Below, in pieces: positions 1 to 64,000 of a DNA stretch of 64,000 nucleotides (the stretch's first letter is position 1; each line of letters starts with the position of its first letter). The DNA lies in NCBI RefSeq assembly GCF_000512895.1, contig NZ_CP007033.1, positions 1,537,001 to 1,601,000 of the forward strand, written 5' to 3'. This DNA is from Dehalobacter restrictus DSM 9455 (GTDB lineage Bacteria > Bacillota > Desulfitobacteriia > Desulfitobacteriales > Syntrophobotulaceae). Made by a program: the position numbers and the translations under genes. The notes beneath the pieces were generated by a model that saw nothing but the letters and a program-made list of their open reading frames with translations, was not told the DNA's origin and did no database searches.

Positions 1-378
1 TGCCCTGGCCAGGGCGTCATGCACCCGTACCAGGGAAAGCTCTTCATTTCCGACCTGCTGGAGATTGGAGACCCTTCGGTACAAACCATGCTTATTGGTA
101 TCCGGCCAGACAATAAAGCCGCCCTGCCGGATTGCCTCAAAAGTCATATGCAAACCTGTCTGTTCACCGGAAAGCAGGATTTCTGACAATCCTTGTCTTT
201 TCCGCTTGTCTGACGGTACCGCCGATACCCGGTCGTCATAGTATTCCTGCAGTAATTGATACAAAGCTTTTGCCAGTTCGGGTTCCTCCAGATGCAGCAC
301 CGTAAAATCCCCGGGTAAGGACCACTCCGTATCCCCGAGCAGCGGATGCCCCTGCAGCCCAATCTTATCAATCCTCAT
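1..378 (-). CDS. YhaN/SbcC-like ATPase, N-terminal part (runs off the window)
   Basis: The frame is open from an ATG at 378 to the window edge (126 codons). The product begins MRIDKIGLQG, the usual opening of SbcC/YhaN-type ABC ATPases, and its start overlaps the end of the upstream nuclease-like gene by 11 bases, as in yhaO-yhaN pairs. Where such proteins carry the Walker A loop (GPNEAGKST-like, about residue 35) this one reads HLEEPELAKALYQ, so the glycines and the GK[ST] core are missing. The rest of the protein, including any Walker B or coiled coil, is outside the window. The family call rests on gene pairing and the N-terminus. Loss of ATP binding is inferred from the missing loop. Confidence 0.6.
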   Translation of the reverse strand, partial: MRIDKIGLQGHPLLGDTEWSLPGDFTVLHLEEPELAKALYQLLQEYYDDRVSAVPSDKRKRQGLSEILLSGEQTGLHMTFEAIRQGGFIVWPDTNKHGLYRRVSNLQQVGNEELSLVRVHDALARA

Positions 379-1522
379 AATCTTCCCGTCCCTGACTGAT
401 TGCGGCCAATCCAATTTTCTGAACTAATTCCCAACGCCGCTGTTCTTCAGGCCGGTTTTCTGAAGAAAGGCGTTTTTGGATCTCTCTCCTGAATACTTCG
501 GTTAAATCCGGGAAGCCGCTGGTTTGGCGTCTTATAACATTGCCATCGGCGCAAAGAGCCGGACCAGACTGGGATGTATGGTAAACCTCAAAGTAGCTGA
601 AGTCTTCGGAGAGAAGCTGATGCAAAGTCTGGACTGTACTTTCCTGATCCAGATATGGCCCAGACAGAACAATCCGGAACAAATCCCTTTGCCGTTCTTC
701 TTTCGTTGTATCCGCCAAAAGCCCGCTAGCAATCTCATTCGGTTCAGCCGCCTGCGGCCAGAACTTTTCAATATAGTTCCGTCTGCCAAGTTCCACAAAA
801 TCAACCTGTGTCAATTTCCCGTCTGTTTCTCCAAAAAGCACGCCATGCGGTCCGCTGTCCTGAAAACTCCTGGCTTCAGGTGATCCGCAATCTGCCCAGA
901 AAGTATCACCGATCTGATGCAGCCCACTGAATTTCTGCTGATGCCCTAACGCCAGATAGGTTAAACCACTTGCTGTAATCGTCTCTGGTTCCAGAGGAAT
1001 AAACCTATCCGTATTTTGTGGGGACGCTATCTCTGCATGGAGCAGCATCATCTGAATAGGTACGTTGTGTAAGGCAGGCTGAATCATCCCCAGATCAATC
1101 CGCTCCTGACGGTAATTCGTCCATCCCGAGCCATAGATGACAGTTCCTTTGGCCGGAATTTCAATATGGCTGACGCCCCCCGCAAAGATATGAACATTAT
1201 CGGGCCATTCAGCAAAACGGTAGGCCGAAGAAATGACCAAAGGATCCTTATCCCCAGGAGTGATAAAGACACGGGTGTCCTTCAAGCCGGAGAACGACCT
1301 GTAGACACGTTCGACCGTTTCTTTACGCGCATTCTCTTGGTCGAATAAATCCCCTGTCACATACAGAAAATCCACTTTTTCTTTTTGGCAAAGCGTCAGG
1401 ACGGCTTCGAAAGTATGCCATAAGTCCTGATTGCGCATTGCTGTCCAGCAAGCCGGTCCTTCCCAAGAACGGCTGTCAAATTGAAATCCGGCACAATGCA
1501 CAAAACGGATGGTACTCGCCAT
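368..1522 (-). CDS. YhaO/SbcD-like metallophosphoesterase with degenerate active site
   Basis: About 384 residues, resembling the YhaO/SbcD/Mre11 exonuclease family, which normally works with an SbcC/YhaN ATPase in DNA end processing. I start it at the ATG at 1522, which has GAGGTG just upstream; an in-frame GTG at 1537 has no site. The five phosphoesterase motifs can be placed, but most are damaged. DxH near residue 12 reads GFQ, GDxxD at 57-61 is intact, GNHD at 90-93 reads GDKD, the HA pair at 162 is kept, and the final GHxH at 193-196 reads GHQQ. Several metal ligands are therefore missing, and nuclease activity is doubtful. The reading frame is intact and well spaced, so the protein looks maintained and not decayed. 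Confidence 0.75.
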   Translation of the reverse strand: MASTIRFVHCAGFQFDSRSWEGPACWTAMRNQDLWHTFEAVLTLCQKEKVDFLYVTGDLFDQENARKETVERVYRSFSGLKDTRVFITPGDKDPLVISSAYRFAEWPDNVHIFAGGVSHIEIPAKGTVIYGSGWTNYRQERIDLGMIQPALHNVPIQMMLLHAEIASPQNTDRFIPLEPETITASGLTYLALGHQQKFSGLHQIGDTFWADCGSPEARSFQDSGPHGVLFGETDGKLTQVDFVELGRRNYIEKFWPQAAEPNEIASGLLADTTKEERQRDLFRIVLSGPYLDQESTVQTLHQLLSEDFSYFEVYHTSQSGPALCADGNVIRRQTSGFPDLTEVFRREIQKRLSSENRPEEQRRWELVQKIGLAAISQGREDYED

Positions 1523-1704
1523 TTTTTCACACCTCACCCTGATAACACCAAAACATCAATCGCTCGTCACTTACCAGCCATGTAAACATCGCAGCAAGCG
1601 GGCTGTTTGCAGCCAATACGATTTCCCAAGTATGCTGTTATGTTAGTTCTTGGAGACCCCGGCAAATTCCTGCTTACAATTGCAACTTACTTTTTAGCTC
1701 GATA

Positions 1705-1740
1705 AAAAATAGAAAATAAAAGCCAGAAATCTTCTGGCTA
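1705..1740 (-). terminator. Rho-independent terminator of the 5'-nucleotidase gene
   Basis: On the minus strand an 8-bp stem (AGCCAGAA/TTCTGGCT, 1721-1739) with a three-base loop is followed by a T-rich run. It lies 35 bases after the stop codon at 1775. Confidence 0.8.
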
Positions 1741-1774
1741 AGATTCTGCATATTTTCATACAGAAAAACCGCAT

Positions 1775-2947
1775 TTAGACAGATTTCTGGTTGATTCGAG
1801 CCAAGCGTCTGCGGCGGACAGCGATCCTGTAAATCGCAAAAATAATCAGCGCTATAACAACAAGAACAACAGTGTAGACCGTCAGGGTTATTTTGTTCGG
1901 ATTGGCGAGCAGGGATATTGGATGATGACTGTTGTCTACCACTTTTCTTCCAAGTACCATGCCGTAATCATCGGAAATCGTTGGAACTCCGCCGACTTTA
2001 GCAAATGACTGAAGATATAAGGCGAGGGCCTGCCATTCTTTGACTTCGGCATTATTTCCGGCTGTGTCTTTGACGATCTGGGCTTCAAAATCTGTAACCG
2101 GCGTACCTTCTTCTGTTTTCGGCACAATCGATAATAGACCGTAAGATTTATCGCCGACGATCGAAAGCATCTGAGCAGAATACAAACCAGCAACCACCCT
2201 GTATAATTTGGTATCGTCAATCTCTTCAATAGAGCCGTCCGGCTTCTGCAATACGGCGTCAGTGACCTTATTGAATATCATCCGGTTTGGATTATACGTG
2301 AAGTTAATACCTGACATGAACAACTGGGCTTCAGCCATCATCGGCGAGATCGAGGCATCTACTTCGCACAGGGTCTTTAATTCCTGGCCGGTTAAATAGA
2401 CAGAAACCAGCGGATACCCCGGAATATTATCCGGACCGATCCCGAGGGAGCTTACGCTAAAAGCGTCTGCTGCCGTGATCGCCCCTTTAAAGAAGGTACC
2501 TCTGATCGTCCCGGCAGGTACAACTGCGACATCCACCGGAACATAGCCGGAACCTTCCGCCTTCTTCACAGCATAAACGTAGGCATCGGAAATCAGGTTG
2601 GCCAATGGATCTTCCTGATGCGTATTCAATAAGTCGTTGACCTTCCGAAAGTTATAGGGGGATTCTGCCAACACTTGATCATAATTTAACTGAAACGGTG
2701 TAAAGAATTTGTCCTGAACCTGCTGCTTGAACTGACTTACAATACCGGCAATCTGCTGATCCTCAGACAGGCTTTCATCGATTGCCGGCAGACGGTAAGC
2801 GACAAGTCCCCAGTCTGAAGAACCGGATTTTTGAGAAATTTGCAAAACACCGAGGTACTTGCAGCTGTCTCCGGCGGAACAAATAAGTGTCTTGCCTTTG
2901 ATGATCGGTTCTTCAAGTTTGGTGTGGGTATGGCCACTGATAATCAC
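1775..2947 (-). CDS. 5'-nucleotidase family protein, C-terminal part (out of frame with its N-terminal part)
   Basis: This frame encodes the last metal-binding motif of a metallophosphoesterase (SGHTHT, residues 4-9), a 5'-nucleotidase C-terminal substrate domain, and a C-terminal membrane segment followed by RRRR (about residues 350-382). It cannot be an independent enzyme, because the other metal ligands lie in the preceding reading frame (2944-3747). The two frames overlap by four bases. A -1 shift at the A-run at 2962-2968 joins them into one protein of about 655 residues with the sequence KKVPDIDVIISGHTHT across the joint, which matches the family. The whole protein would be exported and anchored by its C-terminus and would hydrolyse extracellular nucleotides or cyclic phosphodiesters. 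The annotated ATG at 2947 has no convincing ribosome site of its own. Confidence 0.8.
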   Translation of the reverse strand: MIISGHTHTKLEEPIIKGKTLICSAGDSCKYLGVLQISQKSGSSDWGLVAYRLPAIDESLSEDQQIAGIVSQFKQQVQDKFFTPFQLNYDQVLAESPYNFRKVNDLLNTHQEDPLANLISDAYVYAVKKAEGSGYVPVDVAVVPAGTIRGTFFKGAITAADAFSVSSLGIGPDNIPGYPLVSVYLTGQELKTLCEVDASISPMMAEAQLFMSGINFTYNPNRMIFNKVTDAVLQKPDGSIEEIDDTKLYRVVAGLYSAQMLSIVGDKSYGLLSIVPKTEEGTPVTDFEAQIVKDTAGNNAEVKEWQALALYLQSFAKVGGVPTISDDYGMVLGRKVVDNSHHPISLLANPNKITLTVYTVVLVVIALIIFAIYRIAVRRRRLARINQKSV

Positions 2948-3747
2948 ATCAATATCGGGAACTTTTTTGCCAGGATCTGGTCTTCAGATTCGGATGCCTT
3001 TTCCCAGGTCCCGGAATGGGATAAGCAGACAATTAAATCAACCTTTTCCTGGTCTTTCAGGATCGAAACGATCCGTTCGGCGTTCGCGACTTGATCCGTG
3101 AATTCCACTTCGGCTTTCGGTGCGTTGGATGCCGCATCGTTTCCAATCAGGCCAAAAACACCGATCTTTACCCCATTCTTTTCAACGACGGTGTATTCGG
3201 TGATCCCATAATCCTGATAAGCCTGTTGCAGAGCTGCCAGCGAAGGCGTTAAGCTGCCGTCCTCCTTGGCCGGAAAGGCAATATTGGCCTGAACGATCCG
3301 GGGCGAAATCTCCCCGTTTTTCCGCGCAGCAACAGCTGCCTGAAGGCTGTCGGCCAGTCCGGAAGCCCTGTAGTCATATTCGTGATTACCCGGGGTTACA
3401 ACATCATACCCCATCTGCCCCATAACGCGAAGCTCCGGGGAGTCTGTCCGAAAAATCGTCTGAAATGGCGTTCCCATGGAATAATCTCCGGCATCGAGGA
3501 GCAATGCATCCGGGTCACCCTCTTTCTCGGCAGCAATGGCGCTCTGGAGTCTGGCAAATCCGCCTGACTGATTTATCACACCGTTTTGTTCGTCTTTGAC
3601 CGGCAGGAGATGATCATGCATGTCATGTGTAAACAAAATCGTCATACTCTTCTGAGTTTCGGCCGAGGCAATAGGAGAATTAATGGGCAAAACAAACATT
3701 GTGCCAATCAGGAAAGCAACCAAAGCAAATTGGATCCTTTTCATCAT
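2944..3747 (-). CDS. 5'-nucleotidase family protein, signal peptide and metallophosphoesterase part
   Basis: The 267-residue frame starts at an ATG pair with GGAGGG six bases upstream. It has a signal peptide (KR, then a hydrophobic core, with SAE near residue 29), followed by the calcineurin-like motifs THDMHDH, DAGD, PGNHEYD and LSHSG. It stops at TGA in the middle of the domain, just before SGHTHT, which continues in the -1 frame. The gene is transcribed away from a CTAT microsatellite that lies immediately upstream. It may be a pseudogene, a sequencing error in an A6 run, or a programmed frameshift; see the separate site entry. Confidence 0.85.
   Translation of the reverse strand: MMKRIQFALVAFLIGTMFVLPINSPIASAETQKSMTILFTHDMHDHLLPVKDEQNGVINQSGGFARLQSAIAAEKEGDPDALLLDAGDYSMGTPFQTIFRTDSPELRVMGQMGYDVVTPGNHEYDYRASGLADSLQAAVAARKNGEISPRIVQANIAFPAKEDGSLTPSLAALQQAYQDYGITEYTVVEKNGVKIGVFGLIGNDAASNAPKAEVEFTDQVANAERIVSILKDQEKVDLIVCLSHSGTWEKASESEDQILAKKFPILM
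2962..2968 (-). other. Slippery heptamer A AAA AAG at the 5'-nucleotidase frame joint
   Basis: In the zero frame the codons read GCA AAA AAG TTC, giving the classical bacterial -1 slippage heptamer X XXY YYZ. Stepping back one base continues as V-P-D-I-D-V-I-I-S-G-H, exactly restoring the family sequence. I see no strong stem-loop just downstream and no clear stimulatory Shine-Dalgarno upstream, so a simple missing A is at least as likely. Confidence 0.5.
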
Positions 3748-3762
3748 CTTTCCCTCCTCATT

Positions 3763-3831
3763 TCTATATCTATGCTATCGGTCTACCTATCTGTCAATCA
3801 ATCTATCTATCCGTCTATCCGTCTATCTATG
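3763..3831. repeat. Imperfect tetranucleotide (CTAT/CTGT) microsatellite
   Basis: About 70 bases with a four-base period (CTAT, CTAC, CTGT and CCGT variants). It covers the stop codon of the lysophospholipase gene (3823-3825) and lies just upstream of the ribosome site of the 5'-nucleotidase, so changes in repeat number would alter the leader or promoter spacing of that gene. Confidence 0.75.
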
Positions 3832-4776
3832 CGCTATGTTATTCTTACCAATCTTGGAACTTAGCCACTGAATTATATCCTGAAGAACTTGAGAACGGTC
3901 CGTTTCATTGTGCAGTTCATGTCTGCAGTTTTCATATTGCTTTACAGTAACATCACGGATTCCAGCTTGTTGGTAACGCAGACGCAGAGCTGTGATAATT
4001 TCTCCGTAGTGGCCGACAGGATCCATTTGGCCGGAGAGGATCAGAATCGGAATGTCTTTCGGGATCTTCCTGATGTTAGACTTCTTTTGTACTTGCAAAA
4101 TTCCGGCAAAAAAATCATGATAGAACGCTAAAGTACAGGTTCCCCCGCAGTAACTATCCTGAATATATTCATCGACAACAAGCAGATTGGTGGTAAGCCA
4201 GTCAAATTCCGTCCTGTTTTCTGCGCACCGGGCATTGAAGTTTTTAAAAGTCAGCTCGTGAATGAATTTGCTTTTGTAAAGCTTTCCTTTGACCAGAGCT
4301 ATCATCCGACATAAAAAACGGCCAAAATACAGCATAAACGTCGTGTCTCCGCCCGGGCCGGATAAAATAAACCCCTGTACTCCCTGCTCATCTCCATAGA
4401 GATGCATATAATGCTGAAGAATAAAGCTTCCCATACTATGACCAAAAATGAACAACGGCAGTCCGGGATTTTCTTTTTTGATCAGAGCAACAGAATCATA
4501 GACATCATGTACCATAAGGTTCCAGCCGTCTTGACCCGCAAATCCTTCCATGCCTGCGGTTTCAGTTGTTTTGCCATGGCCTCTCTGGTCGTAGGCATAA
4601 ACAATGTACCCTGCCTCCGTCAACTCCCTGGCAAACGGCGCATATCTGCCGGAATGCTCCGATATCCCGTGGATAATCAAGATGATTGCTTTGGCGGGGA
4701 GCGTATCCGGCTCCCATTTGGTTGCAAATATTTGATCTGAAGGATGGATATTCCAGTAGCTTTGCTTTTCTCTCAT
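3823..4776 (-). CDS. Alpha/beta hydrolase, lysophospholipase / monoacylglycerol lipase type
   Basis: A 317-residue serine hydrolase of the lysophospholipase (Hydrolase_4) family. Visible are the oxyanion region IHGISEHSGRY (about residues 35-45), the YDQRGHG motif, the nucleophile elbow GHSMG (about 111-115), an acid in GQMDP and a catalytic histidine in CRHELHNE near the C-terminus. No signal peptide is present, so it should act in the cytoplasm or at the inner membrane face on mono- or lysoglycerides. The ATG at 4776 has AAGGGG upstream. The gene stands alone, with a 15-bp palindrome in its upstream region. Its last codons lie inside the CTAT microsatellite. Confidence 0.85.
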   Translation of the reverse strand: MREKQSYWNIHPSDQIFATKWEPDTLPAKAIILIIHGISEHSGRYAPFARELTEAGYIVYAYDQRGHGKTTETAGMEGFAGQDGWNLMVHDVYDSVALIKKENPGLPLFIFGHSMGSFILQHYMHLYGDEQGVQGFILSGPGGDTTFMLYFGRFLCRMIALVKGKLYKSKFIHELTFKNFNARCAENRTEFDWLTTNLLVVDEYIQDSYCGGTCTLAFYHDFFAGILQVQKKSNIRKIPKDIPILILSGQMDPVGHYGEIITALRLRYQQAGIRDVTVKQYENCRHELHNETDRSQVLQDIIQWLSSKIGKNNIAHR

Positions 4777-4842
4777 GCTATTTCCCCTTACGGCAAATTA
4801 GAGGTGTGGTATCCGAGGTGTGTGTATCCGTTTAATGAAAAC

Positions 4843-4857
4843 ATTCATTTAATGAAT
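4843..4857. promoter_or_regulatory. Palindrome upstream of the lysophospholipase gene
   Basis: ATTCATTTAATGAAT is a perfect 7-1-7 palindrome, and a related half (TTTAATGAA) lies a few bases before it. It is the only obvious operator-like element between the divergent lipase and NlpC/P60 genes. The binding protein is unknown. Confidence 0.4.
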
Positions 4858-5028
4858 CACACCTAATATATCATCTTGAAGACAAATTATCATCCTTTTC
4901 CCACGTTATAAATATTTCCAGAATTTTGGACATGCCTTTTTTCCAATGAATTGTTAAAATACTGGTAAGAAGCGAACGAGACCGGTACAGAATTCCAGAT
5001 GAAAAAATTTGACGCGTGGAGGATTTCA

Positions 5029-5706
5029 ATGACGAAAAAAATGGTTGTTACGCTGCTTCTTTCTGCAATCCTGATTCTCGGCTTAGCTCAGGTAACGTCT
5101 GCTGCCCTCGGCGATACACTTCTGAAGACAGGCTCGACGGGGTCGGATGTCGTAGAACTACAAACCAAACTTAACTGTCTGGGTTACAGCGTCGGCACAG
5201 TGGACGGAATTTTCGGACTCAAAACACAAGCCGGTGTCATCGCTTTTCAGAAAGCCAAGAATTTATCGGCTGACGGAATTGTTGGGCCGATCACGGCTTC
5301 AGCCATAAACACCGCCTATACGAATAAAGCGCAGGGCGTCAAAGCCAGCGCGATTGTTGCGACGGCCCAGAAATACATTGGTGTCCCCTACAAATACGGA
5401 GGTACTTCCCCATCGACTGGATTTGATTGTTCCGGATTTGTTCAATATGTTTTTGCGCAAAACGGCATTACCCTGCCGCGTATTTCCAGGGACCAGTACC
5501 TGGTTGGCAAAGCGGTCAGTTTCGCTAATTTACAACCGGGAGATATCGTTTTCTTTTCAATTGCCAAAAACGGTGTCGTTGATCATGAGGGGATTTACAT
5601 TGGCAATAACCAGTTTATCAATGCTTCAAGCTCCAAAGGTGTTGCTGTTTATAGTTTCGGAACCTATTGGAAATCTGTCTATCTCGGGGCAAAACGGGTG
5701 ATTTAG
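5029..5706 (+). CDS. Secreted cell-wall hydrolase, peptidoglycan-binding plus NlpC/P60 domain
   Basis: A 225-residue protein. I start it at the ATG at 5029, because GGAGG sits six bases before it and the product then begins with a clean signal peptide (MTKKMVV, hydrophobic core, TSAAL). An earlier ATG at 4999 would put ten extra residues before it. A PG_binding_1 domain follows (about 30-90: GSDVVELQTKL, DGIFG, FQ), then an NlpC/P60 domain (about 105-225) with the catalytic cysteine in FDCSGF and the histidine in DHEGIYIG. The third polar residue position reads N (INASS). It would cut cell-wall stem peptides at the cell surface. It is a single gene with a terminator directly behind it. Confidence 0.9.
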   Translation: MTKKMVVTLLLSAILILGLAQVTSAALGDTLLKTGSTGSDVVELQTKLNCLGYSVGTVDGIFGLKTQAGVIAFQKAKNLSADGIVGPITASAINTAYTNKAQGVKASAIVATAQKYIGVPYKYGGTSPSTGFDCSGFVQYVFAQNGITLPRISRDQYLVGKAVSFANLQPGDIVFFSIAKNGVVDHEGIYIGNNQFINASSSKGVAVYSFGTYWKSVYLGAKRVI

Positions 5707-5760
5707 TGGTTATATGAATCATGTTCATTTCGTCGGCTGAAATATATTTATTCATTTATT

Positions 5761-5802
5761 GAGAATGTCCGGATCGAATAATATCTGACATTCTCATTTT
5801 TT
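5761..5802 (+). terminator. Rho-independent terminator after the NlpC/P60 gene
   Basis: Nine-base arms GAGAATGTC (5761-5769) and GACATTCTC (5787-5795) form a hairpin followed by a T-run. Confidence 0.8.
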
Positions 5803-5925
5803 CTGACCTTGTGGCTTATTCGTTTATCAGTAAAAGTATTTAAAAAAAATCGCAGATTGTGTTATATTAAGACAAAACACAAATCAGTCTGCTAGCTTAT
5901 CCTTTATGGACAGAAAGGACATCAT

Positions 5926-6585
5926 ATGCCTGCGAACCATCCGAAAAAACATTCGCATCATCAACCTAATCGGCACAATCACTCCACTCAGCATCAGCAA
6001 TCCTGCAACTGTGGCCATGACCATTCCCAGAAGACCGGCCATGCCGTTCATGTTCATGATGCTGAATCCTGTCCGGTCTGCAGTGGTTCGGAAACCATTA
6101 CGCCGGAAGAATACCTAAATAAAATTGAGGAAGCCGTAAATAAGCTCCCTCAAAATAAAACCAGGGACAGAATGCACCGGCTGATTGTCCTGACAGCCGG
6201 CACAGCCGCCTCGGCCGCTGAACACAAGGATACCATCCTGCTTCAAATCACAGAGGTATATCTGACGCTGCGCCTGGCGGAGGAATCCGGTCAAACGCTG
6301 GCTCCCGAGGACGCCCAACGTCTTTTCCGCGAACTTTCCGGGCAGGCCGGCCTTGCGCTTACTGCCAAATATGGTCTGGAAGGATTGACCAGGGTTGGCT
6401 TGGACGCAGACTCAAGCAGCACGCCGGGAACAGCCTCGCTTGTGTTTATTAGCTGCTATGCAATCGGCAAAGTATTGATGCAATATTTCAGGAAGCAAAA
6501 GGAAGGCTCCGCCTTGGCCGCTGAAGAAATCAAAGACTGCTTTCGGGCAGCGAAGGCCGAAGCAGAACGATTGGCACGAGAATAA
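5926..6585 (+). CDS. Hypothetical protein with His/Cys-rich N-terminus
   Basis: 219 residues, start ATG 5926 with AGAAAGGA upstream. The first 55 residues hold well over a dozen histidines plus CNCGHDH and CPVC, a likely metal-binding or metallochaperone-like tail. The remaining 150 residues are mainly helical and alanine-rich, with a glycine-containing segment (ALTAKYGLEGLTRVG, about 143-157) and one mildly hydrophobic stretch. I do not recognise a family for the folded part. It is a single gene converging on ylmH, with no metal gene beside it. Metal binding is inferred from composition only. Confidence 0.7.
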   Translation: MPANHPKKHSHHQPNRHNHSTQHQQSCNCGHDHSQKTGHAVHVHDAESCPVCSGSETITPEEYLNKIEEAVNKLPQNKTRDRMHRLIVLTAGTAASAAEHKDTILLQITEVYLTLRLAEESGQTLAPEDAQRLFRELSGQAGLALTAKYGLEGLTRVGLDADSSSTPGTASLVFISCYAIGKVLMQYFRKQKEGSALAAEEIKDCFRAAKAEAERLARE

Positions 6586-6614
6586 ATTTGGGTATTTATT
6601 TCAAGAGCGTTGTA

Positions 6615-7418
6615 CTAGACATACTTTTTAATCACGATGGACTGGCGGCCTTTTTTAGAAAGTCCGCCTACTTCCTGAAGCTTGATTTTTCCGAAGCCGC
6701 GCAGAGATAGCGTATCCCCTTCCGCAACTGTCTTATCTGTTTTGTCACATTCCAGCGAATTTAGCATGACCTTCCCGGATTCAACATATTCCCCCGCTTT
6801 GGTACGGCTTAAGTTAAAACCTGCCGCGACCACACTGTCCAGCCGTAATGAGGCTACGGTGTCTTTCAGCAGAAGAACTTTTTCTTCCGGTATTTGCAGC
6901 AATCCCGCAGAGATGATTGCTGTTTTTATTTTGACACGGCCAACTGATTCCAGATTGTTTATCAGGAACGGCAGGATTTCTTTCAGGACAATCAGATCAC
7001 AGCTTTTTTCTGTGACCAGAATGTCACCGACCGTTTCCCGTTTGATTCCTGCCCCCATCAAACTGCCTAGGAAATCCCGATGCGACAGGCCGCTGTCTGC
7101 AGGATATTCCGCCCGGATAAAAGCTAATGGGCAATATTCATCATCCTGAATGACCTGTTCGGGCTCCAAGTAGTCCGGAAAAAAGACCAATACGGTACGC
7201 TCAGCCCCTTCATAGCCTCCCCAGAAAAAGTGCCGGGATCTTCCGTCCGTAATAAGCATATTTTCGGCCAAAGACCGCTGCTGCTGATTGCAGAACCTTG
7301 TAAAGGTCGGAATATTCTTTTTCTCGGATTCTTCAAGCTTGTCAAGGACCCGGGCAAGCAGTAGCCTGCTTTCTTCATCCTGGGCATATTTTTTGACGAT
7401 TTCGTTTTTATTAATCAT
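6615..7418 (-). CDS. ylmH: YlmH-family S4 RNA-binding protein
   Basis: 267 residues matching the YlmH family. An N-terminal region of about 175 residues (FTRFCNQQQ, FFWGGYEGAERTVLVFFPDY, HRDFLGSLMGAGIKRETVGDI) is followed by a C-terminal S4 domain (LRLDSVVAAGFNLSRTKAGEYVESGKVMLN, about 190-220) that binds structured RNA. In other Firmicutes the gene lies in the ylm cell-division cluster and the protein is linked to rescue of stalled ribosomes. Here it is away from that cluster. The ATG at 7418 has AAAAGGA upstream. Confidence 0.9.
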   Translation of the reverse strand: MINKNEIVKKYAQDEESRLLLARVLDKLEESEKKNIPTFTRFCNQQQRSLAENMLITDGRSRHFFWGGYEGAERTVLVFFPDYLEPEQVIQDDEYCPLAFIRAEYPADSGLSHRDFLGSLMGAGIKRETVGDILVTEKSCDLIVLKEILPFLINNLESVGRVKIKTAIISAGLLQIPEEKVLLLKDTVASLRLDSVVAAGFNLSRTKAGEYVESGKVMLNSLECDKTDKTVAEGDTLSLRGFGKIKLQEVGGLSKKGRQSIVIKKYV

Positions 7419-7503
7419 GCAGCATCCTTTTAAGAACTTTTAAACAATTATTTCTTATATATCTATTGTACTGATTTTCAACGTATTCAATTAGTTTGAT
7501 GGC

Positions 7504-8265
7504 TCACCTGATGATCAGTAATGCGTTACCGAGTGTAATACAGCCGAGTGCGATCACAATGCTCAACAGCGTGCCGACAAGATATTTTTCGGCGAAGTCC
7601 CGGTCGTTTAGCTGACTGAAACGCGCTAAACTTTTTGCTGCGAGCACAAAGCCAATGGCCCCGAGCTGCCCGTTCAGCCACAGTGTCAGTGTAATAAGCC
7701 GTTCCAGCACGCCGATCAGATACCCGCTTTTAATTAACTCGTTGGTATCCTCCTGATTCTGAAAATGAAATAAGATCAGGATCTTTTTGATAAAAATAGC
7801 GGCAGGCGACAGGCACAAGATATACAACAAGATGAGCACGGCACCGTTGTATAATTCCGGCCCCGTTAAATCCACCGAAATCCTGCCTAAGACACTTTCT
7901 CCGAGTCCGCTTGTTTCTGTAAGATAAAAGCCGCAGGCCAGGATAATCAGGATATGTAAAAACTGGTCGGCAACAAACAGGAAAAAATCTGTTTTTGCCA
8001 AGTCCGGCTGTTTGGCTGCATAATATTGAAGCAGACGGGTTCTGGAATAATCGATAGACAGGTGGCTTAGAACGATGATCAGCACTGCAAATATCATGTT
8101 ATTAACAGGTCCAAACCAGATTAGAGCCAGAATCAGAAGGACGGCATAGATCAGACAATGCCAGAGAAAGTACTTGATCTGGTCACGTTTTTTGGTAGCC
8201 ATTGCCGTGCTTTGCAGAATGAAGTCTCCAAGCAGATGGGCAATTATCGGCAGCAAAAAATTCAT
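7504..8265 (-). CDS. DUF3307 family membrane protein
   Basis: 253 residues with six or so hydrophobic segments and the DUF3307 opening LLPIIAHLLGDFILQS, with the conserved HLxxDFxLQ pattern. A second conserved region reads HLSIDYSR. Its function is unknown. It follows the SatD-family gene by three bases and has a GAGAGGTG ribosome site overlapping that gene's end, so the two are co-translated. The DUF3307-SatD pairing is common in Firmicutes, suggesting a joint role. Confidence 0.85.
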   Translation of the reverse strand: MNFLLPIIAHLLGDFILQSTAMATKKRDQIKYFLWHCLIYAVLLILALIWFGPVNNMIFAVLIIVLSHLSIDYSRTRLLQYYAAKQPDLAKTDFFLFVADQFLHILIILACGFYLTETSGLGESVLGRISVDLTGPELYNGAVLILLYILCLSPAAIFIKKILILFHFQNQEDTNELIKSGYLIGVLERLITLTLWLNGQLGAIGFVLAAKSLARFSQLNDRDFAEKYLVGTLLSIVIALGCITLGNALLIIR

Positions 8266-8268
8266 AAC

Positions 8269-9126
8269 TCACCTCTCAAAGGTTCGATGGATCATCAGCA
8301 GGGTAACAATATCAATTTCACGAATCTCTGGAATGTTGGCAGATTTGATCACGTTGTCAACATTCTGTCTGGATGTATTGGTAATATTTGATATTTTTCC
8401 TGATAATCCTTTTTTATAGACCTCTTTCAGGGTCAATTTATTTTGAAGTGACTCCGAAGCAAAAATGGCGAAAGGTTCAATATGCTCGCTGTTAATCCAG
8501 GATACGTCATCGATTGAAGCCGCTTTGATTCGTGTTTTTTGATAATAGCTCTGGCGGTACCTTTCCGAAACAAGACCTGGCAGCCGCTTGAATGCAGGCA
8601 GATCCATTGCCTTTTGGTCAAACAGCGGCTGAATGACTTCGGTCAGCAATAAGACGTTGTTTTGATACAGACTCTGTTTCCTGACGAGCAGATCGGATGT
8701 TTTGAGCAAGGCATTAATGACCAGATCGTTTTCGTGCTTGGCGTTGAATAATAAGTCATAGCCGCTGCGTTCCGGGATTCTTAAAATTGCCTCCCTGGCC
8801 AGATGGTAAGCTGGTCCGTCCTGTTCCGTTGAAGTCCCGTCCGGAATCCGGACATCCCAGTCCCCTACCCCAAATCCGCAGCGAATCGGTAGAGGAGCCA
8901 GCAGCATTTTTAAAAGACGAACATAGAGTAATGCGGCTGTCGGTGTTTTGAACAGTCCTTGTACTTCGTCACCTGCGCTGAAGATGACGGCAAATTCCTG
9001 CGATCTTTGAAAGATGCTGTTCAGGACATTCAGGCACATCTTCATATATCGTTGAATCTGTTCACGGTCACTTTTGGGAAGCTTTTTCGAGTTTACCAGA
9101 TCGGCAATCACAGCAGTGTAGAGCAT
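8269..9126 (-). CDS. SatD family protein
   Basis: 285 residues starting MLYTAVIADLVNSKKL, the SatD hallmark, followed by FSAGDEVQGLF and GFGVGDW-type motifs that resemble a nucleotide-cyclase-like fold. The C-terminal 60 residues (LKEVYKKGLSGKISNITNTS) look like a helix-turn-helix. SatD was named from an acid-tolerance locus in streptococci, and its biochemical role is not established. The start has GAGGTGG four bases upstream. It is the first gene of the two-gene unit with the DUF3307 gene. Confidence 0.85.
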   Translation of the reverse strand: MLYTAVIADLVNSKKLPKSDREQIQRYMKMCLNVLNSIFQRSQEFAVIFSAGDEVQGLFKTPTAALLYVRLLKMLLAPLPIRCGFGVGDWDVRIPDGTSTEQDGPAYHLAREAILRIPERSGYDLLFNAKHENDLVINALLKTSDLLVRKQSLYQNNVLLLTEVIQPLFDQKAMDLPAFKRLPGLVSERYRQSYYQKTRIKAASIDDVSWINSEHIEPFAIFASESLQNKLTLKEVYKKGLSGKISNITNTSRQNVDNVIKSANIPEIREIDIVTLLMIHRTFER

Positions 9127-9165
9127 AGAACCACCTCTAGTGTTATTATAACAGCATTAAAATTT

Positions 9166-9192
9166 AAAGCAATCTGTTTTGATTGCTTTTTG
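9166..9192. terminator. Hairpin upstream of the SatD gene
   Basis: AAAGCAATC (9166-9174) pairs with GATTGCTTT (9181-9189) and is followed by TTG on the plus strand. It may be a remnant terminator; orientation is uncertain. Confidence 0.4.
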
Positions 9193-9281
9193 TATTTACA
9201 ACCTAAATTAGTTGCTTGCTTTCTTTACCTTTAGTATACGACTAGGACCTCTGAAAGAGTCTTTTCTTACGAAATACTCTC

Positions 9282-9341
9282 CTAGCCCTGTCTTAACACA
9301 GCAGATACCAGGATATTTGAATCAACAAATACTCGTAAGGC
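9282..9341 (-). pseudogene. Remnant of a PIN-domain (VapC-like) toxin gene
   Basis: Twenty codons read LRVFVDSNILVSAVLRQG then stop. This is the first strand and first acidic residue (VDxNILxS) of a PIN ribonuclease. Nothing recognisable of the rest of the domain follows in any frame, and no antitoxin gene is adjacent, so it is a fragment. Confidence 0.4.
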
Positions 9342-9532
9342 ATTACTTTTTTCCCTTTCCCCGTATGATATATTGTCAAGCCTTTCAATGTATCTTCGAT
9401 ACAAAAAATTTCTAAATTTGAAGAATTTGTATGCGCTTACAAATTCTTCGGTAAATGAAATAATTGGCTTAAACAGGTAAGGAATCTGGACCTGGATTAA
9501 ATTGATAATTAATATGCTGACGATTATAAAAT

Positions 9533-9580
9533 AAGCTTCTTTTGTTAGATTCAACTTGTGAATTTAGTCAAAAGAAGCTT
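9533..9580 (-). terminator. Terminator of the CWB2 gene
   Basis: Twelve-base arms AAGCTTCTTTTG (9533-9544) and CAAAAGAAGCTT (9569-9580). On the minus strand the hairpin is followed by ATTTTAT, 27 bases after the CWB2 stop codon. Confidence 0.6.
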
Positions 9581-9606
9581 TAATTTAATATAAAGTGACT
9601 AATAGG

Positions 9607-10473
9607 TTAGAATATCACTGTATAATTCTCATCAATTCCTGGTTTGTTAAGCTGCAAATTCCCGTTGGTATTACCCGTATTTTGCAGCAGCTCCTTAACT
9701 ACGCCATCGGATACAACATCTGTCTGACCTATGGCAACAACGTTCGGGAGAATTTGGTTTTGCAGCAAGTATTCTTTCGTCTTGTCCACGGCAGTATCAT
9801 TAACCAGAAAAACAGGAGAATGAGTTTTAGCGGCCAGTGCGGAAGCAGCTAAAGCATCCGGATAATTTGAACCGGTAGCAACATAAACGGTACTTAACTT
9901 GAGCTCTTTGGCAAAATTGCTGATTACCGCCATATTGGTATCATAGCGATCATTCCCCTGCAATCGTTTGACATGGGGGAAATTGCCGGCTACCCCGTCG
10001 CTGACAACATCATCGCTACCGACAATATAAGCGGCAGTGATGTTTTTATTTTTGATGTAGTCTTTTACGCTTTGAGGACATTTGTACGTCATGGTTAAGA
10101 GCACGGGCATGCCTTTTTGGGTTGCGATCGAAGAAATTGAAATAGCATCTGGAAAATTGAGTCCTGTTGCTACGCAAACCTCACCATTGAAATCGAGCTT
10201 CTCTGCAATTTTTACGGAAGTATCAAACCGGTCTTCACCTGATATACGCGTACAGCTTAGACCTATAGCTTTAAGCTCTTTTTCAACGTTTTCCGAGATG
10301 GCTCCCGTACCACCGATAATTACAGCATTCTTGGCCTCAAGTCTTTGAATTTCCTTTTTTGTACTACTGAGCAAATTCTCTTTGATGTTTAACAAAATCG
10401 GGCAATTGTATTTTTGCGATAACGGCGCGGCACAGAGCGCATCAATTTTTTCATAAGAAAATCGTAATTGCAC
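9607..10473 (-). pseudogene. 5'-truncated cell-wall-binding repeat 2 (CWB2) protein
   Basis: The 288-residue frame holds two complete and one partial CWB2 (PF04122) repeats: DALCAAPLSQKYNCPIL, then NAVIIGGTGAIS..GEDRFDTSVKIAEKL, CVATGLNFPDAIS, GNDRYDTNMAV and VYVATGSNYPDALAASALAAK. CWB2 domains hold proteins on anionic wall polymers outside the membrane. Here the signal peptide, any effector domain and the first half of the first repeat are missing: the frame opens inside a repeat and an in-frame stop lies nine bases upstream of the GTG at 10473. No good ribosome site is seen. The IS1182 element lies 70 bases upstream but does not itself cut the domain. Confidence 0.7.
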
Positions 10474-10581
10474 ACTTTCTTTTCAGTGCTCACGGTTCAA
10501 GAATCTCCCGTAATTTTAGATTTTAGATAAAGAGGGGATAAAACGAGGCCACTGAAAAAGTGGTACCTGAACCTCAAAAGC

Positions 10582-10627
10582 AAAAGAGCTGGAATTACGA
10601 AGAAAGAAGTAATTCCAGCTCTTTTTT
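10582..10627 (+). terminator. Terminator inside the left end of IS1182
   Basis: A 17-bp perfect stem (arms 10582-10598 and 10609-10625) with a 10-base loop ends in a T-run. It lies between the left repeat and the transposase start and would shield the transposase from outside transcription. Confidence 0.85.
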
Positions 10628-10669
10628 GATACAATTAAATAGAGAAAAAACTTCAGCGCAGGTAATCAT

Positions 10670-12138
10670 ATGATAAAGAAACAAACAAGCCTGGCCTTAA
10701 GTCCCTATATGGGCATATACGATTTGATCATACCCAAAGATAATTTATTGCGACAGATGAACGAATTAGTGGATTTTAATTTTATCTACGACGAGTTGGT
10801 TAATGTCTATTGTCAAAATAATGGACGAGGTGCAATAGATCCAGTTCGGATGTTCAAATACCTTTTACTAAAAAGCATTTTCGACATATCAGATGTTGAT
10901 GTGGTGGAGCGATCAAAATACGATATGTCATTTAAATATTTTCTTGATATGACACCGGAAGAAGAAGTCATTGACCCCAGTTCACTGACCAAGTTCAGAA
11001 AGCTACGGCTCAAAGATACAAACCTGCTGGATCTATTGATCCAAAAAACAGTTGGAATCGCTTTGGAAAAAGGTATTATAAAAAGCAAAGCCATCATAGT
11101 AGATTCTACCCATACCCAGGCAAGATACAATCAAAAATCACCTCGGGAGCATTTAATAGAATGTTCTAAGAGGCTACGCAAAGCCGTCTATGCCATAGAT
11201 GATAAGATGAAAGAGCAATTCCCGGCAAAAGTTAATAATGGCTTACTGGAAGATGAACTAGCGTATTGCCAAAAACTAATAACGGTCATTGAAAACGCAG
11301 AACACATTTCCGGTTACCCTGCTGTAAGAGAAAAACTAAATATGCTAAAAGAAGTGGTTGAGGATGACCATGAACAATTAGCCTTAATGTCAAAGGATGC
11401 CGATGCCAAAATGGGTCATAAAACAGCGGATACAGCCTTTTTCGGATATAAAACTCATCTAGCCATGACGGAAGAACGGATCATAACTGCCGCAGTTGTT
11501 ACATCAGGAGAAAAACATGACGGGAAACAACTTCAGGCCCTGGTAGAAAAAAGTGAACAAGCAGGAATTGAAGTTACAGATATCATTGGTGATGCAGCCT
11601 ATTCCGAAAAAGATAACATCGTATATACGAAAGAAAATAACATCAATCTGGTTTCTAAGCTGAGTAAAACAGTGACACATCAACAATCGAACCGAATAAA
11701 TCCCAATATATTTGAATTTAATAAAGATTGTCAGATGTATGTTTGTCAGGCTGGACATATGAGCTTTAAAAAGACAAGCACCCGGCCTAAAAACATGCTA
11801 AAGACGGTACAGGAACGGTAGAATCCTACTTATTCGACGTGGAAAAATGCAAAATCTGCCCCTATAAAGCAGGCTGCTATAAAGACGGGGCAAAAACCAA
11901 AACATATTCTGTAACGATAAAACACCACACGCATGAAGAACAGGCCATATTTCAGGATAGCGAATATTTCAAAGAAAAGTCAAAGGAACGTTACAAAATT
12001 GAGGCAAAAAACAGCGAGCTAAAACATAGACATGGGTATGGTGTTGCATCTGCTTCAGGCATATTTGGTATGCAGCTACAAGCGGCGACCACAATATTTG
12101 CTGTTAATTTAAAAAGAATTATAACTTTAATGGGTTAA
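10670..12138 (+). pseudogene. IS1182-family transposase, frameshifted
   Basis: The first frame (10670-11821, 383 residues) has the IS1182 N-terminal region (DPVRMFKYLLLKSIFDISD) and DDE core motifs (IVDSTHTQ, DAAYSEKDN). It ends out of frame after KNMLK. The rest (from about 11800 to 12138) continues in the -1 frame as DGTGTVESYLFDVEKCKICPY, with C-terminal HGYGVASASGIFGMQLQAA. A one-base loss near 11802-11806 (CTAAAGACGG) explains the break. An A-AAG sequence lies at the spot, but IS1182 transposases are normally one frame, so I call it inactivated. IS66 is inserted directly behind its stop codon. Confidence 0.85.
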
Positions 12139-12266
12139 AAAGAGGTAAGCGTAAACCATGTAGGCGGATTGTCATAGAATCAGCAGAATGAGAGAATATC
12201 CCAAAGAGTCTAAGTGTCACCAAAAGAGTCTAAGGTAGACATTTAGATAGAATGGGAGTGACTCAA

Positions 12267-12599
12267 ATGGAGCAAAGCCTGCAAACCTTAAGCGTAAACC
12301 AACGGCTGGCCGAGTGGAGCGAGCGGATCTCATCCTGCCGGAACAGTGGAATAAGCATCAGGCAATGGTGCCTGGAAAACGGGATTGTCGAGAAAACATA
12401 TTACTATTGGCAACGCCGAGTGTTTAAAGCATTGACCACGCATCAAGAGCCGTACTTTGCCAGAGTTCCCGTTGAACGCCGGAATGACTGTCTGGAAATA
12501 GCGGCAACAGTGCGCATCGGAAATGCCGAAGCCGACATTTACCCCAGCGCAGATGCATCAGCCATTGAAGCAATCTGCCGCGCGCTGAAGTCATGCTGA
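12267..12599 (+). CDS. tnpA: IS66 accessory protein TnpA
   Basis: About 110 residues. It shows the IS66 OrfA pattern of a helix-turn-helix near the N-terminus (SRNSGISIRQWCLENGI-like, residues 25-45) followed by KTYYYWQRRV. I prefer the ATG at 12267 because GGGAG lies seven bases before it; an ATG at 12252 is in frame. It overlaps tnpB by seven bases. The protein is needed for IS66 transposition; its exact role is not known. Confidence 0.9.
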   Translation: MEQSLQTLSVNQRLAEWSERISSCRNSGISIRQWCLENGIVEKTYYYWQRRVFKALTTHQEPYFARVPVERRNDCLEIAATVRIGNAEADIYPSADASAIEAICRALKSC

Positions 12600-12949
12600 A
12601 TGATTTCACCGGAGCCGACTGCATCTATATTGCCTGCGGATACACCGATCTTCGATGCGGGATTGACGGTCTATCTGGAATCGTCCAGCAGAAGTTTCGG
12701 CTGGATCCGTTTTCGAGCACCCTGTTTCTATTTTGCGGACGCCGATGTGACCGGATAAAAGCTCTGTATTGGGAAGGCAATGGGTTTGTTCTCCTGTACA
12801 AACGGCTTGAAAACGGAAGGTTTCAGTGGCCGCGTAGCCCCGCCGAAGCGCAGGCGCTTACCCCACAGCAGTACCGGTGGCTAATGGAAGGTTTAAGCGT
12901 AGAACAACCCAAAGCACACCGTCCGGCGTCAGGCCTCTGCATGGTTTAA
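12593..12949 (+). CDS. tnpB: IS66 accessory protein TnpB (Orf2)
   Basis: 118 residues with the IS66 Orf2 signature: YTDLRCGIDGL near residue 17, LFLFCGRRCDRIKALYWEGNGFVLLYKRLE in the middle and RFQWPR near residue 76. It is translationally coupled to tnpA and required for transposition in the family. Confidence 0.95.
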   Translation: MLNDFTGADCIYIACGYTDLRCGIDGLSGIVQQKFRLDPFSSTLFLFCGRRCDRIKALYWEGNGFVLLYKRLENGRFQWPRSPAEAQALTPQQYRWLMEGLSVEQPKAHRPASGLCMV

Positions 12950-13033
12950 GAAGGCTCAGAAAGGGTTCGAAAAGAATACTGGAAACCCTTGAAAACACTG
13001 GAAAAACTGGCTTTTTCATGGTATAATTTTGTT

Positions 13034-14635
13034 ATGAAAGAGCTACAAAAAAATGAGATAAATAACGCCGAAATGGTCACCATTTCACGTGCGGAATATG
13101 AAGCACTTAAGGCACACAACACAGAGTTAAACAAACAGATTGAGTTGCTTCTGCAACAGATACGCCTGGGCCAAAAGAAACGCTTCGGATCTTCCTCCGA
13201 AAAAACGCAGGAAGCGGTCATGGAGCAACTGAGCCTTTTGTTTAACGAGGCAGAAGCGTATATTAAAATCGAGTCACCAGAGAAAACAAAAGTTGCTGCC
13301 CATACCCGCCAAAAGCGTTCCGGCAGCCTTGAGGAAATCCTGCCGGATAATGTCCCCGTTGAAGTCGTTGAGCATCGTCTTTCTGAGGAAGAACGGCTTT
13401 GTGCAGCCTGCGATACTGTCATGCAGGAAATCGGCAAGGAAGTCCGCCGCAGCCTTGTAATTGTTCCGCCACAGGTAAAAATCCGTGAAGACCGGTATTT
13501 CAGCTATGCCTGCCTGACCTGCAAAGCAGAGGCCTTGGAAACCCCCGTGTTGAAAACACGGAAAGATAAACCCGTCATCTCCGGAAGCTTTGCCTCCCCG
13601 GAAGCGATAGCTCACATCATGACCCAGAAATTCGTCATGTGTTCTCCCCTTTACCGACAGGAACAGGAGCTGAATCGAAGCGGTGTGATGCTATCCCGTC
13701 AGACGATGTCCAGCTGGATCTTAAGAGTAGCCGAGGACTGGTTGAAACCAGTGTATGAGGAGATGCACCGACGGCTCTTGCAGCACAGTGTTCTCTTCGC
13801 GGATGAGACCACCTTGCAAGTACTCAAAGAACCAGGCAAGAAGGCGCAAGCCAAAAGCTACATGTGGATGTACAGAACCGGCGGGGATACAGAGCACCCG
13901 CTCATACTTTATGAATACAAGCCGGATCGAAAAGCTGAAAACCCGAAGAAATTTTTGGAAGGATTCTCCGGATACCTGCATGCGGATGGTTATCAGGCTT
14001 ATTACACGTTGCCGGAAAACATCACGGTAGTCGGTTGCTGGGCCCATGCTCGGCGTAAATTTGATGAGGCGGTCAATTCCTTGCCAAAATCCGAGCAAAA
14101 AGGATCTTCGGCAGTAATTGGGCAAGAGTATTGCAACAAGCTATTCTCGATTGAGGATAAGCTTAAATGTCTTACCCCTGAAGAACGATATACCCAGCGG
14201 CTGGAGTTGGAAAAACCGGTTCTGGATGCCTTCCTGACTTGGGCACAAACAAGAAACGCAGCTCCGAAGTCTGCCCTTGGAAAAGCCTTATATTATCTGC
14301 AACAGCAGTGGCCTCACTTGATAGAGTATCTGAAGGACGGCCGGCTGGAGCTCTCTAACAACCGAGCAGAACGGAGTATAAAACCTTTTGTCATGAGCCG
14401 AAAAAACTTTCTATTCGCAAATACGCCGAATGGTGCCCAGGGCAGTGCAATAATTTATAGCCTAATTGAAACCGCCAAGGAGAATGACCTTGATCCGTAC
14501 AGGTATCTGGTATATGTCCTGAACACTGCTCCTAACATTGATCAAACACATCCAGACTGGGTGATTCCATTACTCCCGGCAAATGCTCCTGAGCATTGCC
14601 GAGTACCGTATGCTAAGAGCAAATGCGACGAATGA
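13034..14635 (+). CDS. tnpC: IS66 transposase TnpC (DDE)
   Basis: The catalytic transposase, about 533 residues from the ATG at 13034; a TTG at 12989 would add 15. An N-terminal coiled coil (EALKAHNTELNKQIELLLQQI) precedes the zinc-binding Cys region (CAACDTVM, YACLTCKA). The DDE core follows, with acidic residues in FADETTLQVL, LHADGYQAYY and NNRAERSIKPF. A TATAAT lies within 13 bases of this ATG, so any transcript from it would be leaderless and translation from the TTG or by coupling remains possible. A terminator follows inside the right end. Confidence 0.92.
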   Translation: MKELQKNEINNAEMVTISRAEYEALKAHNTELNKQIELLLQQIRLGQKKRFGSSSEKTQEAVMEQLSLLFNEAEAYIKIESPEKTKVAAHTRQKRSGSLEEILPDNVPVEVVEHRLSEEERLCAACDTVMQEIGKEVRRSLVIVPPQVKIREDRYFSYACLTCKAEALETPVLKTRKDKPVISGSFASPEAIAHIMTQKFVMCSPLYRQEQELNRSGVMLSRQTMSSWILRVAEDWLKPVYEEMHRRLLQHSVLFADETTLQVLKEPGKKAQAKSYMWMYRTGGDTEHPLILYEYKPDRKAENPKKFLEGFSGYLHADGYQAYYTLPENITVVGCWAHARRKFDEAVNSLPKSEQKGSSAVIGQEYCNKLFSIEDKLKCLTPEERYTQRLELEKPVLDAFLTWAQTRNAAPKSALGKALYYLQQQWPHLIEYLKDGRLELSNNRAERSIKPFVMSRKNFLFANTPNGAQGSAIIYSLIETAKENDLDPYRYLVYVLNTAPNIDQTHPDWVIPLLPANAPEHCRVPYAKSKCDE

Positions 14636-14649
14636 TTTTTATATGACGC

Positions 14650-14680
14650 GAGCCTGCTGGTTACGGCGGGCTCTTTTTTA
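14650..14680 (+). terminator. Terminator after IS66 tnpC
   Basis: GAGCC (14650-14654) pairs with GGCTC (14669-14673), followed by a run of Ts, just inside the right end of IS66. Confidence 0.75.
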
Positions 14681-14743
14681 CGCCGCTAGAGTTTACGCTT
14701 ACAAAAAGAGAGTGATAAACTAAGCCATTACATATAAGAATTG

Positions 14744-14788
14744 AAAAACCAGGAGAATGAGTCAATATATCTCATCTTCTGGTTTTTT
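14744..14788. terminator. Hairpin in the right end of IS1182
   Basis: An imperfect 18-base stem (arms 14744-14761 and 14771-14788) has A-rich and T-rich flanks, so it can act in both directions. Before IS66 arrived it directly followed the transposase stop. Confidence 0.7.
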
Positions 14789-14881
14789 GGTTGTGTGGTT
14801 TAAGCGAAAAACAAAGTGTTTTTCAGTGGCCTCGATAAAACCCCTCTTTATGTTAGGAAGAACTCACCTGTAATTTGAAAC

Positions 14882-15343
14882 TTATTTGCCTACAGCTGCA
14901 GCTTTTGCGGCTGCTTCTTGTTTGGCTAATTCTGCTTGGCCTGCATCGGAGGCTGAATTGAAGACTTCAAATTTTCCTATTACCGTATCGCCATCAGACG
15001 CATATAATGGAATCTCTGAATATGCAGGGGCATTTTTCATTTTCTCCATATACGCAACGGCTTCCTGCGGATTCTGAGGTTGATCTTTGTCTAAATCAGC
15101 TTTCTTAATATATCCAATTGTTCCATCAGTTCCCTGAGCCTGTATCAAATCCGGAAATTGCACAGATGTGGATGCCATGTTGGTGCCATAGGTTTGTCCA
15201 TGGGCATTTACTTTGTAGTTAGGAGCAACATTAGAATTATCCGAGTCTGCTATCGCAGATATTGCTCCAAGACTCAAAGAGCCTGCTAAAAGCCCTATAG
15301 CTAAAGCTATACCGATAGTAAAAATACCAGATTTTTTTAACAT
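14882..15343 (-). CDS. Small secreted protein of unknown function
   Basis: 153 residues from the ATG at 15343, which has AAGGGGGG nine bases upstream; the longer frame to 15391 would overlap the gene before it. A signal peptide or N-terminal anchor (MLKKSGIFTIGIALAIGLLAG) precedes VNAHGQTYGTNM, IGYIKKADLD, an acidic/polar middle and a C-terminal Ala-rich helix ending VGK. I do not recognise the family. It lies 19 bases behind the secreted protein gene at 15363 and probably forms a unit with it. Its natural terminator appears to have been split by the IS1182 insertion. Confidence 0.7.
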   Translation of the reverse strand: MLKKSGIFTIGIALAIGLLAGSLSLGAISAIADSDNSNVAPNYKVNAHGQTYGTNMASTSVQFPDLIQAQGTDGTIGYIKKADLDKDQPQNPQEAVAYMEKMKNAPAYSEIPLYASDGDTVIGKFEVFNSASDAGQAELAKQEAAAKAAAVGK

Positions 15344-15362
15344 ATTTTTCAACCCCCCTTCT

Positions 15363-15800
15363 TTAATTACTTTGTCTTGGTGAGTAAGCACACGGTTCTT
15401 CTAAATAACCACTCCCATTGTACATTCTAAAACTTCCACCGGCATAATATGTGCCTTTGACACTTGTATATGGAGAAGTAGCAGTTAACATTACCTGAGG
15501 AGAACTATTGTATGCCCAAGGGCTGTACTTAACACATGTCCCTGCGTCATTATACATATAAGCACTAACCCCCATATAACCTGTTGGCGCACTTCCATTT
15601 GTGCAGGACATTATAGCACTGGCAGAAGCAAAACTAGGAGATGTAGTAATTGTGCAATAACCGTTATAGATATACCCTCCATAATTCATACCAAAGTTTG
15701 TTACTGGGCTGGATGCTTGACCGGCATACGCCATGGTCGCAACAGAGAGAAATAAACCAAGAAAAAATAGTATGAAAGAAACTCTTAACTTTCTAATCAT
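15363..15800 (-). CDS. Small secreted Tyr/Gly/Ser-rich protein of unknown function
   Basis: 145 residues with a clear signal peptide (MIRKLRVSFILFFLGLF, cleavage likely after AYA). The mature part is rich in Tyr, Ser, Gly and Asn (YGGYIYNGYC, YAGGSFRMYNGSGY) and has four cysteines that could form disulfides. Size and export fit a secreted effector, adhesin or bacteriocin-like protein, but no family is recognised and the 972-type pattern is absent. The ribosome site AGAAAGGAG lies before the ATG at 15800. Confidence 0.7.
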   Translation of the reverse strand: MIRKLRVSFILFFLGLFLSVATMAYAGQASSPVTNFGMNYGGYIYNGYCTITTSPSFASASAIMSCTNGSAPTGYMGVSAYMYNDAGTCVKYSPWAYNSSPQVMLTATSPYTSVKGTYYAGGSFRMYNGSGYLEEPCAYSPRQSN

Positions 15801-16084
15801 ATTATACTCCTTTCTAATTTATACAGGCAAATTTTTCCTTCCAATACTAATAGACAACATAGATTACTTTTTGCAACACATATTTAGGATTTTTTTACTC
15901 CTGAGACTGTCCCTAAAACGGCAACGGCGCCAATTGGCACTTTTCGTATCAATATTATTTTCAACTGGAGCTAACCGACTACCCCCCTTTAAATTTAGAC
16001 ATAAATCAAAAATGCAAAGCAGGCAAGAAAGAATTAAGTTCTAAAATATATTTCCAGACTGGTTGCTAAACCCTTACTATTTTT

Positions 16085-16124
16085 CTTTTTACTCATTGAA
16101 TTAGCTAATTCGATGAGTAAAAAG
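16085..16124. promoter_or_regulatory. Forty-base near-perfect palindrome before the SH3 remnant
   Basis: Arms 16085-16096 and 16113-16124 (CTTTTTACTCAT and complement) continue as GAATTA-GC-TAATTC inside, with one mismatch pair. The right arm runs into the AAGGAGG of the following start codon, so the RNA hairpin would partly cover that ribosome site. The rest of the 15801-16136 gap holds only AT-rich upstream DNA. Confidence 0.55.
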
Positions 16125-16136
16125 GAGGATACTGTA

Positions 16137-16322
16137 ATGAGTACAAATGTTTATGGAGGCCCAGGAAACAAAGCGTATGCCGTGGTGGGATATCTCGATG
16201 CACTCGATCCCTACACTGTCCTATGGGAGGAATACGGATGGAAATTTATTGAATACCCATCGGGATCCAAAAAAAAAGAGAGCGTATCTGCCAGGTTGAG
16301 CATCTACCAGGACCTTAGATAA
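16137..16322 (+). pseudogene. Remnant of an SH3-repeat protein (N-terminus)
   Basis: Sixty-one codons from ATG 16137 with a strong AAGGAGG site. NVYGGPGNKAYAVVGYL and GWKFIEYPSGSKKK match the first SH3 repeat of the large protein at 17906, including its start without a signal peptide. A nine-A run then shifts the frame: one A fewer continues as KKKRAYLPG, the expected end of a repeat, but is soon stopped. It is the stub of a second copy of the large SH3 protein. Confidence 0.7.
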
Positions 16323-16384
16323 TCCTCCGAGTGAGACGTTGAAGTAAGAATATTTCTCAGGGTTTTGACCTGTAACGGTCTGAG

Positions 16385-16782
16385 TTAGCCTGTATCTCCC
16401 ATTTGTTGCAAGACATTCTTTAACTTTTGTGGAAATGGCACTCCCATTTTAGCAATATTTTCAAGTATACTGATCCCTTCATTAGACAAATAGAACATAA
16501 TCAGCATCGTTCTTAGAGTACTTCCTGAACCGATAATGTATTGATTAATAATGTTTCCCAAGGCAATTAGGGCAAATATCAATATTTTTTTACATATACC
16601 TTTAAATCCGATATTACTCGATACTTTCTTATCAAAAATCGCCAATAGGACACCAGTTACATAATCAAATGCTACAAATGCGACCAGCGCATAAACCAGG
16701 GAATCAAGCTCACCTAGCAACCATCCGAAAACCCCGCCTACAGTGCAATCATAATTTTGAGATAATTTAAAAGCAAATCCAC
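16385..16782 (-). pseudogene. Phage holin (toxin-secretion / lysis holin family), frameshifted
   Basis: Reading from the GTG at 16782, with GGGGGGAT upstream, gives DLLLNYLKIMIAL and then TAG at 16738-16740. With one extra G the frame continues as VGGVFGWLLGELDSLVYALVAFVAFDYVTGVLLAIFDKK, the first two membrane segments of the PF05105-type holin, and remains open to 16385. Internally initiated protein from the TTG at 16720 would lack the first segment. Such holins open the membrane for endolysins, or for large toxins without signal peptides as in Clostridioides difficile TcdE. Confidence 0.75.
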
Positions 16783-16783
16783 A

Positions 16784-17062
16784 TTAATCCCCCCAATGCC
16801 CTTGTTGTCCAAACCATTTTGCTAATTTCTTCAGAGCCCGTTTTTTTGTCTTATTAACTGCTTGTCTGCTGATTTCATTAATAGCTGCGGTTTCTGCTAC
16901 GGTATAGACCAATAGATAGATCTTTTCGACAACAGATAATTCCGATTCCGTCAGCAGATGATCTATCCCTGTTAATTCCAGTTCAAAATGGGTGTCCAAC
17001 GTAACCAATGCAGCTTCAGCATAATAAAGTTGCAACTCCGTTTTATGCTTCGGCAAGTACAA
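16784..17062 (-). CDS. Small protein upstream of the holin, unrecognised
   Basis: About 85-92 residues. The 5' end is unsure because the frame runs into DNA that reads as an SH3 remnant on the other strand; a junction near 17020-17050 is likely. The protein is charged and helical (LLTESELSVVEKIYLLVYTVAETAAINEISRQAVNKTKKRALKKLAKWF). Its stop is one base before the holin start, so the two belonged to one phage-type unit. Confidence 0.45.
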   Translation of the reverse strand: MYLPKHKTELQLYYAEAALVTLDTHFELELTGIDHLLTESELSVVEKIYLLVYTVAETAAINEISRQAVNKTKKRALKKLAKWFGQQGHWGD

Positions 17063-17484
17063 GTTCGACCATACTAATGAACATGGGTGTTGGCGAAGCC
17101 GTTGTTACCGAAAAAGTAGCAACAGGTTCTTTCCGCAAAGGAATCGCCGGAAAAGTTGGCTCGGGGATAATTGAGGGATATGTAATTGACAATAATATGG
17201 CAGTAGTCCGTAACAGTGCCACCAATATTTACGCACGTTATGCATTAACCGCTTGGAGCAGTCCCTCTAAAACCTCAACCGTAGGCGCCGATATCCCCGC
17301 GGGAGCAAGGCTTAAAGCTGCAGGCGGTTCTTACGACGTTGACGCACTGCATGCATTTAATAACGGCGCTATGGTTCATATTAGCGGTTATTATAGTGGA
17401 AGTACCTTCATTGCAAGGAATTGTTACGTTAACACAAACTGGGCTTCAGGAAGTACTGGCAGTTACTATGTTTACTTTGGTTAA
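17008..17484 (+). pseudogene. 3' remnant of an SH3-like wall protein
   Basis: The frame reads FYASASTSSTILMNMGVGEAVV and GIIEGYVIDNN, then a C-terminal domain of about 100 residues (NIYARYALTAWSSPSKTSTVGADIPAG...). It looks like the C-terminal part of a bacterial SH3 protein. Its own start overlaps the opposite-strand phage-like gene and has no ribosome site. With the stub at 16137 it brackets the holin fragment, suggesting a wall-protein gene broken up by recombination. A terminator follows it. Confidence 0.5.
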
Positions 17485-17502
17485 GACATCTAGTAAGTCC
17501 AA

Positions 17503-17545
17503 AAGTGAAAAAGGCGACCTTCGGGTCGTCTTCCTCTTTTATTTA
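17503..17545 (+). terminator. Terminator after the SH3 remnant
   Basis: GGCGACC, a TTC-type loop and GGTCGTC with an A-rich left flank and a T-rich right flank. Confidence 0.75.
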
Positions 17546-17905
17546 ACCATAACAAGCGACATAGTGTTGCAACATTTCCAAAAGTGCAAGTTGACATCAA
17601 CCCAATGTAACGTAAATGGCGCTTCATTATAATTAGCAGACAATCTATGATTGATCTCTCTTCCGTTACAGACTTTTCTTCTGTCTTCAAATTTCCGAGT
17701 TTTTGCCGAGTTTTTGCCGTTTAACAAGTTGCTGAGGAAATATAATCAAGCTGAAGGGAGAAATATTACAGAACGGCTAAACTATTTTCTTGATTTTAGG
17801 GCCTTAGAAAAAAGTTACCAAGCAAGTTTACGAATATCCATATTTCTTCTCTTTGCTAATTAATCAGCTGGTTCAAAAAATTTTTAAAAACAAAGGAGAG
17901 ATATT
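17546..17905. other. Intergenic region with an 11-bp tandem repeat
   Basis: This 360-bp AT-rich stretch precedes the large SH3 protein. CCGAGTTTTTG is repeated directly at 17695-17705 and 17706-17716. I see no gene, and no -35/-10 pair I would trust. Confidence 0.5.
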
Positions 17906-20900
17906 ATGTCAGTAAAAGTAAATACCGCAAGCGCTTCAACTGTATATCATGGACCAAGTTCCAGCATTTATGCCTCTGTGGGCAGTGTTGGCATAGAGCA
18001 AGTCGAGGTCTTCGCCGTGGAAAAAAACTGGTTCTATATCGAGTACTACACCGGAGCCACTACCAGGAAAAGAGGCTATGTCCCGTACAACACAATCACG
18101 AATCCGGCTACTGTAGCGGCCAGCGTCCCGACCCGGTCTTTAACCGGCTATGCCGATGTTTCAACCCTAAACATTACGGTATGCACAGGTCCGGGAACCT
18201 CAACCACTTATCCATTACCCGGGAATGTCTATGCCACGGAAGGTTTCACGCGTTTTAATGAAACCAGTGGGAGCTACACGTATATTGAATACAGTACATC
18301 GTCTGGCACCAAACGTGGATACGCCTTGACCAGTCAACTTGCAAGCAGGAACAGGGGGGTGCTTGCGAACGTTTCATCATCTGCTACCATTTATACCGGT
18401 CCCCGCAGCAATTACGTAACCGGGGGAGGTGTTTACTCCGGAGAATACGTAGTTATCCTGGAAAAAGACGCTTCTTCCTGGTACTATATTGAATTTAACT
18501 CAACTTCCGGTAGAAAACGCGGTTACGTCGATCAAAACTTAATTACGCCATATTCTTCGACCAGCGGACTTGGATCACTGAAAACATTTCAAAATGCAGC
18601 TTCCGTCCAACAGAATGTGTATGTTTATGCCGGACCAAATTTAGGTTTTGCCTCTGTTGGCTCTTTATCCGCTGATGAGACTGTCTTTTGGATTGAGGGT
18701 GTTACTGCGGAGTCTGCCTATTCTTTTATCGAGTACACAACCTCCTCCGGTCAAAAACGGGGCTATGTGTCGGCCAGCGGTCTTCAGACTCTCACTGGAG
18801 CTGTCGTTTCGGTTGCAAACGCAGACACTGTTTATCTTGGACCAAGTGACATAAACTACGCGTCTGTAGGAAGTGTCAGCCAGAATGATCCGGTCCTGGT
18901 TCTTGGCAAGGAAAAATCGTGGTTCTATATTCATTACCCCACATCAAGCAATAAGAAAAGAGGCTATGTTCCATACGACTGTTTGAATGATCCCTCTACC
19001 GTTGCCGCAGGTGTCTCGGAGAGGACGTTTACGGGTTGTGCCGATGCAACCAACCAGGATCTGACGGTCTATACCGGACCGTCGAACAATTACGCCGCTT
19101 CTGGAACTGTCTATTCTGGTGAAGGGGTCACCCGCTTTAATGAAAGTCAAAACGGCTTCACCTATATTGAATTTAGCTCCCCCTCCGGAACGAAAAGAGG
19201 TTATGTCGATACAACGCAATTAGCAGGCAGGAACAGAGGCGTTCTGGCTGAAGTCACTTCCACTCCCGGCGCTGTCTATTGCGGCCCGGATACAACCTAT
19301 TTCTTAAGCGGGGGGCTCTCACTTGAAGAATTCGTCGTCATCCTGGAAAGAGACATTTCTTCTATTTATCCGACACAATGGTATCACATCGAATACAATA
19401 CTGCATCAGGACGGAAAAGAGGCTATGTCAGTCAAAATTGCCTGACTGCTGCAGGCTCTCTGAATTCTGTTCCGGCATTGCGAACAGGTACCGGGTTAGC
19501 AAAAGCTGTCGGGAACCAAACCGTATATACCGGACCAAATACCAATTTTACAACAATCGGCACAATTTTTGATAACGAAAGAGTAAGCATACTAAGCAGC
19601 GCCTCGGTAGAATCAGCCTATGCTTACGTCGAGTACAACACAGGTGGTTCGGCAAGCAAGCGCGGCTATGTATCGACAGGAGTCCTTCAGTCGACTTCAG
19701 TGACCCTGCCAACTATTTCCGTTGCCAATGTCGTAGAAGGAAGTTATGGTACCAGCGGCAACAATCGTTCCCTTAACTATTACAAAATTGGCAGCGGCAG
19801 CAATGTTCTGGCGGCGGTATTCGCAGTTCACGGATTTGAAGATGCCTGGGCGGCTGACGGCGAGGAGCTGGTCAAAATCGCTAAAACGACGATTGAAGAA
19901 CTTGCTGCGGAAAACCTCTCCGCATGGACAATCTACGTTATTCCCTGCGCCAATCCGGATGGAATTCTGGACGGTTGGACAAATAACGGTCCTGGCCGGG
20001 CAACAGTCAACGCAGGTAAGGATATTAACCGTTCCTTTCCGTATACCAATAATAATGACTTTTATCCCTATACTAACAGCCGGAATTTTAACGGCTCATT
20101 GGCACTGGGTTCAGTTGAATCGCTTGCCCTTAGCCAAGCCTTGCTGCAATGGCAAAGCGAAGCCCAAACCATGGTTTTATTGGATGTTCACGGCTGGCTC
20201 AATGAATCTCTCGGGGATACTACGATCGGGCAATATTTCCAGACTCAGTTCGGCTCAACTTTTAGTCTTAGCACATTATCTAGTTCCGCCAAAGGCTATG
20301 TAAGTCTTTGGGGACAAAATAAAGGCATGCGCGCGGCGTTAATTGAGCTTCCCTTCCCCAGCTCATCACAAGATATCATTGACAGGGATTTTGCCGGGAA
20401 ATTCGTTTCAGCTACGTGCAATATGCTGAACGCTATCGCTTCAAGTGTGGCCGTCACGGGCGTCACGGTATCTCCCAGCCAAGTAACGCTTGCTTACAAT
20501 CAGACCCAGCAGCTTACTGCGACCGTGTCCCCGTCCGACGCAGCGAATAAGGCAGTAATATGGTCAAGCAACAATACAAATGTGGCAACAGTGAACAGTA
20601 CTGGCCTAGTAACCGCAGGCGCAGCTTCAGGAACCGCAACGATCACTGTTCGGACTGTAGACGGCAGTTTTGCAGCAAACTCAATGGTGACCGTTGCCTC
20701 AGCATCTATTCCTGTTACAGGTGTAAGCATGAGCCCAACATCTGTCACTTTGGATGCGGGAGATACCCAACAGCTAACAGCTACCGTCGTTCCAGCCAAT
20801 GCGACTAACAAGGCGGTTACTTGGTCGTCTAGTAATACAAGTATTGCAACTGTCAACAGTAATGGTCTGGTAACTGCACAGGCAACTGGATCAGTAACTA

Positions 20901-21598
20901 TTACCGTAACAACAAATAGCGGAGGATTCACAGCAACAACGGCGATAACCGTATCTAATAATGGAGGCGTCCCTGTAGGATACAAAACCTATAAAGTGGG
21001 TGCTACGTTACCAAGCGGCGGTCCATTTGCTGGCTGGGCAGTAACTCAAGGATTTAATGACAAAGAAACAAATAACAAAGGACATCTGGGTTACGATATT
21101 GCCCTTGGAAGCACTGGCACCCCTGTAAAGCCCATATTCGGCGGAACTGTAGCATTTGTTCGACCTGATAATTCAACTGCGAACGGGAGAATCGTTGTCA
21201 TCGAGCATAATTTAACTGGAGTCCGGACATTCTATTCCTCTTACTCACATTTAAACTCTACGAGTGTTAGTGCCGGAGACTCTGTGACAACCAGTACGAC
21301 AATAGGCACTATGGGCGGTTCTGCAAGTGGCAGTAATTCAGGTGTCCCCATTCACGTGCACCTTTGTACCTATACTAAGAGCAGTTATGCTACTGATCCA
21401 ATGGGCTATTGCAGCGCTACCGATCCAAACACCGGCTATCACCCGTTAAAGTTTGAACAAGCTGCCGGAAGCTACTACAACGACTATTACTATGGCGGGG
21501 ATACGAGTAAGTTCCCTCGTTGCGGCGGATGTTGTTTTTATGATCCATTTGGGGTCGTCAGCACCGACGGTCAAATCATTGAAGCTTTTCACCCATAA
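17906..21598 (+). CDS. Giant SH3-repeat / M14 carboxypeptidase / Big_2 / M23 peptidase protein
   Basis: 1230 residues, start ATG 17906 with AAAGGAGAG seven bases before it. Residues 1-600 are eight SH3-like repeats, each ending in (K)RGY, arranged as two copies of a four-repeat block (1-4 match 5-8). Residues about 610-845 are an M14-type carboxypeptidase domain with zinc and catalytic signatures HGFED, KDINRSFP, LDVHGW and IELPFP. Residues 847-1020 hold two Big_2 Ig-like domains. Residues 1024-1200 are an M23 LytM-type endopeptidase with GHLGYDIA, YSHL and HVHL, so both enzymes look complete. All domains act on the cell wall, yet there is no signal peptide or lipobox. Export may use the holin-like route suggested by the adjacent holin relic, or lysis. 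A terminator follows. Confidence 0.85.
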   Translation: MSVKVNTASASTVYHGPSSSIYASVGSVGIEQVEVFAVEKNWFYIEYYTGATTRKRGYVPYNTITNPATVAASVPTRSLTGYADVSTLNITVCTGPGTSTTYPLPGNVYATEGFTRFNETSGSYTYIEYSTSSGTKRGYALTSQLASRNRGVLANVSSSATIYTGPRSNYVTGGGVYSGEYVVILEKDASSWYYIEFNSTSGRKRGYVDQNLITPYSSTSGLGSLKTFQNAASVQQNVYVYAGPNLGFASVGSLSADETVFWIEGVTAESAYSFIEYTTSSGQKRGYVSASGLQTLTGAVVSVANADTVYLGPSDINYASVGSVSQNDPVLVLGKEKSWFYIHYPTSSNKKRGYVPYDCLNDPSTVAAGVSERTFTGCADATNQDLTVYTGPSNNYAASGTVYSGEGVTRFNESQNGFTYIEFSSPSGTKRGYVDTTQLAGRNRGVLAEVTSTPGAVYCGPDTTYFLSGGLSLEEFVVILERDISSIYPTQWYHIEYNTASGRKRGYVSQNCLTAAGSLNSVPALRTGTGLAKAVGNQTVYTGPNTNFTTIGTIFDNERVSILSSASVESAYAYVEYNTGGSASKRGYVSTGVLQSTSVTLPTISVANVVEGSYGTSGNNRSLNYYKIGSGSNVLAAVFAVHGFEDAWAADGEELVKIAKTTIEELAAENLSAWTIYVIPCANPDGILDGWTNNGPGRATVNAGKDINRSFPYTNNNDFYPYTNSRNFNGSLALGSVESLALSQALLQWQSEAQTMVLLDVHGWLNESLGDTTIGQYFQTQFGSTFSLSTLSSSAKGYVSLWGQNKGMRAALIELPFPSSSQDIIDRDFAGKFVSATCNMLNAIASSVAVTGVTVSPSQVTLAYNQTQQLTATVSPSDAANKAVIWSSNNTNVATVNSTGLVTAGAASGTATITVRTVDGSFAANSMVTVASASIPVTGVSMSPTSVTLDAGDTQQLTATVVPANATNKAVTWSSSNTSIATVNSNGLVTAQATGSVTITVTTNSGGFTATTAITVSNNGGVPVGYKTYKVGATLPSGGPFAGWAVTQGFNDKETNNKGHLGYDIALGSTGTPVKPIFGGTVAFVRPDNSTANGRIVVIEHNLTGVRTFYSSYSHLNSTSVSAGDSVTTSTTIGTMGGSASGSNSGVPIHVHLCTYTKSSYATDPMGYCSATDPNTGYHPLKFEQAAGSYYNDYYYGGDTSKFPRCGGCCFYDPFGVVSTDGQIIEAFHP

Positions 21599-21611
21599 GA
21601 AAGAAATAAAC

Positions 21612-21648
21612 AAAGAACTGGCGAGGCAACTCGCCAGTTCTTTGTTTT
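21612..21648. terminator. Bidirectional terminator
   Basis: A 14-bp stem (AAAGAACTGGCGAG and complement, loop GCAA) lies between the convergent SH3-protein and lipoprotein genes and has T-rich tails both ways. Confidence 0.85.
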
Positions 21649-21667
21649 GTGTCTTAGTGAAGATAAC

Positions 21668-22735
21668 TTAGTCGATCGGGCTTGTAAGTAACATTTTGGA
21701 CACATGATCTGTAGTATCAAACTCCAATTTAAATATTAGCCCTCCGTCACTGTACCAAATGTTTTTAAGACCGTTTTCGTCATACCAGATATACCCGGCA
21801 ACTTCAGTATACACTGCCTTTCCATATAAAGTCTGGATTTTACCGTTATCCCCAGTCTTGCTTTCGTTTTTCTCATCAGGAAACTTGGCGATGGCCGACT
21901 CCAATGAATCACCCACTTTAATACCCCTTATGAAACTAAAATCTGGGCGAGTGATTTCTATGCTGCAAAAAGAGTAGCTCTTACCTGCACCTTCAGGATA
22001 GTAAAAAGACACTACTGTATCCGCGTATTTGCGTTTCATTGTCACATCGATACGTCCACCTGTTTCTGGCACCATTTCCACATCAACCACAGGGCCGAAA
22101 AGCGTATCTGCTTTCTCTATCGTTAAGTCCGAAGTAAAACCGATAATCTCTCTCGTAAAAAATGGCAGTTTGTACATTACCTGCTTCGTTTGGTCTGCAG
22201 AAACCTTTTTAAAAGATGTTGACAGCTGGGTTTGCTTCTGCTGGTCATAGGGAAGTAATTGGAGGTTATTATAGGTAATCTGCAGGTATCCATTATTGAT
22301 GACAAGAGTACCCTCTACGTGCTGAAGCTTATTTGAGGATTCTTTCTCCCCTGCGGAATAGGAGGCTTTGCCATCCGAGTCCTTCTGGGCATACGTACTG
22401 AATCCTCCTTGTGTAATTTTTCCTTCTTCATCATATTCCACAACAAAAAGATGGAAATCAAACCCGTTTTCCGTTTCATTATAGACTTGGATTTGAGCAA
22501 TGTTTCTGTCACCGTATGCATACTGCCAGACTCCTGTGAATTTTTCAACAGGTTCAACTGATTCTGCTGGTACCGTTGGTCCAGATTCCTCGGATGACTC
22601 CGATATCGCAGGTGAGTTTGACGGTGACATTGTACCAGGAACGGAGTTGGTGGTTGGGGTACAAGCAGCAAAAAGTAGAATTAAAAGCGCTAAGATCATT
22701 ATTAGTTGGATAAGGGATTGAGATTGTTTTTTCAT
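21668..22735 (-). CDS. Lipoprotein of unknown function
   Basis: 355 residues with a type II signal peptide (LLILLFAAC, lipid-modified Cys at about residue 25), then a Ser/Pro/Glu-rich linker of about 40 residues. The folded part begins at FTGVWQYAYGDRN, a lipocalin-like GVW/Y opening, and ends with a region (PDFSFIRGIKVGDSLESAIAKFPDEK) that resembles repeats of predicted surface lipoproteins. It should sit on the outer face of the membrane. A good promoter (22855-22883) lies about 115 bases upstream. Confidence 0.7.
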   Translation of the reverse strand: MKKQSQSLIQLIMILALLILLFAACTPTTNSVPGTMSPSNSPAISESSEESGPTVPAESVEPVEKFTGVWQYAYGDRNIAQIQVYNETENGFDFHLFVVEYDEEGKITQGGFSTYAQKDSDGKASYSAGEKESSNKLQHVEGTLVINNGYLQITYNNLQLLPYDQQKQTQLSTSFKKVSADQTKQVMYKLPFFTREIIGFTSDLTIEKADTLFGPVVDVEMVPETGGRIDVTMKRKYADTVVSFYYPEGAGKSYSFCSIEITRPDFSFIRGIKVGDSLESAIAKFPDEKNESKTGDNGKIQTLYGKAVYTEVAGYIWYDENGLKNIWYSDGGLIFKLEFDTTDHVSKMLLTSPID

Positions 22736-22854
22736 TCACCTTTCTTCCTCTCTTAGCTTCTTAAGATTACTCACTTAAAATCACTTTTAGTATACTTTGA
22801 ACAGACTGAACAATGAAACTTGATTACTTATAATGTTCTTTCTTTTTTTTACCA

Positions 22855-22883
22855 ATTATAAAAAAACACCACCAGTAATTCAA
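22855..22883 (-). promoter_or_regulatory. Promoter of the lipoprotein gene
   Basis: On the minus strand TTGAAT and TATAAT are separated by exactly 17 bases, a standard housekeeping promoter, reading toward 22735. Confidence 0.7.
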
Positions 22884-22895
22884 GCAAAAGATTTC

Positions 22896-22909
22896 ATAAG
22901 CCGGCTTAT
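22896..22909. promoter_or_regulatory. Perfect palindrome in the 22736-23071 gap
   Basis: ATAAGCCGGCTTAT, 14 bp, lies just upstream of the lipoprotein promoter and downstream of the ABC operon. It is operator-like. Nothing else is recognisable in this 336-bp gap. Confidence 0.4.
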
Positions 22910-23071
22910 TATTATATTAGGAAAGCCTTCATATATTGCAGAACTGTAAAAGCTAAAATTCGTTGTAGTCATTCTACAACACTCATTGATCACGTCCCGG
23001 CCAGTTTTTTATTTTGCTGTTTTATATTGACTTGTAAATGACATTGCATTCGCATACGTTCAAATCGAAAT

Positions 23072-23680
23072 TTATAGGTCGATAACCCTTTGTGCCTTAT
23101 CCTTAACTTTTTGATCATGGGTCACGATAATGACAGTTTTCCCTTCGGCATTCAGCGAAAGTAGAATATCCATAATTATTTGAGCGTTTTTGGCGTCCAG
23201 CGATCCTGTTGGTTCATCAGCTAAAACGATATCGCATTTTTTAAGAAATAAACGCGCCAACGCTACGCGTTGCTGCTCCCCGCCGGACAATGTATAAACC
23301 TTACTGTTCAGCTTACCTTCTAGCCCGACTCTTTCCAGCACGTCTTCAATCGTATAATTGGTTCGGCTGTCCGGCCTGATCAGCTCAAGGTTCTGTTTAA
23401 CAGTTTTATTCTCTATCAGTGCAAAATTCTGAAACAGAAAACCGACGACAGAACGGAAATACGCTAATTTTTGCTTATTTGTCGTGTACTCCATTCCGTT
23501 AATTCTCAAACTTCCGGCGTCAATGGGCTCGATTAATCCAATCATGTTCAACAGGGTGGTCTTTCCCGTTCCGCTGGCACCGGAAAAGCAAACAAATTCC
23601 TGTTCCTTGATCAGAAAACTATAATCTTGAAACAGAGTCAAACCATCAAATTTTTTGGTGATACTAATTCCTTCAATCAT
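23072..23680 (-). CDS. ABC ATPase of a lactococcin-972-type bacteriocin export system
   Basis: 202 residues, a single ATPase domain with Walker A GASGTGKTT (about 33-41), Q-loop region FLFQNFAL, signature LSGGEQQRVALARL, Walker B DIVLADEPTGSLD and the switch His in VTHD. It belongs to the MacB/LolD-like group used with large FtsX-type membrane partners, and the short form with ITKKFDGLTLF is typical of ATPases beside lactococcin-972 genes. Its start overlaps the membrane-protein stop by four bases. It would power export of, or immunity to, the peptide. Confidence 0.85.
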   Translation of the reverse strand: MIEGISITKKFDGLTLFQDYSFLIKEQEFVCFSGASGTGKTTLLNMIGLIEPIDAGSLRINGMEYTTNKQKLAYFRSVVGFLFQNFALIENKTVKQNLELIRPDSRTNYTIEDVLERVGLEGKLNSKVYTLSGGEQQRVALARLFLKKCDIVLADEPTGSLDAKNAQIIMDILLSLNAEGKTVIIVTHDQKVKDKAQRVIDL

Positions 23681-25659
23681 AATACCCTTCCTTTTAGAAT
23701 GGCAGGTACATTGGCTTTTTCCACTGTACTTGCCTTCTTAGCAATAAATATTAACTCAACCGCCAGCAAAATGAGCCCTCCCCAGATGAGATCGGCACCT
23801 TCGGCAATCCCTAAAAGCCCTCTAAGCAAAAACGCCAGGATGATGCTCACCAGAAAAACGACTAACGTGATAAGTATCAACCTCTTATTTCTGGCAAAGA
23901 GTGAGTATCCAAGTACTTTTTTCAGCGCCAGTTCCATTGCGTTGAACTGATACTCCAGTTTGATAATAAAACTGATCAGCGCGATTTCCAGAGCCAGCAA
24001 AAAGATTGATAAAATAACGACTAATTTCACATTGCGTAAGATAATCGCCCAATTATGTTCATAGATATCCAGGGCATTGGATTTGACCCTGATTTGATCA
24101 GACAGCTGATACTCCGTGATAAACTGATTGAAGTCCCGCTCGGGGATATTGTACATCGTATCATAGGCATAGTACATATCGTTACCTGCCTGATATTCAT
24201 CAATTTTTTGAAGCGTATTATTGAAAATTATAATCGGGTTCGCCATTGGTCGGCTTACGTACTTGTTCGGCTGATTATGAATGCCCACTAGACTAACATC
24301 GCCGTCATATACTTTGGTCTTAACGCTTGAAAGAACATTTTTTCCAAAAAAAACATCGATCATATCTTTCGCGATAAAATATTCCTGAGAATCCTCCGAC
24401 ATACCGGACGGGATCAGTAAATAATAATCATCGTCGGCACTTTGGACCGCCTCCGCCAAGGCATAGCTCACTTTTGAGATTTCTGCAAACGAATTTTGAT
24501 TTATTAGGATAACAGGGTACGGGCTGCGGAAATTAGCTGTCAAATCATTGTATTGCAAGGAATATTTTTGAAACCGTTTATAGAATTCTTGATTCATCAT
24601 GCTTTCATCTGAAATTGTTTTGCCTAAGTGATTATTTACCCTGTAATTCAATTGATAGTAACTATAATCCTTATGTTCGGAAAAAAAATCATGCTGCTTA
24701 TACATTAGATACCCTTGCGCCAGTACGGCGAAATTACTGGATAGAACAATGAGGGTAAGTACGGTGGTTATGAATTTCAGGATATAGTTGGCTGTAAGAA
24801 GTCCACCGCCTGAGCGTCTGGCTGCGATATCTTTTTTAAAGTTAACACGCAAAACGGCCGCATTAATCAAGGTATTAGCAATTATGAACACCAGAAAAGC
24901 CAGGGCCAATGCTTTAATTTTAAATAGTACATTGGAATTGGATAATAGGCCTAATATGAACGGCAAACTAAGGAAGGCACTGACCAGGATACCGATATCA
25001 GCCAAAGCATTTTTGCCGAAAACGGTTCGAACATCCTCCCCAAGGGTTATCCGCACCATGATCTCCTTCTTCAGGCTGATGATTTCATAAATCGTCAGCA
25101 GCAGGATCAAGCCAAAAACGATAGACCAAACCGCCAATAGATTCAGCCAAGTCTCTTTATCGGAACTGAACAATTTAGGGAGTCCGCCTCCGTATTTACC
25201 TACCAGGCTCGCTTTAAATAAGCGCATGGCTTTCAGTTGGGATTGATCGCCGATGTAATAACAGTCTTTGAACTTTTCCATCGTCTTAATCTTACTGAAA
25301 TCCGCATATCTAACTTGTGTTTCTCCCATAAAAAGGCTGTTATGCTTTCCTTCAAGAATACCTTTGATTTGTAATGTTTTCAAAGCGTTGGGCGTGCCGA
25401 ATACCGTGATCTCTTTGGCGTAGGCCGAGATAATCGTACTGTCCACAAAGAAGAAATCGACATCGTACGTCTTTCCTGCATTGAGAAAATCTTGGATGAC
25501 TTCTTTTTCCCCGATGGCGGCTTCCCGATTCACAAAATCAAATCCCGACTGGTAATAGGATTCTTGAAAGCCGTCCAAGTAAAGAATGAACAATTCCCCA
25601 TTAAAAATAAAGCCAATCGTGATTAATAAGTATATGACTATCAGTTTTATTTTCTTCAT
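23677..25659 (-). CDS. Bacteriocin-associated integral membrane protein (DUF1430 type)
   Basis: 660 residues. One N-terminal membrane segment, a long extracytoplasmic region, a group of segments near residues 165-300, a second extracytoplasmic region with YYQLNYRVN, and three C-terminal segments give an FtsX-like plan in two halves. Features such as FFVDSTIISAYAKEITVFG and LKKVLGYSLFARN match the putative immunity/permease proteins found with lactococcin 972. It forms a transporter with the ATPase behind it. A promoter overlapping an inverted repeat (25756-25800) lies about 100 bases before it. Confidence 0.82.
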   Translation of the reverse strand: MKKIKLIVIYLLITIGFIFNGELFILYLDGFQESYYQSGFDFVNREAAIGEKEVIQDFLNAGKTYDVDFFFVDSTIISAYAKEITVFGTPNALKTLQIKGILEGKHNSLFMGETQVRYADFSKIKTMEKFKDCYYIGDQSQLKAMRLFKASLVGKYGGGLPKLFSSDKETWLNLLAVWSIVFGLILLLTIYEIISLKKEIMVRITLGEDVRTVFGKNALADIGILVSAFLSLPFILGLLSNSNVLFKIKALALAFLVFIIANTLINAAVLRVNFKKDIAARRSGGGLLTANYILKFITTVLTLIVLSSNFAVLAQGYLMYKQHDFFSEHKDYSYYQLNYRVNNHLGKTISDESMMNQEFYKRFQKYSLQYNDLTANFRSPYPVILINQNSFAEISKVSYALAEAVQSADDDYYLLIPSGMSEDSQEYFIAKDMIDVFFGKNVLSSVKTKVYDGDVSLVGIHNQPNKYVSRPMANPIIIFNNTLQKIDEYQAGNDMYYAYDTMYNIPERDFNQFITEYQLSDQIRVKSNALDIYEHNWAIILRNVKLVVILSIFLLALEIALISFIIKLEYQFNAMELALKKVLGYSLFARNKRLILITLVVFLVSIILAFLLRGLLGIAEGADLIWGGLILLAVELIFIAKKASTVEKANVPAILKGRVL

Positions 25660-25755
25660 AATACAGAAAACCCTTCTAGATTAATTGTGGCAAATACGGA
25701 GCTGAAAAATGCCTCCATATCGTCATATCGTAATCAAACCTTCAAACTCACTTAT

Positions 25756-25800
25756 ATTATATCGAAAGTACATGAGCTTTCAATCTGATTGAATTGAAAG
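25756..25800 (-). promoter_or_regulatory. Promoter and inverted repeat before the bacteriocin transporter
   Basis: On the minus strand TTGAAA, a 16-base spacer and TATAAT. An inverted repeat (CTTTCAAT 25777-25784, ATTGAAAG 25793-25800) overlaps the -35 box and could be an operator. Confidence 0.6.
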
Positions 25801-25839
25801 CCCCTGTATTATTCAAATACTATGCTTGTTGGTCAATAC

Positions 25840-25989
25840 TCAATACGCCATACTATAATAATTCACTGTGTTTCCGGAATGTTGTACTTCAAGATCCGAT
25901 GTATCATTTGCCCATACCCAAGTTCCATAATGAGCCCTATTTCCATTTACAATTTTCGAAGCATGTCTTACTATAAGCATACGCAACAT
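25840..25989 (-). pseudogene. Remnant of a lactococcin-972-like bacteriocin gene
   Basis: A 49-codon frame ends HASKIVNGNRAHYGTWVWAND...SGNTVNYYSMAY. The pattern H-x-S-x-x-VNGN, G-x-W-x-x-A, G-x(4)-YY is that of the C-terminal half of lactococcin-972-family peptides. The preceding half (VAYAYSK, cf. YSNYYH) lies in another frame, and I find no signal peptide, so the gene is broken near 25965. Its position directly before the DUF1430-type gene and ATPase is where the family bacteriocin gene belongs, which supports the call. Confidence 0.6.
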
Positions 25990-26041
25990 AGAAATTTATT
26001 TTCCAGTAGTCACTACAGTTGGATCTCTGATATTTTTTTGA

Positions 26042-27424
26042 TTACTTTTTCAGAGTAATACTCCAATCTCCCTCAAGATAATATTGGAAATTTTCAAGTG
26101 TAATATCCAGTGTTGTTTGCTCAGCAGGGAAATTAGGCAAACTGATTACTTCATAACGGGGTTCACCGTATTTATCGCTTTGCTCATACCCGGGATCAAC
26201 AAATGTTGCTTCTCCATCAATCTGTAATGGAATGGCATTGTATTTCTGATCGCATGACCATGTAAAACCTGACAAACCATTCTTTATTGCCTTGTCAAAT
26301 TTTTTATCAATAACAATCTGCAGTCCAGTTTTGCTGGGGTTTTCTACGGTTTTTTTACTCCCATCTGAACGTCTTACAACAATGGAATTTTCATTTACCA
26401 TCCGCTGCAAAGCAACAATATTGACGTTGTAAGTGCCAATACTAACCGGCAGATCGACGGGAGTATTATCCCCTTCCGATGGAATTTCCAACTTTAGATC
26501 CACCTTTTTATTCTCATTATCAGCAAGAATTATATAGGGAATTACTGCTTCTAAATCATCCTTTAAACGAGCTTCAAAATAAAATGTATTTTGGGGGACA
26601 TCTTTATCCTGAGAGGATACAGGAAGATATTTTTTGCCTTGTATGTCGACAAGATAGATATTACCGTAAGTTAATATTTTCTTATTATCGTCACTTAATC
26701 CTATCAGTTTGACTTCAAGCAAATTATCTTTATACTGTGTTAAAGCCGCCACACGTATACCATTTTCATAAGATACATTGCCGAAATCCTCAAAATGCTC
26801 AACCCCCTCGACCTTCGACATAATGACCGGCACTGTTAGTCCTCCGATTAACAAATTAAAACGATCAACAACACGGCCAAATTGAAAGCTTGCAGAGCCG
26901 ATCCACTCATAATCAGAAGATCCTTTCTCCCCGTCACCCATGGCATTAAATTCAGTAAGCTTACCCTTATTGCCTTTGCTGTCAGTGACCAATTGAGTAT
27001 CGTTTTGTTTCCATTCTACAGGAATATTACTTCTGATTACAGCTTTGACAACATTGCCGTCAGTGAAACAGGAGAGAATTTCAATTTTTTGTCCATTTTC
27101 AGATTGAAAAATAATACTGCTATCGACTAAAGCATAGGTTTCAGCATCATTACTATCCACAATAACTGCATTTAAACCTGGTATATACTTTTTTAGCGGC
27201 TCAAAAGCCTCAGAAATATTACTATGAAATAAAAATACGATGCACATTACTACTGTAGCAAAACTTACAGTACAAATGGCAGCTCGTTTATAACCAGACG
27301 AGTAAGATTTGGGAGCCTTGCTCTTGCTGGCCTTTGTCTTAATCCTTTCTTTAAGGGAATCTGTAACTACAATGTGATTAAGTTTATCTTCAATGATTTC
27401 ATTCAGATTGTCGAACTTGTCCAT
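26042..27424 (-). CDS. DUF4179 protein, probable anti-sigma factor
   Basis: 460 residues. A cytoplasmic N-terminus of about 45 residues, one membrane segment (about 47-66, AAICTVSFATVVMCIVFLF) and a large extracytoplasmic part with the DUF4179 opening ISEAFEPLKKYIPGLNAVI. The topology and the 26-base overlap with the ECF sigma gene suggest it holds that sigma factor and senses an external signal. The ATG at 27424 has AAAGGTGG upstream. It is followed by the bacteriocin remnant and transporter, so they may share control. Confidence 0.8.
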   Translation of the reverse strand: MDKFDNLNEIIEDKLNHIVVTDSLKERIKTKASKSKAPKSYSSGYKRAAICTVSFATVVMCIVFLFHSNISEAFEPLKKYIPGLNAVIVDSNDAETYALVDSSIIFQSENGQKIEILSCFTDGNVVKAVIRSNIPVEWKQNDTQLVTDSKGNKGKLTEFNAMGDGEKGSSDYEWIGSASFQFGRVVDRFNLLIGGLTVPVIMSKVEGVEHFEDFGNVSYENGIRVAALTQYKDNLLEVKLIGLSDDNKKILTYGNIYLVDIQGKKYLPVSSQDKDVPQNTFYFEARLKDDLEAVIPYIILADNENKKVDLKLEIPSEGDNTPVDLPVSIGTYNVNIVALQRMVNENSIVVRRSDGSKKTVENPSKTGLQIVIDKKFDKAIKNGLSGFTWSCDQKYNAIPLQIDGEATFVDPGYEQSDKYGEPRYEVISLPNFPAEQTTLDITLENFQYYLEGDWSITLKK

Positions 27425-27929
27425 GATAAGACCACCTTTCCATACTTTGTTTCAATTTTTCTCTGGCCCTGCTTAGTCTCACGGCAACTGTAGATTCTTT
27501 CATTTTAAGAATTTCAGCAATCTCATTAATCTTAAATTGCTGATAATAATACAGAAAAATAACTTCTTTATGCTTTGGACTTAAGTTCATGATTTGTTCC
27601 AGAATTTCGCCGTTGTCTCTTTCCAAGACTAAAATATTGTTATTACAATTCTTCATTAAATGCTCGTCGATTTTGTCAACCGTGATGACTCTTTTAAACC
27701 ATGAAGTCCGCAGATAATTTTTACATACATTCATGGCGATACTAATGAGCCAAGTTCTTTCACTTGCTTGTCTATTATAAGTCCCATATTTTCTGTATGC
27801 TTTGATAAAAGTATCCTGTAGGGCATCCTCTGCCAGGTGAATGTCTTTTAGATATAACCAGCAGAGACGAAGAATGTCATCACCATATTGATCCATCATT
27901 TTTTCTAAATCTGGTATATTTACAGGCAC
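27399..27929 (-). CDS. ECF-type RNA polymerase sigma factor
   Basis: 176 residues with region 2 (YGDDILRLCWLYLKDIHLAEDALQDTFIKAYRKY, about 14-50), WLISIAMNVCKNYLR, and region 4 (HKEVIFLYYYQQFKINEIAEILKMKESTVAVRLSRAREKLK, about 117-160), a complete sigma-70 group 4 protein. It overlaps and should be controlled by the DUF4179 gene. I could not identify its promoter motif with confidence. Confidence 0.92.
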   Translation of the reverse strand: MPVNIPDLEKMMDQYGDDILRLCWLYLKDIHLAEDALQDTFIKAYRKYGTYNRQASERTWLISIAMNVCKNYLRTSWFKRVITVDKIDEHLMKNCNNNILVLERDNGEILEQIMNLSPKHKEVIFLYYYQQFKINEIAEILKMKESTVAVRLSRAREKLKQSMERWSYHGQVRQSE

Positions 27930-28243
27930 CGCTTAACCCCCTTTCACCTATTAGACACATCTTATTGCCAAAACCTTACATTATTATATATTACTTATAG
28001 CTTTTTGATTTGAAATTTAACACGTTGCTCAAAGAAGCTTAAGTGTTTGTAATACAAAAACTTATTCATGAATTTCAAGCACACGTTACCAGCATTTAGA
28101 AGAAAAATAAAGCTAAAAATTTAGGGTGCCCTGACTGATGTAGCAATTTTTGCAACACTTTTCGCAGAAAAACGTATATCACTATATTTTCCTGATGTTA
28201 AATATTCAAGCTGAGAGGTTCACTGTAACACCTACACGGGGCA
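27930..28243. other. AT-rich upstream region of the sigma gene
   Basis: About 310 bases without an intact gene or a trustworthy promoter. It separates the sigma gene from the integrase remnant. Confidence 0.5.
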
Positions 28244-28470
28244 CGAGGTTATCATAAAAACCACGTCAAGCCTAAGCTCTGGCACTACCGCCTGAAGGCG
28301 CTCAGCCCTGCGATGCTCCAAGAGTTCACCAACGACATATACCTGCACGGGTATTTCAAGAACATGCTCGTGAACATCATGGGCATGCTGAACGCGGCGC
28401 TCGACTACGCCGTCCATCCCTACGATTCATCAAGGACAATCTGTTCTGTTACATGAACAGGCCTCGCTCG
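28244..28470 (+). pseudogene. Fragment of a tyrosine integrase
   Basis: About 75 codons: YHKNHVKPKLWHYRLKALSPAMLQEF, then NMLVNIMGMLNAALDYAVHPYD, matching the SAM-like core-binding region of Tn916/phage-type integrases. One base is missing near 28425; the next frame continues with IKDNLFCYMNRPR. Neither the N-terminal arm-binding region nor the catalytic domain is present. GC content is visibly higher than in the flanks, so it is foreign. The following 28471-28703 bases contain no gene I can support. Confidence 0.7.
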
Positions 28471-28703
28471 CTACCGAAGCCGATCTGCGGCTTGCAGGGG
28501 TTGTCACCCCGCTTCACATGGTTAACGTCGGGGTTTCCAAATTGTACCACATCATCATTTAAAATAGGAATTTTCTCACAAGCAGATTCGACCCAAAAAG
28601 TCAAATTGCTCAAAAATAAAAATGCTGCCAATCGTCTGAATAAACGATGAACAGCATCAATTTTTTCTGCCGCTTTACATTTTATATTAGGAAATAAAAT
28701 AGC

Positions 28704-30323
28704 CTACATCTCGTACATCTTTTTGCGCAGCGCCTGGATATCTTCACTTTCCAGATATTCGTCGTACGTAATCTGCTTGTCGATGATCCCGTTCGGCGTG
28801 ATTTCAATGATCCGGTTGGCCACGGTCTGAACAAACTGGTGGTCATGTGACACAAACAGAATCGTCCCCTTATAATTGATCAGCCCGTCGTTCAAGGCAG
28901 TGATCGATTCCAGGTCGAGGTGATTGGTCGGTTCGTCAAACAACAGCACATTGGCGCCGGAGAGCATCATCTTCGCCAGCATGCAGCGGACCTTTTCGCC
29001 TCCGGAAAGCACTGCTGCTTCCTTCAGCGCTTCTTCGCCGGAGAAAAGCATTCTGCCAAGCCAGCCTCTGACAAAGGTTTCGGTCTGGTCACCGGAATAT
29101 TGTCTGAGCCAGTCGACAAGGCTCAGATGAACATTGTCAAAATAGGCCGCGTTATCTTTCGGGAAATAGGACTGGGATGTGGTGACGCCCCATTTGAAGT
29201 CTCCGCTGTCGGCAGTTGTTTCCCCGATTAATATTTTGAACAAGGTTGTCTTGGGTAGACCGTTAGGACCTACAAACGCAATCTTATCGCCTTTGCTGAC
29301 AATAAATGAGACGTTATTCAGGATCTTTTCCCCTTCTACTTCTTTGCTGATTCCGTTCACGGCCAGCAAGTCATTCCCTGCTTCCCTGTCCGGTTTAAAA
29401 TCAACAAACGGATATTTGCGGGATGACGGTCGGATATCCTCCAGAGTCAGTTTTTCCAGAAGCTTTTTACGGGATGTGGCCTGTTTGGACTTGGAAGCAT
29501 TGGCACTGAACCGCTGGATAAACTCCTGCAATTCTTTTTTCTTGGCTTCCGTCTTTTCATTAGCGTCTCTCATCTGCTTCAACGCCAGCTGGCTTGATTC
29601 GTACCAGAAATCATAGTTACCAACATAAAGCTGAATTTTGCCGAAGTCGATATCGGCAATATGCGTGCAGACTTTATTTAAAAAGTGTCTGTCGTGAGAA
29701 ACGACGATGACGGTGTTCTCAAAGTTATACAGAAAGTTTTCGAGCCAGGTAATGGAGGCAATGTCGAGGTGGTTTGTGGGTTCGTCCAGCAACAGGATAT
29801 CTGGACTTCCAAATAGGGCCTGGGCCAAAAGGACCCGGATCTTTTCATTGCCGTCGAGTTCCTTCATCTTTTTATCGTGGTACTCTTCGCCAATACCGAG
29901 TCCGTTTAAGAGGGTTGCCGCTTCGGATTCGGCTTCCCAACCGTTCATTTCTGCAAATTCCGCTTCCAGCTCGGCGATCTTCATGCCGTCTTCTTCGGAA
30001 AAATCGGGTTTGGCATAGAGAACTTCTTTTTCATCCATAACCTCACAGAGCCTTTTGTGGCCCATCATGACGGTTTTTAAGACCTCAACTTCGTCAAATT
30101 CAAAGTGGTTCTGCTTTAAGACAGCGATTCTTTCACCGGGGTCAATCGAGACATCTCCTTTATTGGCTTCTATCTCACCGGAGAGAATTTTTAAAAAGGT
30201 CGATTTGCCGGAGCCGTTCGCACCGATGAGACCGTAACAGTTCCCGGGGATGAATTTAATATTGACGTTTTCAAATAAAGCACGTCCGCCGTAACGAAGA
30301 GATATTCCAGTCGTACTGATCAT
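28704..30323 (-). CDS. ABC-F ATPase (YkpA/YbiT type)
   Basis: 539 residues with two ATPase domains and no membrane segment, a ribosome-associated ABC-F protein. Domain 1 has GANGSGKST (about 34-42), LDGNEK as signature and LLLDEPTNHLD. A charged linker (about 240-300) follows. Domain 2 has LSGGEKVRCML and LLFDEPTNHLD, but its Walker A reads GPNGLPKTT, with proline where the canonical loop has glycine before lysine. The family modulates translation, and some members give antibiotic protection. It is a single gene. Confidence 0.9.
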   Translation of the reverse strand: MISTTGISLRYGGRALFENVNIKFIPGNCYGLIGANGSGKSTFLKILSGEIEANKGDVSIDPGERIAVLKQNHFEFDEVEVLKTVMMGHKRLCEVMDEKEVLYAKPDFSEEDGMKIAELEAEFAEMNGWEAESEAATLLNGLGIGEEYHDKKMKELDGNEKIRVLLAQALFGSPDILLLDEPTNHLDIASITWLENFLYNFENTVIVVSHDRHFLNKVCTHIADIDFGKIQLYVGNYDFWYESSQLALKQMRDANEKTEAKKKELQEFIQRFSANASKSKQATSRKKLLEKLTLEDIRPSSRKYPFVDFKPDREAGNDLLAVNGISKEVEGEKILNNVSFIVSKGDKIAFVGPNGLPKTTLFKILIGETTADSGDFKWGVTTSQSYFPKDNAAYFDNVHLSLVDWLRQYSGDQTETFVRGWLGRMLFSGEEALKEAAVLSGGEKVRCMLAKMMLSGANVLLFDEPTNHLDLESITALNDGLINYKGTILFVSHDHQFVQTVANRIIEITPNGIIDKQITYDEYLESEDIQALRKKMYEM

Positions 30324-30414
30324 TTTATTACCATCCTTATTCGTGCAACCAAGTCGCCATTATAATACAATCAAGTAGTCATTATAACATACGTAATCAA
30401 CGTTTGTCGAAGGA

Positions 30415-32286
30415 TTATAATTTTGCAGCAGCAATTTTTTCAGCAAGGTCGTTCAGATAGATCCAGCGTTCCATCTTGCCGGCAATGGCACATTCCAACG
30501 CTTCTTTCTCGGAAAGTAATTCCTGCAATTTGGCATAGTTACTGGTCTCCCGCGAAATGGTTTCATCCAGTGTACGCAAGTTTGCTTCGAGCTGTGCAAT
30601 CTCTTCTTCGATCTTTCTGTATTCCTGTTCTTCCTTGTAGGTAAACTTCAATTTTTTCCTGGGTTCGGCGGTTTCACCCTGGGGATCACTACAATTAAAT
30701 TGGTCTGAAATGCCTATGTTGCTTGAAGTGATTATAGTATTTGAAGTACTTGAACCACTTGAAGGACTGTTTCTTTTAGAACTATCTTTTTCTTCTCTGC
30801 CCTTATCCGTAATTTGTTCCTGATAATCGGAATAACCGCCGACATATTGCCGCAGTGTCCCGTCTTCCTGGAATTCAAAGATCCGGTCTACGACTTTATC
30901 CAGGAAATAACGGTCATGGGAGACGACGACCACAGCACCGTTGAAGTTCTCCAGGTAATCTTCCAAAATGGTCAGCGTCTCTATATCCAGATCATTGGAA
31001 GGCTCGTCCAGCAGTAGGATGTTCGGGGCTTTCATCAGCACGCTGAGCAGATAAAGTCGTCTGCGTTCGCCGCCGGAAAGCTTGGCAATGGTATTCCACT
31101 GTAAATCAGCTGGAAACAGGAAGCGTTCCAGCATTTGCGTGGCTGTCACTGTTCCGTCCACCGTCTCAATGTTTTCGGCAATACCCCGAATATAGGCGAT
31201 GACACGCTGAGAGGGGTCCATCTCTTCGCTTTCCTGTGAAAAATAACCGATCCTGACGGTTTCCCCTGTAACGATCGTCCCGCTGTCCGGCTCAACCAGG
31301 CCCATGATCATTTTTAACAGCGTCGATTTGCCGCAGCCGTTTTTGCCAACAATGCCGATTCTGGCGTCACGCAGAATGATATGGTCAAAATCCCGGATCA
31401 GCATTTTTCCGGTATAGGATTTTGCGATATGGTTCATTTCAATGGTCTTTTTACCAAGGCGTGATGCCACCGAGCTGAGGTTCAGCTTCTCCCCGGCTGT
31501 TGGTCTTTCTCTCTCACTTAATTGCTTAAATCGTTCAATCCGTTCTTTGCTTTTCGTCCCTCTGGCTCTGGCGCCGCGGCTGATCCACTCCAGCTCCGTT
31601 TTGTAGAGGCTGCTGGTTTTTCTTTCCGTGCTGATTTCCATTTCTTCGCGCTGAGCTTTCAGCTCCAAATACTTGGTATAATTCGCCGGATAGCTATAGA
31701 GGTTTCCCCGGCTGATCTCAATCATCCGGTTGGTCACCCGATCGAGGAAATAGCGGTCGTGCGTGATCATAACAATCGCTCCGCTGTATTTGCGCAGATA
31801 ATTTTCCAGCCAGAGGACCATCTCATTGTCCAAATGGTTGGTCGGTTCATCCAGAATCAAAATTTCGCTCGGTTTGACCAGAGCACGCGCAATCGCAACG
31901 CGTTTCTTTTCTCCGCCAGACAAAAAGCTGACATCCATTGAAAAATCCGTAATGCCCAGCCTGGTTAAAATCGACTTTGCTTCATATTCCATCAAGTCCT
32001 GGTCTTCGGATGAGGCTCCCAGAAACACCTGTTCCAAAACCGTCAGATGTTCACCGAATATGGGGTTTTGCGGAAGATAACTGATCCTGACGCCGGAAGC
32101 CATCGTCACCGTACCGGCATCCGGCGTTTCAATCTCGGCGATGATCTTTAAAAAAGTTGATTTCCCGGTGCCATTAGTCCCGATCACACCGATTTTATCT
32201 CCCTCATTTATGAATAGAGACATATCTTTTAAGAGTTTTTTCTCACTATAACTTTTCGTAATCTTTTCTGCCGATAATAGAATCAA
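30415..32286 (-). CDS. ABC-F ATPase (Uup/YdiF type)
   Basis: About 623 residues. I start it at the TTG at 32286, because GAGGTG lies six bases before it and MILLSAEKITKSYSEKKLL is the normal family N-terminus; the longer frame to 32349 lacks support. Two ATPase domains: GTNGTGKST, LSGGEKKRVAIARAL, LILDEPTNHLD, then GKNGCGKST, LSGGERRRLYLLSVL, LLLDEPSNDLD. A Ser/Asn-rich stretch (KRNSPSSGSSTSNT) precedes a C-terminal coiled coil (about 560-620), as in Uup-type proteins that touch rRNA or DNA. It is likely a translation factor. Confidence 0.9.
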   Translation of the reverse strand: MILLSAEKITKSYSEKKLLKDMSLFINEGDKIGVIGTNGTGKSTFLKIIAEIETPDAGTVTMASGVRISYLPQNPIFGEHLTVLEQVFLGASSEDQDLMEYEAKSILTRLGITDFSMDVSFLSGGEKKRVAIARALVKPSEILILDEPTNHLDNEMVLWLENYLRKYSGAIVMITHDRYFLDRVTNRMIEISRGNLYSYPANYTKYLELKAQREEMEISTERKTSSLYKTELEWISRGARARGTKSKERIERFKQLSERERPTAGEKLNLSSVASRLGKKTIEMNHIAKSYTGKMLIRDFDHIILRDARIGIVGKNGCGKSTLLKMIMGLVEPDSGTIVTGETVRIGYFSQESEEMDPSQRVIAYIRGIAENIETVDGTVTATQMLERFLFPADLQWNTIAKLSGGERRRLYLLSVLMKAPNILLLDEPSNDLDIETLTILEDYLENFNGAVVVVSHDRYFLDKVVDRIFEFQEDGTLRQYVGGYSDYQEQITDKGREEKDSSKRNSPSSGSSTSNTIITSSNIGISDQFNCSDPQGETAEPRKKLKFTYKEEQEYRKIEEEIAQLEANLRTLDETISRETSNYAKLQELLSEKEALECAIAGKMERWIYLNDLAEKIAAAKL

Positions 32287-32399
32287 ATGAAGCACCTCAC
32301 ACTGGCTAAAAATAGTTTCGCATTCTCGCGGTAAAATAACTCCTTGCAAAGGCAGCCAATGTTAAAGATATCATATCGCACCTAAAATTTCTAATAACA

Positions 32400-33240
32400 T
32401 TATTCCTGAATTAAAAAATCATAGATTTCCGTGGTTAGATTGGTAAGTGTATGGCCTGCCTCGGGTAGAATATTGATCTTACCCTGCGGAACCAATGTTT
32501 CCATCCGCCGAGCAGTCTTCGCCGAATGAAGCATGATATCTTTGCCGCCGACAAATAAAACTACCGGCATCGTCAAGGACTTCAGTTCCTGATCGGGAAA
32601 AATGGGTATCATTTCACGGCGAAAGTTGAAACTCTTGCCAATCAGCAATTGATAATCCAGCACGATATCGGGGATAGGCTGATTACCATTCACTTTATAG
32701 AAAAGTTTTTTTAGTCCGCGATCTCCAAAACACATATAGAACATCGCTGTAAAAAGGAAAGAACCCTTTTGCGGTCCGACGCCGGATGGGCAAAGCAAAA
32801 CAAGCTTTTCTACTTTTTCCGGCCGGAAAACAGCATACTTGATCGCGAGCCAGGCACCTAAAGAAATCCCGATTATACTTGCTTTATTGATCGCTAACGC
32901 TCCAAAGACATCATCAAGCCACTCCGCATAAGCAGAACTGTCGAAAGGCAGCTGTTCTTCGGCACTTTTCCCAGGTTCCCCTGGAATATCGACGGCCGCG
33001 AAAATGCTTCGTATAGGTCGGCATATCACCCAGCCACATCACGGAATTCATCCCGCTGCCATGGAGAAGAATCAGCGGCGGCGCGTTCGGATCGCCTCCT
33101 GCTAAAACAAACGTTTTGCCATACCGGGTAGTCAGATGGATCATCTCATATTGCGTTGACCATTGTTCCAATAAAGCATCATATATCCTGAGAACTTCTT
33201 TTTTCCCTTCCGGAGTACGGAAGGCCATTCTGTTTTTCAT
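32400..33240 (-). pseudogene. Alpha/beta hydrolase, frameshifted
   Basis: The first frame (33240 down to about 33015, ATG with GGAGGG) encodes the hydrolase N-terminus with LILLHGSGMNSVMW and TYTKHFR. The second frame, open down to 32400, continues AAVDIPGEPGKS and contains the nucleophile elbow GISLG, the acid in GGKD and the histidine in EAGHTL. One extra G, or several missing bases, near 33000-33010 separates the two. No slippery sequence is there. When joined, about 280 residues result, all triad residues present. The gene is co-oriented and close behind the PadR regulator. Confidence 0.8.
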
Positions 33241-33290
33241 AGCTTTCCCTCCATTCGATATTCATCTGCCATTTTCTTCTTGTCGTGTAT

Positions 33291-33851
33291 TCATTGCTGG
33301 AAATCGCTGCCGAGCTTATTCCGGACCGTTTCCAGCCAGCTCAGTTCACTTTCATAGGATGAAATGATATTCTCTTGAATCATCCCCCACATAGTAAGTT
33401 CCCTTCTGCTTCTGGCTGGTGAAAACCTGCCTCTGCGGCTTTTCTCTTTTTCCAGGATGATCTGCATTTTTATTTGCTCTTCATATGCCAACAACAAATT
33501 TTTCAATTCCTCATCATTCAGGAGATCCGACCAGGCAAGCTGTATCAGAAATGTTTTTTTGATTTCCGCGATTTCCGGCGTTGAAAGCACCCATTTTTTC
33601 AATTCTACGATCCCCTCTGCCGTGATCGTATAGATTTTTTTGGCAGGTGAACTTTCCTGCATCTGGATTTCATTGGTCACAAAACCCAGGTTCAGTAGTT
33701 CAACCAAGGCTTTATAGATCTGATTGTTATTGCCGGACCAATACATAAACGATGAATCCTGAATAATTTTTTTCAGATCATACCCCGTCAGAGACTGCGT
33801 ACTGAGAATTCCCAGAATCGCATAATTAATGGACATCATCATGGACATCAT
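33291..33851 (-). CDS. PadR-family transcriptional regulator
   Basis: About 180-186 residues. An N-terminal winged helix (INYAILGILSTQSLTGYDLKKII, ALVELLNLGFVTNEI, KKIYTITAEGIVELKKW) and a C-terminal helical dimerisation part match the longer PadR/Vir-type proteins. Several Mets (MMSMMMS) make the exact start uncertain. A 44-bp perfect palindrome containing the PadR consensus ATGT-N8-ACAT lies 27 bases upstream, so it should repress itself and the hydrolase behind it. Such regulators usually respond to phenolics or toxic small molecules. Confidence 0.9.
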   Translation of the reverse strand: MMSMMMSINYAILGILSTQSLTGYDLKKIIQDSSFMYWSGNNNQIYKALVELLNLGFVTNEIQMQESSPAKKIYTITAEGIVELKKWVLSTPEIAEIKKTFLIQLAWSDLLNDEELKNLLLAYEEQIKMQIILEKEKSRRGRFSPARSRRELTMWGMIQENIISSYESELSWLETVRNKLGSDFQQ

Positions 33852-33877
33852 TTGTTCGTCTTCACTTCCATTTTAAA

Positions 33878-33921
33878 AAATACAGTAACATATGTTATTA
33901 ATAACATATGTTACTGTATTT
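33878..33921. promoter_or_regulatory. PadR operator: 44-bp perfect palindrome
   Basis: The sequence is perfectly self-complementary over 44 bases around the TTAA centre at 33898-33901. It contains AACATATGTT twice, and across the centre ATGT-TATTAATA-ACAT, exactly the ATGT-N8-ACAT form known for PadR repressors. It is placed directly before the PadR gene. Confidence 0.85.
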
Positions 33922-33974
33922 GTAAAGTGCTATCCCATTTATAAAGAGTTTTAATATCAAATCAGGTCTAATGC

Positions 33975-35018
33975 CTAATGCTTGTGATGCATATCCGGTG
34001 CATGATGATGCGCATGTTGTATGGTTTCATGTTCGTGCGGATGACTGTGCTCCCCTGTCGTAAAATCAGCGTGAACATGGCTATGATGGCCGTCACCATG
34101 ATGATGGCGATGGTCATGACACAACGCTTCATGACGATGTTGATGGTCATGTTTCTCCCTAGCCGCATAATAGGCCCCGAATATCATTAGAATGGCTGCA
34201 ATGATAAAATTACTTGTTATGGGTTCTTTGGCGACAATAAAAGATAAGCCAACGCCAATAAACGGTGCAACAGCATAATAGGCGCTTGTTCTAGCCGCCC
34301 CGAGGTCTCTCTGGGCTCTGACATAGAAAAGGATACTGAGGCCATAAGCAAAGAATCCCAGTATCAGCGTAAAAAGAATATAGCTGTAATCGGCTGTCAT
34401 TTGTTTGGTGACAAAGGCAATAAGCAAGGAGCCAGCTCCAGATCCCAATCCTTTAATGACGACAATCTGCATAGGATCTTTCAGCGAAAGCATTTTCGTA
34501 AAATTATTCTCTAATCCCCAGCAGAGACAGGCCAGTAATACAAATATTGAGCCTGCGGAGAATGACAGTCCTTGAAGATCTTTTAGTGATAAGAGTATGC
34601 TGGAAGCAGTAATGAGAATGATTGCCGTCCAGAGCCTTGGCCCGATTGTCTCCTTAAAGAGCCACAAGGCAAGAAATGCCGTCGCCGCGATTTCAAAATT
34701 GCTCAATAGAGATACATTAGCAGCCGCAGTCGTAGTCAATCCGACCAGGAGCAGGATAGGCGCACTCATATCCAAAAGAACCATTCCAATTGTAAAGGGC
34801 AGATCCTTCCTGGCAATACCTGCTTCTTTAGATAACGGCTTATTTACTTTAATTATCAATCGCAGCACCAACATGCCGCTCCCTGCACCCAGATAGAGAA
34901 GCGCAGCCATCATGATCGGTGATAAATGGGACAATAGCAATTTGGACAATGGCGTGCTTATCCCGAAAAGTGCGGCTGCCAGGAGTGCCTGGAATACTGC
35001 AAACTTTTGTTTCTGCAT
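33975..35018 (-). CDS. DMT/EamA permease with histidine-rich tail
   Basis: 347 residues with ten hydrophobic segments in two EamA halves (residues about 1-290). The last 57 residues (from HDHQHRHEALCHDHRHHHGDG) contain about 27 histidines. The tail suggests binding of nickel, cobalt, zinc or copper and so a metal efflux or sensing role, an inference from composition and from other His-tailed transporters. Start ATG 35018 with GGGAG upstream. The tail end is at the stop codon and the frame is intact. It stands alone, between the PadR operator and an amidase. Confidence 0.85.
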   Translation of the reverse strand: MQKQKFAVFQALLAAALFGISTPLSKLLLSHLSPIMMAALLYLGAGSGMLVLRLIIKVNKPLSKEAGIARKDLPFTIGMVLLDMSAPILLLVGLTTTAAANVSLLSNFEIAATAFLALWLFKETIGPRLWTAIILITASSILLSLKDLQGLSFSAGSIFVLLACLCWGLENNFTKMLSLKDPMQIVVIKGLGSGAGSLLIAFVTKQMTADYSYILFTLILGFFAYGLSILFYVRAQRDLGAARTSAYYAVAPFIGVGLSFIVAKEPITSNFIIAAILMIFGAYYAAREKHDHQHRHEALCHDHRHHHGDGHHSHVHADFTTGEHSHPHEHETIQHAHHHAPDMHHKH

Positions 35019-35080
35019 CGAAAACTCCCTGCCTTACCTTGTCATAATCTCCGCGTTACGTGATGACATTTTGAAGTCAG

Positions 35081-35893
35081 TTAATACAGGTCCGACCTTC
35101 TCTGGGCAAGAAGCGGCAATTCACGGCGTACTTTTGTAACTTCAGCCAGGTCCAGATCCTGCATAATAAAACCTTCCCGTTCATCCATTTGCTGCAAGAC
35201 ATTCCCCCATGGTCCGACCATGATCGTGTGCCCCCAGGACGTATATCTGGCTTCCGGATCACGGGCTGGAGCAGCGCCCACCGTAAAAACCTGATTATCC
35301 ACTGACCGGGTACGGAAAAGGATCTCCCAGTGGGCCGGACCGGTCGTCATATTAAAGGCTCCCGGCACAATAATGATCTTCGCACCCTGATCAACCATAA
35401 GCCTCGCCAGTTCCGGAAAGCGTAAGTCATAGCAAATACAGACTCCAATCGTTCCGAATTCCGTGTCAAATACAGTGGCCTTGTTTCCAGGGCTTAAGGT
35501 ATCCGATTCCCGAAATTGCTGTCCGCCCTCAATCTCGATATCAAAGAGGTGAACTTTGCGGTGTTTGCCTATTTGCCGGCCTTGGCGGTCAAACACGTAC
35601 GATGTATTATATATCTTGTTCTCCGGATCTCTTTCCGGCATCGAACCTGCAACGAGGTACATTTTATACTGTGCCGCCAGAGATGAAAGCTTCTGCCAGC
35701 ATGCCCCGCCCTCTTCCTCTGCATAATCAGGAAATAAAGACGTCTGATACGGACAGTTAAACATTTCCGGAAAAATGACCAGATCGACATTCCCTTTAGC
35801 CAGGCTGTCCAAATGTTGTTGGAGACGGTTGAAGTTCTCCATTTTGTCTGGAGATACTTGTAACTGAAGCGCTGCAGCTCGAACAATAGACAA
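35081..35893 (-). CDS. Carbon-nitrogen hydrolase (Nit2 / omega-amidase type)
   Basis: 270 residues of the nitrilase superfamily with the Glu-Lys-Cys triad: VIFPEMF (E near residue 42), HRKVHLFD (K near 113) and GVCICYDLRFPE (C near 152). Length and motifs match omega-amidases such as Nit2/YafV, which hydrolyse alpha-ketoglutaramate or similar amides in the cytosol. The start is TTG 35893 with AAGGATGG upstream. Confidence 0.88.
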   Translation of the reverse strand: MSIVRAAALQLQVSPDKMENFNRLQQHLDSLAKGNVDLVIFPEMFNCPYQTSLFPDYAEEEGGACWQKLSSLAAQYKMYLVAGSMPERDPENKIYNTSYVFDRQGRQIGKHRKVHLFDIEIEGGQQFRESDTLSPGNKATVFDTEFGTIGVCICYDLRFPELARLMVDQGAKIIIVPGAFNMTTGPAHWEILFRTRSVDNQVFTVGAAPARDPEARYTSWGHTIMVGPWGNVLQQMDEREGFIMQDLDLAEVTKVRRELPLLAQRRSDLY

Positions 35894-35972
35894 GAAGATC
35901 CATCCTTTACACGTTTTTTATTCTTATACATTCTCAATTTATCAAGCTGAACAATCATCAAAATAATATAGC

Positions 35973-36008
35973 ACAAAAAAAATCCTAAAATACTTCTATT
36001 TAGGATTT
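35973..36008 (-). terminator. Terminator of the Ehr operon
   Basis: A 10-bp stem (AAATCCTAAA / TTTAGGATTT) followed on the minus strand by eight Ts, 70 bases after the small-subunit stop. Confidence 0.85.
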
Positions 36009-36076
36009 TTATCTGCTTACTATCCATTATCATACACGTCCGGAAAAAGTCAACTGGTACCTTGTCAACTCTAACT

Positions 36077-36892
36077 TTACTTCATCCGGTCCAGCGCTTT
36101 CAAGATGCCGTAAATGATGGCCTGAGGCCTCGGTGGGCAGCCAGGGATATAGACATCCACCGGTACAAGTGAATCTATGCCGTTGCTGGTGGCATAGGAA
36201 TCCTTGAAAATGCCGCCGCTGCAGGCGCAGGCACCTACTGCTACGACCAGTTTTGGATCAGGTGCTGCATGATACGTCTTCACCAGCGCCAGCTGCATAT
36301 TTCTCGTCGCGGTGCCAGTCACCAAAAGCATATCGGCATGTCTTGGCGACGCCACAAAACTGATCCCGAGCCTTTCAATATCGTTGACAGGATTGTTCAG
36401 CGCATTTATTTCATAATCACAGCCGTTGCAGGAGCCAGAATCCACCTCTCTGATCTGCAGGCTCCGGCCGAACATTTTTTTAATCTTTGCTTCCAGGTCC
36501 ATGCAGACCGCTTTGTAGGAGGTGTCAGGCAGGTTGTTTTCATCAATAATCAGCGTTTGATTTTTGACAGCCACTGTTTTATCCACGTGGAGCATTGCTT
36601 TATCCTTTTCAGCCAGCTCAAATTGATTGGTGGTCGTTACTGCGCCTGTCGGACAGACTTCTTCACACAGCACACAGAAGATGCACGCGTCATAGTTAAT
36701 CCCAATGATTCCTGCTTCCTTAGCCATCACGATTGCCTGAGATGGACAGCGCAGGACACATTCCCCGCAAAAATTGCACTTTTCAGGATTGATTTCGGTC
36801 TGCCCCAGGAACGGACCTCCACTGGCGGGTACTTTGGGATATTCCTGGGTAAGCCTTGGATATTGAATGATCTTTTTTAGCGTCTTAAACAT
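36077..36892 (-). CDS. Ehr complex: ferredoxin-small-subunit fusion (HyfH/HycF + HyfI/NuoB)
   Basis: 271 residues combining two subunits that are separate in hydrogenase-4. Residues 35-85 carry two [4Fe-4S] motifs (C39-C42-C45-C49 and C70-C73-C76-C80). Residues 140-271 are NuoB/HyfI-like with the proximal cluster cysteines C155, C158, one of C222/C224 and C252 (GCPPRP). The electron path to the large subunit is therefore complete. It is the last gene of the operon, 230 bases behind the large subunit and separated from it by a long hairpin. Start ATG 36892 with AAGGAAG upstream. The electron donor is not evident. Confidence 0.9.
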   Translation of the reverse strand: MFKTLKKIIQYPRLTQEYPKVPASGGPFLGQTEINPEKCNFCGECVLRCPSQAIVMAKEAGIIGINYDACIFCVLCEEVCPTGAVTTTNQFELAEKDKAMLHVDKTVAVKNQTLIIDENNLPDTSYKAVCMDLEAKIKKMFGRSLQIREVDSGSCNGCDYEINALNNPVNDIERLGISFVASPRHADMLLVTGTATRNMQLALVKTYHAAPDPKLVVAVGACACSGGIFKDSYATSNGIDSLVPVDVYIPGCPPRPQAIIYGILKALDRMK

Positions 36893-36926
36893 TTTTCGTC
36901 TTCCTTGCTCGTACCGTATATTTTGT

Positions 36927-37033
36927 TATCTGGGGTATGTCTGCATGCCACAATACCGCTTTCGGCCTTTTGTGCCATGGATGGCACAAAAGGCCGGAAA
37001 GTGGTATTGTGGCCCTCAGACCTGCCCTAGATA
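36927..37033. repeat. Long imperfect hairpin between the last two Ehr genes
   Basis: The core is a 16-bp perfect stem (36963-36978 with 36981-36996, two-base loop). Further paired blocks (CTTTC, CCACAATACC, CAGAC, CCC, TATCT) extend the fold to about 107 bases. There is no T-run, so it is not a simple terminator. It could set the level of the last gene by RNA processing or be a small inserted repeat. Confidence 0.75.
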
Positions 37034-37123
37034 ATGGTTTTTGATATATATAATAGAGGATGTGCCAAGAATCTGTATAGGTAATTTAAGAACGTGGTAC
37101 TCATACATAGTACGCCGCTTGCT

Positions 37124-38722
37124 TTAGAGATCGTTCCCTGCGTAGGAAAGGTTAAAGCTTTTATTGATCAGCGGAAAGTCCGGCACAATATTGCCTTTGA
37201 CGGCATGACAGAGGGCCGGCCAGTTGCAGAAAGACGGCGTCCGTATTTTATAGCGGTACACAGTATTGTTCTCGCCTGTCATCAGCCAGTGGATGTTCTC
37301 GCCGCGCGGGGCTTCGGTCAAGCCGAAAGCAAAGCGATACGGTTCAACAGCCTCAACAAGTTCCAGTACTTTCCCTGAAGGCATTTGATTGATCGCTTGG
37401 ATCATCAGGTTAATGGATTCAAAGCATTCCTCAATTTTGGTATTCAGCCGGCAGTTGATATCGCCGTTGTAATGTTTCGGGATATTAAAATTGAGCTGCG
37501 GATAAGCTGCGTACGGGAAAGATTTCCGGACATCATAGCGCAGTCCTGAAGCCCGGCCACCTGGGCCGACCGCGTTTAGATCGGCCGCAATTTCCAGCGT
37601 AAGGATACCGGTATTTTCAATCCTGTCAATAAACAAGCTGTTGGCTTTGATAATCTCGACAGTTTCCTCAAGCTCGCGGCGGATTTTATTCAGCTGGCCA
37701 ATCAGACTGGTTTCCTTTCCTGCCACAAAGTCTTTTCTAATCCCGCCCGGCTTATTGACACTTCGCAGGAAACGCATGCCGCACAGTTCATCAGCTAAGG
37801 CGTAGGCCCAGCCTCTGATCATCCGAAACTGGAACGTTGCAAACCCATAAGCAGCGTCAAGACAAACACCGCCGAGATCGCCCAAATGGCTGGTCAGTCT
37901 CTCCAGCTCGGCAAAAATGACCCGGGTGTAGGCTGCCCTGATCGGAGCCTCGATTCCGGCAATTTTTTCGATGGCTTGACAGTACGCCAGGGAATTTGCA
38001 AAGGTCTCATCTCCGGAAATCCGTTCTGAAATATACAGGCATTTCTCAATGCTTTGCTGTTCGGCCAGTTTCTCTATTCCTTTATGGACAAAGTACAATT
38101 GCGCTTCAAGATTAATGATCGGTTCTCCGGCCACACTGAAACGGAAATGGCCCGGTTCAATGATTCCGGCATGGACAGGTCCGACCGGAATTTCATAGAC
38201 CCCTTCCCCTTCAACTTTGCGAAAGCTGATTTCTTCTGCAGCCCGCTGTGGTCTGTACCCTGCTGGAAAAGCTTTGTGCAGTGGATAAACCCCGTTCGGC
38301 CAGTTGCTATGAAAAACCAGTCTTTTGGCATCCGGATGGCCTATTGGGATGATTCCGAATAGATCCTTAATTTCACGCTCATACGTTGCCGCAGCCTGGA
38401 TGACATGACTGATTGACGGTATTTCCATTTTGTCAGGACTGACCAACGTTTTTATCACCGGAAGCAACGTATCCTGTCTGTCCGCAAAAACGTAATAAAC
38501 GCCGAAGCAAGAATTCTGGCTTTGCTCATCATTGGCAAACATCAGAACGAGCGGATAACCCAGTTCTTTATTTAAGTAAGCGCATATTCCAGGAATACTT
38601 TCCGAAGCTATTTTTAGGTAAAGCTCATGCTCCCGGCCCTTCCTGTTTCTCCCGCCAATATCGGCCAACTCTGCAACGAAGAACTTTTCTGCGATTATTT
38701 GTTTTAATTCAGATGCCTTCAT
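37124..38722 (-). CDS. Ehr complex large subunit (HyfG/HycE-like, NuoCD fusion, no Ni site)
   Basis: 532 residues from ATG 38722, which has GAGGTAG upstream; the longer frame to 38815 has no site. Residues 1-155 are NuoC-like (ATYEREIKDLFGI), the rest NuoD/HycE-like (IPVGPVHAGIIEPGHFRF, GRASGLRYDVR). In [NiFe] hydrogenases the metal is held by R-x-C-G-x-C and a C-terminal DPCxxC. Here these read RISGDE (234-239) and NLSYAG (last 10 residues), so all four cysteines are replaced. The subunit cannot bind Ni-Fe in the normal way and instead fits the energy-converting-hydrogenase-related (Ehr) group, whose substrate is unknown. Confidence 0.9.
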   Translation of the reverse strand: MKASELKQIIAEKFFVAELADIGGRNRKGREHELYLKIASESIPGICAYLNKELGYPLVLMFANDEQSQNSCFGVYYVFADRQDTLLPVIKTLVSPDKMEIPSISHVIQAAATYEREIKDLFGIIPIGHPDAKRLVFHSNWPNGVYPLHKAFPAGYRPQRAAEEISFRKVEGEGVYEIPVGPVHAGIIEPGHFRFSVAGEPIINLEAQLYFVHKGIEKLAEQQSIEKCLYISERISGDETFANSLAYCQAIEKIAGIEAPIRAAYTRVIFAELERLTSHLGDLGGVCLDAAYGFATFQFRMIRGWAYALADELCGMRFLRSVNKPGGIRKDFVAGKETSLIGQLNKIRRELEETVEIIKANSLFIDRIENTGILTLEIAADLNAVGPGGRASGLRYDVRKSFPYAAYPQLNFNIPKHYNGDINCRLNTKIEECFESINLMIQAINQMPSGKVLELVEAVEPYRFAFGLTEAPRGENIHWLMTGENNTVYRYKIRTPSFCNWPALCHAVKGNIVPDFPLINKSFNLSYAGNDL

Positions 38723-38887
38723 CATCTCTACCTCTATTTTCAGCAATATTTCATTGACTAGTACAACGTTCTCAAATTCCCTGCTCAAATAATTCATCCA
38801 AGCTTGATTAGCCAAAATTAGGTCTGGGGGTCACAATGTTGCTATCTTTAAACCATTTTGTTCTAACAGGATTTACGAATCCCTTCC

Positions 38888-40372
38888 TTAGATTGTACCC
38901 AGGACAATGCTCTGGGCCTGAATGATCAGCTCCCGGACTGTTTCCGGCAGATAGATCCCGCCGGCTGCAACGGCTGTCAGTAAAACAACCAGGCAGACTG
39001 TTCCGGGAATGTTGATTTCTCCTGTCCTAGGATCAGCAGCCTCCGTACTGTCCGGCTGACCATAAAACATTTTAAACAGCGTCACAGCGATTCCGGCAAA
39101 GACAGCCGCCAGAAGCAGAATGAACACAATTCCGACCCAGAGGTTTAATTGGTTGAAGATTGCGGCGGTAATGCTGAACTCACTCGCAAATACGCTGAAG
39201 GGTGGTGTTCCGGCAATTGCAAACAGACCTAGCAGAAAGACCGTTCCGGAAATAGGCAGCGTTTTCAAAATCCCTTTGATCTTGAAAATCTGTTTGGTGT
39301 CATATTTCTGCATGATATTACCGGCAGATAAAAACAGCATGGATTTGGTCAGCGAGTGATTGATCATATGCAGCAACCCGCCAAAAATAGACAGCGGTGT
39401 AAAGATCCCGATAGCAACAGCGATAATTCCCATATGTTCAATACTGGAATAAGCCAGAAGCCGTTTATAATCCTTCTGCGTCAGAATAAATACAGCCGCG
39501 GTAGCAATCGATAAAATCCCGATCCCGATGAGGAGCCTCCCGGTAAAGCTACTGCTCCCCTGATTGTGATTCACAATGGCCGTCGTCCGGATAATGCCAT
39601 ACATCGCGCTGTTCAAAAGAACACCGGACAGCATGGCACTAATCGGAGAAGGGGCCTGACTATGCGCATCAGGCAGCCAGGTATGCATCGGAGCAAGGCC
39701 GGCTTTCGTCCCGAATCCGACCAAAATAAAGATAAACGCCAGGCGCAGAACGGAACTTTTTAAGGATGCCGCGTTGGCGTACAGCGCAGTCCAGTCCAAA
39801 AATGAGCCGTTCTCCAATATTCCGGCCGAAGAAAGGTGTAGTAAAATGATGCCGAGTAGGGCAACTGCAATACCGACAGAACAGATAATCACATACTTCC
39901 AGGCAGCTTCCAGCGCATAACGATTGTTATAAAAGCCGACTAAAAAGGCCGAGGCCAGCGTTGTCGCTTCAATCGCAATCCACATCAGACCCATGTTTTT
40001 GACTGTCAGCGCCAGTACCATCGTAAAAATAAAGGTCACCATCAGCATATAGTACAGCCGGATTTTTTTGGCCGGCAGCTTACCCTGTTTGACTTCTTCC
40101 TCAAGATAACCGATCGAAAAGATGGCCGCCATCAAACCTATCATCAGGACAATATCCAGAATCATCATGCTCAGGGCATCGAGATAGAAAAATCCGCCCA
40201 GCGAAGAATAAGCAATCGCTCCATACAGTATGACTTTATAGGTCAGGACAGCTGCGATGATCAGCAGCAGCACAGCAGATGAGACGCTGACGAGGTGCAG
40301 CAGCCGCTTCGGTTTAAGTATAAAGAGCAGCAGTAAGGCAATGATTGGAATGACCAGAAGTAAAAAGCCCAT
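38888..40372 (-). CDS. hyfF: Ehr complex antiporter-like membrane subunit (HyfF type)
   Basis: 494 residues, about 14 membrane segments, NuoL/M/N family. Proton-channel residues of the family are visible: a Glu in WIAIEATTLASAF, the Lys in GFGTKAGLAPMHTWLPDAHSQAPSPISAMLSG and KDYKRLLAYSSIEHMGI. This subunit would carry ions across the membrane, driven by the redox reaction of the arm. It starts 12 bases behind hyfE. Confidence 0.88.
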   Translation of the reverse strand: MGFLLLVIPIIALLLLFILKPKRLLHLVSVSSAVLLLIIAAVLTYKVILYGAIAYSSLGGFFYLDALSMMILDIVLMIGLMAAIFSIGYLEEEVKQGKLPAKKIRLYYMLMVTFIFTMVLALTVKNMGLMWIAIEATTLASAFLVGFYNNRYALEAAWKYVIICSVGIAVALLGIILLHLSSAGILENGSFLDWTALYANAASLKSSVLRLAFIFILVGFGTKAGLAPMHTWLPDAHSQAPSPISAMLSGVLLNSAMYGIIRTTAIVNHNQGSSSFTGRLLIGIGILSIATAAVFILTQKDYKRLLAYSSIEHMGIIAVAIGIFTPLSIFGGLLHMINHSLTKSMLFLSAGNIMQKYDTKQIFKIKGILKTLPISGTVFLLGLFAIAGTPPFSVFASEFSITAAIFNQLNLWVGIVFILLLAAVFAGIAVTLFKMFYGQPDSTEAADPRTGEINIPGTVCLVVLLTAVAAGGIYLPETVRELIIQAQSIVLGTI

Positions 40373-40383
40373 ATCGTTGTATC

Positions 40384-41043
40384 TTATCCTTTCAGATTAT
40401 TGAGTTGATCCGTATCAATGGAGTCGAATTGGTCATTAATTCGAAACGTCAGCATACCCATGATCAGAACGAAGGTCACCAGGTCAATGAATATCCCAAG
40501 GTCCACAATGAAAGGCATTCCCTGCGTTGCGAGCATGGCCGTGATATACAGACCGTTTTCAATGACCAGAAAGCCAATGATTTGTCCAAGCGCTTTTTTA
40601 CGGCTGATCATAAAGAAAAGGCCGATCCAGATCACGGAAACCGAGTTGACGAGCTGCATATTGGACATCCCCTGGCTGCTGCCGTCAATCGTTGCCAGCG
40701 TGAAGTAAGAAAAAACAACCAGTCCGCAACAGACCAGAACCAGAATTGGAATATTTAAGATAAAGTCTTTTTCAACTTTGTACCTTACAGAGGCATATGT
40801 CCTGTTCAGAAGACCTGGAATGTAGATGACTTTCAGAACAACAATCAGGATACAGACAATCAAAATATCCCAGCGTCCTTCGTCCGACAGGCTTCTGACT
40901 CCCATGACCCCGGCAGCCAGAGCAATCAGCATGGACTGAATACGGAAAGACTTGATATAGGAACTGATTCGCTTATTGGCCATAAGCACAAAAGAAGAAA
41001 GTAAAATCAGCACAGATAAGGTTTCCAAAAGATTTTCAGACAT
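40384..41043 (-). CDS. hyfE: Ehr complex small membrane subunit (HyfE type)
   Basis: 219 residues from ATG 41043, with GGGAGG seven bases before it; it overlaps the end of hyfC by eight bases. It has six or seven membrane segments and matches HyfE/HycC-adjacent subunits related to NuoK/MrpC (FLVIENGLYITAML, the conserved Glu in a membrane segment). The longer frame to 41154 is an overlap artefact. Confidence 0.85.
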   Translation of the reverse strand: MSENLLETLSVLILLSSFVLMANKRISSYIKSFRIQSMLIALAAGVMGVRSLSDEGRWDILIVCILIVVLKVIYIPGLLNRTYASVRYKVEKDFILNIPILVLVCCGLVVFSYFTLATIDGSSQGMSNMQLVNSVSVIWIGLFFMISRKKALGQIIGFLVIENGLYITAMLATQGMPFIVDLGIFIDLVTFVLIMGMLTFRINDQFDSIDTDQLNNLKG

Positions 41044-41992
41044 GATAACCTCCCAGGATAAAGAATTGCAAAATTCCCAGAAAAGCGAGAATAAAAGATA
41101 AGGCAGCCAGATTCGGGATACTGAAAAGCTTAAACTTAACTGTATTGACTTCAATCAACGCGATGACCAGCGCCATAAGGGCCACTTTGAGCAAATAAAG
41201 CAGAAGTGACAAAATAACAGCGCCGAAGCCCATAAACGGAATCAGCTGGTCATGCGGAATGAAGATATTCACAAACAGGGTGATAAAAACCAACTGTTTC
41301 ACGGCTGCACCGTATTCCAGTAAAGCCAGGTGCCGGCCTGAATACTCCAGGATCATCGCCTCATGCACCATCGTTAATTCCAGATGGGTGGACGGATCAT
41401 CGACCGGAATTCTGGATGTCTCCGCAATGATAACGATCAGCAGCGCCAGCCCCACCATCATATAAACCGGATGAGCCAAAGGAAACCCTGTAACCTGTAC
41501 GGTCTGCATAATGCGAGGCAGTGAAGTGGACCCGGAAAGGAGGCCTACCGTAAACAGGGTCACAAGGATGGATGGTTCAATCAGTGAAGAAATCATGGCC
41601 TCCCTGCTGCTTCCCATCCCACCGAAGGTACTCCCCGTATCCAGGGCTGCAGCCATCATAAAAAACCTGCCGAGTGCCAGGATGGAAACGAGCATAATAA
41701 AATCACCCGGAATCAGCACCGGTACAATCTTGGTTGACACAGGAATCAGTAGCGCGGCAGTCAGAGCTGTCGCAAAAACGATATACGGAGCTACCTTATA
41801 AATCCACGAAGATACCTCTGAAACGACAGAGGTCTTTTGCAGCAGTTTATAAAGATCAAAATACATCTGCAAGACAGGCGCACCTTTGCGCTTTTGGGTC
41901 AAAGCTTTGACCTTTTTGATCAGGCCGCTCACAAACGGTGCAGCCAAAAGAGTAACAATCAGTTGAATTAAAATATAGGTGATGCTGTTCAT
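41036..41992 (-). CDS. hyfC: Ehr complex NuoH-like membrane subunit (HyfC type)
   Basis: 318 residues from ATG 41992, the family's normal length. It has eight membrane segments with NuoH/HycD hallmarks: KKVKALTQKRKGAPVLQMYFDLYKLLQK on the first cytoplasmic loop and ETSRIPVDDPSTHLELTMVHEAMILEYSG, the acidic loop facing the redox arm. It links the soluble arm to the antiporter-like subunits. Confidence 0.9.
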   Translation of the reverse strand: MNSITYILIQLIVTLLAAPFVSGLIKKVKALTQKRKGAPVLQMYFDLYKLLQKTSVVSEVSSWIYKVAPYIVFATALTAALLIPVSTKIVPVLIPGDFIMLVSILALGRFFMMAAALDTGSTFGGMGSSREAMISSLIEPSILVTLFTVGLLSGSTSLPRIMQTVQVTGFPLAHPVYMMVGLALLIVIIAETSRIPVDDPSTHLELTMVHEAMILEYSGRHLALLEYGAAVKQLVFITLFVNIFIPHDQLIPFMGFGAVILSLLLYLLKVALMALVIALIEVNTVKFKLFSIPNLAALSFILAFLGILQFFILGGYHV

Positions 41993-42071
41993 TGCTTCAT
42001 TTCCTATCCTTCCCGGTGTACAGTCTTTCATTAAACTTCTGCCTCGAATGCAAATCCCTCAGTCAAATTGT

Positions 42072-44123
42072 TTAAGCCAAACGGTTATAGAGCATCAGTA
42101 AGAGAACTGCCGCAAATATATAGATCAAATAACTATGGATGCTGCCGGTTTGAATTTTATACTTTGTTCTTTGGGAAAACTTTTGAAGTCTTTTGATGAC
42201 AGGATGATAGAGGTAATCTTCAAATATCGAGGCGACCGTCGTCGCATATTCGATTGACTCCGGATAATAGAAGGAGTCTCCCTCTGTCGTAATTTTCCTG
42301 GTTGGTCTGAACAGGATCCTGAAAACAATCTTGATCGGTTTGGAAAAACCGGTCGCGCTGTACTGCATGCGTGCATTCAGCGCTTCAAAGCCGCAGTCCC
42401 ACGTTCCGTATTTTTGTTCGATATATTTACCGCCAACGATCCGGATGACCAGAAGCGTAAACAGGATGATTCCGGCCAAAGCCAGGACCAGGGCCATCGG
42501 AGATATAATGCCCGGGGAAACCGTCAGCGGATAATAAACCAGCATAAAGCCTCCCTGAAGCTGACTGAAGACTGAGCCGCCGCCGAGACTGCCAACGACC
42601 GGATCCAAGAGCTTTAAGATCGTTAACGGAAAAAGTCCGATCCCGAGACAGATCAACGCAAGAAGGCCCATCCCGATATTCATGGTTTTGGGAACTTCCT
42701 GCGCATTCGCCGCTTGTTCGCTTCGCGGAAGGCCTAGAAAGGATATCCCGAACAGCTTCACAAAACAGGCTGCAGCCAAAGCTCCGGTCAAAGCCAGCGC
42801 TGCCACGGCGACCGCCGAAAAGAAGTTTAAGCCGAACTGTCCGGGCAGTATATTGGCAAATAAGGACTGATATGTCAGCCATTCACTGATAAAGCCATTA
42901 AACGGTACAATGGCCGATATGGCCAAAGAAAAGCATAGGATCATGAAACCGGTAACGGGCATCTTTTTCAGAAGCCCGCCAAGTTTTTCGATATCTTTGG
43001 TATGTACAGCATATTGAATTGCTCCGGCTCCGAGAAACAGCCCCCCTTTAAACAGAGTATGGTTGAACGTATGCAGCAGCGCTGCTGTTAAGGCCAGGCC
43101 GCCGATGAGCAAATGGTTTTGGGCAAAGGCGATATACGAGACCCCTAAGCCAATCAGGATAATCCCGATATTTTCTACGCTATGAAAGGCCAGCAGTCTT
43201 TTAATATTATGTTCCATCAAAGCATAGGCAACCCCAAGTACAGCTGACAGCATGCCCAGAACAAGAATGACAATTCCCCACCAGGTATTCTGCACCCCTA
43301 AATAGCAAAGCACAAAACGGATCAGTCCGTAGATGGCCGTCTTGATCATGATTCCCGACATCAGAGCCGAGACATTGCTCGGGGCAGCCGGGTGAGCGTA
43401 AGGCAGCCAGATATGCAGCGGGATAACGCCTGCTTTTGTGCCAAAGCCAACCAAAAATAAGATGAAGGCAATGTTTCTGGCCATTTCAGGGATCGCTGCG
43501 CCATTTTGAGCTATCGTCAGGTCGAAAGAATGTGTGTAGTGATACATGATCATAAATCCAATTAAAAGACAAGCCGTTGCCAGATGGGTCATTACAATAT
43601 ATAACGTTCCGGCTTGCTGATTTTCTTCTTTTTCCGATTCAAATACCACCAGGAAATAAGACAGCAAAGACATTGCTTCCCAGGAGATATAGAAAAATAC
43701 GGCATTGGCCGAGGTTAGTACAAAAAACATTGAAATAATAAACATTACATATAGAAAGTTAAACAGGCCGATGTTCCTTTTCCCGTTGTAATGGGAAATA
43801 TAGCCGATCGAGTAGATCGAAACACAAAAGACCAGGATCGACAGTGCCAGCACAAAGAAAGCAGAAAGATTGTCAATACTGATATTTAGGGTAATGAACG
43901 GAATCGCGGATTGTAGCGAAAAAATGTTCAGCGTTCCAACGCCCGAGAAAATCTTTCCGACTGAAGCTGCCGCTGCGGCTGCGGAAGCCAAGATACATAG
44001 CGCATTGACAATCACATTGCCGGTATTTTGTTTTTTGACGAAGAGATATCCAAGGGAAATAACAGCTCCGAGCAGATAGCCAAATATTGAGACTAGATAT
44101 AAATGATGCAGTAAAAGCTCCAT
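42072..44123 (-). CDS. hyfB: Ehr complex large antiporter-like subunit (HyfB type)
   Basis: 683 residues from the ATG at 44123, with GGAGGA ten bases upstream. A NuoL/MrpA-like protein of about 16 segments: ISWEAMSLLSYFLVVFE, GFGTKAGVIPLHIWLPYAHPAAPSNVSALMSGIMIK, HNIKRLLAFHSVENIGI and HTFNHTLFKGGLF hold the conserved Glu, Lys and His of the ion path. The C-terminal extension (TWDCGFEALNARMQY) is typical of HyfB/HycC. It is the first structural gene behind the TetR gene. Confidence 0.9.
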   Translation of the reverse strand: MELLLHHLYLVSIFGYLLGAVISLGYLFVKKQNTGNVIVNALCILASAAAAAASVGKIFSGVGTLNIFSLQSAIPFITLNISIDNLSAFFVLALSILVFCVSIYSIGYISHYNGKRNIGLFNFLYVMFIISMFFVLTSANAVFFYISWEAMSLLSYFLVVFESEKEENQQAGTLYIVMTHLATACLLIGFMIMYHYTHSFDLTIAQNGAAIPEMARNIAFILFLVGFGTKAGVIPLHIWLPYAHPAAPSNVSALMSGIMIKTAIYGLIRFVLCYLGVQNTWWGIVILVLGMLSAVLGVAYALMEHNIKRLLAFHSVENIGIILIGLGVSYIAFAQNHLLIGGLALTAALLHTFNHTLFKGGLFLGAGAIQYAVHTKDIEKLGGLLKKMPVTGFMILCFSLAISAIVPFNGFISEWLTYQSLFANILPGQFGLNFFSAVAVAALALTGALAAACFVKLFGISFLGLPRSEQAANAQEVPKTMNIGMGLLALICLGIGLFPLTILKLLDPVVGSLGGGSVFSQLQGGFMLVYYPLTVSPGIISPMALVLALAGIILFTLLVIRIVGGKYIEQKYGTWDCGFEALNARMQYSATGFSKPIKIVFRILFRPTRKITTEGDSFYYPESIEYATTVASIFEDYLYHPVIKRLQKFSQRTKYKIQTGSIHSYLIYIFAAVLLLMLYNRLA

Positions 44124-44156
44124 GAAACATTCGTCCTCCATATATGAAATCAACGT

Positions 44157-44714
44157 TTAACCATTTGAACAGATCCCCCGCCAGAAATTCTCCCAAATCT
44201 CCTCAAAATGGACAGTCACATCTTCAGGTTGATAAATGAGGATGCTTGACAGCAGCCCGTGCGTCATGGCCGTATAGGATATTGCCACGGATTCGGGGTC
44301 TTGGCACCGGATGACCCCTTTATCCATATTGGTTTGAATAATATCTTTAACCATCTGGAACCGCTCTTCTGATAAGCAGTGGATTTTTGCAATCAGCGTT
44401 TCAGCGAAAGCTTTAGGTGGAAAAAGCAACAGCCTCTTCCAGAAATACAGTTTGGTCAGCGACTTGTCATAGTAATCGAAAATCATAACGAACATGCTTT
44501 TCAGATCATCACAATGCTCGTTGATCTCGAGAAAGTACTGGTTAATTTCCCGATTGATGACCGCATACAATAAATCTTCTTTACTGGAAAAGTGGGCATA
44601 GATTGATGCTTTTTGGATGCCAACTTCACTGGCAACTTCGGTTAGGGAAAACTCTGTCCCTTTGTCTGCAAACAGTCTGAAAGCCGAGTCCATCAGCTTT
44701 TGCTTCGTTTCCAC
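44157..44714 (-). CDS. TetR/AcrR-family regulator of the Ehr operon
   Basis: 185 residues with the N-terminal TetR helix-turn-helix (LTEVASEVGIQKASIYAHFSSKEDLLYAVI, about 24-53) and an unassigned ligand domain. The gene is the first of the operon, 33 bases before hyfB, and an 18-bp perfect palindrome lies just ahead of it. Self-repression and control of the Ehr genes is the natural reading; the signal is unknown. Confidence 0.9.
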   Translation of the reverse strand: METKQKLMDSAFRLFADKGTEFSLTEVASEVGIQKASIYAHFSSKEDLLYAVINREINQYFLEINEHCDDLKSMFVMIFDYYDKSLTKLYFWKRLLLFPPKAFAETLIAKIHCLSEERFQMVKDIIQTNMDKGVIRCQDPESVAISYTAMTHGLLSSILIYQPEDVTVHFEEIWENFWRGICSNG

Positions 44715-44742
44715 CGTCGTGTTCCTCCAAAAAACAAAATGC

Positions 44743-44760
44743 CTACCTAACGTTAGGTAG
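44743..44760. promoter_or_regulatory. Operator palindrome of the TetR/Ehr operon
   Basis: CTACCTAACGTTAGGTAG, perfect 18-bp symmetry, 28 bases upstream of the TetR start codon. Confidence 0.8.
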
Positions 44761-44886
44761 CCTCAATAAATTATAGGATTGACCCAATAACTTGTCAAGC
44801 ACTTTAGAAAAGTTCATAAAGTATCTTGCGCCGGAAAATAATAGACTTATAACGTTCATCAAGAAGAAAAAAGTGAGGCGTTACCA

Positions 44887-46118
44887 CTGAATAAACTACT
44901 GAAAAAACTCCGTTTTAAATACATAGGGACCCTCAGCGTTTTGCTCTCACTTTTATTATTATGTTCAGGATGCTGGAGCAGCAAGGAAGTCGAAACGCTA
45001 GCATTTGTCACGCTAAGCAGCTTTGATTATACCCAAATCAACGGTCAGGATGTTTGGACTGCGGCCACGCTAGTCCTGGGAACACAAGGCAGTCAGGGAC
45101 AGAATCAAGGAAAAGAGTCAGGTCCGAAAGTCAATACGGAACAGCTTATCACCGGTCAGGGACCAACAATGCAGGCTGCAATTAGAAATTATTCCGCAAA
45201 ATTATCAACTGTCCCTTTTTATGGTTACGCTACAGGCTTTATTCTTGGGGAGGAGGCTGCCAAAGAAAAGGCACCTGAAATTATCGAACATTATGCCCGC
45301 TTCCCGCAGACCAGGCCACGCGATATTATTTTGGTGGCCAAAGGTGAAGCCAAGGAAATACTTAAGACGGGAGGCACAATGAACCAGTTGTTTTCTGAGG
45401 AGACATCCCAGTTTATCGATTTAAAAGCCACAAACACCGGCAAATCTTACGGTATGTATTTCTATAAGTTTGTATCCTGGCTGACAAGCACTGACCGTGA
45501 TGCCGTTTTACCACAAATTAAGATTATGCCCTTGGAATCGGATAACAAAGAATCCGAAGCTAATCCCAAAACTGAAGGAAGCATTATCGAAGGCCTGGGT
45601 GTTTTTCAGTCTGGCCATTTGGTGGGCTGGCTTGATGAGGAACAAACGCTTGGTTTTCTGCTGCTGACGCAAAAAATAAACAAAGGCCCGATTTCCATCC
45701 CCGTTCAGAAGGACGGAACCATGTTTAACTATTTTCTAAGCAGTTCAACGTATAAAATAAAACCAGTCGTTACCAACGGAGAGATATCTTACCACGTTAC
45801 AATTCAGACGAAAGGAGAAATTGATGAAAATAACAGTTTAAGGCTAACTAAAGAAGATATTGAACAATTAGAATCTGTTGCTAGTGAAAAAGTAAAAAAA
45901 TAGCCACTGCAACAGTTAACCAGGCCAAAACCTACAAGGCTGATTTTTTGGGGTTCTCCGAAAAGCTGCATCAAAAAGATCCCAAAACATTTCATGCTTT
46001 GGGATCGGGATGGCGGGAAGCTTTTGTAAACTCTCAAGTAGAAATTAATGTGAAAGCAAAAATCATTAGCACCGGCAGACTGAAAGAAAAACTAGAAGTG
46101 AATCCTCCGAATGAATAA
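44887..46118 (+). pseudogene. gerC: gerC copy 1: Ger(x)C spore germination lipoprotein, frameshifted
   Basis: The frame aligned to the intact copy at 48901 begins at CTG 44887, not a normal start codon. It encodes the lipoprotein signal (LLLLCSGCWSSKE) and the GerAC body, then stops at TAG 45901-45903 after SEKVKK. The intact copy has one G after its seven As; here it is missing. A -1 shift on A AAA AAA would continue IATATVNQAKTYKADFLGF to 46118. It lacks its last 70 residues unless recoded. The nearly identical intact gene downstream makes it redundant. Confidence 0.8.
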
Positions 46119-46203
46119 AATTCCTTTTAGAGGTGTTCATAAATTTTCCTTAATTGGGAAATAATACTCTATACCTTTTTAGATAGGATGAGGCCAACAA
46201 AAG

Positions 46204-47814
46204 ATGTTTATCAATCGACTGACAAGAACCTTAAAAAGCTGGACAAATAAAGCACCTGAACCCACCGCTGCCCCTGAGCCTCCCAAAAAACAGCCGTTGT
46301 CCAGAAATTATGAGGATAACATAAAAAAACTGCAGCAGCTTTTTGCCAATTGTTCGGATGTCCAGTTCCATCCATTTCAAATTAATTTGGAAGAACCGGT
46401 AAGGGCTTTCATTATCTATGCCACAACTATCACGGATAATCAAGTGATCAGTGATTCTATACTGAAAACCCTGTTGGAAGAGACGCGCAAACTGCAGCAA
46501 TTGACAAAGGGCGGCAACGCAAACCTGCTGCAGATCATTCAGGACAGCCTGCTGAATCTTACCGAAACCAGCATGGTTTCTAATCTGGATGAAGTCGAAC
46601 GAAAAGTGTTTGCAGGCAATGCGGTTCTGATCATCGACGGTTCGTCTTCAGCCCTGGCTGCCGGGGTACGAGGCGGCGAAAATAGGTCCATTGTTGAGTC
46701 TGATACCGAACCAGGTGTGCGCGGGCCAAAGGATGGGTTCATTGAGTCCATTGATACAAACATGAGCCTCATCAGAAGACGTTTAAAAACCAGCAGACTT
46801 AAGCTGGAAACTTTAGAAGTTGGTGAGCTGACCCATACAAAAATTGCAATCTGCTATATTCAGGGGATCGTGAATGAACAACTGCTGCAGGAAGTGAAGC
46901 AGCGGATTGGCAGAATCAAAACGGACAGTATCCTGGAAGGCAGTTACATCGAAGAACTGATTATGGATGAGCAATATTCCCTGTTTCCGCTGGTACAATA
47001 CACGGAAAGGCCTGATAAGGTCACTGCTTCGCTGTTGGAAGGCAGAATCGCGATTCTGGTAGATAATTCTCCGATGCCACTGCTCATTCCGGCGACATTT
47101 GTAACCATGCTGCAGGCAGCCGAGGATTATTATCACGGTTCAGTATTTGCGACGTTTACAAGGATTCTGCGCTTGATTGCCTTAAATTTGGCCTTGTTGC
47201 TGCCGTCAGTCACCGTTGCCGTTTTCTCTTTTCACCAGGAATTGTTGCCGACGCATCTCGTCAGTTCTGTGGCAGGAACGAGGCAGGGTTTACCGTTGCC
47301 AATTGCTTTGGAGATCCTTGTCATCGAGTTTACATTTGAACTTTTGCGGGAAGCCGGTATCCGGCTGCCGAAAACTATCGGTCAGGCTATCAGCACTGTC
47401 GGCGGTCTAGTTATCGGCCAGGCAGCTGTCAATGCAGGCCTGGTCTCCCCAATCTCCGTTATTGTCGTAGCGACCACGGCAATCGCGTCTTTTTCGATTC
47501 CAAATTATGATGCCGGCTATGCGCTCAGGATACTGCGGTTTATGTTGATTTTACTGGCCAGCATTCTGGGAGGAGTCGGTATCATGTTCGGCCTGATGAT
47601 CATCCTGATCCATCTCTGCAGCCTACGTTCTTTCGGTGTCCCCTATTTGATTCCGTTTGCTCCTTTAAGCCTTGGCGAAATCAAGGATATCCTAGTCAGG
47701 GCTCCATGGTGGGCTATGTCCAAACGGCCAAAGTCGTTCCGTACGGTGGATCCTATCCGGCAGAAAGACAACCAGGGTCCGTCGAAACCAATGGATAGGA
47801 GGAAAAGGTCATAA
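46204..47814 (+). CDS. gerA: GerA-family spore germination protein, A subunit
   Basis: 536 residues. The soluble N-terminal half has the GerAA two-domain region (NYEDNIKKLQQLFANCSDVQF, SLIRRRLKTSRLKLETLEVG, LLEGRIAILVDNSPMPLLIPATF), followed by five or six membrane segments (LPSVTVAVFSFHQELLPT, IGQAISTVGGLVIGQAAV). With the B and C subunits it forms the nutrient-gated channel of the spore inner membrane. The frame is intact. Confidence 0.93.
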   Translation: MFINRLTRTLKSWTNKAPEPTAAPEPPKKQPLSRNYEDNIKKLQQLFANCSDVQFHPFQINLEEPVRAFIIYATTITDNQVISDSILKTLLEETRKLQQLTKGGNANLLQIIQDSLLNLTETSMVSNLDEVERKVFAGNAVLIIDGSSSALAAGVRGGENRSIVESDTEPGVRGPKDGFIESIDTNMSLIRRRLKTSRLKLETLEVGELTHTKIAICYIQGIVNEQLLQEVKQRIGRIKTDSILEGSYIEELIMDEQYSLFPLVQYTERPDKVTASLLEGRIAILVDNSPMPLLIPATFVTMLQAAEDYYHGSVFATFTRILRLIALNLALLLPSVTVAVFSFHQELLPTHLVSSVAGTRQGLPLPIALEILVIEFTFELLREAGIRLPKTIGQAISTVGGLVIGQAAVNAGLVSPISVIVVATTAIASFSIPNYDAGYALRILRFMLILLASILGGVGIMFGLMIILIHLCSLRSFGVPYLIPFAPLSLGEIKDILVRAPWWAMSKRPKSFRTVDPIRQKDNQGPSKPMDRRKRS

Positions 47815-48932
47815 ATTCAGAAAAGATATCCGGTGTCCAACTTGCTTCTTTGATGTTTATGATTGTCATATCCACTGCGCTCCTGTTAATCCCCGGCATA
47901 ACAGCGGAAAAAGCCGCAGAATCAGCCTGGCTTTCCGTCCTGATTGCGCTTGCTGTCGGGATCGTTAACCTCATGCTGATTTATTATCTGGGAAAGCGGT
48001 TTCCGAAGCTGACGCTGCCCGAATATGCCGAAATCCTGCTCGGCAAAACCCTCGGGAAGGTCCTGACTTTCTGCTATGTATTATTCTTTTTGATCATAAG
48101 TATTACGGTATTAAGAGAATTTACTGATTTTTTGAATATGAACCTTATGCCCGAAACTCCGCCTTATGTTTTTCAAACGGGTTTGATGATTGTGGCTGCC
48201 TATGCGGTTGTTAAAGGAATCGAAGTGATTGTGCGGGTCAACCAGTTTATTCTGCCTTTGTTTATACTGTCTCTGGCGATCTTGCTGGCGTTAGCCGTCA
48301 GAGATATGGATCTGAGCAATCTGCAGCCTTTTCTGGATAAGGGCGTCCTGTCCGTTGTGGATGCTTCCCTTGTTCCTATAGCCTGGTTTGGCCAGATTGT
48401 TATACTCGTATTTTTATTTCCAAAAGTAAACCAGGCAGAGGATATTTTAAAAAATGGCATTTTCGGAATTATCGCTGCCGGTATCCTGCTGACTTTCATT
48501 ACTGTTGCCACCCTTACTGTTTTTGGGCCGGAATATACGGGTGATATGTACTTTGCTTTTCTATATTTAGCTAAATATATCAAATTCATTACAATTCAAA
48601 GGCTTGAATTCCTTGTTATATTTATCTGGGTATCCGGTATCGTCGTCAAAGTAGCCGTCATGTATTACCTGGAGACAATGACCTTAGTCCGGATGTTTTC
48701 TCTCCAAAGCAAGAAGTATGTTCTCCTGGGGCTTGCTCTACTAAATATTATTCTGCCAAACTTATTATTTGAGAGTCCTGTTGATGTCGGCCATTTTCTT
48801 AAGAATATATGGCCATTTATTGGTTTAACGTTTGAGCTGCTGATCCCTGGTCTGCTGTTGCTGCTGACTGTCATCAAAAAGAAAAAAGTGGGGCGTACCA
48901 TTGAAAAAACTACTGAAAAAACTCCGTTTTAG
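47811..48932 (+). CDS. gerB: GerB-family spore germination permease, B subunit
   Basis: About 373 residues and ten membrane segments of the amino-acid-permease-like GerAB family (NSEKISGVQLASLMFMIVISTALLLIPG). The family N-terminus reads from 47811, where the codon is ATA, eight bases behind an excellent AGGAGG, and overlaps the gerA stop as ATAA. A G would make this the standard ATGA junction, so a G-to-A change is likely. The next start is TTG 47850, without a site. Translation may be weak. Its end overlaps gerC copy 2 by 32 bases. Confidence 0.88.
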   Translation: MNSEKISGVQLASLMFMIVISTALLLIPGITAEKAAESAWLSVLIALAVGIVNLMLIYYLGKRFPKLTLPEYAEILLGKTLGKVLTFCYVLFFLIISITVLREFTDFLNMNLMPETPPYVFQTGLMIVAAYAVVKGIEVIVRVNQFILPLFILSLAILLALAVRDMDLSNLQPFLDKGVLSVVDASLVPIAWFGQIVILVFLFPKVNQAEDILKNGIFGIIAAGILLTFITVATLTVFGPEYTGDMYFAFLYLAKYIKFITIQRLEFLVIFIWVSGIVVKVAVMYYLETMTLVRMFSLQSKKYVLLGLALLNIILPNLLFESPVDVGHFLKNIWPFIGLTFELLIPGLLLLLTVIKKKKVGRTIEKTTEKTPF

Positions 48933-50133
48933 ATACATAGGGACCTTCAGCGTTTTGCTCTTACTTGTATTATTATGTTCAGGATGCTGGAGCAGCAAGG
49001 AGGTTGAAACGCTAGCTTTTGTCACGCTAAGCAGCTATGATTATACCCAAATTAACGGTCAGGATGTTTGGACTGCGGCCACGCTGATCCTGAAGCCGCA
49101 AGGCAGTCAGGGACAAGATGAAGGAAAGAAGTCCAGTTTGAGCGGCAATGCAGAACAGCTTGTTACCGGTCAGGGACCAACAATGCAGGATGCAATTAGA
49201 AATTATTCCGCAAAATTGTCAACCGTCCCTTTTTATGGTTACGCTACAGGCATGATTATTGGGGAAGAGGCCGCCAAAAAAAAGGCACCTGAGATGGTCG
49301 AACATCGTGCCCGCTTCCCGCAGACCCGGCCACGCGATATCTTTTTAGTGGCCAAAGGTGAAGCCAAGGAAATACTTAAGACGAGAGGCACGATGAACCA
49401 GTTGTTTTCTGCGGAGGTATCCCAGTTTATCGATTTAAAAGCCACAAACATCGGCAAATCTTATGGTATGTATTTCTATAAGTTTGTATCCTGGCTGACA
49501 AGCAATGACCGTGATGCCGTTTTACCACAAATTAAGATTATACCCTTGGAATCGGATAACAAAGAATCCGGAGATAATCCCAAAACTGAAGGAAGCATTA
49601 TTGAAGGCCTGGGTGTTTTTCAGGCTGGCCATTTGGTGGGCTGGCTTGATCAGGAACAAACCCTTGGTTTTCTGCTGCTGACGCAAAAAATTAACAAAGG
49701 CCCGATTTCCATCCCCGTTCAGAAGGACGGAACCATGTTTAACTATTTTCTAAGCAGTTCAACGTATAAAGTAAAACCAGTTGTCTCCAACGAAGAAATA
49801 TCTTATCATGTTACAATTCAGACGAAAGGAGAAATCGATGAAAATAACAGTTTAAGGCTAACTAAAGAAGATATTGAGCAATTAGAACCTGTCATTAGTG
49901 AGAAACTAAAAAAAGTAGCCACCGCAACAGTTAACCAGGCCAAAACCTACAAGGCTGATTTTTTGGGTTTCTCCGAAAAGCTGCATCACAAAGATCCCAA
50001 AACATTTCATGCTTTGGGATCGGAATGGCGGGAAGCTTTTGTGAACGCTCAAGTTGAAATTAATGTGAAAGCAAAAATCATTAGCACCGGCAGACTAAAA
50101 GAAAAATTAGAAGTGAATCCTCAGAATGAATGA
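48901..50133 (+). CDS. gerC: gerC copy 2: intact Ger(x)C spore germination lipoprotein
   Basis: 410 residues from TTG 48901 with GTGGGGCG upstream. Lipoprotein signal LLLLVLLCSGC with the modified Cys near residue 28, then the GerAC fold (WTAATLILKPQG, FPQTRPRDIFLVAKGEAKEIL, EGLGVFQAGHLVGWL, LTKEDIEQLE). It should anchor on the outer face of the spore inner membrane and serve the GerA-GerB pair. It is about 90 percent identical to copy 1, the similarity beginning some 30 bases before each start, evidence of a tandem duplication. Confidence 0.92.
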   Translation: MKKLLKKLRFRYIGTFSVLLLLVLLCSGCWSSKEVETLAFVTLSSYDYTQINGQDVWTAATLILKPQGSQGQDEGKKSSLSGNAEQLVTGQGPTMQDAIRNYSAKLSTVPFYGYATGMIIGEEAAKKKAPEMVEHRARFPQTRPRDIFLVAKGEAKEILKTRGTMNQLFSAEVSQFIDLKATNIGKSYGMYFYKFVSWLTSNDRDAVLPQIKIIPLESDNKESGDNPKTEGSIIEGLGVFQAGHLVGWLDQEQTLGFLLLTQKINKGPISIPVQKDGTMFNYFLSSSTYKVKPVVSNEEISYHVTIQTKGEIDENNSLRLTKEDIEQLEPVISEKLKKVATATVNQAKTYKADFLGFSEKLHHKDPKTFHALGSEWREAFVNAQVEINVKAKIISTGRLKEKLEVNPQNE

Positions 50134-50141
50134 AATCCACA

Positions 50142-51326
50142 TCAGACAAATTCGCGCAGGACACCGGCAAGGCTTTGCAGTCCTTCTTCAATTTTATCGT
50201 CAGGCATATTCGAAAAATTGATCCGGAAAGTATTTTCCCTGCCGCCGTTCGGGAAGAATGAACCGCCGGGTACAAACGCGACGTTCTGTTCCAGGCTTTT
50301 GATCAGCACATCCCTGGCATTGATATCCGTCGGAAGCTCAATCCAGGCAAAGAGCCCTCCTTTGGGTCTGGTAAAGGTGACTCCCTCGGGGAAATGATCC
50401 TCCATCAATTTTATCGTCAGATTGCGGCGTCTTTTATAGACTTTGCGAATTTTTTCAATATGTTCATCGATATTATATAATTCAAGGTATTTGGCAATTT
50501 CTCTCTGGGCCAGGGTGTTGCACTGCAAATCCGTTCCCTGTTTTACAAGGACATATTTTTCAACAACCTTCTGATCACCGGCAACCCAGCCGATCCGGTA
50601 ACCCGGGCAGAATATTTTGGAGAACGTTCCGAGGCTTAAAACACAGCCCTCGTGGTCAAAAGCCTGCAGGGACGGAAGCGGTTCATCCTCAAAACGCAAT
50701 TCACCATAAGGATTATCTTCAATGATCATGACCTGGTGTTTCATAGCTGCCTTAACCAGGTATTCCCTGCGGGGCAGTGTCCAGGTTCTGCCTGTCGGGT
50801 TCTGAAAGTCAGGAATCACATAAATGAGTTTGACGTTGGGCGTACTGTCCAGTATCCTGTCCAGTTCCGCAGGGATCATGCCATCCTCATCCGTCGGCAC
50901 TTCTTTGAATTCGCAGCCATAAGCTTTGAACGCACTGATAGCAGCAAGATACGTCGGACTTTCGCACAGCACGACATCTCCTTCATCAAGAAAGACCTTT
51001 CCGGAAAGATCCAGGGCCTGTTGTGAACCGTGGGTCAAAAGGATATTATCCGGCTCAAATTTGGTGCCCAGCCGGTTATTCATGCGTGCTGCAATCCATT
51101 TCCGCAAAGGAAGATAGCCTTCAGTGGTCGTATACTGTAAAGCCTCCGTCCCTTCTTCTTCCAGCACGATCCTGCTGACTTCCTTGATTTCGTCGAGTGG
51201 AAACAGCTCCGGTGCCGGGAGTCCGCCTGCAAAGGAGATGATTTCCGGATTTTCCGTGACTTTTAGTATTTCCCTGATTTCTGAGGCTTTTAAATGACTG
51301 ATTCTTTTTGCATAGTTGTATTCCAT
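50142..51326 (-). CDS. PLP-dependent aminotransferase, class I/II (2-aminoadipate type)
   Basis: 394 residues. Motifs: ISFAGGLPAPELFPLDEI (about 30-47), LQYTTTEGYLPLRKWIA, DFQNPTGRTW, IEDNPYGELRF and the Schiff-base lysine in GTFSKIFCPGYRIGWVAG (about 235). The pattern matches the MocR-like / LysN aminotransferase group without a DNA-binding domain. The likely substrates are 2-aminoadipate or branched or aromatic amino acids; I cannot say which. It converges with the ger operon, nine bases apart. Confidence 0.88.
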   Translation of the reverse strand: MEYNYAKRISHLKASEIREILKVTENPEIISFAGGLPAPELFPLDEIKEVSRIVLEEEGTEALQYTTTEGYLPLRKWIAARMNNRLGTKFEPDNILLTHGSQQALDLSGKVFLDEGDVVLCESPTYLAAISAFKAYGCEFKEVPTDEDGMIPAELDRILDSTPNVKLIYVIPDFQNPTGRTWTLPRREYLVKAAMKHQVMIIEDNPYGELRFEDEPLPSLQAFDHEGCVLSLGTFSKIFCPGYRIGWVAGDQKVVEKYVLVKQGTDLQCNTLAQREIAKYLELYNIDEHIEKIRKVYKRRRNLTIKLMEDHFPEGVTFTRPKGGLFAWIELPTDINARDVLIKSLEQNVAFVPGGSFFPNGGRENTFRINFSNMPDDKIEEGLQSLAGVLREFV

Positions 51327-51533
51327 GACGCTCTCTTTTTCCTGCCTTTTCGCACAAATTCACATATTTATTAGTATCCCACATTTGATAGGAAGATTAA
51401 AGTCCTAATCTAGTAGATCGATTCGTAAATCCCATAACAACAACGGTACCTTGGTTTGCCCGGATTAGCCTCCAGCTTTTGTAAATTAATTTTGCGAGAG
51501 AAAAATGTTATAATAAGTAGCGAGGTGATAGGA

Positions 51534-52247
51534 ATGCAGATTCTTAAAAATGACTGGCATGATTTGCTTCATGCCGAATTCGATAAAGAATATTATCAGA
51601 AGCTTCGGAGATTTCTAATCGATGAATACCGATCCCGGATCGTCTTCCCGGATAAATTCGACATCTACAATGCCTTGCATTATACGGCGTATCAGGATGT
51701 AAAAGTGGTCATTCTGGGCCAGGATCCCTATCATGGCCCTCAACAAGCCCATGGTTTAAGCTTTTCTGTCCAGCCTGGTGTCCAGGCCCCGCCGTCCCTG
51801 ATGAATATCTTTAAGGAACTGCACGATGATTTGGGATGTTATATTCCAAACAACGGTTATTTAAAGAAATGGGCCGACCAGGGCGTCTTGCTGCTCAATG
51901 CTTCGCTGACCGTCCGGTCCGGCCAGGCCAATTCCCACAGTAGCATAGGCTGGTCCAAGTTTACCGATAAAATCATCGCGCTCTTAAATGAGCGGGAAGA
52001 CCCTGTTGTTTTTATCCTCTGGGGAAAAAATGCCCAGTCTAAGCTGAGCATTCTCAATCCATCCAGGCATTGTATCATCAAATCTGTTCATCCCAGTCCG
52101 CTGTCTGCCCATGCCGGTTTCTTCGGCAGCAGACCGTTTTCCAAAGCCAATCAATTTTTGGTCTCGATTGGCAAGAAGCCAATTGACTGGCAAATAGAAA
52201 ATCTGCCTGCCTCATCTACCACATTAGCCGGATCGCATCGTCCGTGA
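51534..52247 (+). CDS. ung: Uracil-DNA glycosylase (family 1)
   Basis: 237 residues from ATG 51534, with GAGGTGATAGGA directly upstream; a longer frame to 51456 is unlikely. All family-1 motifs are visible: [22 protein letters not shown] with the catalytic Asp, [28 protein letters not shown] and [18 protein letters not shown] with the catalytic His. It removes uracil from DNA. A TATAAT lies about 25 bases before the start. It converges with cvfB and overlaps it by 32 bases. Confidence 0.96.
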
Positions 52248-53052
52248 TTTGGACTGCGCCTTCTTTGAGCAGCCTGCCTAACGCCCGCTTGAAAGCGGAT
52301 TTGCTCATTTGCAGTTCCGACTTGATTTTTTCAGGAGAACTGTTGTCATTGAGCTTAAGCACACCGCCGTTTGCTTTTAACTTCTCTAAAATGACCCGGG
52401 CATCCGTCTCTATTTGCTGCGCGATCTCTTGTCTTAAACTTAATTCCAGCTTGCCATCCTGTCTTACCTTCTTGATTCGGATGTCGACCTTATCACCGAT
52501 CGCGATGCTGCCACACAATTCCTTATTTGGAATCATCCCGTGATATTGATTATCCACGGCGACAAACGCACCAAACTCAGGATTAAAGTTATAGACAGTG
52601 CCATGGGCATTGTCATTTTCTTTATAAGGAGAGTTTATTTTGAGCAAATCATATATTTTCATTGTGGCATATAATTGATGGCTGTTATTGAGCGCTAATC
52701 CCACCAGGTAGGCTCCGCCTTTTTTGACCTCACTGACTTGCTCTTTAAGCGGCAGCAATAAGTCTTTCTCCAAACCCCAGTCTAAAAAAGCGCCAAATTC
52801 TGTCGTATCGACGACAGTTAAAGCAGCCGTTTCACCAAGTACCAGCCTTGGTTTTTTTATGGAGGCCATGATCCTTTCTTTCGTATCCTTATACACAAAT
52901 ACTTCGATTTTATCACCTATTCTGATATCCTTTGGAGCCAGGCTTATCGGTAATAATACACTATTTTGCGTATCGTTCTTTGCATTCAGGATATACCAAT
53001 TTTGAGATGTTTTCACGACTTTTAGTTCCTGCATTTTGCCATATTCAATCAT
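52216..53052 (-). CDS. cvfB: CvfB-family S1 RNA-binding protein
   Basis: 278 residues with S1-like domains in the CvfB/YitL arrangement ([65 protein letters not shown]) and a C-terminal winged helix ([26 protein letters not shown]). In staphylococci CvfB affects virulence gene expression; in general it binds RNA. Start ATG 53052 with GAGGAAA upstream. Confidence 0.9.
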
Positions 53053-53218
53053 CCAAATTTCCTCTTTATTTCATATATCTGATATCAGCTCTTAGTATTT
53101 CCTATTATATCTTTATTTAGAAGATTGTACTACTATCGGTCATTTTTATACTAAAATCCAGGAAATCATACGATCTTTGACTCCCTGGATCAAACGATAT
53201 CCAAGTCTTGATTCGCAG

Positions 53219-53845
53219 TTAATTCACAAGTTCAAATTCACTATTATGCCGATTGTAGCGGAAGACCTCACCCGTTTCAATAATATAGTACCAGCCTTCG
53301 ATTGTCAGCGTCTGATTCAGGACTCTTTCCTTGATAAACGGATATGATAACAAATGTTTGAGCTGCTCCACAATGTTGATTTGTTCAGTCATCCATTCCC
53401 TTTTCGCCATTTCCGATTCTGGAATATTCATTGCTGTAATCTTTTCTTTAACATTCCCTGCCAATTCCAGCCATTTTCGGGTGTGCGGAATCGATTGCAT
53501 TTCTTTCTCCGAGGCATATAGCGATTTGCACCCTCCGCAATTGGAATGGCCGCAGACTACGATATGCTGAATGCCAAGAATATTGACGGCATATTCAATT
53601 GCAGAAGTCGTGGCCAAATACTCTTCTATATTACGGTAAGGCGGTACAATGTTGGCGATATTCCGGATAACAAACAGTTCTCCGGGTAAAGTTCCGGTGA
53701 TTAAATTGGGTACCAGTCTCGAGTCCGAACAGCCAATGAATAACGTATGCGGGCTTTGAGAATTCCCTAATTCTTCAAAAAGCTGCCTGTGCTCCTGGAA
53801 ATCCGTTTCTTTAAATTGAATAAGGCCCTGAAGTAATTTCTCCAT
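53219..53845 (-). CDS. Beta-class carbonic anhydrase
   Basis: 208 residues with zinc ligands and catalytic dyad in CSDSRLVPNLI (Cys, Asp, Arg, about 39-44) and HSNCGGC (His and Cys, about 99-102). It interconverts CO2 and bicarbonate in the cytosol, supplying carboxylases or balancing pH in an anaerobe. It is a single gene, though co-oriented with the peptidase gene just upstream (22-base gap), so they may be one transcript. Confidence 0.93.
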   Translation of the reverse strand: MEKLLQGLIQFKETDFQEHRQLFEELGNSQSPHTLFIGCSDSRLVPNLITGTLPGELFVIRNIANIVPPYRNIEEYLATTSAIEYAVNILGIQHIVVCGHSNCGGCKSLYASEKEMQSIPHTRKWLELAGNVKEKITAMNIPESEMAKREWMTEQINIVEQLKHLLSYPFIKERVLNQTLTIEGWYYIIETGEVFRYNRHNSEFELVN

Positions 53846-53867
53846 ATTTTACATCCTTGCTTCTTAT

Positions 53868-55052
53868 TTATACCTCGATAATGTCCGTTCCTCCGCCCGT
53901 GAGACATCTGCCGCCGGCAGCACTTACCACATAGGTGTCTTCCACGCCCACCATGCCAATGTTGGGCAGACCCTTTTTCGGTTCGAGCGCGATGACCATA
54001 TTCTCAGTGAGTTCCGCTAGAAAACCATTCGTAATCACAGGCAGTTCATCGACATGGAGTCCAACGCCGTGCCCGAGAAACTTAACTTGCCGTTCCCCAT
54101 ACCCCATAAAGTTCCGTCTGAAGTCTTCACTGAGCGTGCTCATTACCGATTGATAGATTTCCGACGGTATCGCCCCTGGAATCAGTTTTTCTGCCAGACG
54201 CTGCTCAATTTCCATACAGGCGCGATGCGCCTTCACAACATCGGCATCAGGCTTGGCTCCAAAAATATAGACCTGGGTTTTATCGGAATGATAGCCATTG
54301 CAGCCAAAACCGACATCGACAAAAACCAAATCCCCTTTTTTTAGCTTTCTTTCCCGGCTGCCTAACAAAGGAACGGCAGGACACATACCATAGGCCCCAC
54401 CGGGGCCGTCAAAGCTGGTTGGGTAAAGAGAGCTTTCGCCAAAACCAATCTGTCCGGCAACCATTTCCGTCTGAAACATGGAAAAACGGCTAACACCATG
54501 ATGCCCAATCTTAATCATGGCGGCATAAAGTTCCGCTACAAAATTGGCCTCGCTCATACCTTCCCTGAGCAGCGGCGGAACAAGTTCATGCAGCAGCTTA
54601 CAATGGTTTTTTCCTGCTTGTTCCACCCATTCCAGCTCGTACGGCGATTTGACCGCTCTGACCGACAGCACCAGCTTGTCTACTGAATGAATACTTGTCA
54701 TCGTGAAGTACTTCTTCAGCCGCTGCAGCATGGCGAGCGGCACAATCTCTGTTTCAAGATACGTATTCCCTAGCCCAGGTCCGATCATCCCGGCCGCATC
54801 ACGGTAACTTTCCATCGGATAGATCGTTGTCAGAGGCGATTCAGCTTTGGCGCGATCATAACTACGGCGCACAAAATAGTGCCGGGTCCGGTCTTTTTGA
54901 ATTACAAGCATGCCGTCCTGCATTGTTCCTGTAAAATAATACTGATTCACTTTACCAAGTATAAGGATAGCATCCCATTCAGGATAGGTCTGATCCATGA
55001 GGTCGCATAAGTGATTCAGTCTCCGGTCAAGTTCGTTTATCATAAGTGCCAC
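53868..55052 (-). CDS. M24-family metallopeptidase (Xaa-Pro aminopeptidase-like)
   Basis: About 394 residues. GTG 55052 is preferred: GGAGG lies eight bases before it, while the TTG at 55058 is too close. An N-terminal creatinase-like domain (1-160) is followed by the pita-bread domain with metal ligands in VFVDVGFGCNGYHSDKTQ (two Asp), GHGVGLHVDELP (His), IALEPKK (Glu) and GVEDTYVV (Glu). It would trim peptides with proline at position two, or related substrates, in the cytosol. Confidence 0.9.
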   Translation of the reverse strand: MALMINELDRRLNHLCDLMDQTYPEWDAILILGKVNQYYFTGTMQDGMLVIQKDRTRHYFVRRSYDRAKAESPLTTIYPMESYRDAAGMIGPGLGNTYLETEIVPLAMLQRLKKYFTMTSIHSVDKLVLSVRAVKSPYELEWVEQAGKNHCKLLHELVPPLLREGMSEANFVAELYAAMIKIGHHGVSRFSMFQTEMVAGQIGFGESSLYPTSFDGPGGAYGMCPAVPLLGSRERKLKKGDLVFVDVGFGCNGYHSDKTQVYIFGAKPDADVVKAHRACMEIEQRLAEKLIPGAIPSEIYQSVMSTLSEDFRRNFMGYGERQVKFLGHGVGLHVDELPVITNGFLAELTENMVIALEPKKGLPNIGMVGVEDTYVVSAAGGRCLTGGGTDIIEV

Positions 55053-55159
55053 AGCCAATTCCTCCGTTAGACAATGTATCGCGTACTTCTCTAGAGTTTA
55101 CCATACTTTGCGTTTTTTCAAAATGGTGCAATTCCCTGACTTTGAAGTTTTACATTTTC

Positions 55160-55188
55160 TTGACAAAAAGTTAATTTCAAGCTAAGAT
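55160..55188 (+). promoter_or_regulatory. Promoter of the trpB2 T-box leader
   Basis: TTGACA, a 17-base spacer and TAAGAT, followed by the T-box leader. Confidence 0.75.
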
Positions 55189-55209
55189 TTAAGCAATATT
55201 TGATACTGT

Positions 55210-55490
55210 TAAACCGCAGAATGAGAGTAGTAACATGATGTTTGCTGTTTCAAGAGAGCCGCAGTCGGTGGAAAAGCGGTAACAGCACTGATGTGAATGG
55301 ACTCATGAGGGCCGTGCAGAGATTACAAAGAATGATTGATGTAAGCGTATGCAGGCCGGGAACTCCGCCCGTTATGAATGGAGCGTATGTCCGTCATACG
55401 TTTTAAGCGGCGTGTAAACGCAAGTTGGGTGGTACCGCAGAGATCAAAGTCTTTGTCCGATAGTTTGGACAAGGCTTTTTTTTAATAGAT
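55210..55490 (+). promoter_or_regulatory. T-box riboswitch, tryptophan specificity
   Basis: A complete T-box leader: stem I begins near 55210 (AGAGAGCCGCAGTCGGTGG region), the specifier loop reads GAATGGAC with the codon TGG (55298-55300) for tryptophan, the T-box itself is TGGTACCGCAG (55430-55440), and a terminator hairpin with a run of eight Ts lies at 55446-55490. Uncharged tRNA-Trp would pair with TGG and the T-box bulge and allow read-through into trpB2. Confidence 0.92.
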
Positions 55491-55555
55491 TTTCGTTTAT
55501 TCAACGAAGATTAATCAAAAGATAGTTAATAATAATCTGGAAAGGAATGAAGACC

Positions 55556-56926
55556 ATGACAAGCATACCTTACAAAATCTATTTACCTGAAGAAGAGATG
55601 CCCAAGTACTGGTATAATGTAAAAGCTGTTATGAAAGAGCTCCCGCCGCCCTTTATTCATCCGGGCACGATGAAGCCCTGCACCGCAGATGATCTGCGGC
55701 CGATCTTCTGTGACGAACTGATTGAACAGGAACTGAACAACACGGACGAATATATCGAAATTCCTGAGGAAGTTCGTGAATACTACAGGATGTACCGTCC
55801 TTCCCCGCTCGTGAGAGCCTATAATCTCGAAAAGCTGCTGGATACACCAGCAGAAATCTATTTCAAATTTGAAGGCACGAATACTTCAGGTTCCCACAAA
55901 TTAAACTCTGCAGCTGCCCAGGTTTATTATGCCAAAAAACAGGGTCTATCTTCCCTGACAACGGAAACCGGTGCAGGACAATGGGGTACGGCCTTATCGA
56001 TGGCCTGTGCGTTTTATAATATTCCATTAACGGTCTATATGGTGAAGGTGTCTGCAGAACAGAAGCCTTACCGGAAAGCCGTCATTGAAACCTATGGTGG
56101 AAAAGTCGTTCCATCTCCTTCCGACACGACGGAAATCGGCCGGAAGATTCTGGCTGAAAACCCCGGCACAGGCGGTTCTCTTGGCTGCGCGATTTCGGAA
56201 GCGATTGAAACATCTGTCAAAACCGAAAACTGCCGTTATGTACTTGGCAGCGTACTCGACCATGTCCTGCTGCACCAGTCCGTGATCGGTGAAGAAACCA
56301 AGCTTGCCTGTGACAAGTACGGCATTGAGCCTGAAATGATCATCGGCTGTGTCGGCGGTGGGTCAAACTTTGGCGGTCTGGTTGCACCCTTCATGGGTGA
56401 CAAGATCCGCGGCAAAAACAATATCGAGTTTATTGGTGTTGAACCGGCCTCCTGCCCTTCTCTGACCCGCGGTAAATATGCGTTTGATTTTGGAGATACA
56501 GGAAAAACGACGCCCCTGATCAAAATGTATACGCTCGGATCAGGGTTCATTCCCTCTCCGAACCATGCCGGAGGCCTCAGGTATCACGGTATGAGCGGAA
56601 TTGTTTCCAAACTGTACAATGACCGCTATATGACAGCCCGGGCAGTTGAACAGTCCAAGGTATTTGAAGCAGCTACAGCCTTTGCGCGCTGTGAAGGCAT
56701 CCTGCCTGCTCCGGAATCCGCACATGCTTTGCGGGTTGCAATGGATGAAGCGCTCAAGTGCAAAGAAACTGGTCAAAAGAAGACCATCCTGTTTGGCCTG
56801 ACTGGCACCGGATATTTTGATATGGCTGCTTATATGAGCTATAACGCCGGCACAATGACAGACTATATTCCGACCGATGCTGATCTGGAAAAAGGCTTTG
56901 CTACGCTGCCAAAAGTGGATCTATAG
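55556..56926 (+). CDS. trpB: Tryptophan synthase beta-like protein TrpB2
   Basis: 456 residues from ATG 55556 (AAAGGA nine bases upstream; ATG 55547 is too close to it). TrpB2-type features: the PLP lysine in GSHKLNSA (about 110), ETGAGQWGTALS, GCVGGGSNFGG for the phosphate, and N-terminal and C-terminal extensions that TrpB1 lacks. It joins indole and serine to tryptophan. No trpA or other trp gene is beside it, so it may act as an indole-salvage enzyme. The T-box before it ties it to tryptophan supply. Confidence 0.92.
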   Translation: MTSIPYKIYLPEEEMPKYWYNVKAVMKELPPPFIHPGTMKPCTADDLRPIFCDELIEQELNNTDEYIEIPEEVREYYRMYRPSPLVRAYNLEKLLDTPAEIYFKFEGTNTSGSHKLNSAAAQVYYAKKQGLSSLTTETGAGQWGTALSMACAFYNIPLTVYMVKVSAEQKPYRKAVIETYGGKVVPSPSDTTEIGRKILAENPGTGGSLGCAISEAIETSVKTENCRYVLGSVLDHVLLHQSVIGEETKLACDKYGIEPEMIIGCVGGGSNFGGLVAPFMGDKIRGKNNIEFIGVEPASCPSLTRGKYAFDFGDTGKTTPLIKMYTLGSGFIPSPNHAGGLRYHGMSGIVSKLYNDRYMTARAVEQSKVFEAATAFARCEGILPAPESAHALRVAMDEALKCKETGQKKTILFGLTGTGYFDMAAYMSYNAGTMTDYIPTDADLEKGFATLPKVDL

Positions 56927-56980
56927 AATCAGCATTCCTAACAGACTTCGTGATAAGGGAATGTATCTAAACACAGCCTA

Positions 56981-57025
56981 TGAAGGGCGCTTCAAATATA
57001 AATTGAGGCGTCCTTCCTTTATATC
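56981..57025 (+). terminator. Terminator after trpB2
   Basis: An imperfect stem (GAAGGGCGCTTCAA with TTGAGGCGTCCTTC) ends in a T-rich tail. Confidence 0.65.
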
Positions 57026-57124
57026 TCTTGGGCGTTGTAGCTTTGCACAGCGTTATAAAATTTTCGTTCCGAGGCAGGATATTTAAATTATGTGTCGAAA
57101 TATTACAAAATTGCGTATTATAAT

Positions 57125-57258
57125 ATGAACTAAATAAAGAGCTGAATCCAGGCCAGCCTGGAGCGGGGGAACTTCTTTTTCTGGGGTGAATCGCATTTTG
57201 CGTAGGGCCTATACCTTTGGTCCGAATCCGTCAACTAACCTCGTAAGCAAAGAAAGGT
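57125..57258 (+). promoter_or_regulatory. Cyclic-di-AMP (ydaO-yuaA) riboswitch
   Basis: The leader contains GAGCTGAATCC, GAGCGGGGGAAC, TGGGGTGAATCGC, GTAGGGCC and TCCGAATCCGTCAACTAAC followed by CTCGTAAGC, the conserved blocks of the ydaO class in the right order. A TATAAT at 57119-57124 gives the start of the transcript. The class commonly controls wall hydrolases and potassium or osmolyte transport. Confidence 0.9.
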
Positions 57259-57267
57259 GAAAATTTG

Positions 57268-58464
57268 ATGCATTTTAAGCAGATCATTTGCGTTATCTTG
57301 GCCTGCCTTAAAAAAATATCATGGAAATCACCGCGCCTGCTCGGTGGTTTATTTATTACTATGATATTAATCGGGTCGTTTGCCTGTTACCTTGCCGCTC
57401 CAATGAATGCCATCGCTGTCTCAGTCAACGGGAAACAACTTGGACTCGTCTTTAACCAGAATACCGCAGATACACTTATGGCGTCTGCAGCCAAAGAAAA
57501 ACCTTACGAGATGGCCTATACCAATATCACCGTCAGCAATGCCGATTATCTTCGTTCTGCGCTGCGGCCAAACAATGTTGAAGAAAAAATTAATCAACCC
57601 TACGATGCCTATCAGTTCGCCATTAATGGTACTGTGATTGCCGTTTTGCCGGACGCGGAAGATATTGATCAGGTCTTAAAAGAATTTCAGGCGTATTACG
57701 TGAAACCAACGAAAGATAATGTCGTGACTTCCGTTAAGATCGCCGAAGACGTCATATCCTCCAAAACAACGGCCGGGCTTTCTCAAATTCAATCACCTGA
57801 ACAGGTTTTGAAATCTCTGATTGACCATAACTCCCTTACGGTCATCTGTCAGGGAAAATATACGGAAACGCAGAAAATCCAATATGATACCATCACCAAG
57901 AAGGATTATAAGCTCGGCTTTGGTAAAAAAGAAGTGATTACGGCAGGCAGTGACGGATCGAAGTCCGTAACCTATTCTTATGTCCAGAGTAACGGCAAGT
58001 ATTCGGAAAAGCAGGTTGTCAAGGAAACGATTCTCCAGGACGCTGTGACTGAAGTGATTGCCGAAGGCCCGACTGCCAAGCCGATCCTGGTTGCTTCCAG
58101 ATCCAATAGCTATTCAAATGTCGTTGATTATGCACTGGGCTATGTCGGATGCCCGTATGTTTATGGCGGAATAAGCCCCGGCGGGTTTGACTGTTCCGGA
58201 TTTACCCGCTATGTATACGCTGCGGCCGGTGTCTCCCTTCCCCATTCCTCTTTCGCGCAGTATGCTTCCGGTACCCCGGTTGGCAGGGATGAGCTGCAGC
58301 CGGGAGACCTTGTCTTTTTCTCGACCTATGCCCGGGGCGCCTCACACGTCGGTATTTATATTGGCGGAGGACAATATGTGCACGCCTTTAATTATTCAAC
58401 CGGCGTTGTCGTATCCAATCTAAGCGCGCATTCGTCCAGTTATCTTGGTGCCCGCAGATATTAA
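57268..58464 (+). CDS. G5 / NlpC-P60 cell-wall hydrolase
   Basis: 398 residues from ATG 57268 with AAAGGTG upstream. A membrane anchor or signal segment (about 22-46), a YabE-like region (MNAIAVSVNGKQLGLV, about 50-200), a G5 domain (KIQYDTITKKDYKLGFGKKEVITAGSDGSKSVTYSY, about 205-280) and an NlpC/P60 domain with FDCSGF (catalytic Cys), SHVGIYIG (His) and YVHAF (His). It cleaves peptidoglycan stem peptides. The c-di-AMP riboswitch just before it links its level to the wall/osmotic second messenger. Confidence 0.93.
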   Translation: MHFKQIICVILACLKKISWKSPRLLGGLFITMILIGSFACYLAAPMNAIAVSVNGKQLGLVFNQNTADTLMASAAKEKPYEMAYTNITVSNADYLRSALRPNNVEEKINQPYDAYQFAINGTVIAVLPDAEDIDQVLKEFQAYYVKPTKDNVVTSVKIAEDVISSKTTAGLSQIQSPEQVLKSLIDHNSLTVICQGKYTETQKIQYDTITKKDYKLGFGKKEVITAGSDGSKSVTYSYVQSNGKYSEKQVVKETILQDAVTEVIAEGPTAKPILVASRSNSYSNVVDYALGYVGCPYVYGGISPGGFDCSGFTRYVYAAAGVSLPHSSFAQYASGTPVGRDELQPGDLVFFSTYARGASHVGIYIGGGQYVHAFNYSTGVVVSNLSAHSSSYLGARRY

Positions 58465-58499
58465 CAACTTTGCTGGCAAGAGTTATCAAAACGAACACG

Positions 58500-58537
58500 A
58501 TGATGCTAATAGTTTACTTTTAGCATCATTTTTATTT
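58500..58537 (+). terminator. Terminator after the G5-NlpC/P60 gene
   Basis: ATGATGCTAA (58500-58509) and TTAGCATCAT (58520-58529) with a T-run behind. Confidence 0.85.
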
Positions 58538-58733
58538 GCGAATCTCTTCCTAATCTCAGCTGATCGTAACCGGCATTGCCAGATTGACACTCTCTGTCAT
58601 AACCGAGCTGTTTGCATTAAAAAATTGAATTTTTCTTTCCAATCCAGTATATTTATACGGGTAAGCAGCAAATTCATTGGTTATTATCATAGAACATATG
58701 AATGATCCTATCTGAAAATGGAGGGAAGAAAGA

Positions 58734-59213
58734 ATGGATATGATTGCTTTAATCATTGCGGTTGTTCTCTTTATTGCGGGTATTGTTGGAACTGTTCTTC
58801 CCGTTTTGCCCGGCGTCATTTTGATCTATGCAGGCATGCTGGTCTATGGCTTCATGACAGGCTTCGCAACATTAAATGCCTACTTTTTCATCCTGCAGGC
58901 CCTGGTCGTAATCCTGCTGTTCTTTGTGGATTATTTTGCCTCGGCTATCGGAACGAAACGCTTCGGCGGAAGCAAGCAGGCAGCCTGGGGCGCAGTGATC
59001 GGCACCATTCTGGGTTTGATCGTTCTTGGACCGCTTGGTATCATTCTCGGTCCGTTTTTGGGGGCGATTGCAGCCGAACTGATCCGTGGTACGGAATTAA
59101 AGAAGACAATCCAAATTGGTTTAGGTACACTGCTCGGTGTCCTTGGCGGTACTGCTGTCAAGATCGGTGCCGAAATCATTATGATTGTCTATTTTTTCGT
59201 GCGCATCTATTAA
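58734..59213 (+). CDS. DUF456 membrane protein
   Basis: 159 residues, four or five membrane segments rich in glycine, with the DUF456 pattern GIVGTVLPVLPGVILIYAGMLVYG and GLIVLGPLGIILGPFLGAIAAEL. Its function is unknown. GGAGGG lies nine bases before ATG 58734. Single gene. Confidence 0.88.
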   Translation: MDMIALIIAVVLFIAGIVGTVLPVLPGVILIYAGMLVYGFMTGFATLNAYFFILQALVVILLFFVDYFASAIGTKRFGGSKQAAWGAVIGTILGLIVLGPLGIILGPFLGAIAAELIRGTELKKTIQIGLGTLLGVLGGTAVKIGAEIIMIVYFFVRIY

Positions 59214-59335
59214 TGACTTTGCATAAATATTCTATAGAAAGCACATTTCCCCTTTGATTTCTGACAGAAATATTAATTTCATTGTTTCCATAGAATGGGA
59301 TTTATCCACCTGATTTTTTAATTTTAATGAAATAT

Positions 59336-59392
59336 GCTATACTGTTCCGAGAAAAGAGTAGGATTCCTGCAAGTATTTGCAGGCTTTATTTT
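59336..59392 (+). promoter_or_regulatory. Promoter -10 and leader hairpin of the ABC exporter
   Basis: A TATACT near 59338 is followed 25 bases later by CCTGCAA-GTAT-TTGCAGG (59366-59383) with a T-rich tail. It is terminator-like and 20 bases before the start codon, so it may attenuate the exporter gene. I see no ligand-binding fold. Confidence 0.5.
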
Positions 59393-59413
59393 TAGAAAGT
59401 GTGGCTCTGCAGC

Positions 59414-61171
59414 ATGAATATCCTGAACCGTTTTGTTCGTTATTATAAGCCTTACCGCCTGTTGTTTTATACGGATATGCTTTGTGCAGTGATTGTCTCC
59501 GTCGTCGATCTGTCCTTCCCTCAAATCCTAAATCACTTAAACAAAAATGTTTTTACTCAAGGCAGAGAGGTGATCCTGCACAGCATCGGCTTTTTCGGCG
59601 CAGCATTGCTGACACTCTACATAATCCGCTACTTTTGCCAGTATTTTATCACTTGCTGGGGCCATATCATGGGAGCCCGGATGGAAGCCGACATGCGCAG
59701 GGATTTATTCACGCAGTTTCAAAGGCTTTCTTTCTCTTACTACGACCAGAACAATACCGGTGAGCTGATGTCCAGACTCGTTAACGACCTTTTTGACATT
59801 TCCGAACTGGCGCATCACGGACCGGAGAATATCTTTATTTCCTTCCTGAAAATCATCGGGTCATTTGTTTTGCTGATGCTGCTGAATGTGCCAATGACTC
59901 TTATCCTGCTCGCTGTCACAGCAATCATGGTGATTTTCAGTATTCAGCGTAATCTCAAGATGAAAGCGGTCTTCTTGGATAACCGGGTCAAAATTGCCAA
60001 AGTCAACACAAGCCTTCAGGATAGTCTGGCTGGAATCCGGGTGGTCAAGTCCTTTGCCAACGAAGAAGCAGAAAAAATGAAATTCCGGAAAAGCAATCAG
60101 GACTTTCTGGCATCCAAAGCCAGCAGCTATAAAATGATGGGAGGTTATTTTGCCTGGAATTCCTTCTTTTCCGGGCTGCTTTATATTGTCGTCATTATCT
60201 CCGGCGGCCTGTCCATTGCCGGTGGATCACTAACGCTTACGGAACTTGTCATTTACCTGCTTTACATCAATATCTTTGTTCAACCATTGGAAGTACTGAT
60301 TAATTTTACCGAACAGTTTCAAAAGGGTTTTGCCGGGTTTAAACGCTTTGAGGAAATTATGGAGACAAAACCTGATATTATTGAAAAACCAAACGCCCTG
60401 CCTCTGGAAAATGTCAAAGGTGAAATAGAATTTTCCAATGTTTCTTTCCGATACAACCTCGATGATGATGTCCTCCAAAATGTCAGCGTCCGGATTCCTA
60501 CCGGAAGGAAAGTTGCTCTGGTGGGTCCCTCTGGCGGCGGAAAGACAACATTGTGCTCCCTACTCCCCCGTTTCTATGACGTTACCGAAGGAACCATTAC
60601 GATTGACGGTAACGACATCCGGGATGTCACGCTGGATTCCTTAAGAAATGCAATTGGGATTGTGCAGCAGGATGTCTATATGTTCAGCGGTACGATCAAG
60701 GAGAATATTGCCTACGGCAAAGCGAATGCCTCCGACCAGGAAATCATCGAGGCTGCCCGCAGTGCCAACATTCATGAATTCATCATGTCTTTGGGACTTG
60801 GTTATGACACGTTCGTCGGTGAACGGGGCGTCCGGCTTTCGGGAGGACAAAAACAGCGACTTTCGATAGCAAGGGTATTTTTGAAGAACCCGCCGATATT
60901 AATCCTGGATGAAGCGACTTCGGCACTGGATAATGAAAGTGAACGCTATATTCAGGAGTCTCTGTCCAAGCTATCGCATAACCGGACGACGATTATTATT
61001 GCCCATCGTCTGAGTACCATTAAAAATGCTGACGAAATCATTGTCATTACAGATGAGGGCGTTCAAGAAAGAGGCACTCACCGCCAGTTGGTTAATCTTG
61101 ACGGGATCTATGCCCGGTATTACAACATGCAGTTTGAGGGAATCGATACACAAGAACGTCAGCCGGAGTAA
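59414..61171 (+). CDS. ABC exporter, fused permease and ATPase (MsbA/LmrA type)
   Basis: 585 residues from ATG 59414. Six membrane segments (about 15-310) with the exporter coupling helix (FSYYDQNNTGELMSRLVND), then the ATPase with GPSGGGKTT, Q-loop VQQDVYMFSGTIKENIAYG, LSGGQKQRLSIARVFLKNPPILILDEATSALD and IAHRLSTI. It works as a homodimer exporting lipids, drugs or peptides; the cargo is not evident. The ribosome site is weak (GAAAG). Confidence 0.92.
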   Translation: MNILNRFVRYYKPYRLLFYTDMLCAVIVSVVDLSFPQILNHLNKNVFTQGREVILHSIGFFGAALLTLYIIRYFCQYFITCWGHIMGARMEADMRRDLFTQFQRLSFSYYDQNNTGELMSRLVNDLFDISELAHHGPENIFISFLKIIGSFVLLMLLNVPMTLILLAVTAIMVIFSIQRNLKMKAVFLDNRVKIAKVNTSLQDSLAGIRVVKSFANEEAEKMKFRKSNQDFLASKASSYKMMGGYFAWNSFFSGLLYIVVIISGGLSIAGGSLTLTELVIYLLYINIFVQPLEVLINFTEQFQKGFAGFKRFEEIMETKPDIIEKPNALPLENVKGEIEFSNVSFRYNLDDDVLQNVSVRIPTGRKVALVGPSGGGKTTLCSLLPRFYDVTEGTITIDGNDIRDVTLDSLRNAIGIVQQDVYMFSGTIKENIAYGKANASDQEIIEAARSANIHEFIMSLGLGYDTFVGERGVRLSGGQKQRLSIARVFLKNPPILILDEATSALDNESERYIQESLSKLSHNRTTIIIAHRLSTIKNADEIIVITDEGVQERGTHRQLVNLDGIYARYYNMQFEGIDTQERQPE

Positions 61172-61332
61172 TGCAGATCAACGTAAACGTATTCAAAGTA
61201 ATTATTGTCCATAAGCACTAATGATCGGTATTATTTTGCCGAAAAATTTTTGCAGAAAAATTTAACTTAATAATATTTTTGTTATTTGACAAAAATAAGT
61301 TAGGTCATAATTGCTTATGGAGGTAAAGATAA

Positions 61333-61851
61333 ATGGATGAAAAAAACAAGACCATCTTAGCTTCTGCCAAAAAAGACATGGAAGTTAGTGAGGAAATCGG
61401 CGATCTAAGAAGCCAGTTATCCGCAATGGAAAACACCATGAATCAGTTGAAACAAGTATCATTCAGTAACTTTTCTTCTCAGGGTAGTACAGTAAATCAG
61501 AACGAAATCATTCAGCAAAGCCAGCAGGCAGCCAATCAGCTGCAGCAGCAAATTCAGGGCTTCCGTAACCAGACCCAGCAGCAGAAACAGCAGGCAGATC
61601 AACAGCTACGACAAGCTATCCAAACGGCGATGACCGCTTTGACACAGGCCAATCAGCAGATCCAGGCTCACCAAGTACTGGAACAGATGGGGCAACTTAT
61701 TGATCAGACTCAGGGCCAGTTATTTCAGATGAGCCAGCAGAGTCAAAATATGGTCAGCCAGCAGGGCCAAAGCCAGCAGCCTTCTCCTTCTCAGTATGGG
61801 CAAAGCATTCAGGGTCAGGGTATGCAGGGACAGAGCAGACCGAGTCATTAA
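61333..61851 (+). CDS. Glutamine-rich hypothetical protein
   Basis: 172 residues. The first 55 include a short charged coiled coil (DLRSQLSAMENTMNQLKQV). The rest is dominated by glutamine (NQLQQQIQGF, TQQQKQQADQQLRQ, SQQGQSQQPSPSQYGQ), about 30 percent Gln with Ser, Asn and Gly toward the end. There is no signal peptide, cysteine or known domain. Such low-complexity proteins in sporeformers are often coat or aggregate-forming proteins, but that is only a possibility here. GGAGGTAAAG lies before ATG 61333. Confidence 0.75.
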   Translation: MDEKNKTILASAKKDMEVSEEIGDLRSQLSAMENTMNQLKQVSFSNFSSQGSTVNQNEIIQQSQQAANQLQQQIQGFRNQTQQQKQQADQQLRQAIQTAMTALTQANQQIQAHQVLEQMGQLIDQTQGQLFQMSQQSQNMVSQQGQSQQPSPSQYGQSIQGQGMQGQSRPSH

Positions 61852-61864
61852 TCTCAATTTATCA

Positions 61865-61896
61865 ATACCCAGTATTTGCATACTGGGTATTTTTAC
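61865..61896 (+). terminator. Terminator after the Gln-rich gene
   Basis: ATACCCAGTAT (61865-61875) and ATACTGGGTAT (61880-61890) with five Ts behind. Confidence 0.85.
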
Positions 61897-61939
61897 ATAT
61901 TATATCCATATATTGGTATTCTATTAAGGAGGAAGGAAG

Positions 61940-62983
61940 ATGTTATTATTTAACAGAAATGCCTCATACTCTTATTATCAAAGTATGCAGCAATCAACCT
62001 GGGATAAATCAATAACCGATACTGGGACATCAGCGGCGACATCAATAGAGACTGAGACTGAAACTAGAACAAAGACTGAAGCTGATTCAGCACTTGCAAC
62101 AGAAGAAAATAAATCTCATACCGGGTCTGTCTCCGTTGGTACCGGTAACGAAGATCTTGATGAAATCATTGAAATTGCCGGTTATTCCTATGATGCGCGA
62201 CAGGATATTTTTATCTCGAATATGAAGCCCTGGCAAAGGTATATCGGTTACTGCCGGCTTTTTGATGAGGCTGCCGCACCGCTTGGCATGATCATCGACT
62301 GTGAACCCATAACCTTTGATTACCTCAACGAAAAGTGGATGGTTGGCCTTTGGAAAGGTCAGTATGATTTGGTCAACGGCGGTGAAATCGGCCTGTATAA
62401 GTCAAACGGTCTTGTTTACCAGTCCGTCAACGATAAGGAGCTTCTGGACATGTCGTATACCATCAAGAAGAATGGAAAAAAACTTTTCTCCAGAAAAGCA
62501 AAACATTGGTGGCTGACCGGTTTCAAACTCGGAGAATTTGCTGAGCCGAATGAGCTGACGATGGATATCTGCCTCACGTTGAAAGACGTTAATATGAGGA
62601 ATGCTTTTCTTGCAGGAATGCGTAAAGCCGGCTACAACGAGCACGAATTAGCCGTAGAGGATAACAGCGTAAGCTTCACGTTCGATATCCCCAAGACGGC
62701 CCAGCCCTGGACCCGCACACGATTGACTGATCAGTTGATCCAGCGCAAAAATAAATTCTTATGTGAAAAATATCAGGAAATAACCGGCTCTGAGGGTACC
62801 GTCCAGGAACGGCTCAAATTGTTGGAAAAACAAGATCCCGGAATGTACAAGAAAGTGAAAAAAATTGGCAAACGCACCCCTTCCCTGGAAGTCTGGATGG
62901 AAGTATTGATGACAGCTCTGATTATTATCCTCTTTTTAAGAGCCAATACAGTCAGATTACAACGTTTAAGCATTGAATCCTAA
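61940..62983 (+). CDS. DUF4474 protein, paralogue 1
   Basis: 347 residues. The first 60 are a Thr/Glu/Ser-rich, variable stretch (TETETETRTKTEADS type), then a conserved DUF4474 domain (about 70-280: DEIIEIAGYSYDARQDIF, WQRYIGYCRLFDEAAAPLGMIIDCEPI, WMVGLWKGQYDLVNGGEIG, KHWWLTGFKLGEF). A C-terminal membrane segment (VWMEVLMTALIIILFLRA, about 317-335) suggests tail anchoring. No function is known. It is followed by a second copy. Confidence 0.82.
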   Translation: MLLFNRNASYSYYQSMQQSTWDKSITDTGTSAATSIETETETRTKTEADSALATEENKSHTGSVSVGTGNEDLDEIIEIAGYSYDARQDIFISNMKPWQRYIGYCRLFDEAAAPLGMIIDCEPITFDYLNEKWMVGLWKGQYDLVNGGEIGLYKSNGLVYQSVNDKELLDMSYTIKKNGKKLFSRKAKHWWLTGFKLGEFAEPNELTMDICLTLKDVNMRNAFLAGMRKAGYNEHELAVEDNSVSFTFDIPKTAQPWTRTRLTDQLIQRKNKFLCEKYQEITGSEGTVQERLKLLEKQDPGMYKKVKKIGKRTPSLEVWMEVLMTALIIILFLRANTVRLQRLSIES

Positions 62984-63016
62984 AAATTTATTCATTTTAA
63001 AAATTTTATTTGTCAC

Positions 63017-63047
63017 GGACAAACCTGTTCCAGAGTTTGTCCTTTTT
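63017..63047 (+). terminator. Terminator between the DUF4474 paralogues
   Basis: GGACAAAC (63017-63024) and GTTTGTCC (63035-63042) with five Ts behind. Confidence 0.85.
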
Positions 63048-63104
63048 ACATAAAATATTATTGTCAAATATTCTAAAAATTAAATCTGTTAAGGGGCGAA
63101 TCCA

Positions 63105-64000
63105 ATGTTATTTCACAAATCCAACGCTTTCATTCGCTATCCTATTCAAACCGGAATCTCCAATCCTGAAATTATGGAACGTCTTGCGGTTCCCGCTCAA
63201 GGTACCGGTGACCCCGATTTGGATCAGGTGATTGAAAATGCCGGTTATCGGTATGATCCAGGACAGGATATTTTTTACGCGACTTTAAATCCATGGCAAA
63301 GAAATGCCGGGTATTGCCGAATTTATGATGAGGTATCAGCCCCGACGGGTATGATTATTGATTGTGAACCGGTTTATTTTGAATATGACGGCAAGAAATG
63401 GATGATTGGCTTCTGGAAAGGTCAGTACGATCTGGTAACCGGCGGAGAAATCGGGATTTATACCGGAGCATTTCATTTTACGCTTCCGGGAATTTTTAGC
63501 GGAATGTTTTATAAATCTGCTGACAACGATGAATTGCTGCCGATGTCCTTTGTGTTAAGGAAGAATGGAAGCGTGCTCTTTACCCGATCAGAAAAACACT
63601 GGTGGCTTACAGGTTTTAAATTAGGCGAATTTTCTGATCCTTCGGAATTAACGATGGATATTGATCTTGCTTTTCCGAATACAGCAATGCGGGACGCTTT
63701 TCTAAACGGTTTAAGAGATGCCGGATACAATGACCAGGAATTTTATTTTTCCGGAAATAACGTATCTTTCACTTTTGCTAAGCCGCATACCGTCCAGCCA
63801 AGAACGCGAAAACCCAGTACAGACCGGCTCATTCAGGCTAAAAACAAATTGTTATGTGACAAATATCAGGAAATCACGGGTCCTTACAGAACAATGCAAG
63901 ATAAAATGAAAGCGATTGAGAGCCTAGCCCCGCAGTTATATCAAACCGTCTTAAGACTCGGAAAGAGCAAGGAATTTTATGAATTGTGGATGAAGGTTCT
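63105..64000 (+). CDS. DUF4474 protein, paralogue 2 (runs off the window)
   Basis: The frame from ATG 63105 (AAGGGGCG nine bases upstream) is open for 298 codons to the window edge. It repeats paralogue 1: DLDQVIENAGYRYDPGQDIF, NPWQRNAGYCRIYDE, GMIIDCEPVYF, WMIGFWKGQYDLVTGGEIGIY, KHWWLTGFKLGEF and LLCDKYQEITG. It lacks the Thr/Glu-rich insert of paralogue 1 and has a longer loop after GEIGIY (about 120-135). A membrane tail would lie beyond the edge. Confidence 0.82.
   Translation, partial: MLFHKSNAFIRYPIQTGISNPEIMERLAVPAQGTGDPDLDQVIENAGYRYDPGQDIFYATLNPWQRNAGYCRIYDEVSAPTGMIIDCEPVYFEYDGKKWMIGFWKGQYDLVTGGEIGIYTGAFHFTLPGIFSGMFYKSADNDELLPMSFVLRKNGSVLFTRSEKHWWLTGFKLGEFSDPSELTMDIDLAFPNTAMRDAFLNGLRDAGYNDQEFYFSGNNVSFTFAKPHTVQPRTRKPSTDRLIQAKNKLLCDKYQEITGPYRTMQDKMKAIESLAPQLYQTVLRLGKSKEFYELWMKV

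What the first reader, a model, noticed from the sequence alone, without database searches (positions are those of the whole stretch)
17906..21598. Two-enzyme wall protein: 8x SH3, M14 carboxypeptidase, 2x Big_2, M23, with no signal peptide
An apparently complete M14 peptidase and an M23 endopeptidase are joined in one chain with wall-binding SH3 repeats, yet the start, fixed by a strong ribosome site, carries no export signal. Joint endopeptidase and carboxypeptidase action on peptidoglycan is plausible. A phage holin relic lies close by, as in holin-dependent export of clostridial toxins. It may be a released lysin or predation weapon, or a domesticated phage product.
Basis: partly seen in the sequence, partly recalled or inferred. 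Interest (0 to 1): 0.8.

Follow-up and report, generated by a model that had tools for sequence, protein, structure and literature searches.

The report
Leaderless wall-cutting bacteriocin, orphaned export module
This gene encodes a large cell-wall-cutting protein, probably a weapon against other bacteria, that belongs to a sigma-factor-plus-holin module built like the loci clostridia use to make and release toxins and bacteriocins, except that here the sigma and holin genes beside it are broken.

Summary
In detail: one 1230-aa ORF (17906-21598) with eight SH3 repeats, M14, two Big_2 and M23 domains, catalytic residues in place, no signal peptide, and a holin relic nearby. An intact relative in a Syntrophomonas MAG (L007) reads, all on one strand, sigma factor, TcdE-type holin (PF05105/TIGR01593), leaderless SH3x8-M14 effector. 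The sigma has the SRQ mark of group-5 (TcdR/BotR/UviA) sigmas. Effectors and sigma genes of L007 and its relatives, and this gene, carry TTTACA/G-N16-CTYYTT promoters; the window's is the only TTTACR-N16-CTCTTT site in its genome. SH3 + M14, no leader, group-5 sigma and holin is the published description of the C. perfringens Bcn5 bacteriocins. Across relatives the N-terminal SH3x8-M14 part is kept while the C-terminus changes (M23; an unnamed domain; PG-binding + Ntox44). Best reading: a Bcn5-like, wall-degrading bacteriocin with exchangeable C-termini, released by holin. In this genome the holin is frameshifted and the sigma truncated, so the gene is intact (dN/dS 0.21) but orphaned. Killing, export and activity are inferred, not shown. 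New variant of a known kind.

The parts
17906..21598 (+). Leaderless effector P0001, 1230 aa: SH3x8 - M14 - Big_2x2 - M23
   Evidence: 92% identical full-length ortholog in a second genome of the genus, dN/dS 0.21
17827..17854 (+). Group-5-sigma-type promoter TTTACG-N16-CTCTTT, 51 nt before the ATG
   Evidence: only TTTACR-N16-CTCTTT site in the 2.94-Mb genome; same site before the G001 ortholog
17893..17898 (+). Ribosome-binding site AAGGAG
   Evidence: read from sequence
17906..18805 (+). First block of four SH3 repeats (aa 1-300)
18806..19705 (+). Second block of four SH3 repeats (aa 301-600), a copy of the first block's order
19706..20440 (+). M14 zinc carboxypeptidase domain (aa 601-845); H642/E645/H762, N708-R709, E814
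20450..20938 (+). Two Big_2 domains (about aa 849-1011)
21080..21367 (+). M23 endopeptidase domain (aa 1059-1154); H1060, D1064, H1115, HxH 1150-1152
21612..21643 (+). Hairpin, likely terminator, shared with the convergent gene
   Evidence: read from sequence
16385..16720 (-). TcdE-type holin relic (PF05105/TIGR01593); N-terminal coding (to about 16782) is out of frame
   Evidence: only PF05105 match in the genome
16784..17062 (-). Group-5-like sigma relic: C-terminal part only (homology 16811-17041), SRQ motif kept
16137..16322 (+). N-terminal fragment of a second SH3-M14 effector (intact in G001 = L028:9987-12392)
16063..16090 (+). Variant promoter TTGCTA-N16-CTTTTT before that fragment
21668..22735 (-). 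Putative lipoprotein kept beside P0001 in both genomes (69% identical); candidate immunity protein (inference only)

Best explanation
P0001 is the effector of a Bcn5-like bacteriocin module. In the intact form a group-5 (TcdR/UviA-type) sigma factor transcribes itself, the holin coupled to it and one or more leaderless wall hydrolases from TTTACA-N16-CTCTTT promoters. The folded protein leaves through, or after opening by, the TcdE-type holin, either by lysis of a subpopulation or without lysis. It binds target peptidoglycan by its eight SH3 repeats, and M14 (stem-peptide carboxypeptidase, MpaA-like) and M23 (cross-bridge or stem endopeptidase) cut it. The C-terminal domain is exchangeable between relatives. 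In this genome sigma and holin are broken, so P0001 is an intact orphan that may be silent. Shown: anatomy, promoters, the sigma-holin-effector order in a relative, the broken holin and sigma here, selection on P0001. Inferred: enzyme activity, export, killing, immunity.
For: L007: sigma 6553-7122, holin 7123-7530, effector 7674-11309, one strand, 72% identical to P0001 over residues 3-935. Coupled sigma-holin pairs recur in L049 and L138. The holin scores 90 bits to TIGR01593 'toxin secretion/phage lysis holin' (cut-off 40.2). SRQ in sigma region 4.2 and -35 TTTACA are the published group-5 marks (PMC4031146). Of 10 strict promoter sites in 309 kb, 8 lie just upstream of module genes. SH3+M14, no leader, UviA-type sigma and holin describe Bcn5 bacteriocins (PMC4459074, PMC9527704). 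The C-terminus varies: M23, unnamed, or PG_binding+Ntox44. The M23 domain matches lysostaphin, LytM and zoocin A. dN/dS 0.21.
Against: Sigma and holin are broken here, and G001 has no SRQ sigma and only a prophage holin. No direct sequence match to Bcn5 was found: P0001 residues 1-845 have no plasmid hit at E 1e-3, and I did not check that the collection holds a Bcn5 plasmid. Bcn5's holin UviB is of another family (BhlA). No immunity gene is shown. No activity or export data; the structure model failed.
Confidence: 0.68

Rival explanations
1. Self-lysis or release enzyme: P0001 is the module's own endolysin, crossing the membrane through the holin to open the producer's wall for other cargo or for programmed lysis, as in type 10 secretion.
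For: Two wall hydrolases with a holin; holin-endolysin pairs serve release in T10SS (PMC9527704). A small leaderless SH3-M23 gene with the same promoter lies in L007 (L007:3048-3944).
Against: Much larger than known release endolysins; the C-terminus is swapped, including an Ntox44 toxin domain in a relative; eight SH3 repeats and Big_2 suit an outside-acting protein better.
Confidence: 0.15
2. Dead relic: the whole island is decaying and P0001 has no function in this organism, whatever its ancestor did.
For: Sigma truncated, holin frameshifted, second effector truncated at 16322, transposase genes at 10.6-14.6 kb.
Against: P0001 is open over 1230 codons, with dN/dS 0.12-0.25 in every domain against G001; promoter and RBS are kept.
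Confidence: 0.12
3. Domesticated phage tail lysin or endolysin.
For: The holin family is of phage type; Big_2 domains match phage tail proteins.
Against: SH3+M14 part has no match in phage records or IMG/VR; no phage structural genes nearby; Big_2 matches are promiscuous.
Confidence: 0.03
4. Cytosolic peptidoglycan-recycling enzyme, like MpaA.
For: No signal peptide; M14 domain.
Against: Eight SH3 repeats, M23 and Ig domains make sense only at a wall.
Confidence: 0.02

Closest known systems
Bcn5-family bacteriocins (C. perfringens pIP404 bcn with uviA, uviB; PMC9527704, PMC4459074)
   Same: Leaderless, SH3 plus M14 zinc carboxypeptidase, group-5-type sigma and holin beside it (in L007), variable C-terminus.
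   Different: Eight SH3 repeats instead of two; M23, or PG-binding plus Ntox44, instead of a hydrophobic C-terminus; TcdE-type PF05105 holin instead of BhlA-type UviB; no detectable direct sequence match in my searches; regulator and holin broken in this genome.
TcdR-TcdE toxin loci of clostridia (PMC4885068)
   Same: Group-5 sigma, TIGR01593 holin and a large leaderless effector under TTTACA promoters.
   Different: Cargo is a peptidoglycan hydrolase, not a host-acting toxin; found in non-pathogenic environmental anaerobes.
Lysostaphin/zoocin-type M23 bacteriolysins
   Same: M23 endopeptidase with a wall-binding domain.
   Different: Those are Sec-exported single-enzyme proteins (general knowledge); this has a second peptidase, eight SH3_3 repeats and no leader.
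Type 10 secretion (holin plus peptidoglycan hydrolase)
   Same: Holin paired with a leaderless wall hydrolase.
   Different: Gram-positive, sigma-controlled; the hydrolase looks like the cargo rather than the door-opener.

Membership tests
Group-5 (TcdR/BotR/UviA) sigma module | SRQ motif in sigma region 4.2 | tested here: met
   ISRQ in L007, L029, L049, L138, L084, L085 and in the window fragment; the divergent L028 sigma reads THQ
Group-5 (TcdR/BotR/UviA) sigma module | -35 TTTACA promoter before effector and sigma genes | tested here: met
   the window has TTTACG, one base off
Group-5 (TcdR/BotR/UviA) sigma module | Intact sigma gene upstream of the effector | tested here: not met
   Met in L007; in the window only a C-terminal fragment remains, on the opposite strand
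Group-5 (TcdR/BotR/UviA) sigma module | Functional exchange with TcdR/BotR in transcription | not testable with these tools
   Needs in vitro transcription
Bcn5 bacteriocin | Leaderless protein with SH3b and M14 domains | tested here: met
Bcn5 bacteriocin | Beside UviA-type sigma and a holin | tested here: met
   Intact in L007, relic in window
Bcn5 bacteriocin | BhlA-family holin (UviB) | tested here: not met
   Holin is PF05105/TIGR01593
Bcn5 bacteriocin | Direct sequence homology to Bcn5 | tested here: inconclusive
   No hit in plasmids at 1e-3; presence of a Bcn5 plasmid in the collection not checked
Bcn5 bacteriocin | SOS induction and killing of indicator strains | not testable with these tools
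   Needs culture experiments
TcdE-type holin | Above the TIGR01593 cut-off | tested here: met
   90.4 bits against 40.2
TcdE-type holin | Intact reading frame in the window | tested here: not met
   N-terminus out of frame
M14 metallocarboxypeptidase | HxxE...H zinc ligands, NR pair, catalytic Glu | tested here: met
   Invariant in six relatives; aligned with carboxypeptidases A/B over the zinc and NR region
M14 metallocarboxypeptidase | M14 fold | tested here: inconclusive
   Model pLDDT 42
M23 endopeptidase | HxxxD and HxH zinc/catalytic motifs | tested here: met
Phage endolysin / tail lysin | Relatives in phages or phage genes around it | tested here: not met

The most novel reading that the evidence does not exclude
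A polymorphic interbacterial weapon class: a shared leaderless SH3x8-M14 wall-penetrating chassis with exchangeable C-terminal killing domains (M23, Ntox44 and others), controlled by group-5 sigma factors and released by TcdE-type holins in environmental Bacillota. The sigma/holin arrangement of clostridial toxin loci would then be one branch of an older bacteriocin system.
Probability: 0.35. Interest if true: 0.78.

Novelty: new variant of a known kind. Interest (0 to 1): 0.6.

Why it matters
It takes the sigma-plus-holin logic of clostridial toxin and bacteriocin loci into harmless dechlorinating and syntrophic anaerobes, with a cargo whose activity (peptidoglycan cutting) is easy to assay. 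That gives a safe model for two open questions: how holins export large folded leaderless proteins, and where the toxin-locus sigma/holin pair came from. The C-terminal exchange, including an Ntox44 domain, suggests a modular antibacterial family not described in these groups in the papers I could search.

Tried and rejected
AlphaFold of M14 with a two-row alignment gave pLDDT 42, so no fold search was run. tblastn of SH3+M14 in plasmids and phages found nothing; whole P0001 hits there were Big_2 only. Viral-contig scans found no relative. Sigma hits in G053 and G027 were ordinary ECF sigmas. PF05105 holins in G001, G003 and G108 sit in prophages and are not part of the module. A palindrome after the -10 of some effector promoters is weak before P0001 and was not used as evidence.

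Full report
WHAT IS THERE. The ORF at 17906-21598 (+) encodes 1230 aa. Pfam finds SH3_3, M14, two Big_2 and M23. Counting the KRGY motif gives eight SH3 repeats at regular spacing, in two blocks of four. All M14 catalytic residues (H642, E645, N708, R709, H762, E814) are invariant in six relatives, and the M23 motifs align with solved enzymes, among them lysostaphin, LytM and zoocin A. There is no signal peptide, no in-frame upstream extension, and relatives start at the same SH3 repeat.

THE CONTROL AND EXPORT MODULE. A 71-72% identical relative was found in a Syntrophomonas MAG (L007). Its neighbourhood is intact: sigma factor (6553-7122), PF05105 holin (7123-7530) and effector (7674-11309), all on one strand. 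The same coupled sigma-holin pair occurs in a same-order genome (L049) and in a more distant one (L138). In L138 a second strict promoter site starts just after the holin stop, where an effector would begin, but no effector follows on that short contig. The module's holins are 76-82% identical to each other and 55-58% to the nearest prophage holin compared. In the window the holin N-terminus is out of frame and only the sigma's C-terminus remains. They lie on the opposite strand to P0001, and it is the only PF05105 match in the genome.

PROMOTERS. Upstream of P0001 lies TTTACG-N16-CTCTTT, 51 nt before the ATG. The same form (TTTACA-N16-CTCTTT, CTCCTT or CTTTTT) precedes the L007 effector, the L007 sigma, a small leaderless SH3-M23 gene in L007, an effector fragment in G001, the G049 M14 effector and the sigmas of the G049 and G265 sigma-holin pairs. 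Of ten strict sites in 309 kb of loci, eight are in these places. From the other two I estimate 0.003 expected by chance in eight 100-nt upstream windows. In the window's genome the P0001 site is the only TTTACR-N16-CTCTTT match. The -35 TTTACA and an SRQ motif in region 4.2 are the published marks of group-5 sigmas (PMC4031146), and the sigmas here carry ISRQ. Two plasmid sigmas with SRQ (L084, L085) also sit beside TTTACA-N16-CTCTTT sites; in L084 such sites precede a BhlA-like holin gene (18-base spacer there) and a PG-binding protein gene. A divergent sigma in G001 reads THQ instead of SRQ, and its own promoter and that of the adjacent M14 effector read TTGCTA-N16-CTTTTT. This matched change of reader and site is suggestive, from one case.

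WHAT IT IS LIKE. Leaderless, SH3b plus M14, UviA-type sigma plus holin is how the Bcn5 bacteriocins of C. perfringens are described (PMC9527704, PMC4459074), and those papers note a variable C-terminus and propose a peptidoglycan-cutting action. Here the N-terminal SH3x8-M14 part is kept (72% to L007, 46-48% to L095) while the C-terminus differs: M23 in the two genomes of the window's genus, an unassigned 286-aa stretch in L007, PG_binding_1 plus Ntox44 in L095. Between the window and G001, synonymous divergence rises along the gene (0.06 SH3, 0.28 M14 and Big_2, 0.66 M23) with dN/dS 0.12-0.25 in every part: selected, and mosaic. I did not find direct sequence homology to Bcn5, and the holin family differs, so I call it Bcn5-like, not a Bcn5 member.

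HOW IT MOST LIKELY WORKS. Shown: anatomy, promoters, gene order in the relative, decay here. Inferred: the sigma switches on effector and holin; the holin lets the folded protein out; SH3 repeats bind target wall; M14 trims stem peptides and M23 cuts cross-links; the C-terminus sets the killing mode. The lipoprotein gene beside P0001 (21668-22735, kept in G001 at 69% identity) and DUF5050 lipoproteins beside effectors in L028, L029 and L095 are candidate immunity genes, by position only.

PRESENT STATE. In this genome the gene is intact but its sigma and holin are not, so it may be silent; transcript or protein data would settle that. The M14 search hit 8 of 399 phylum genomes, most with a stand-alone M14, and the SRQ-type sigma search 18 of 399.

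Noticed in passing
L010/L030, L031, L035-L040 (genomes G014, G019, G022): Multi-copy leaderless proteins with an N-terminal M23 domain, SH3 repeats and varying C-termini (DUF4434, Amidase_6 and others), some next to about 190-aa membrane proteins whose C-terminus copies the effector's C-terminus; no holin or sigma match in the stretches read.
   Followed up: partly
L028:7828-8418 and promoters at L028:7835, L028:12388 (-), window:16063: A divergent sigma with THQ instead of SRQ, with its own and the neighbouring effector's promoter changed from TTTACA to TTGCTA: possible co-change of sigma and -35 box.
   Followed up: partly
L095:2987-6967: Relative of P0001 ending in PG_binding_1 plus Ntox44, a polymorphic-toxin domain.
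   Followed up: partly
L028:8574-9866, L029:13772-15040, L095:7080-8111: DUF5050 putative lipoproteins beside three effectors; candidate immunity genes.
   Followed up: no
L138:3474 (-): Strict group-5-type promoter directly after the holin with no effector following on the contig; looks like a lost effector.
   Followed up: no
window:17008-17484: ORF weakly related (26 bits) to a secreted 182-aa protein in G001 (L027:13259-13807) but lacking its signal peptide; it overlaps the truncated end of the sigma relic, so the same break probably cut both genes.
   Followed up: partly
window:9607-10473: ORF matching a G001 gene that has a signal peptide (L028:13936-14577) but lacking that N-terminus, next to transposase genes.
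   Followed up: no
window:17855-17880 and other effector promoters: Near-palindrome (TTGAATTAGCTAATTCAA type) after the -10 box of several effector promoters but not sigma promoters; weak before P0001.
   Followed up: partly
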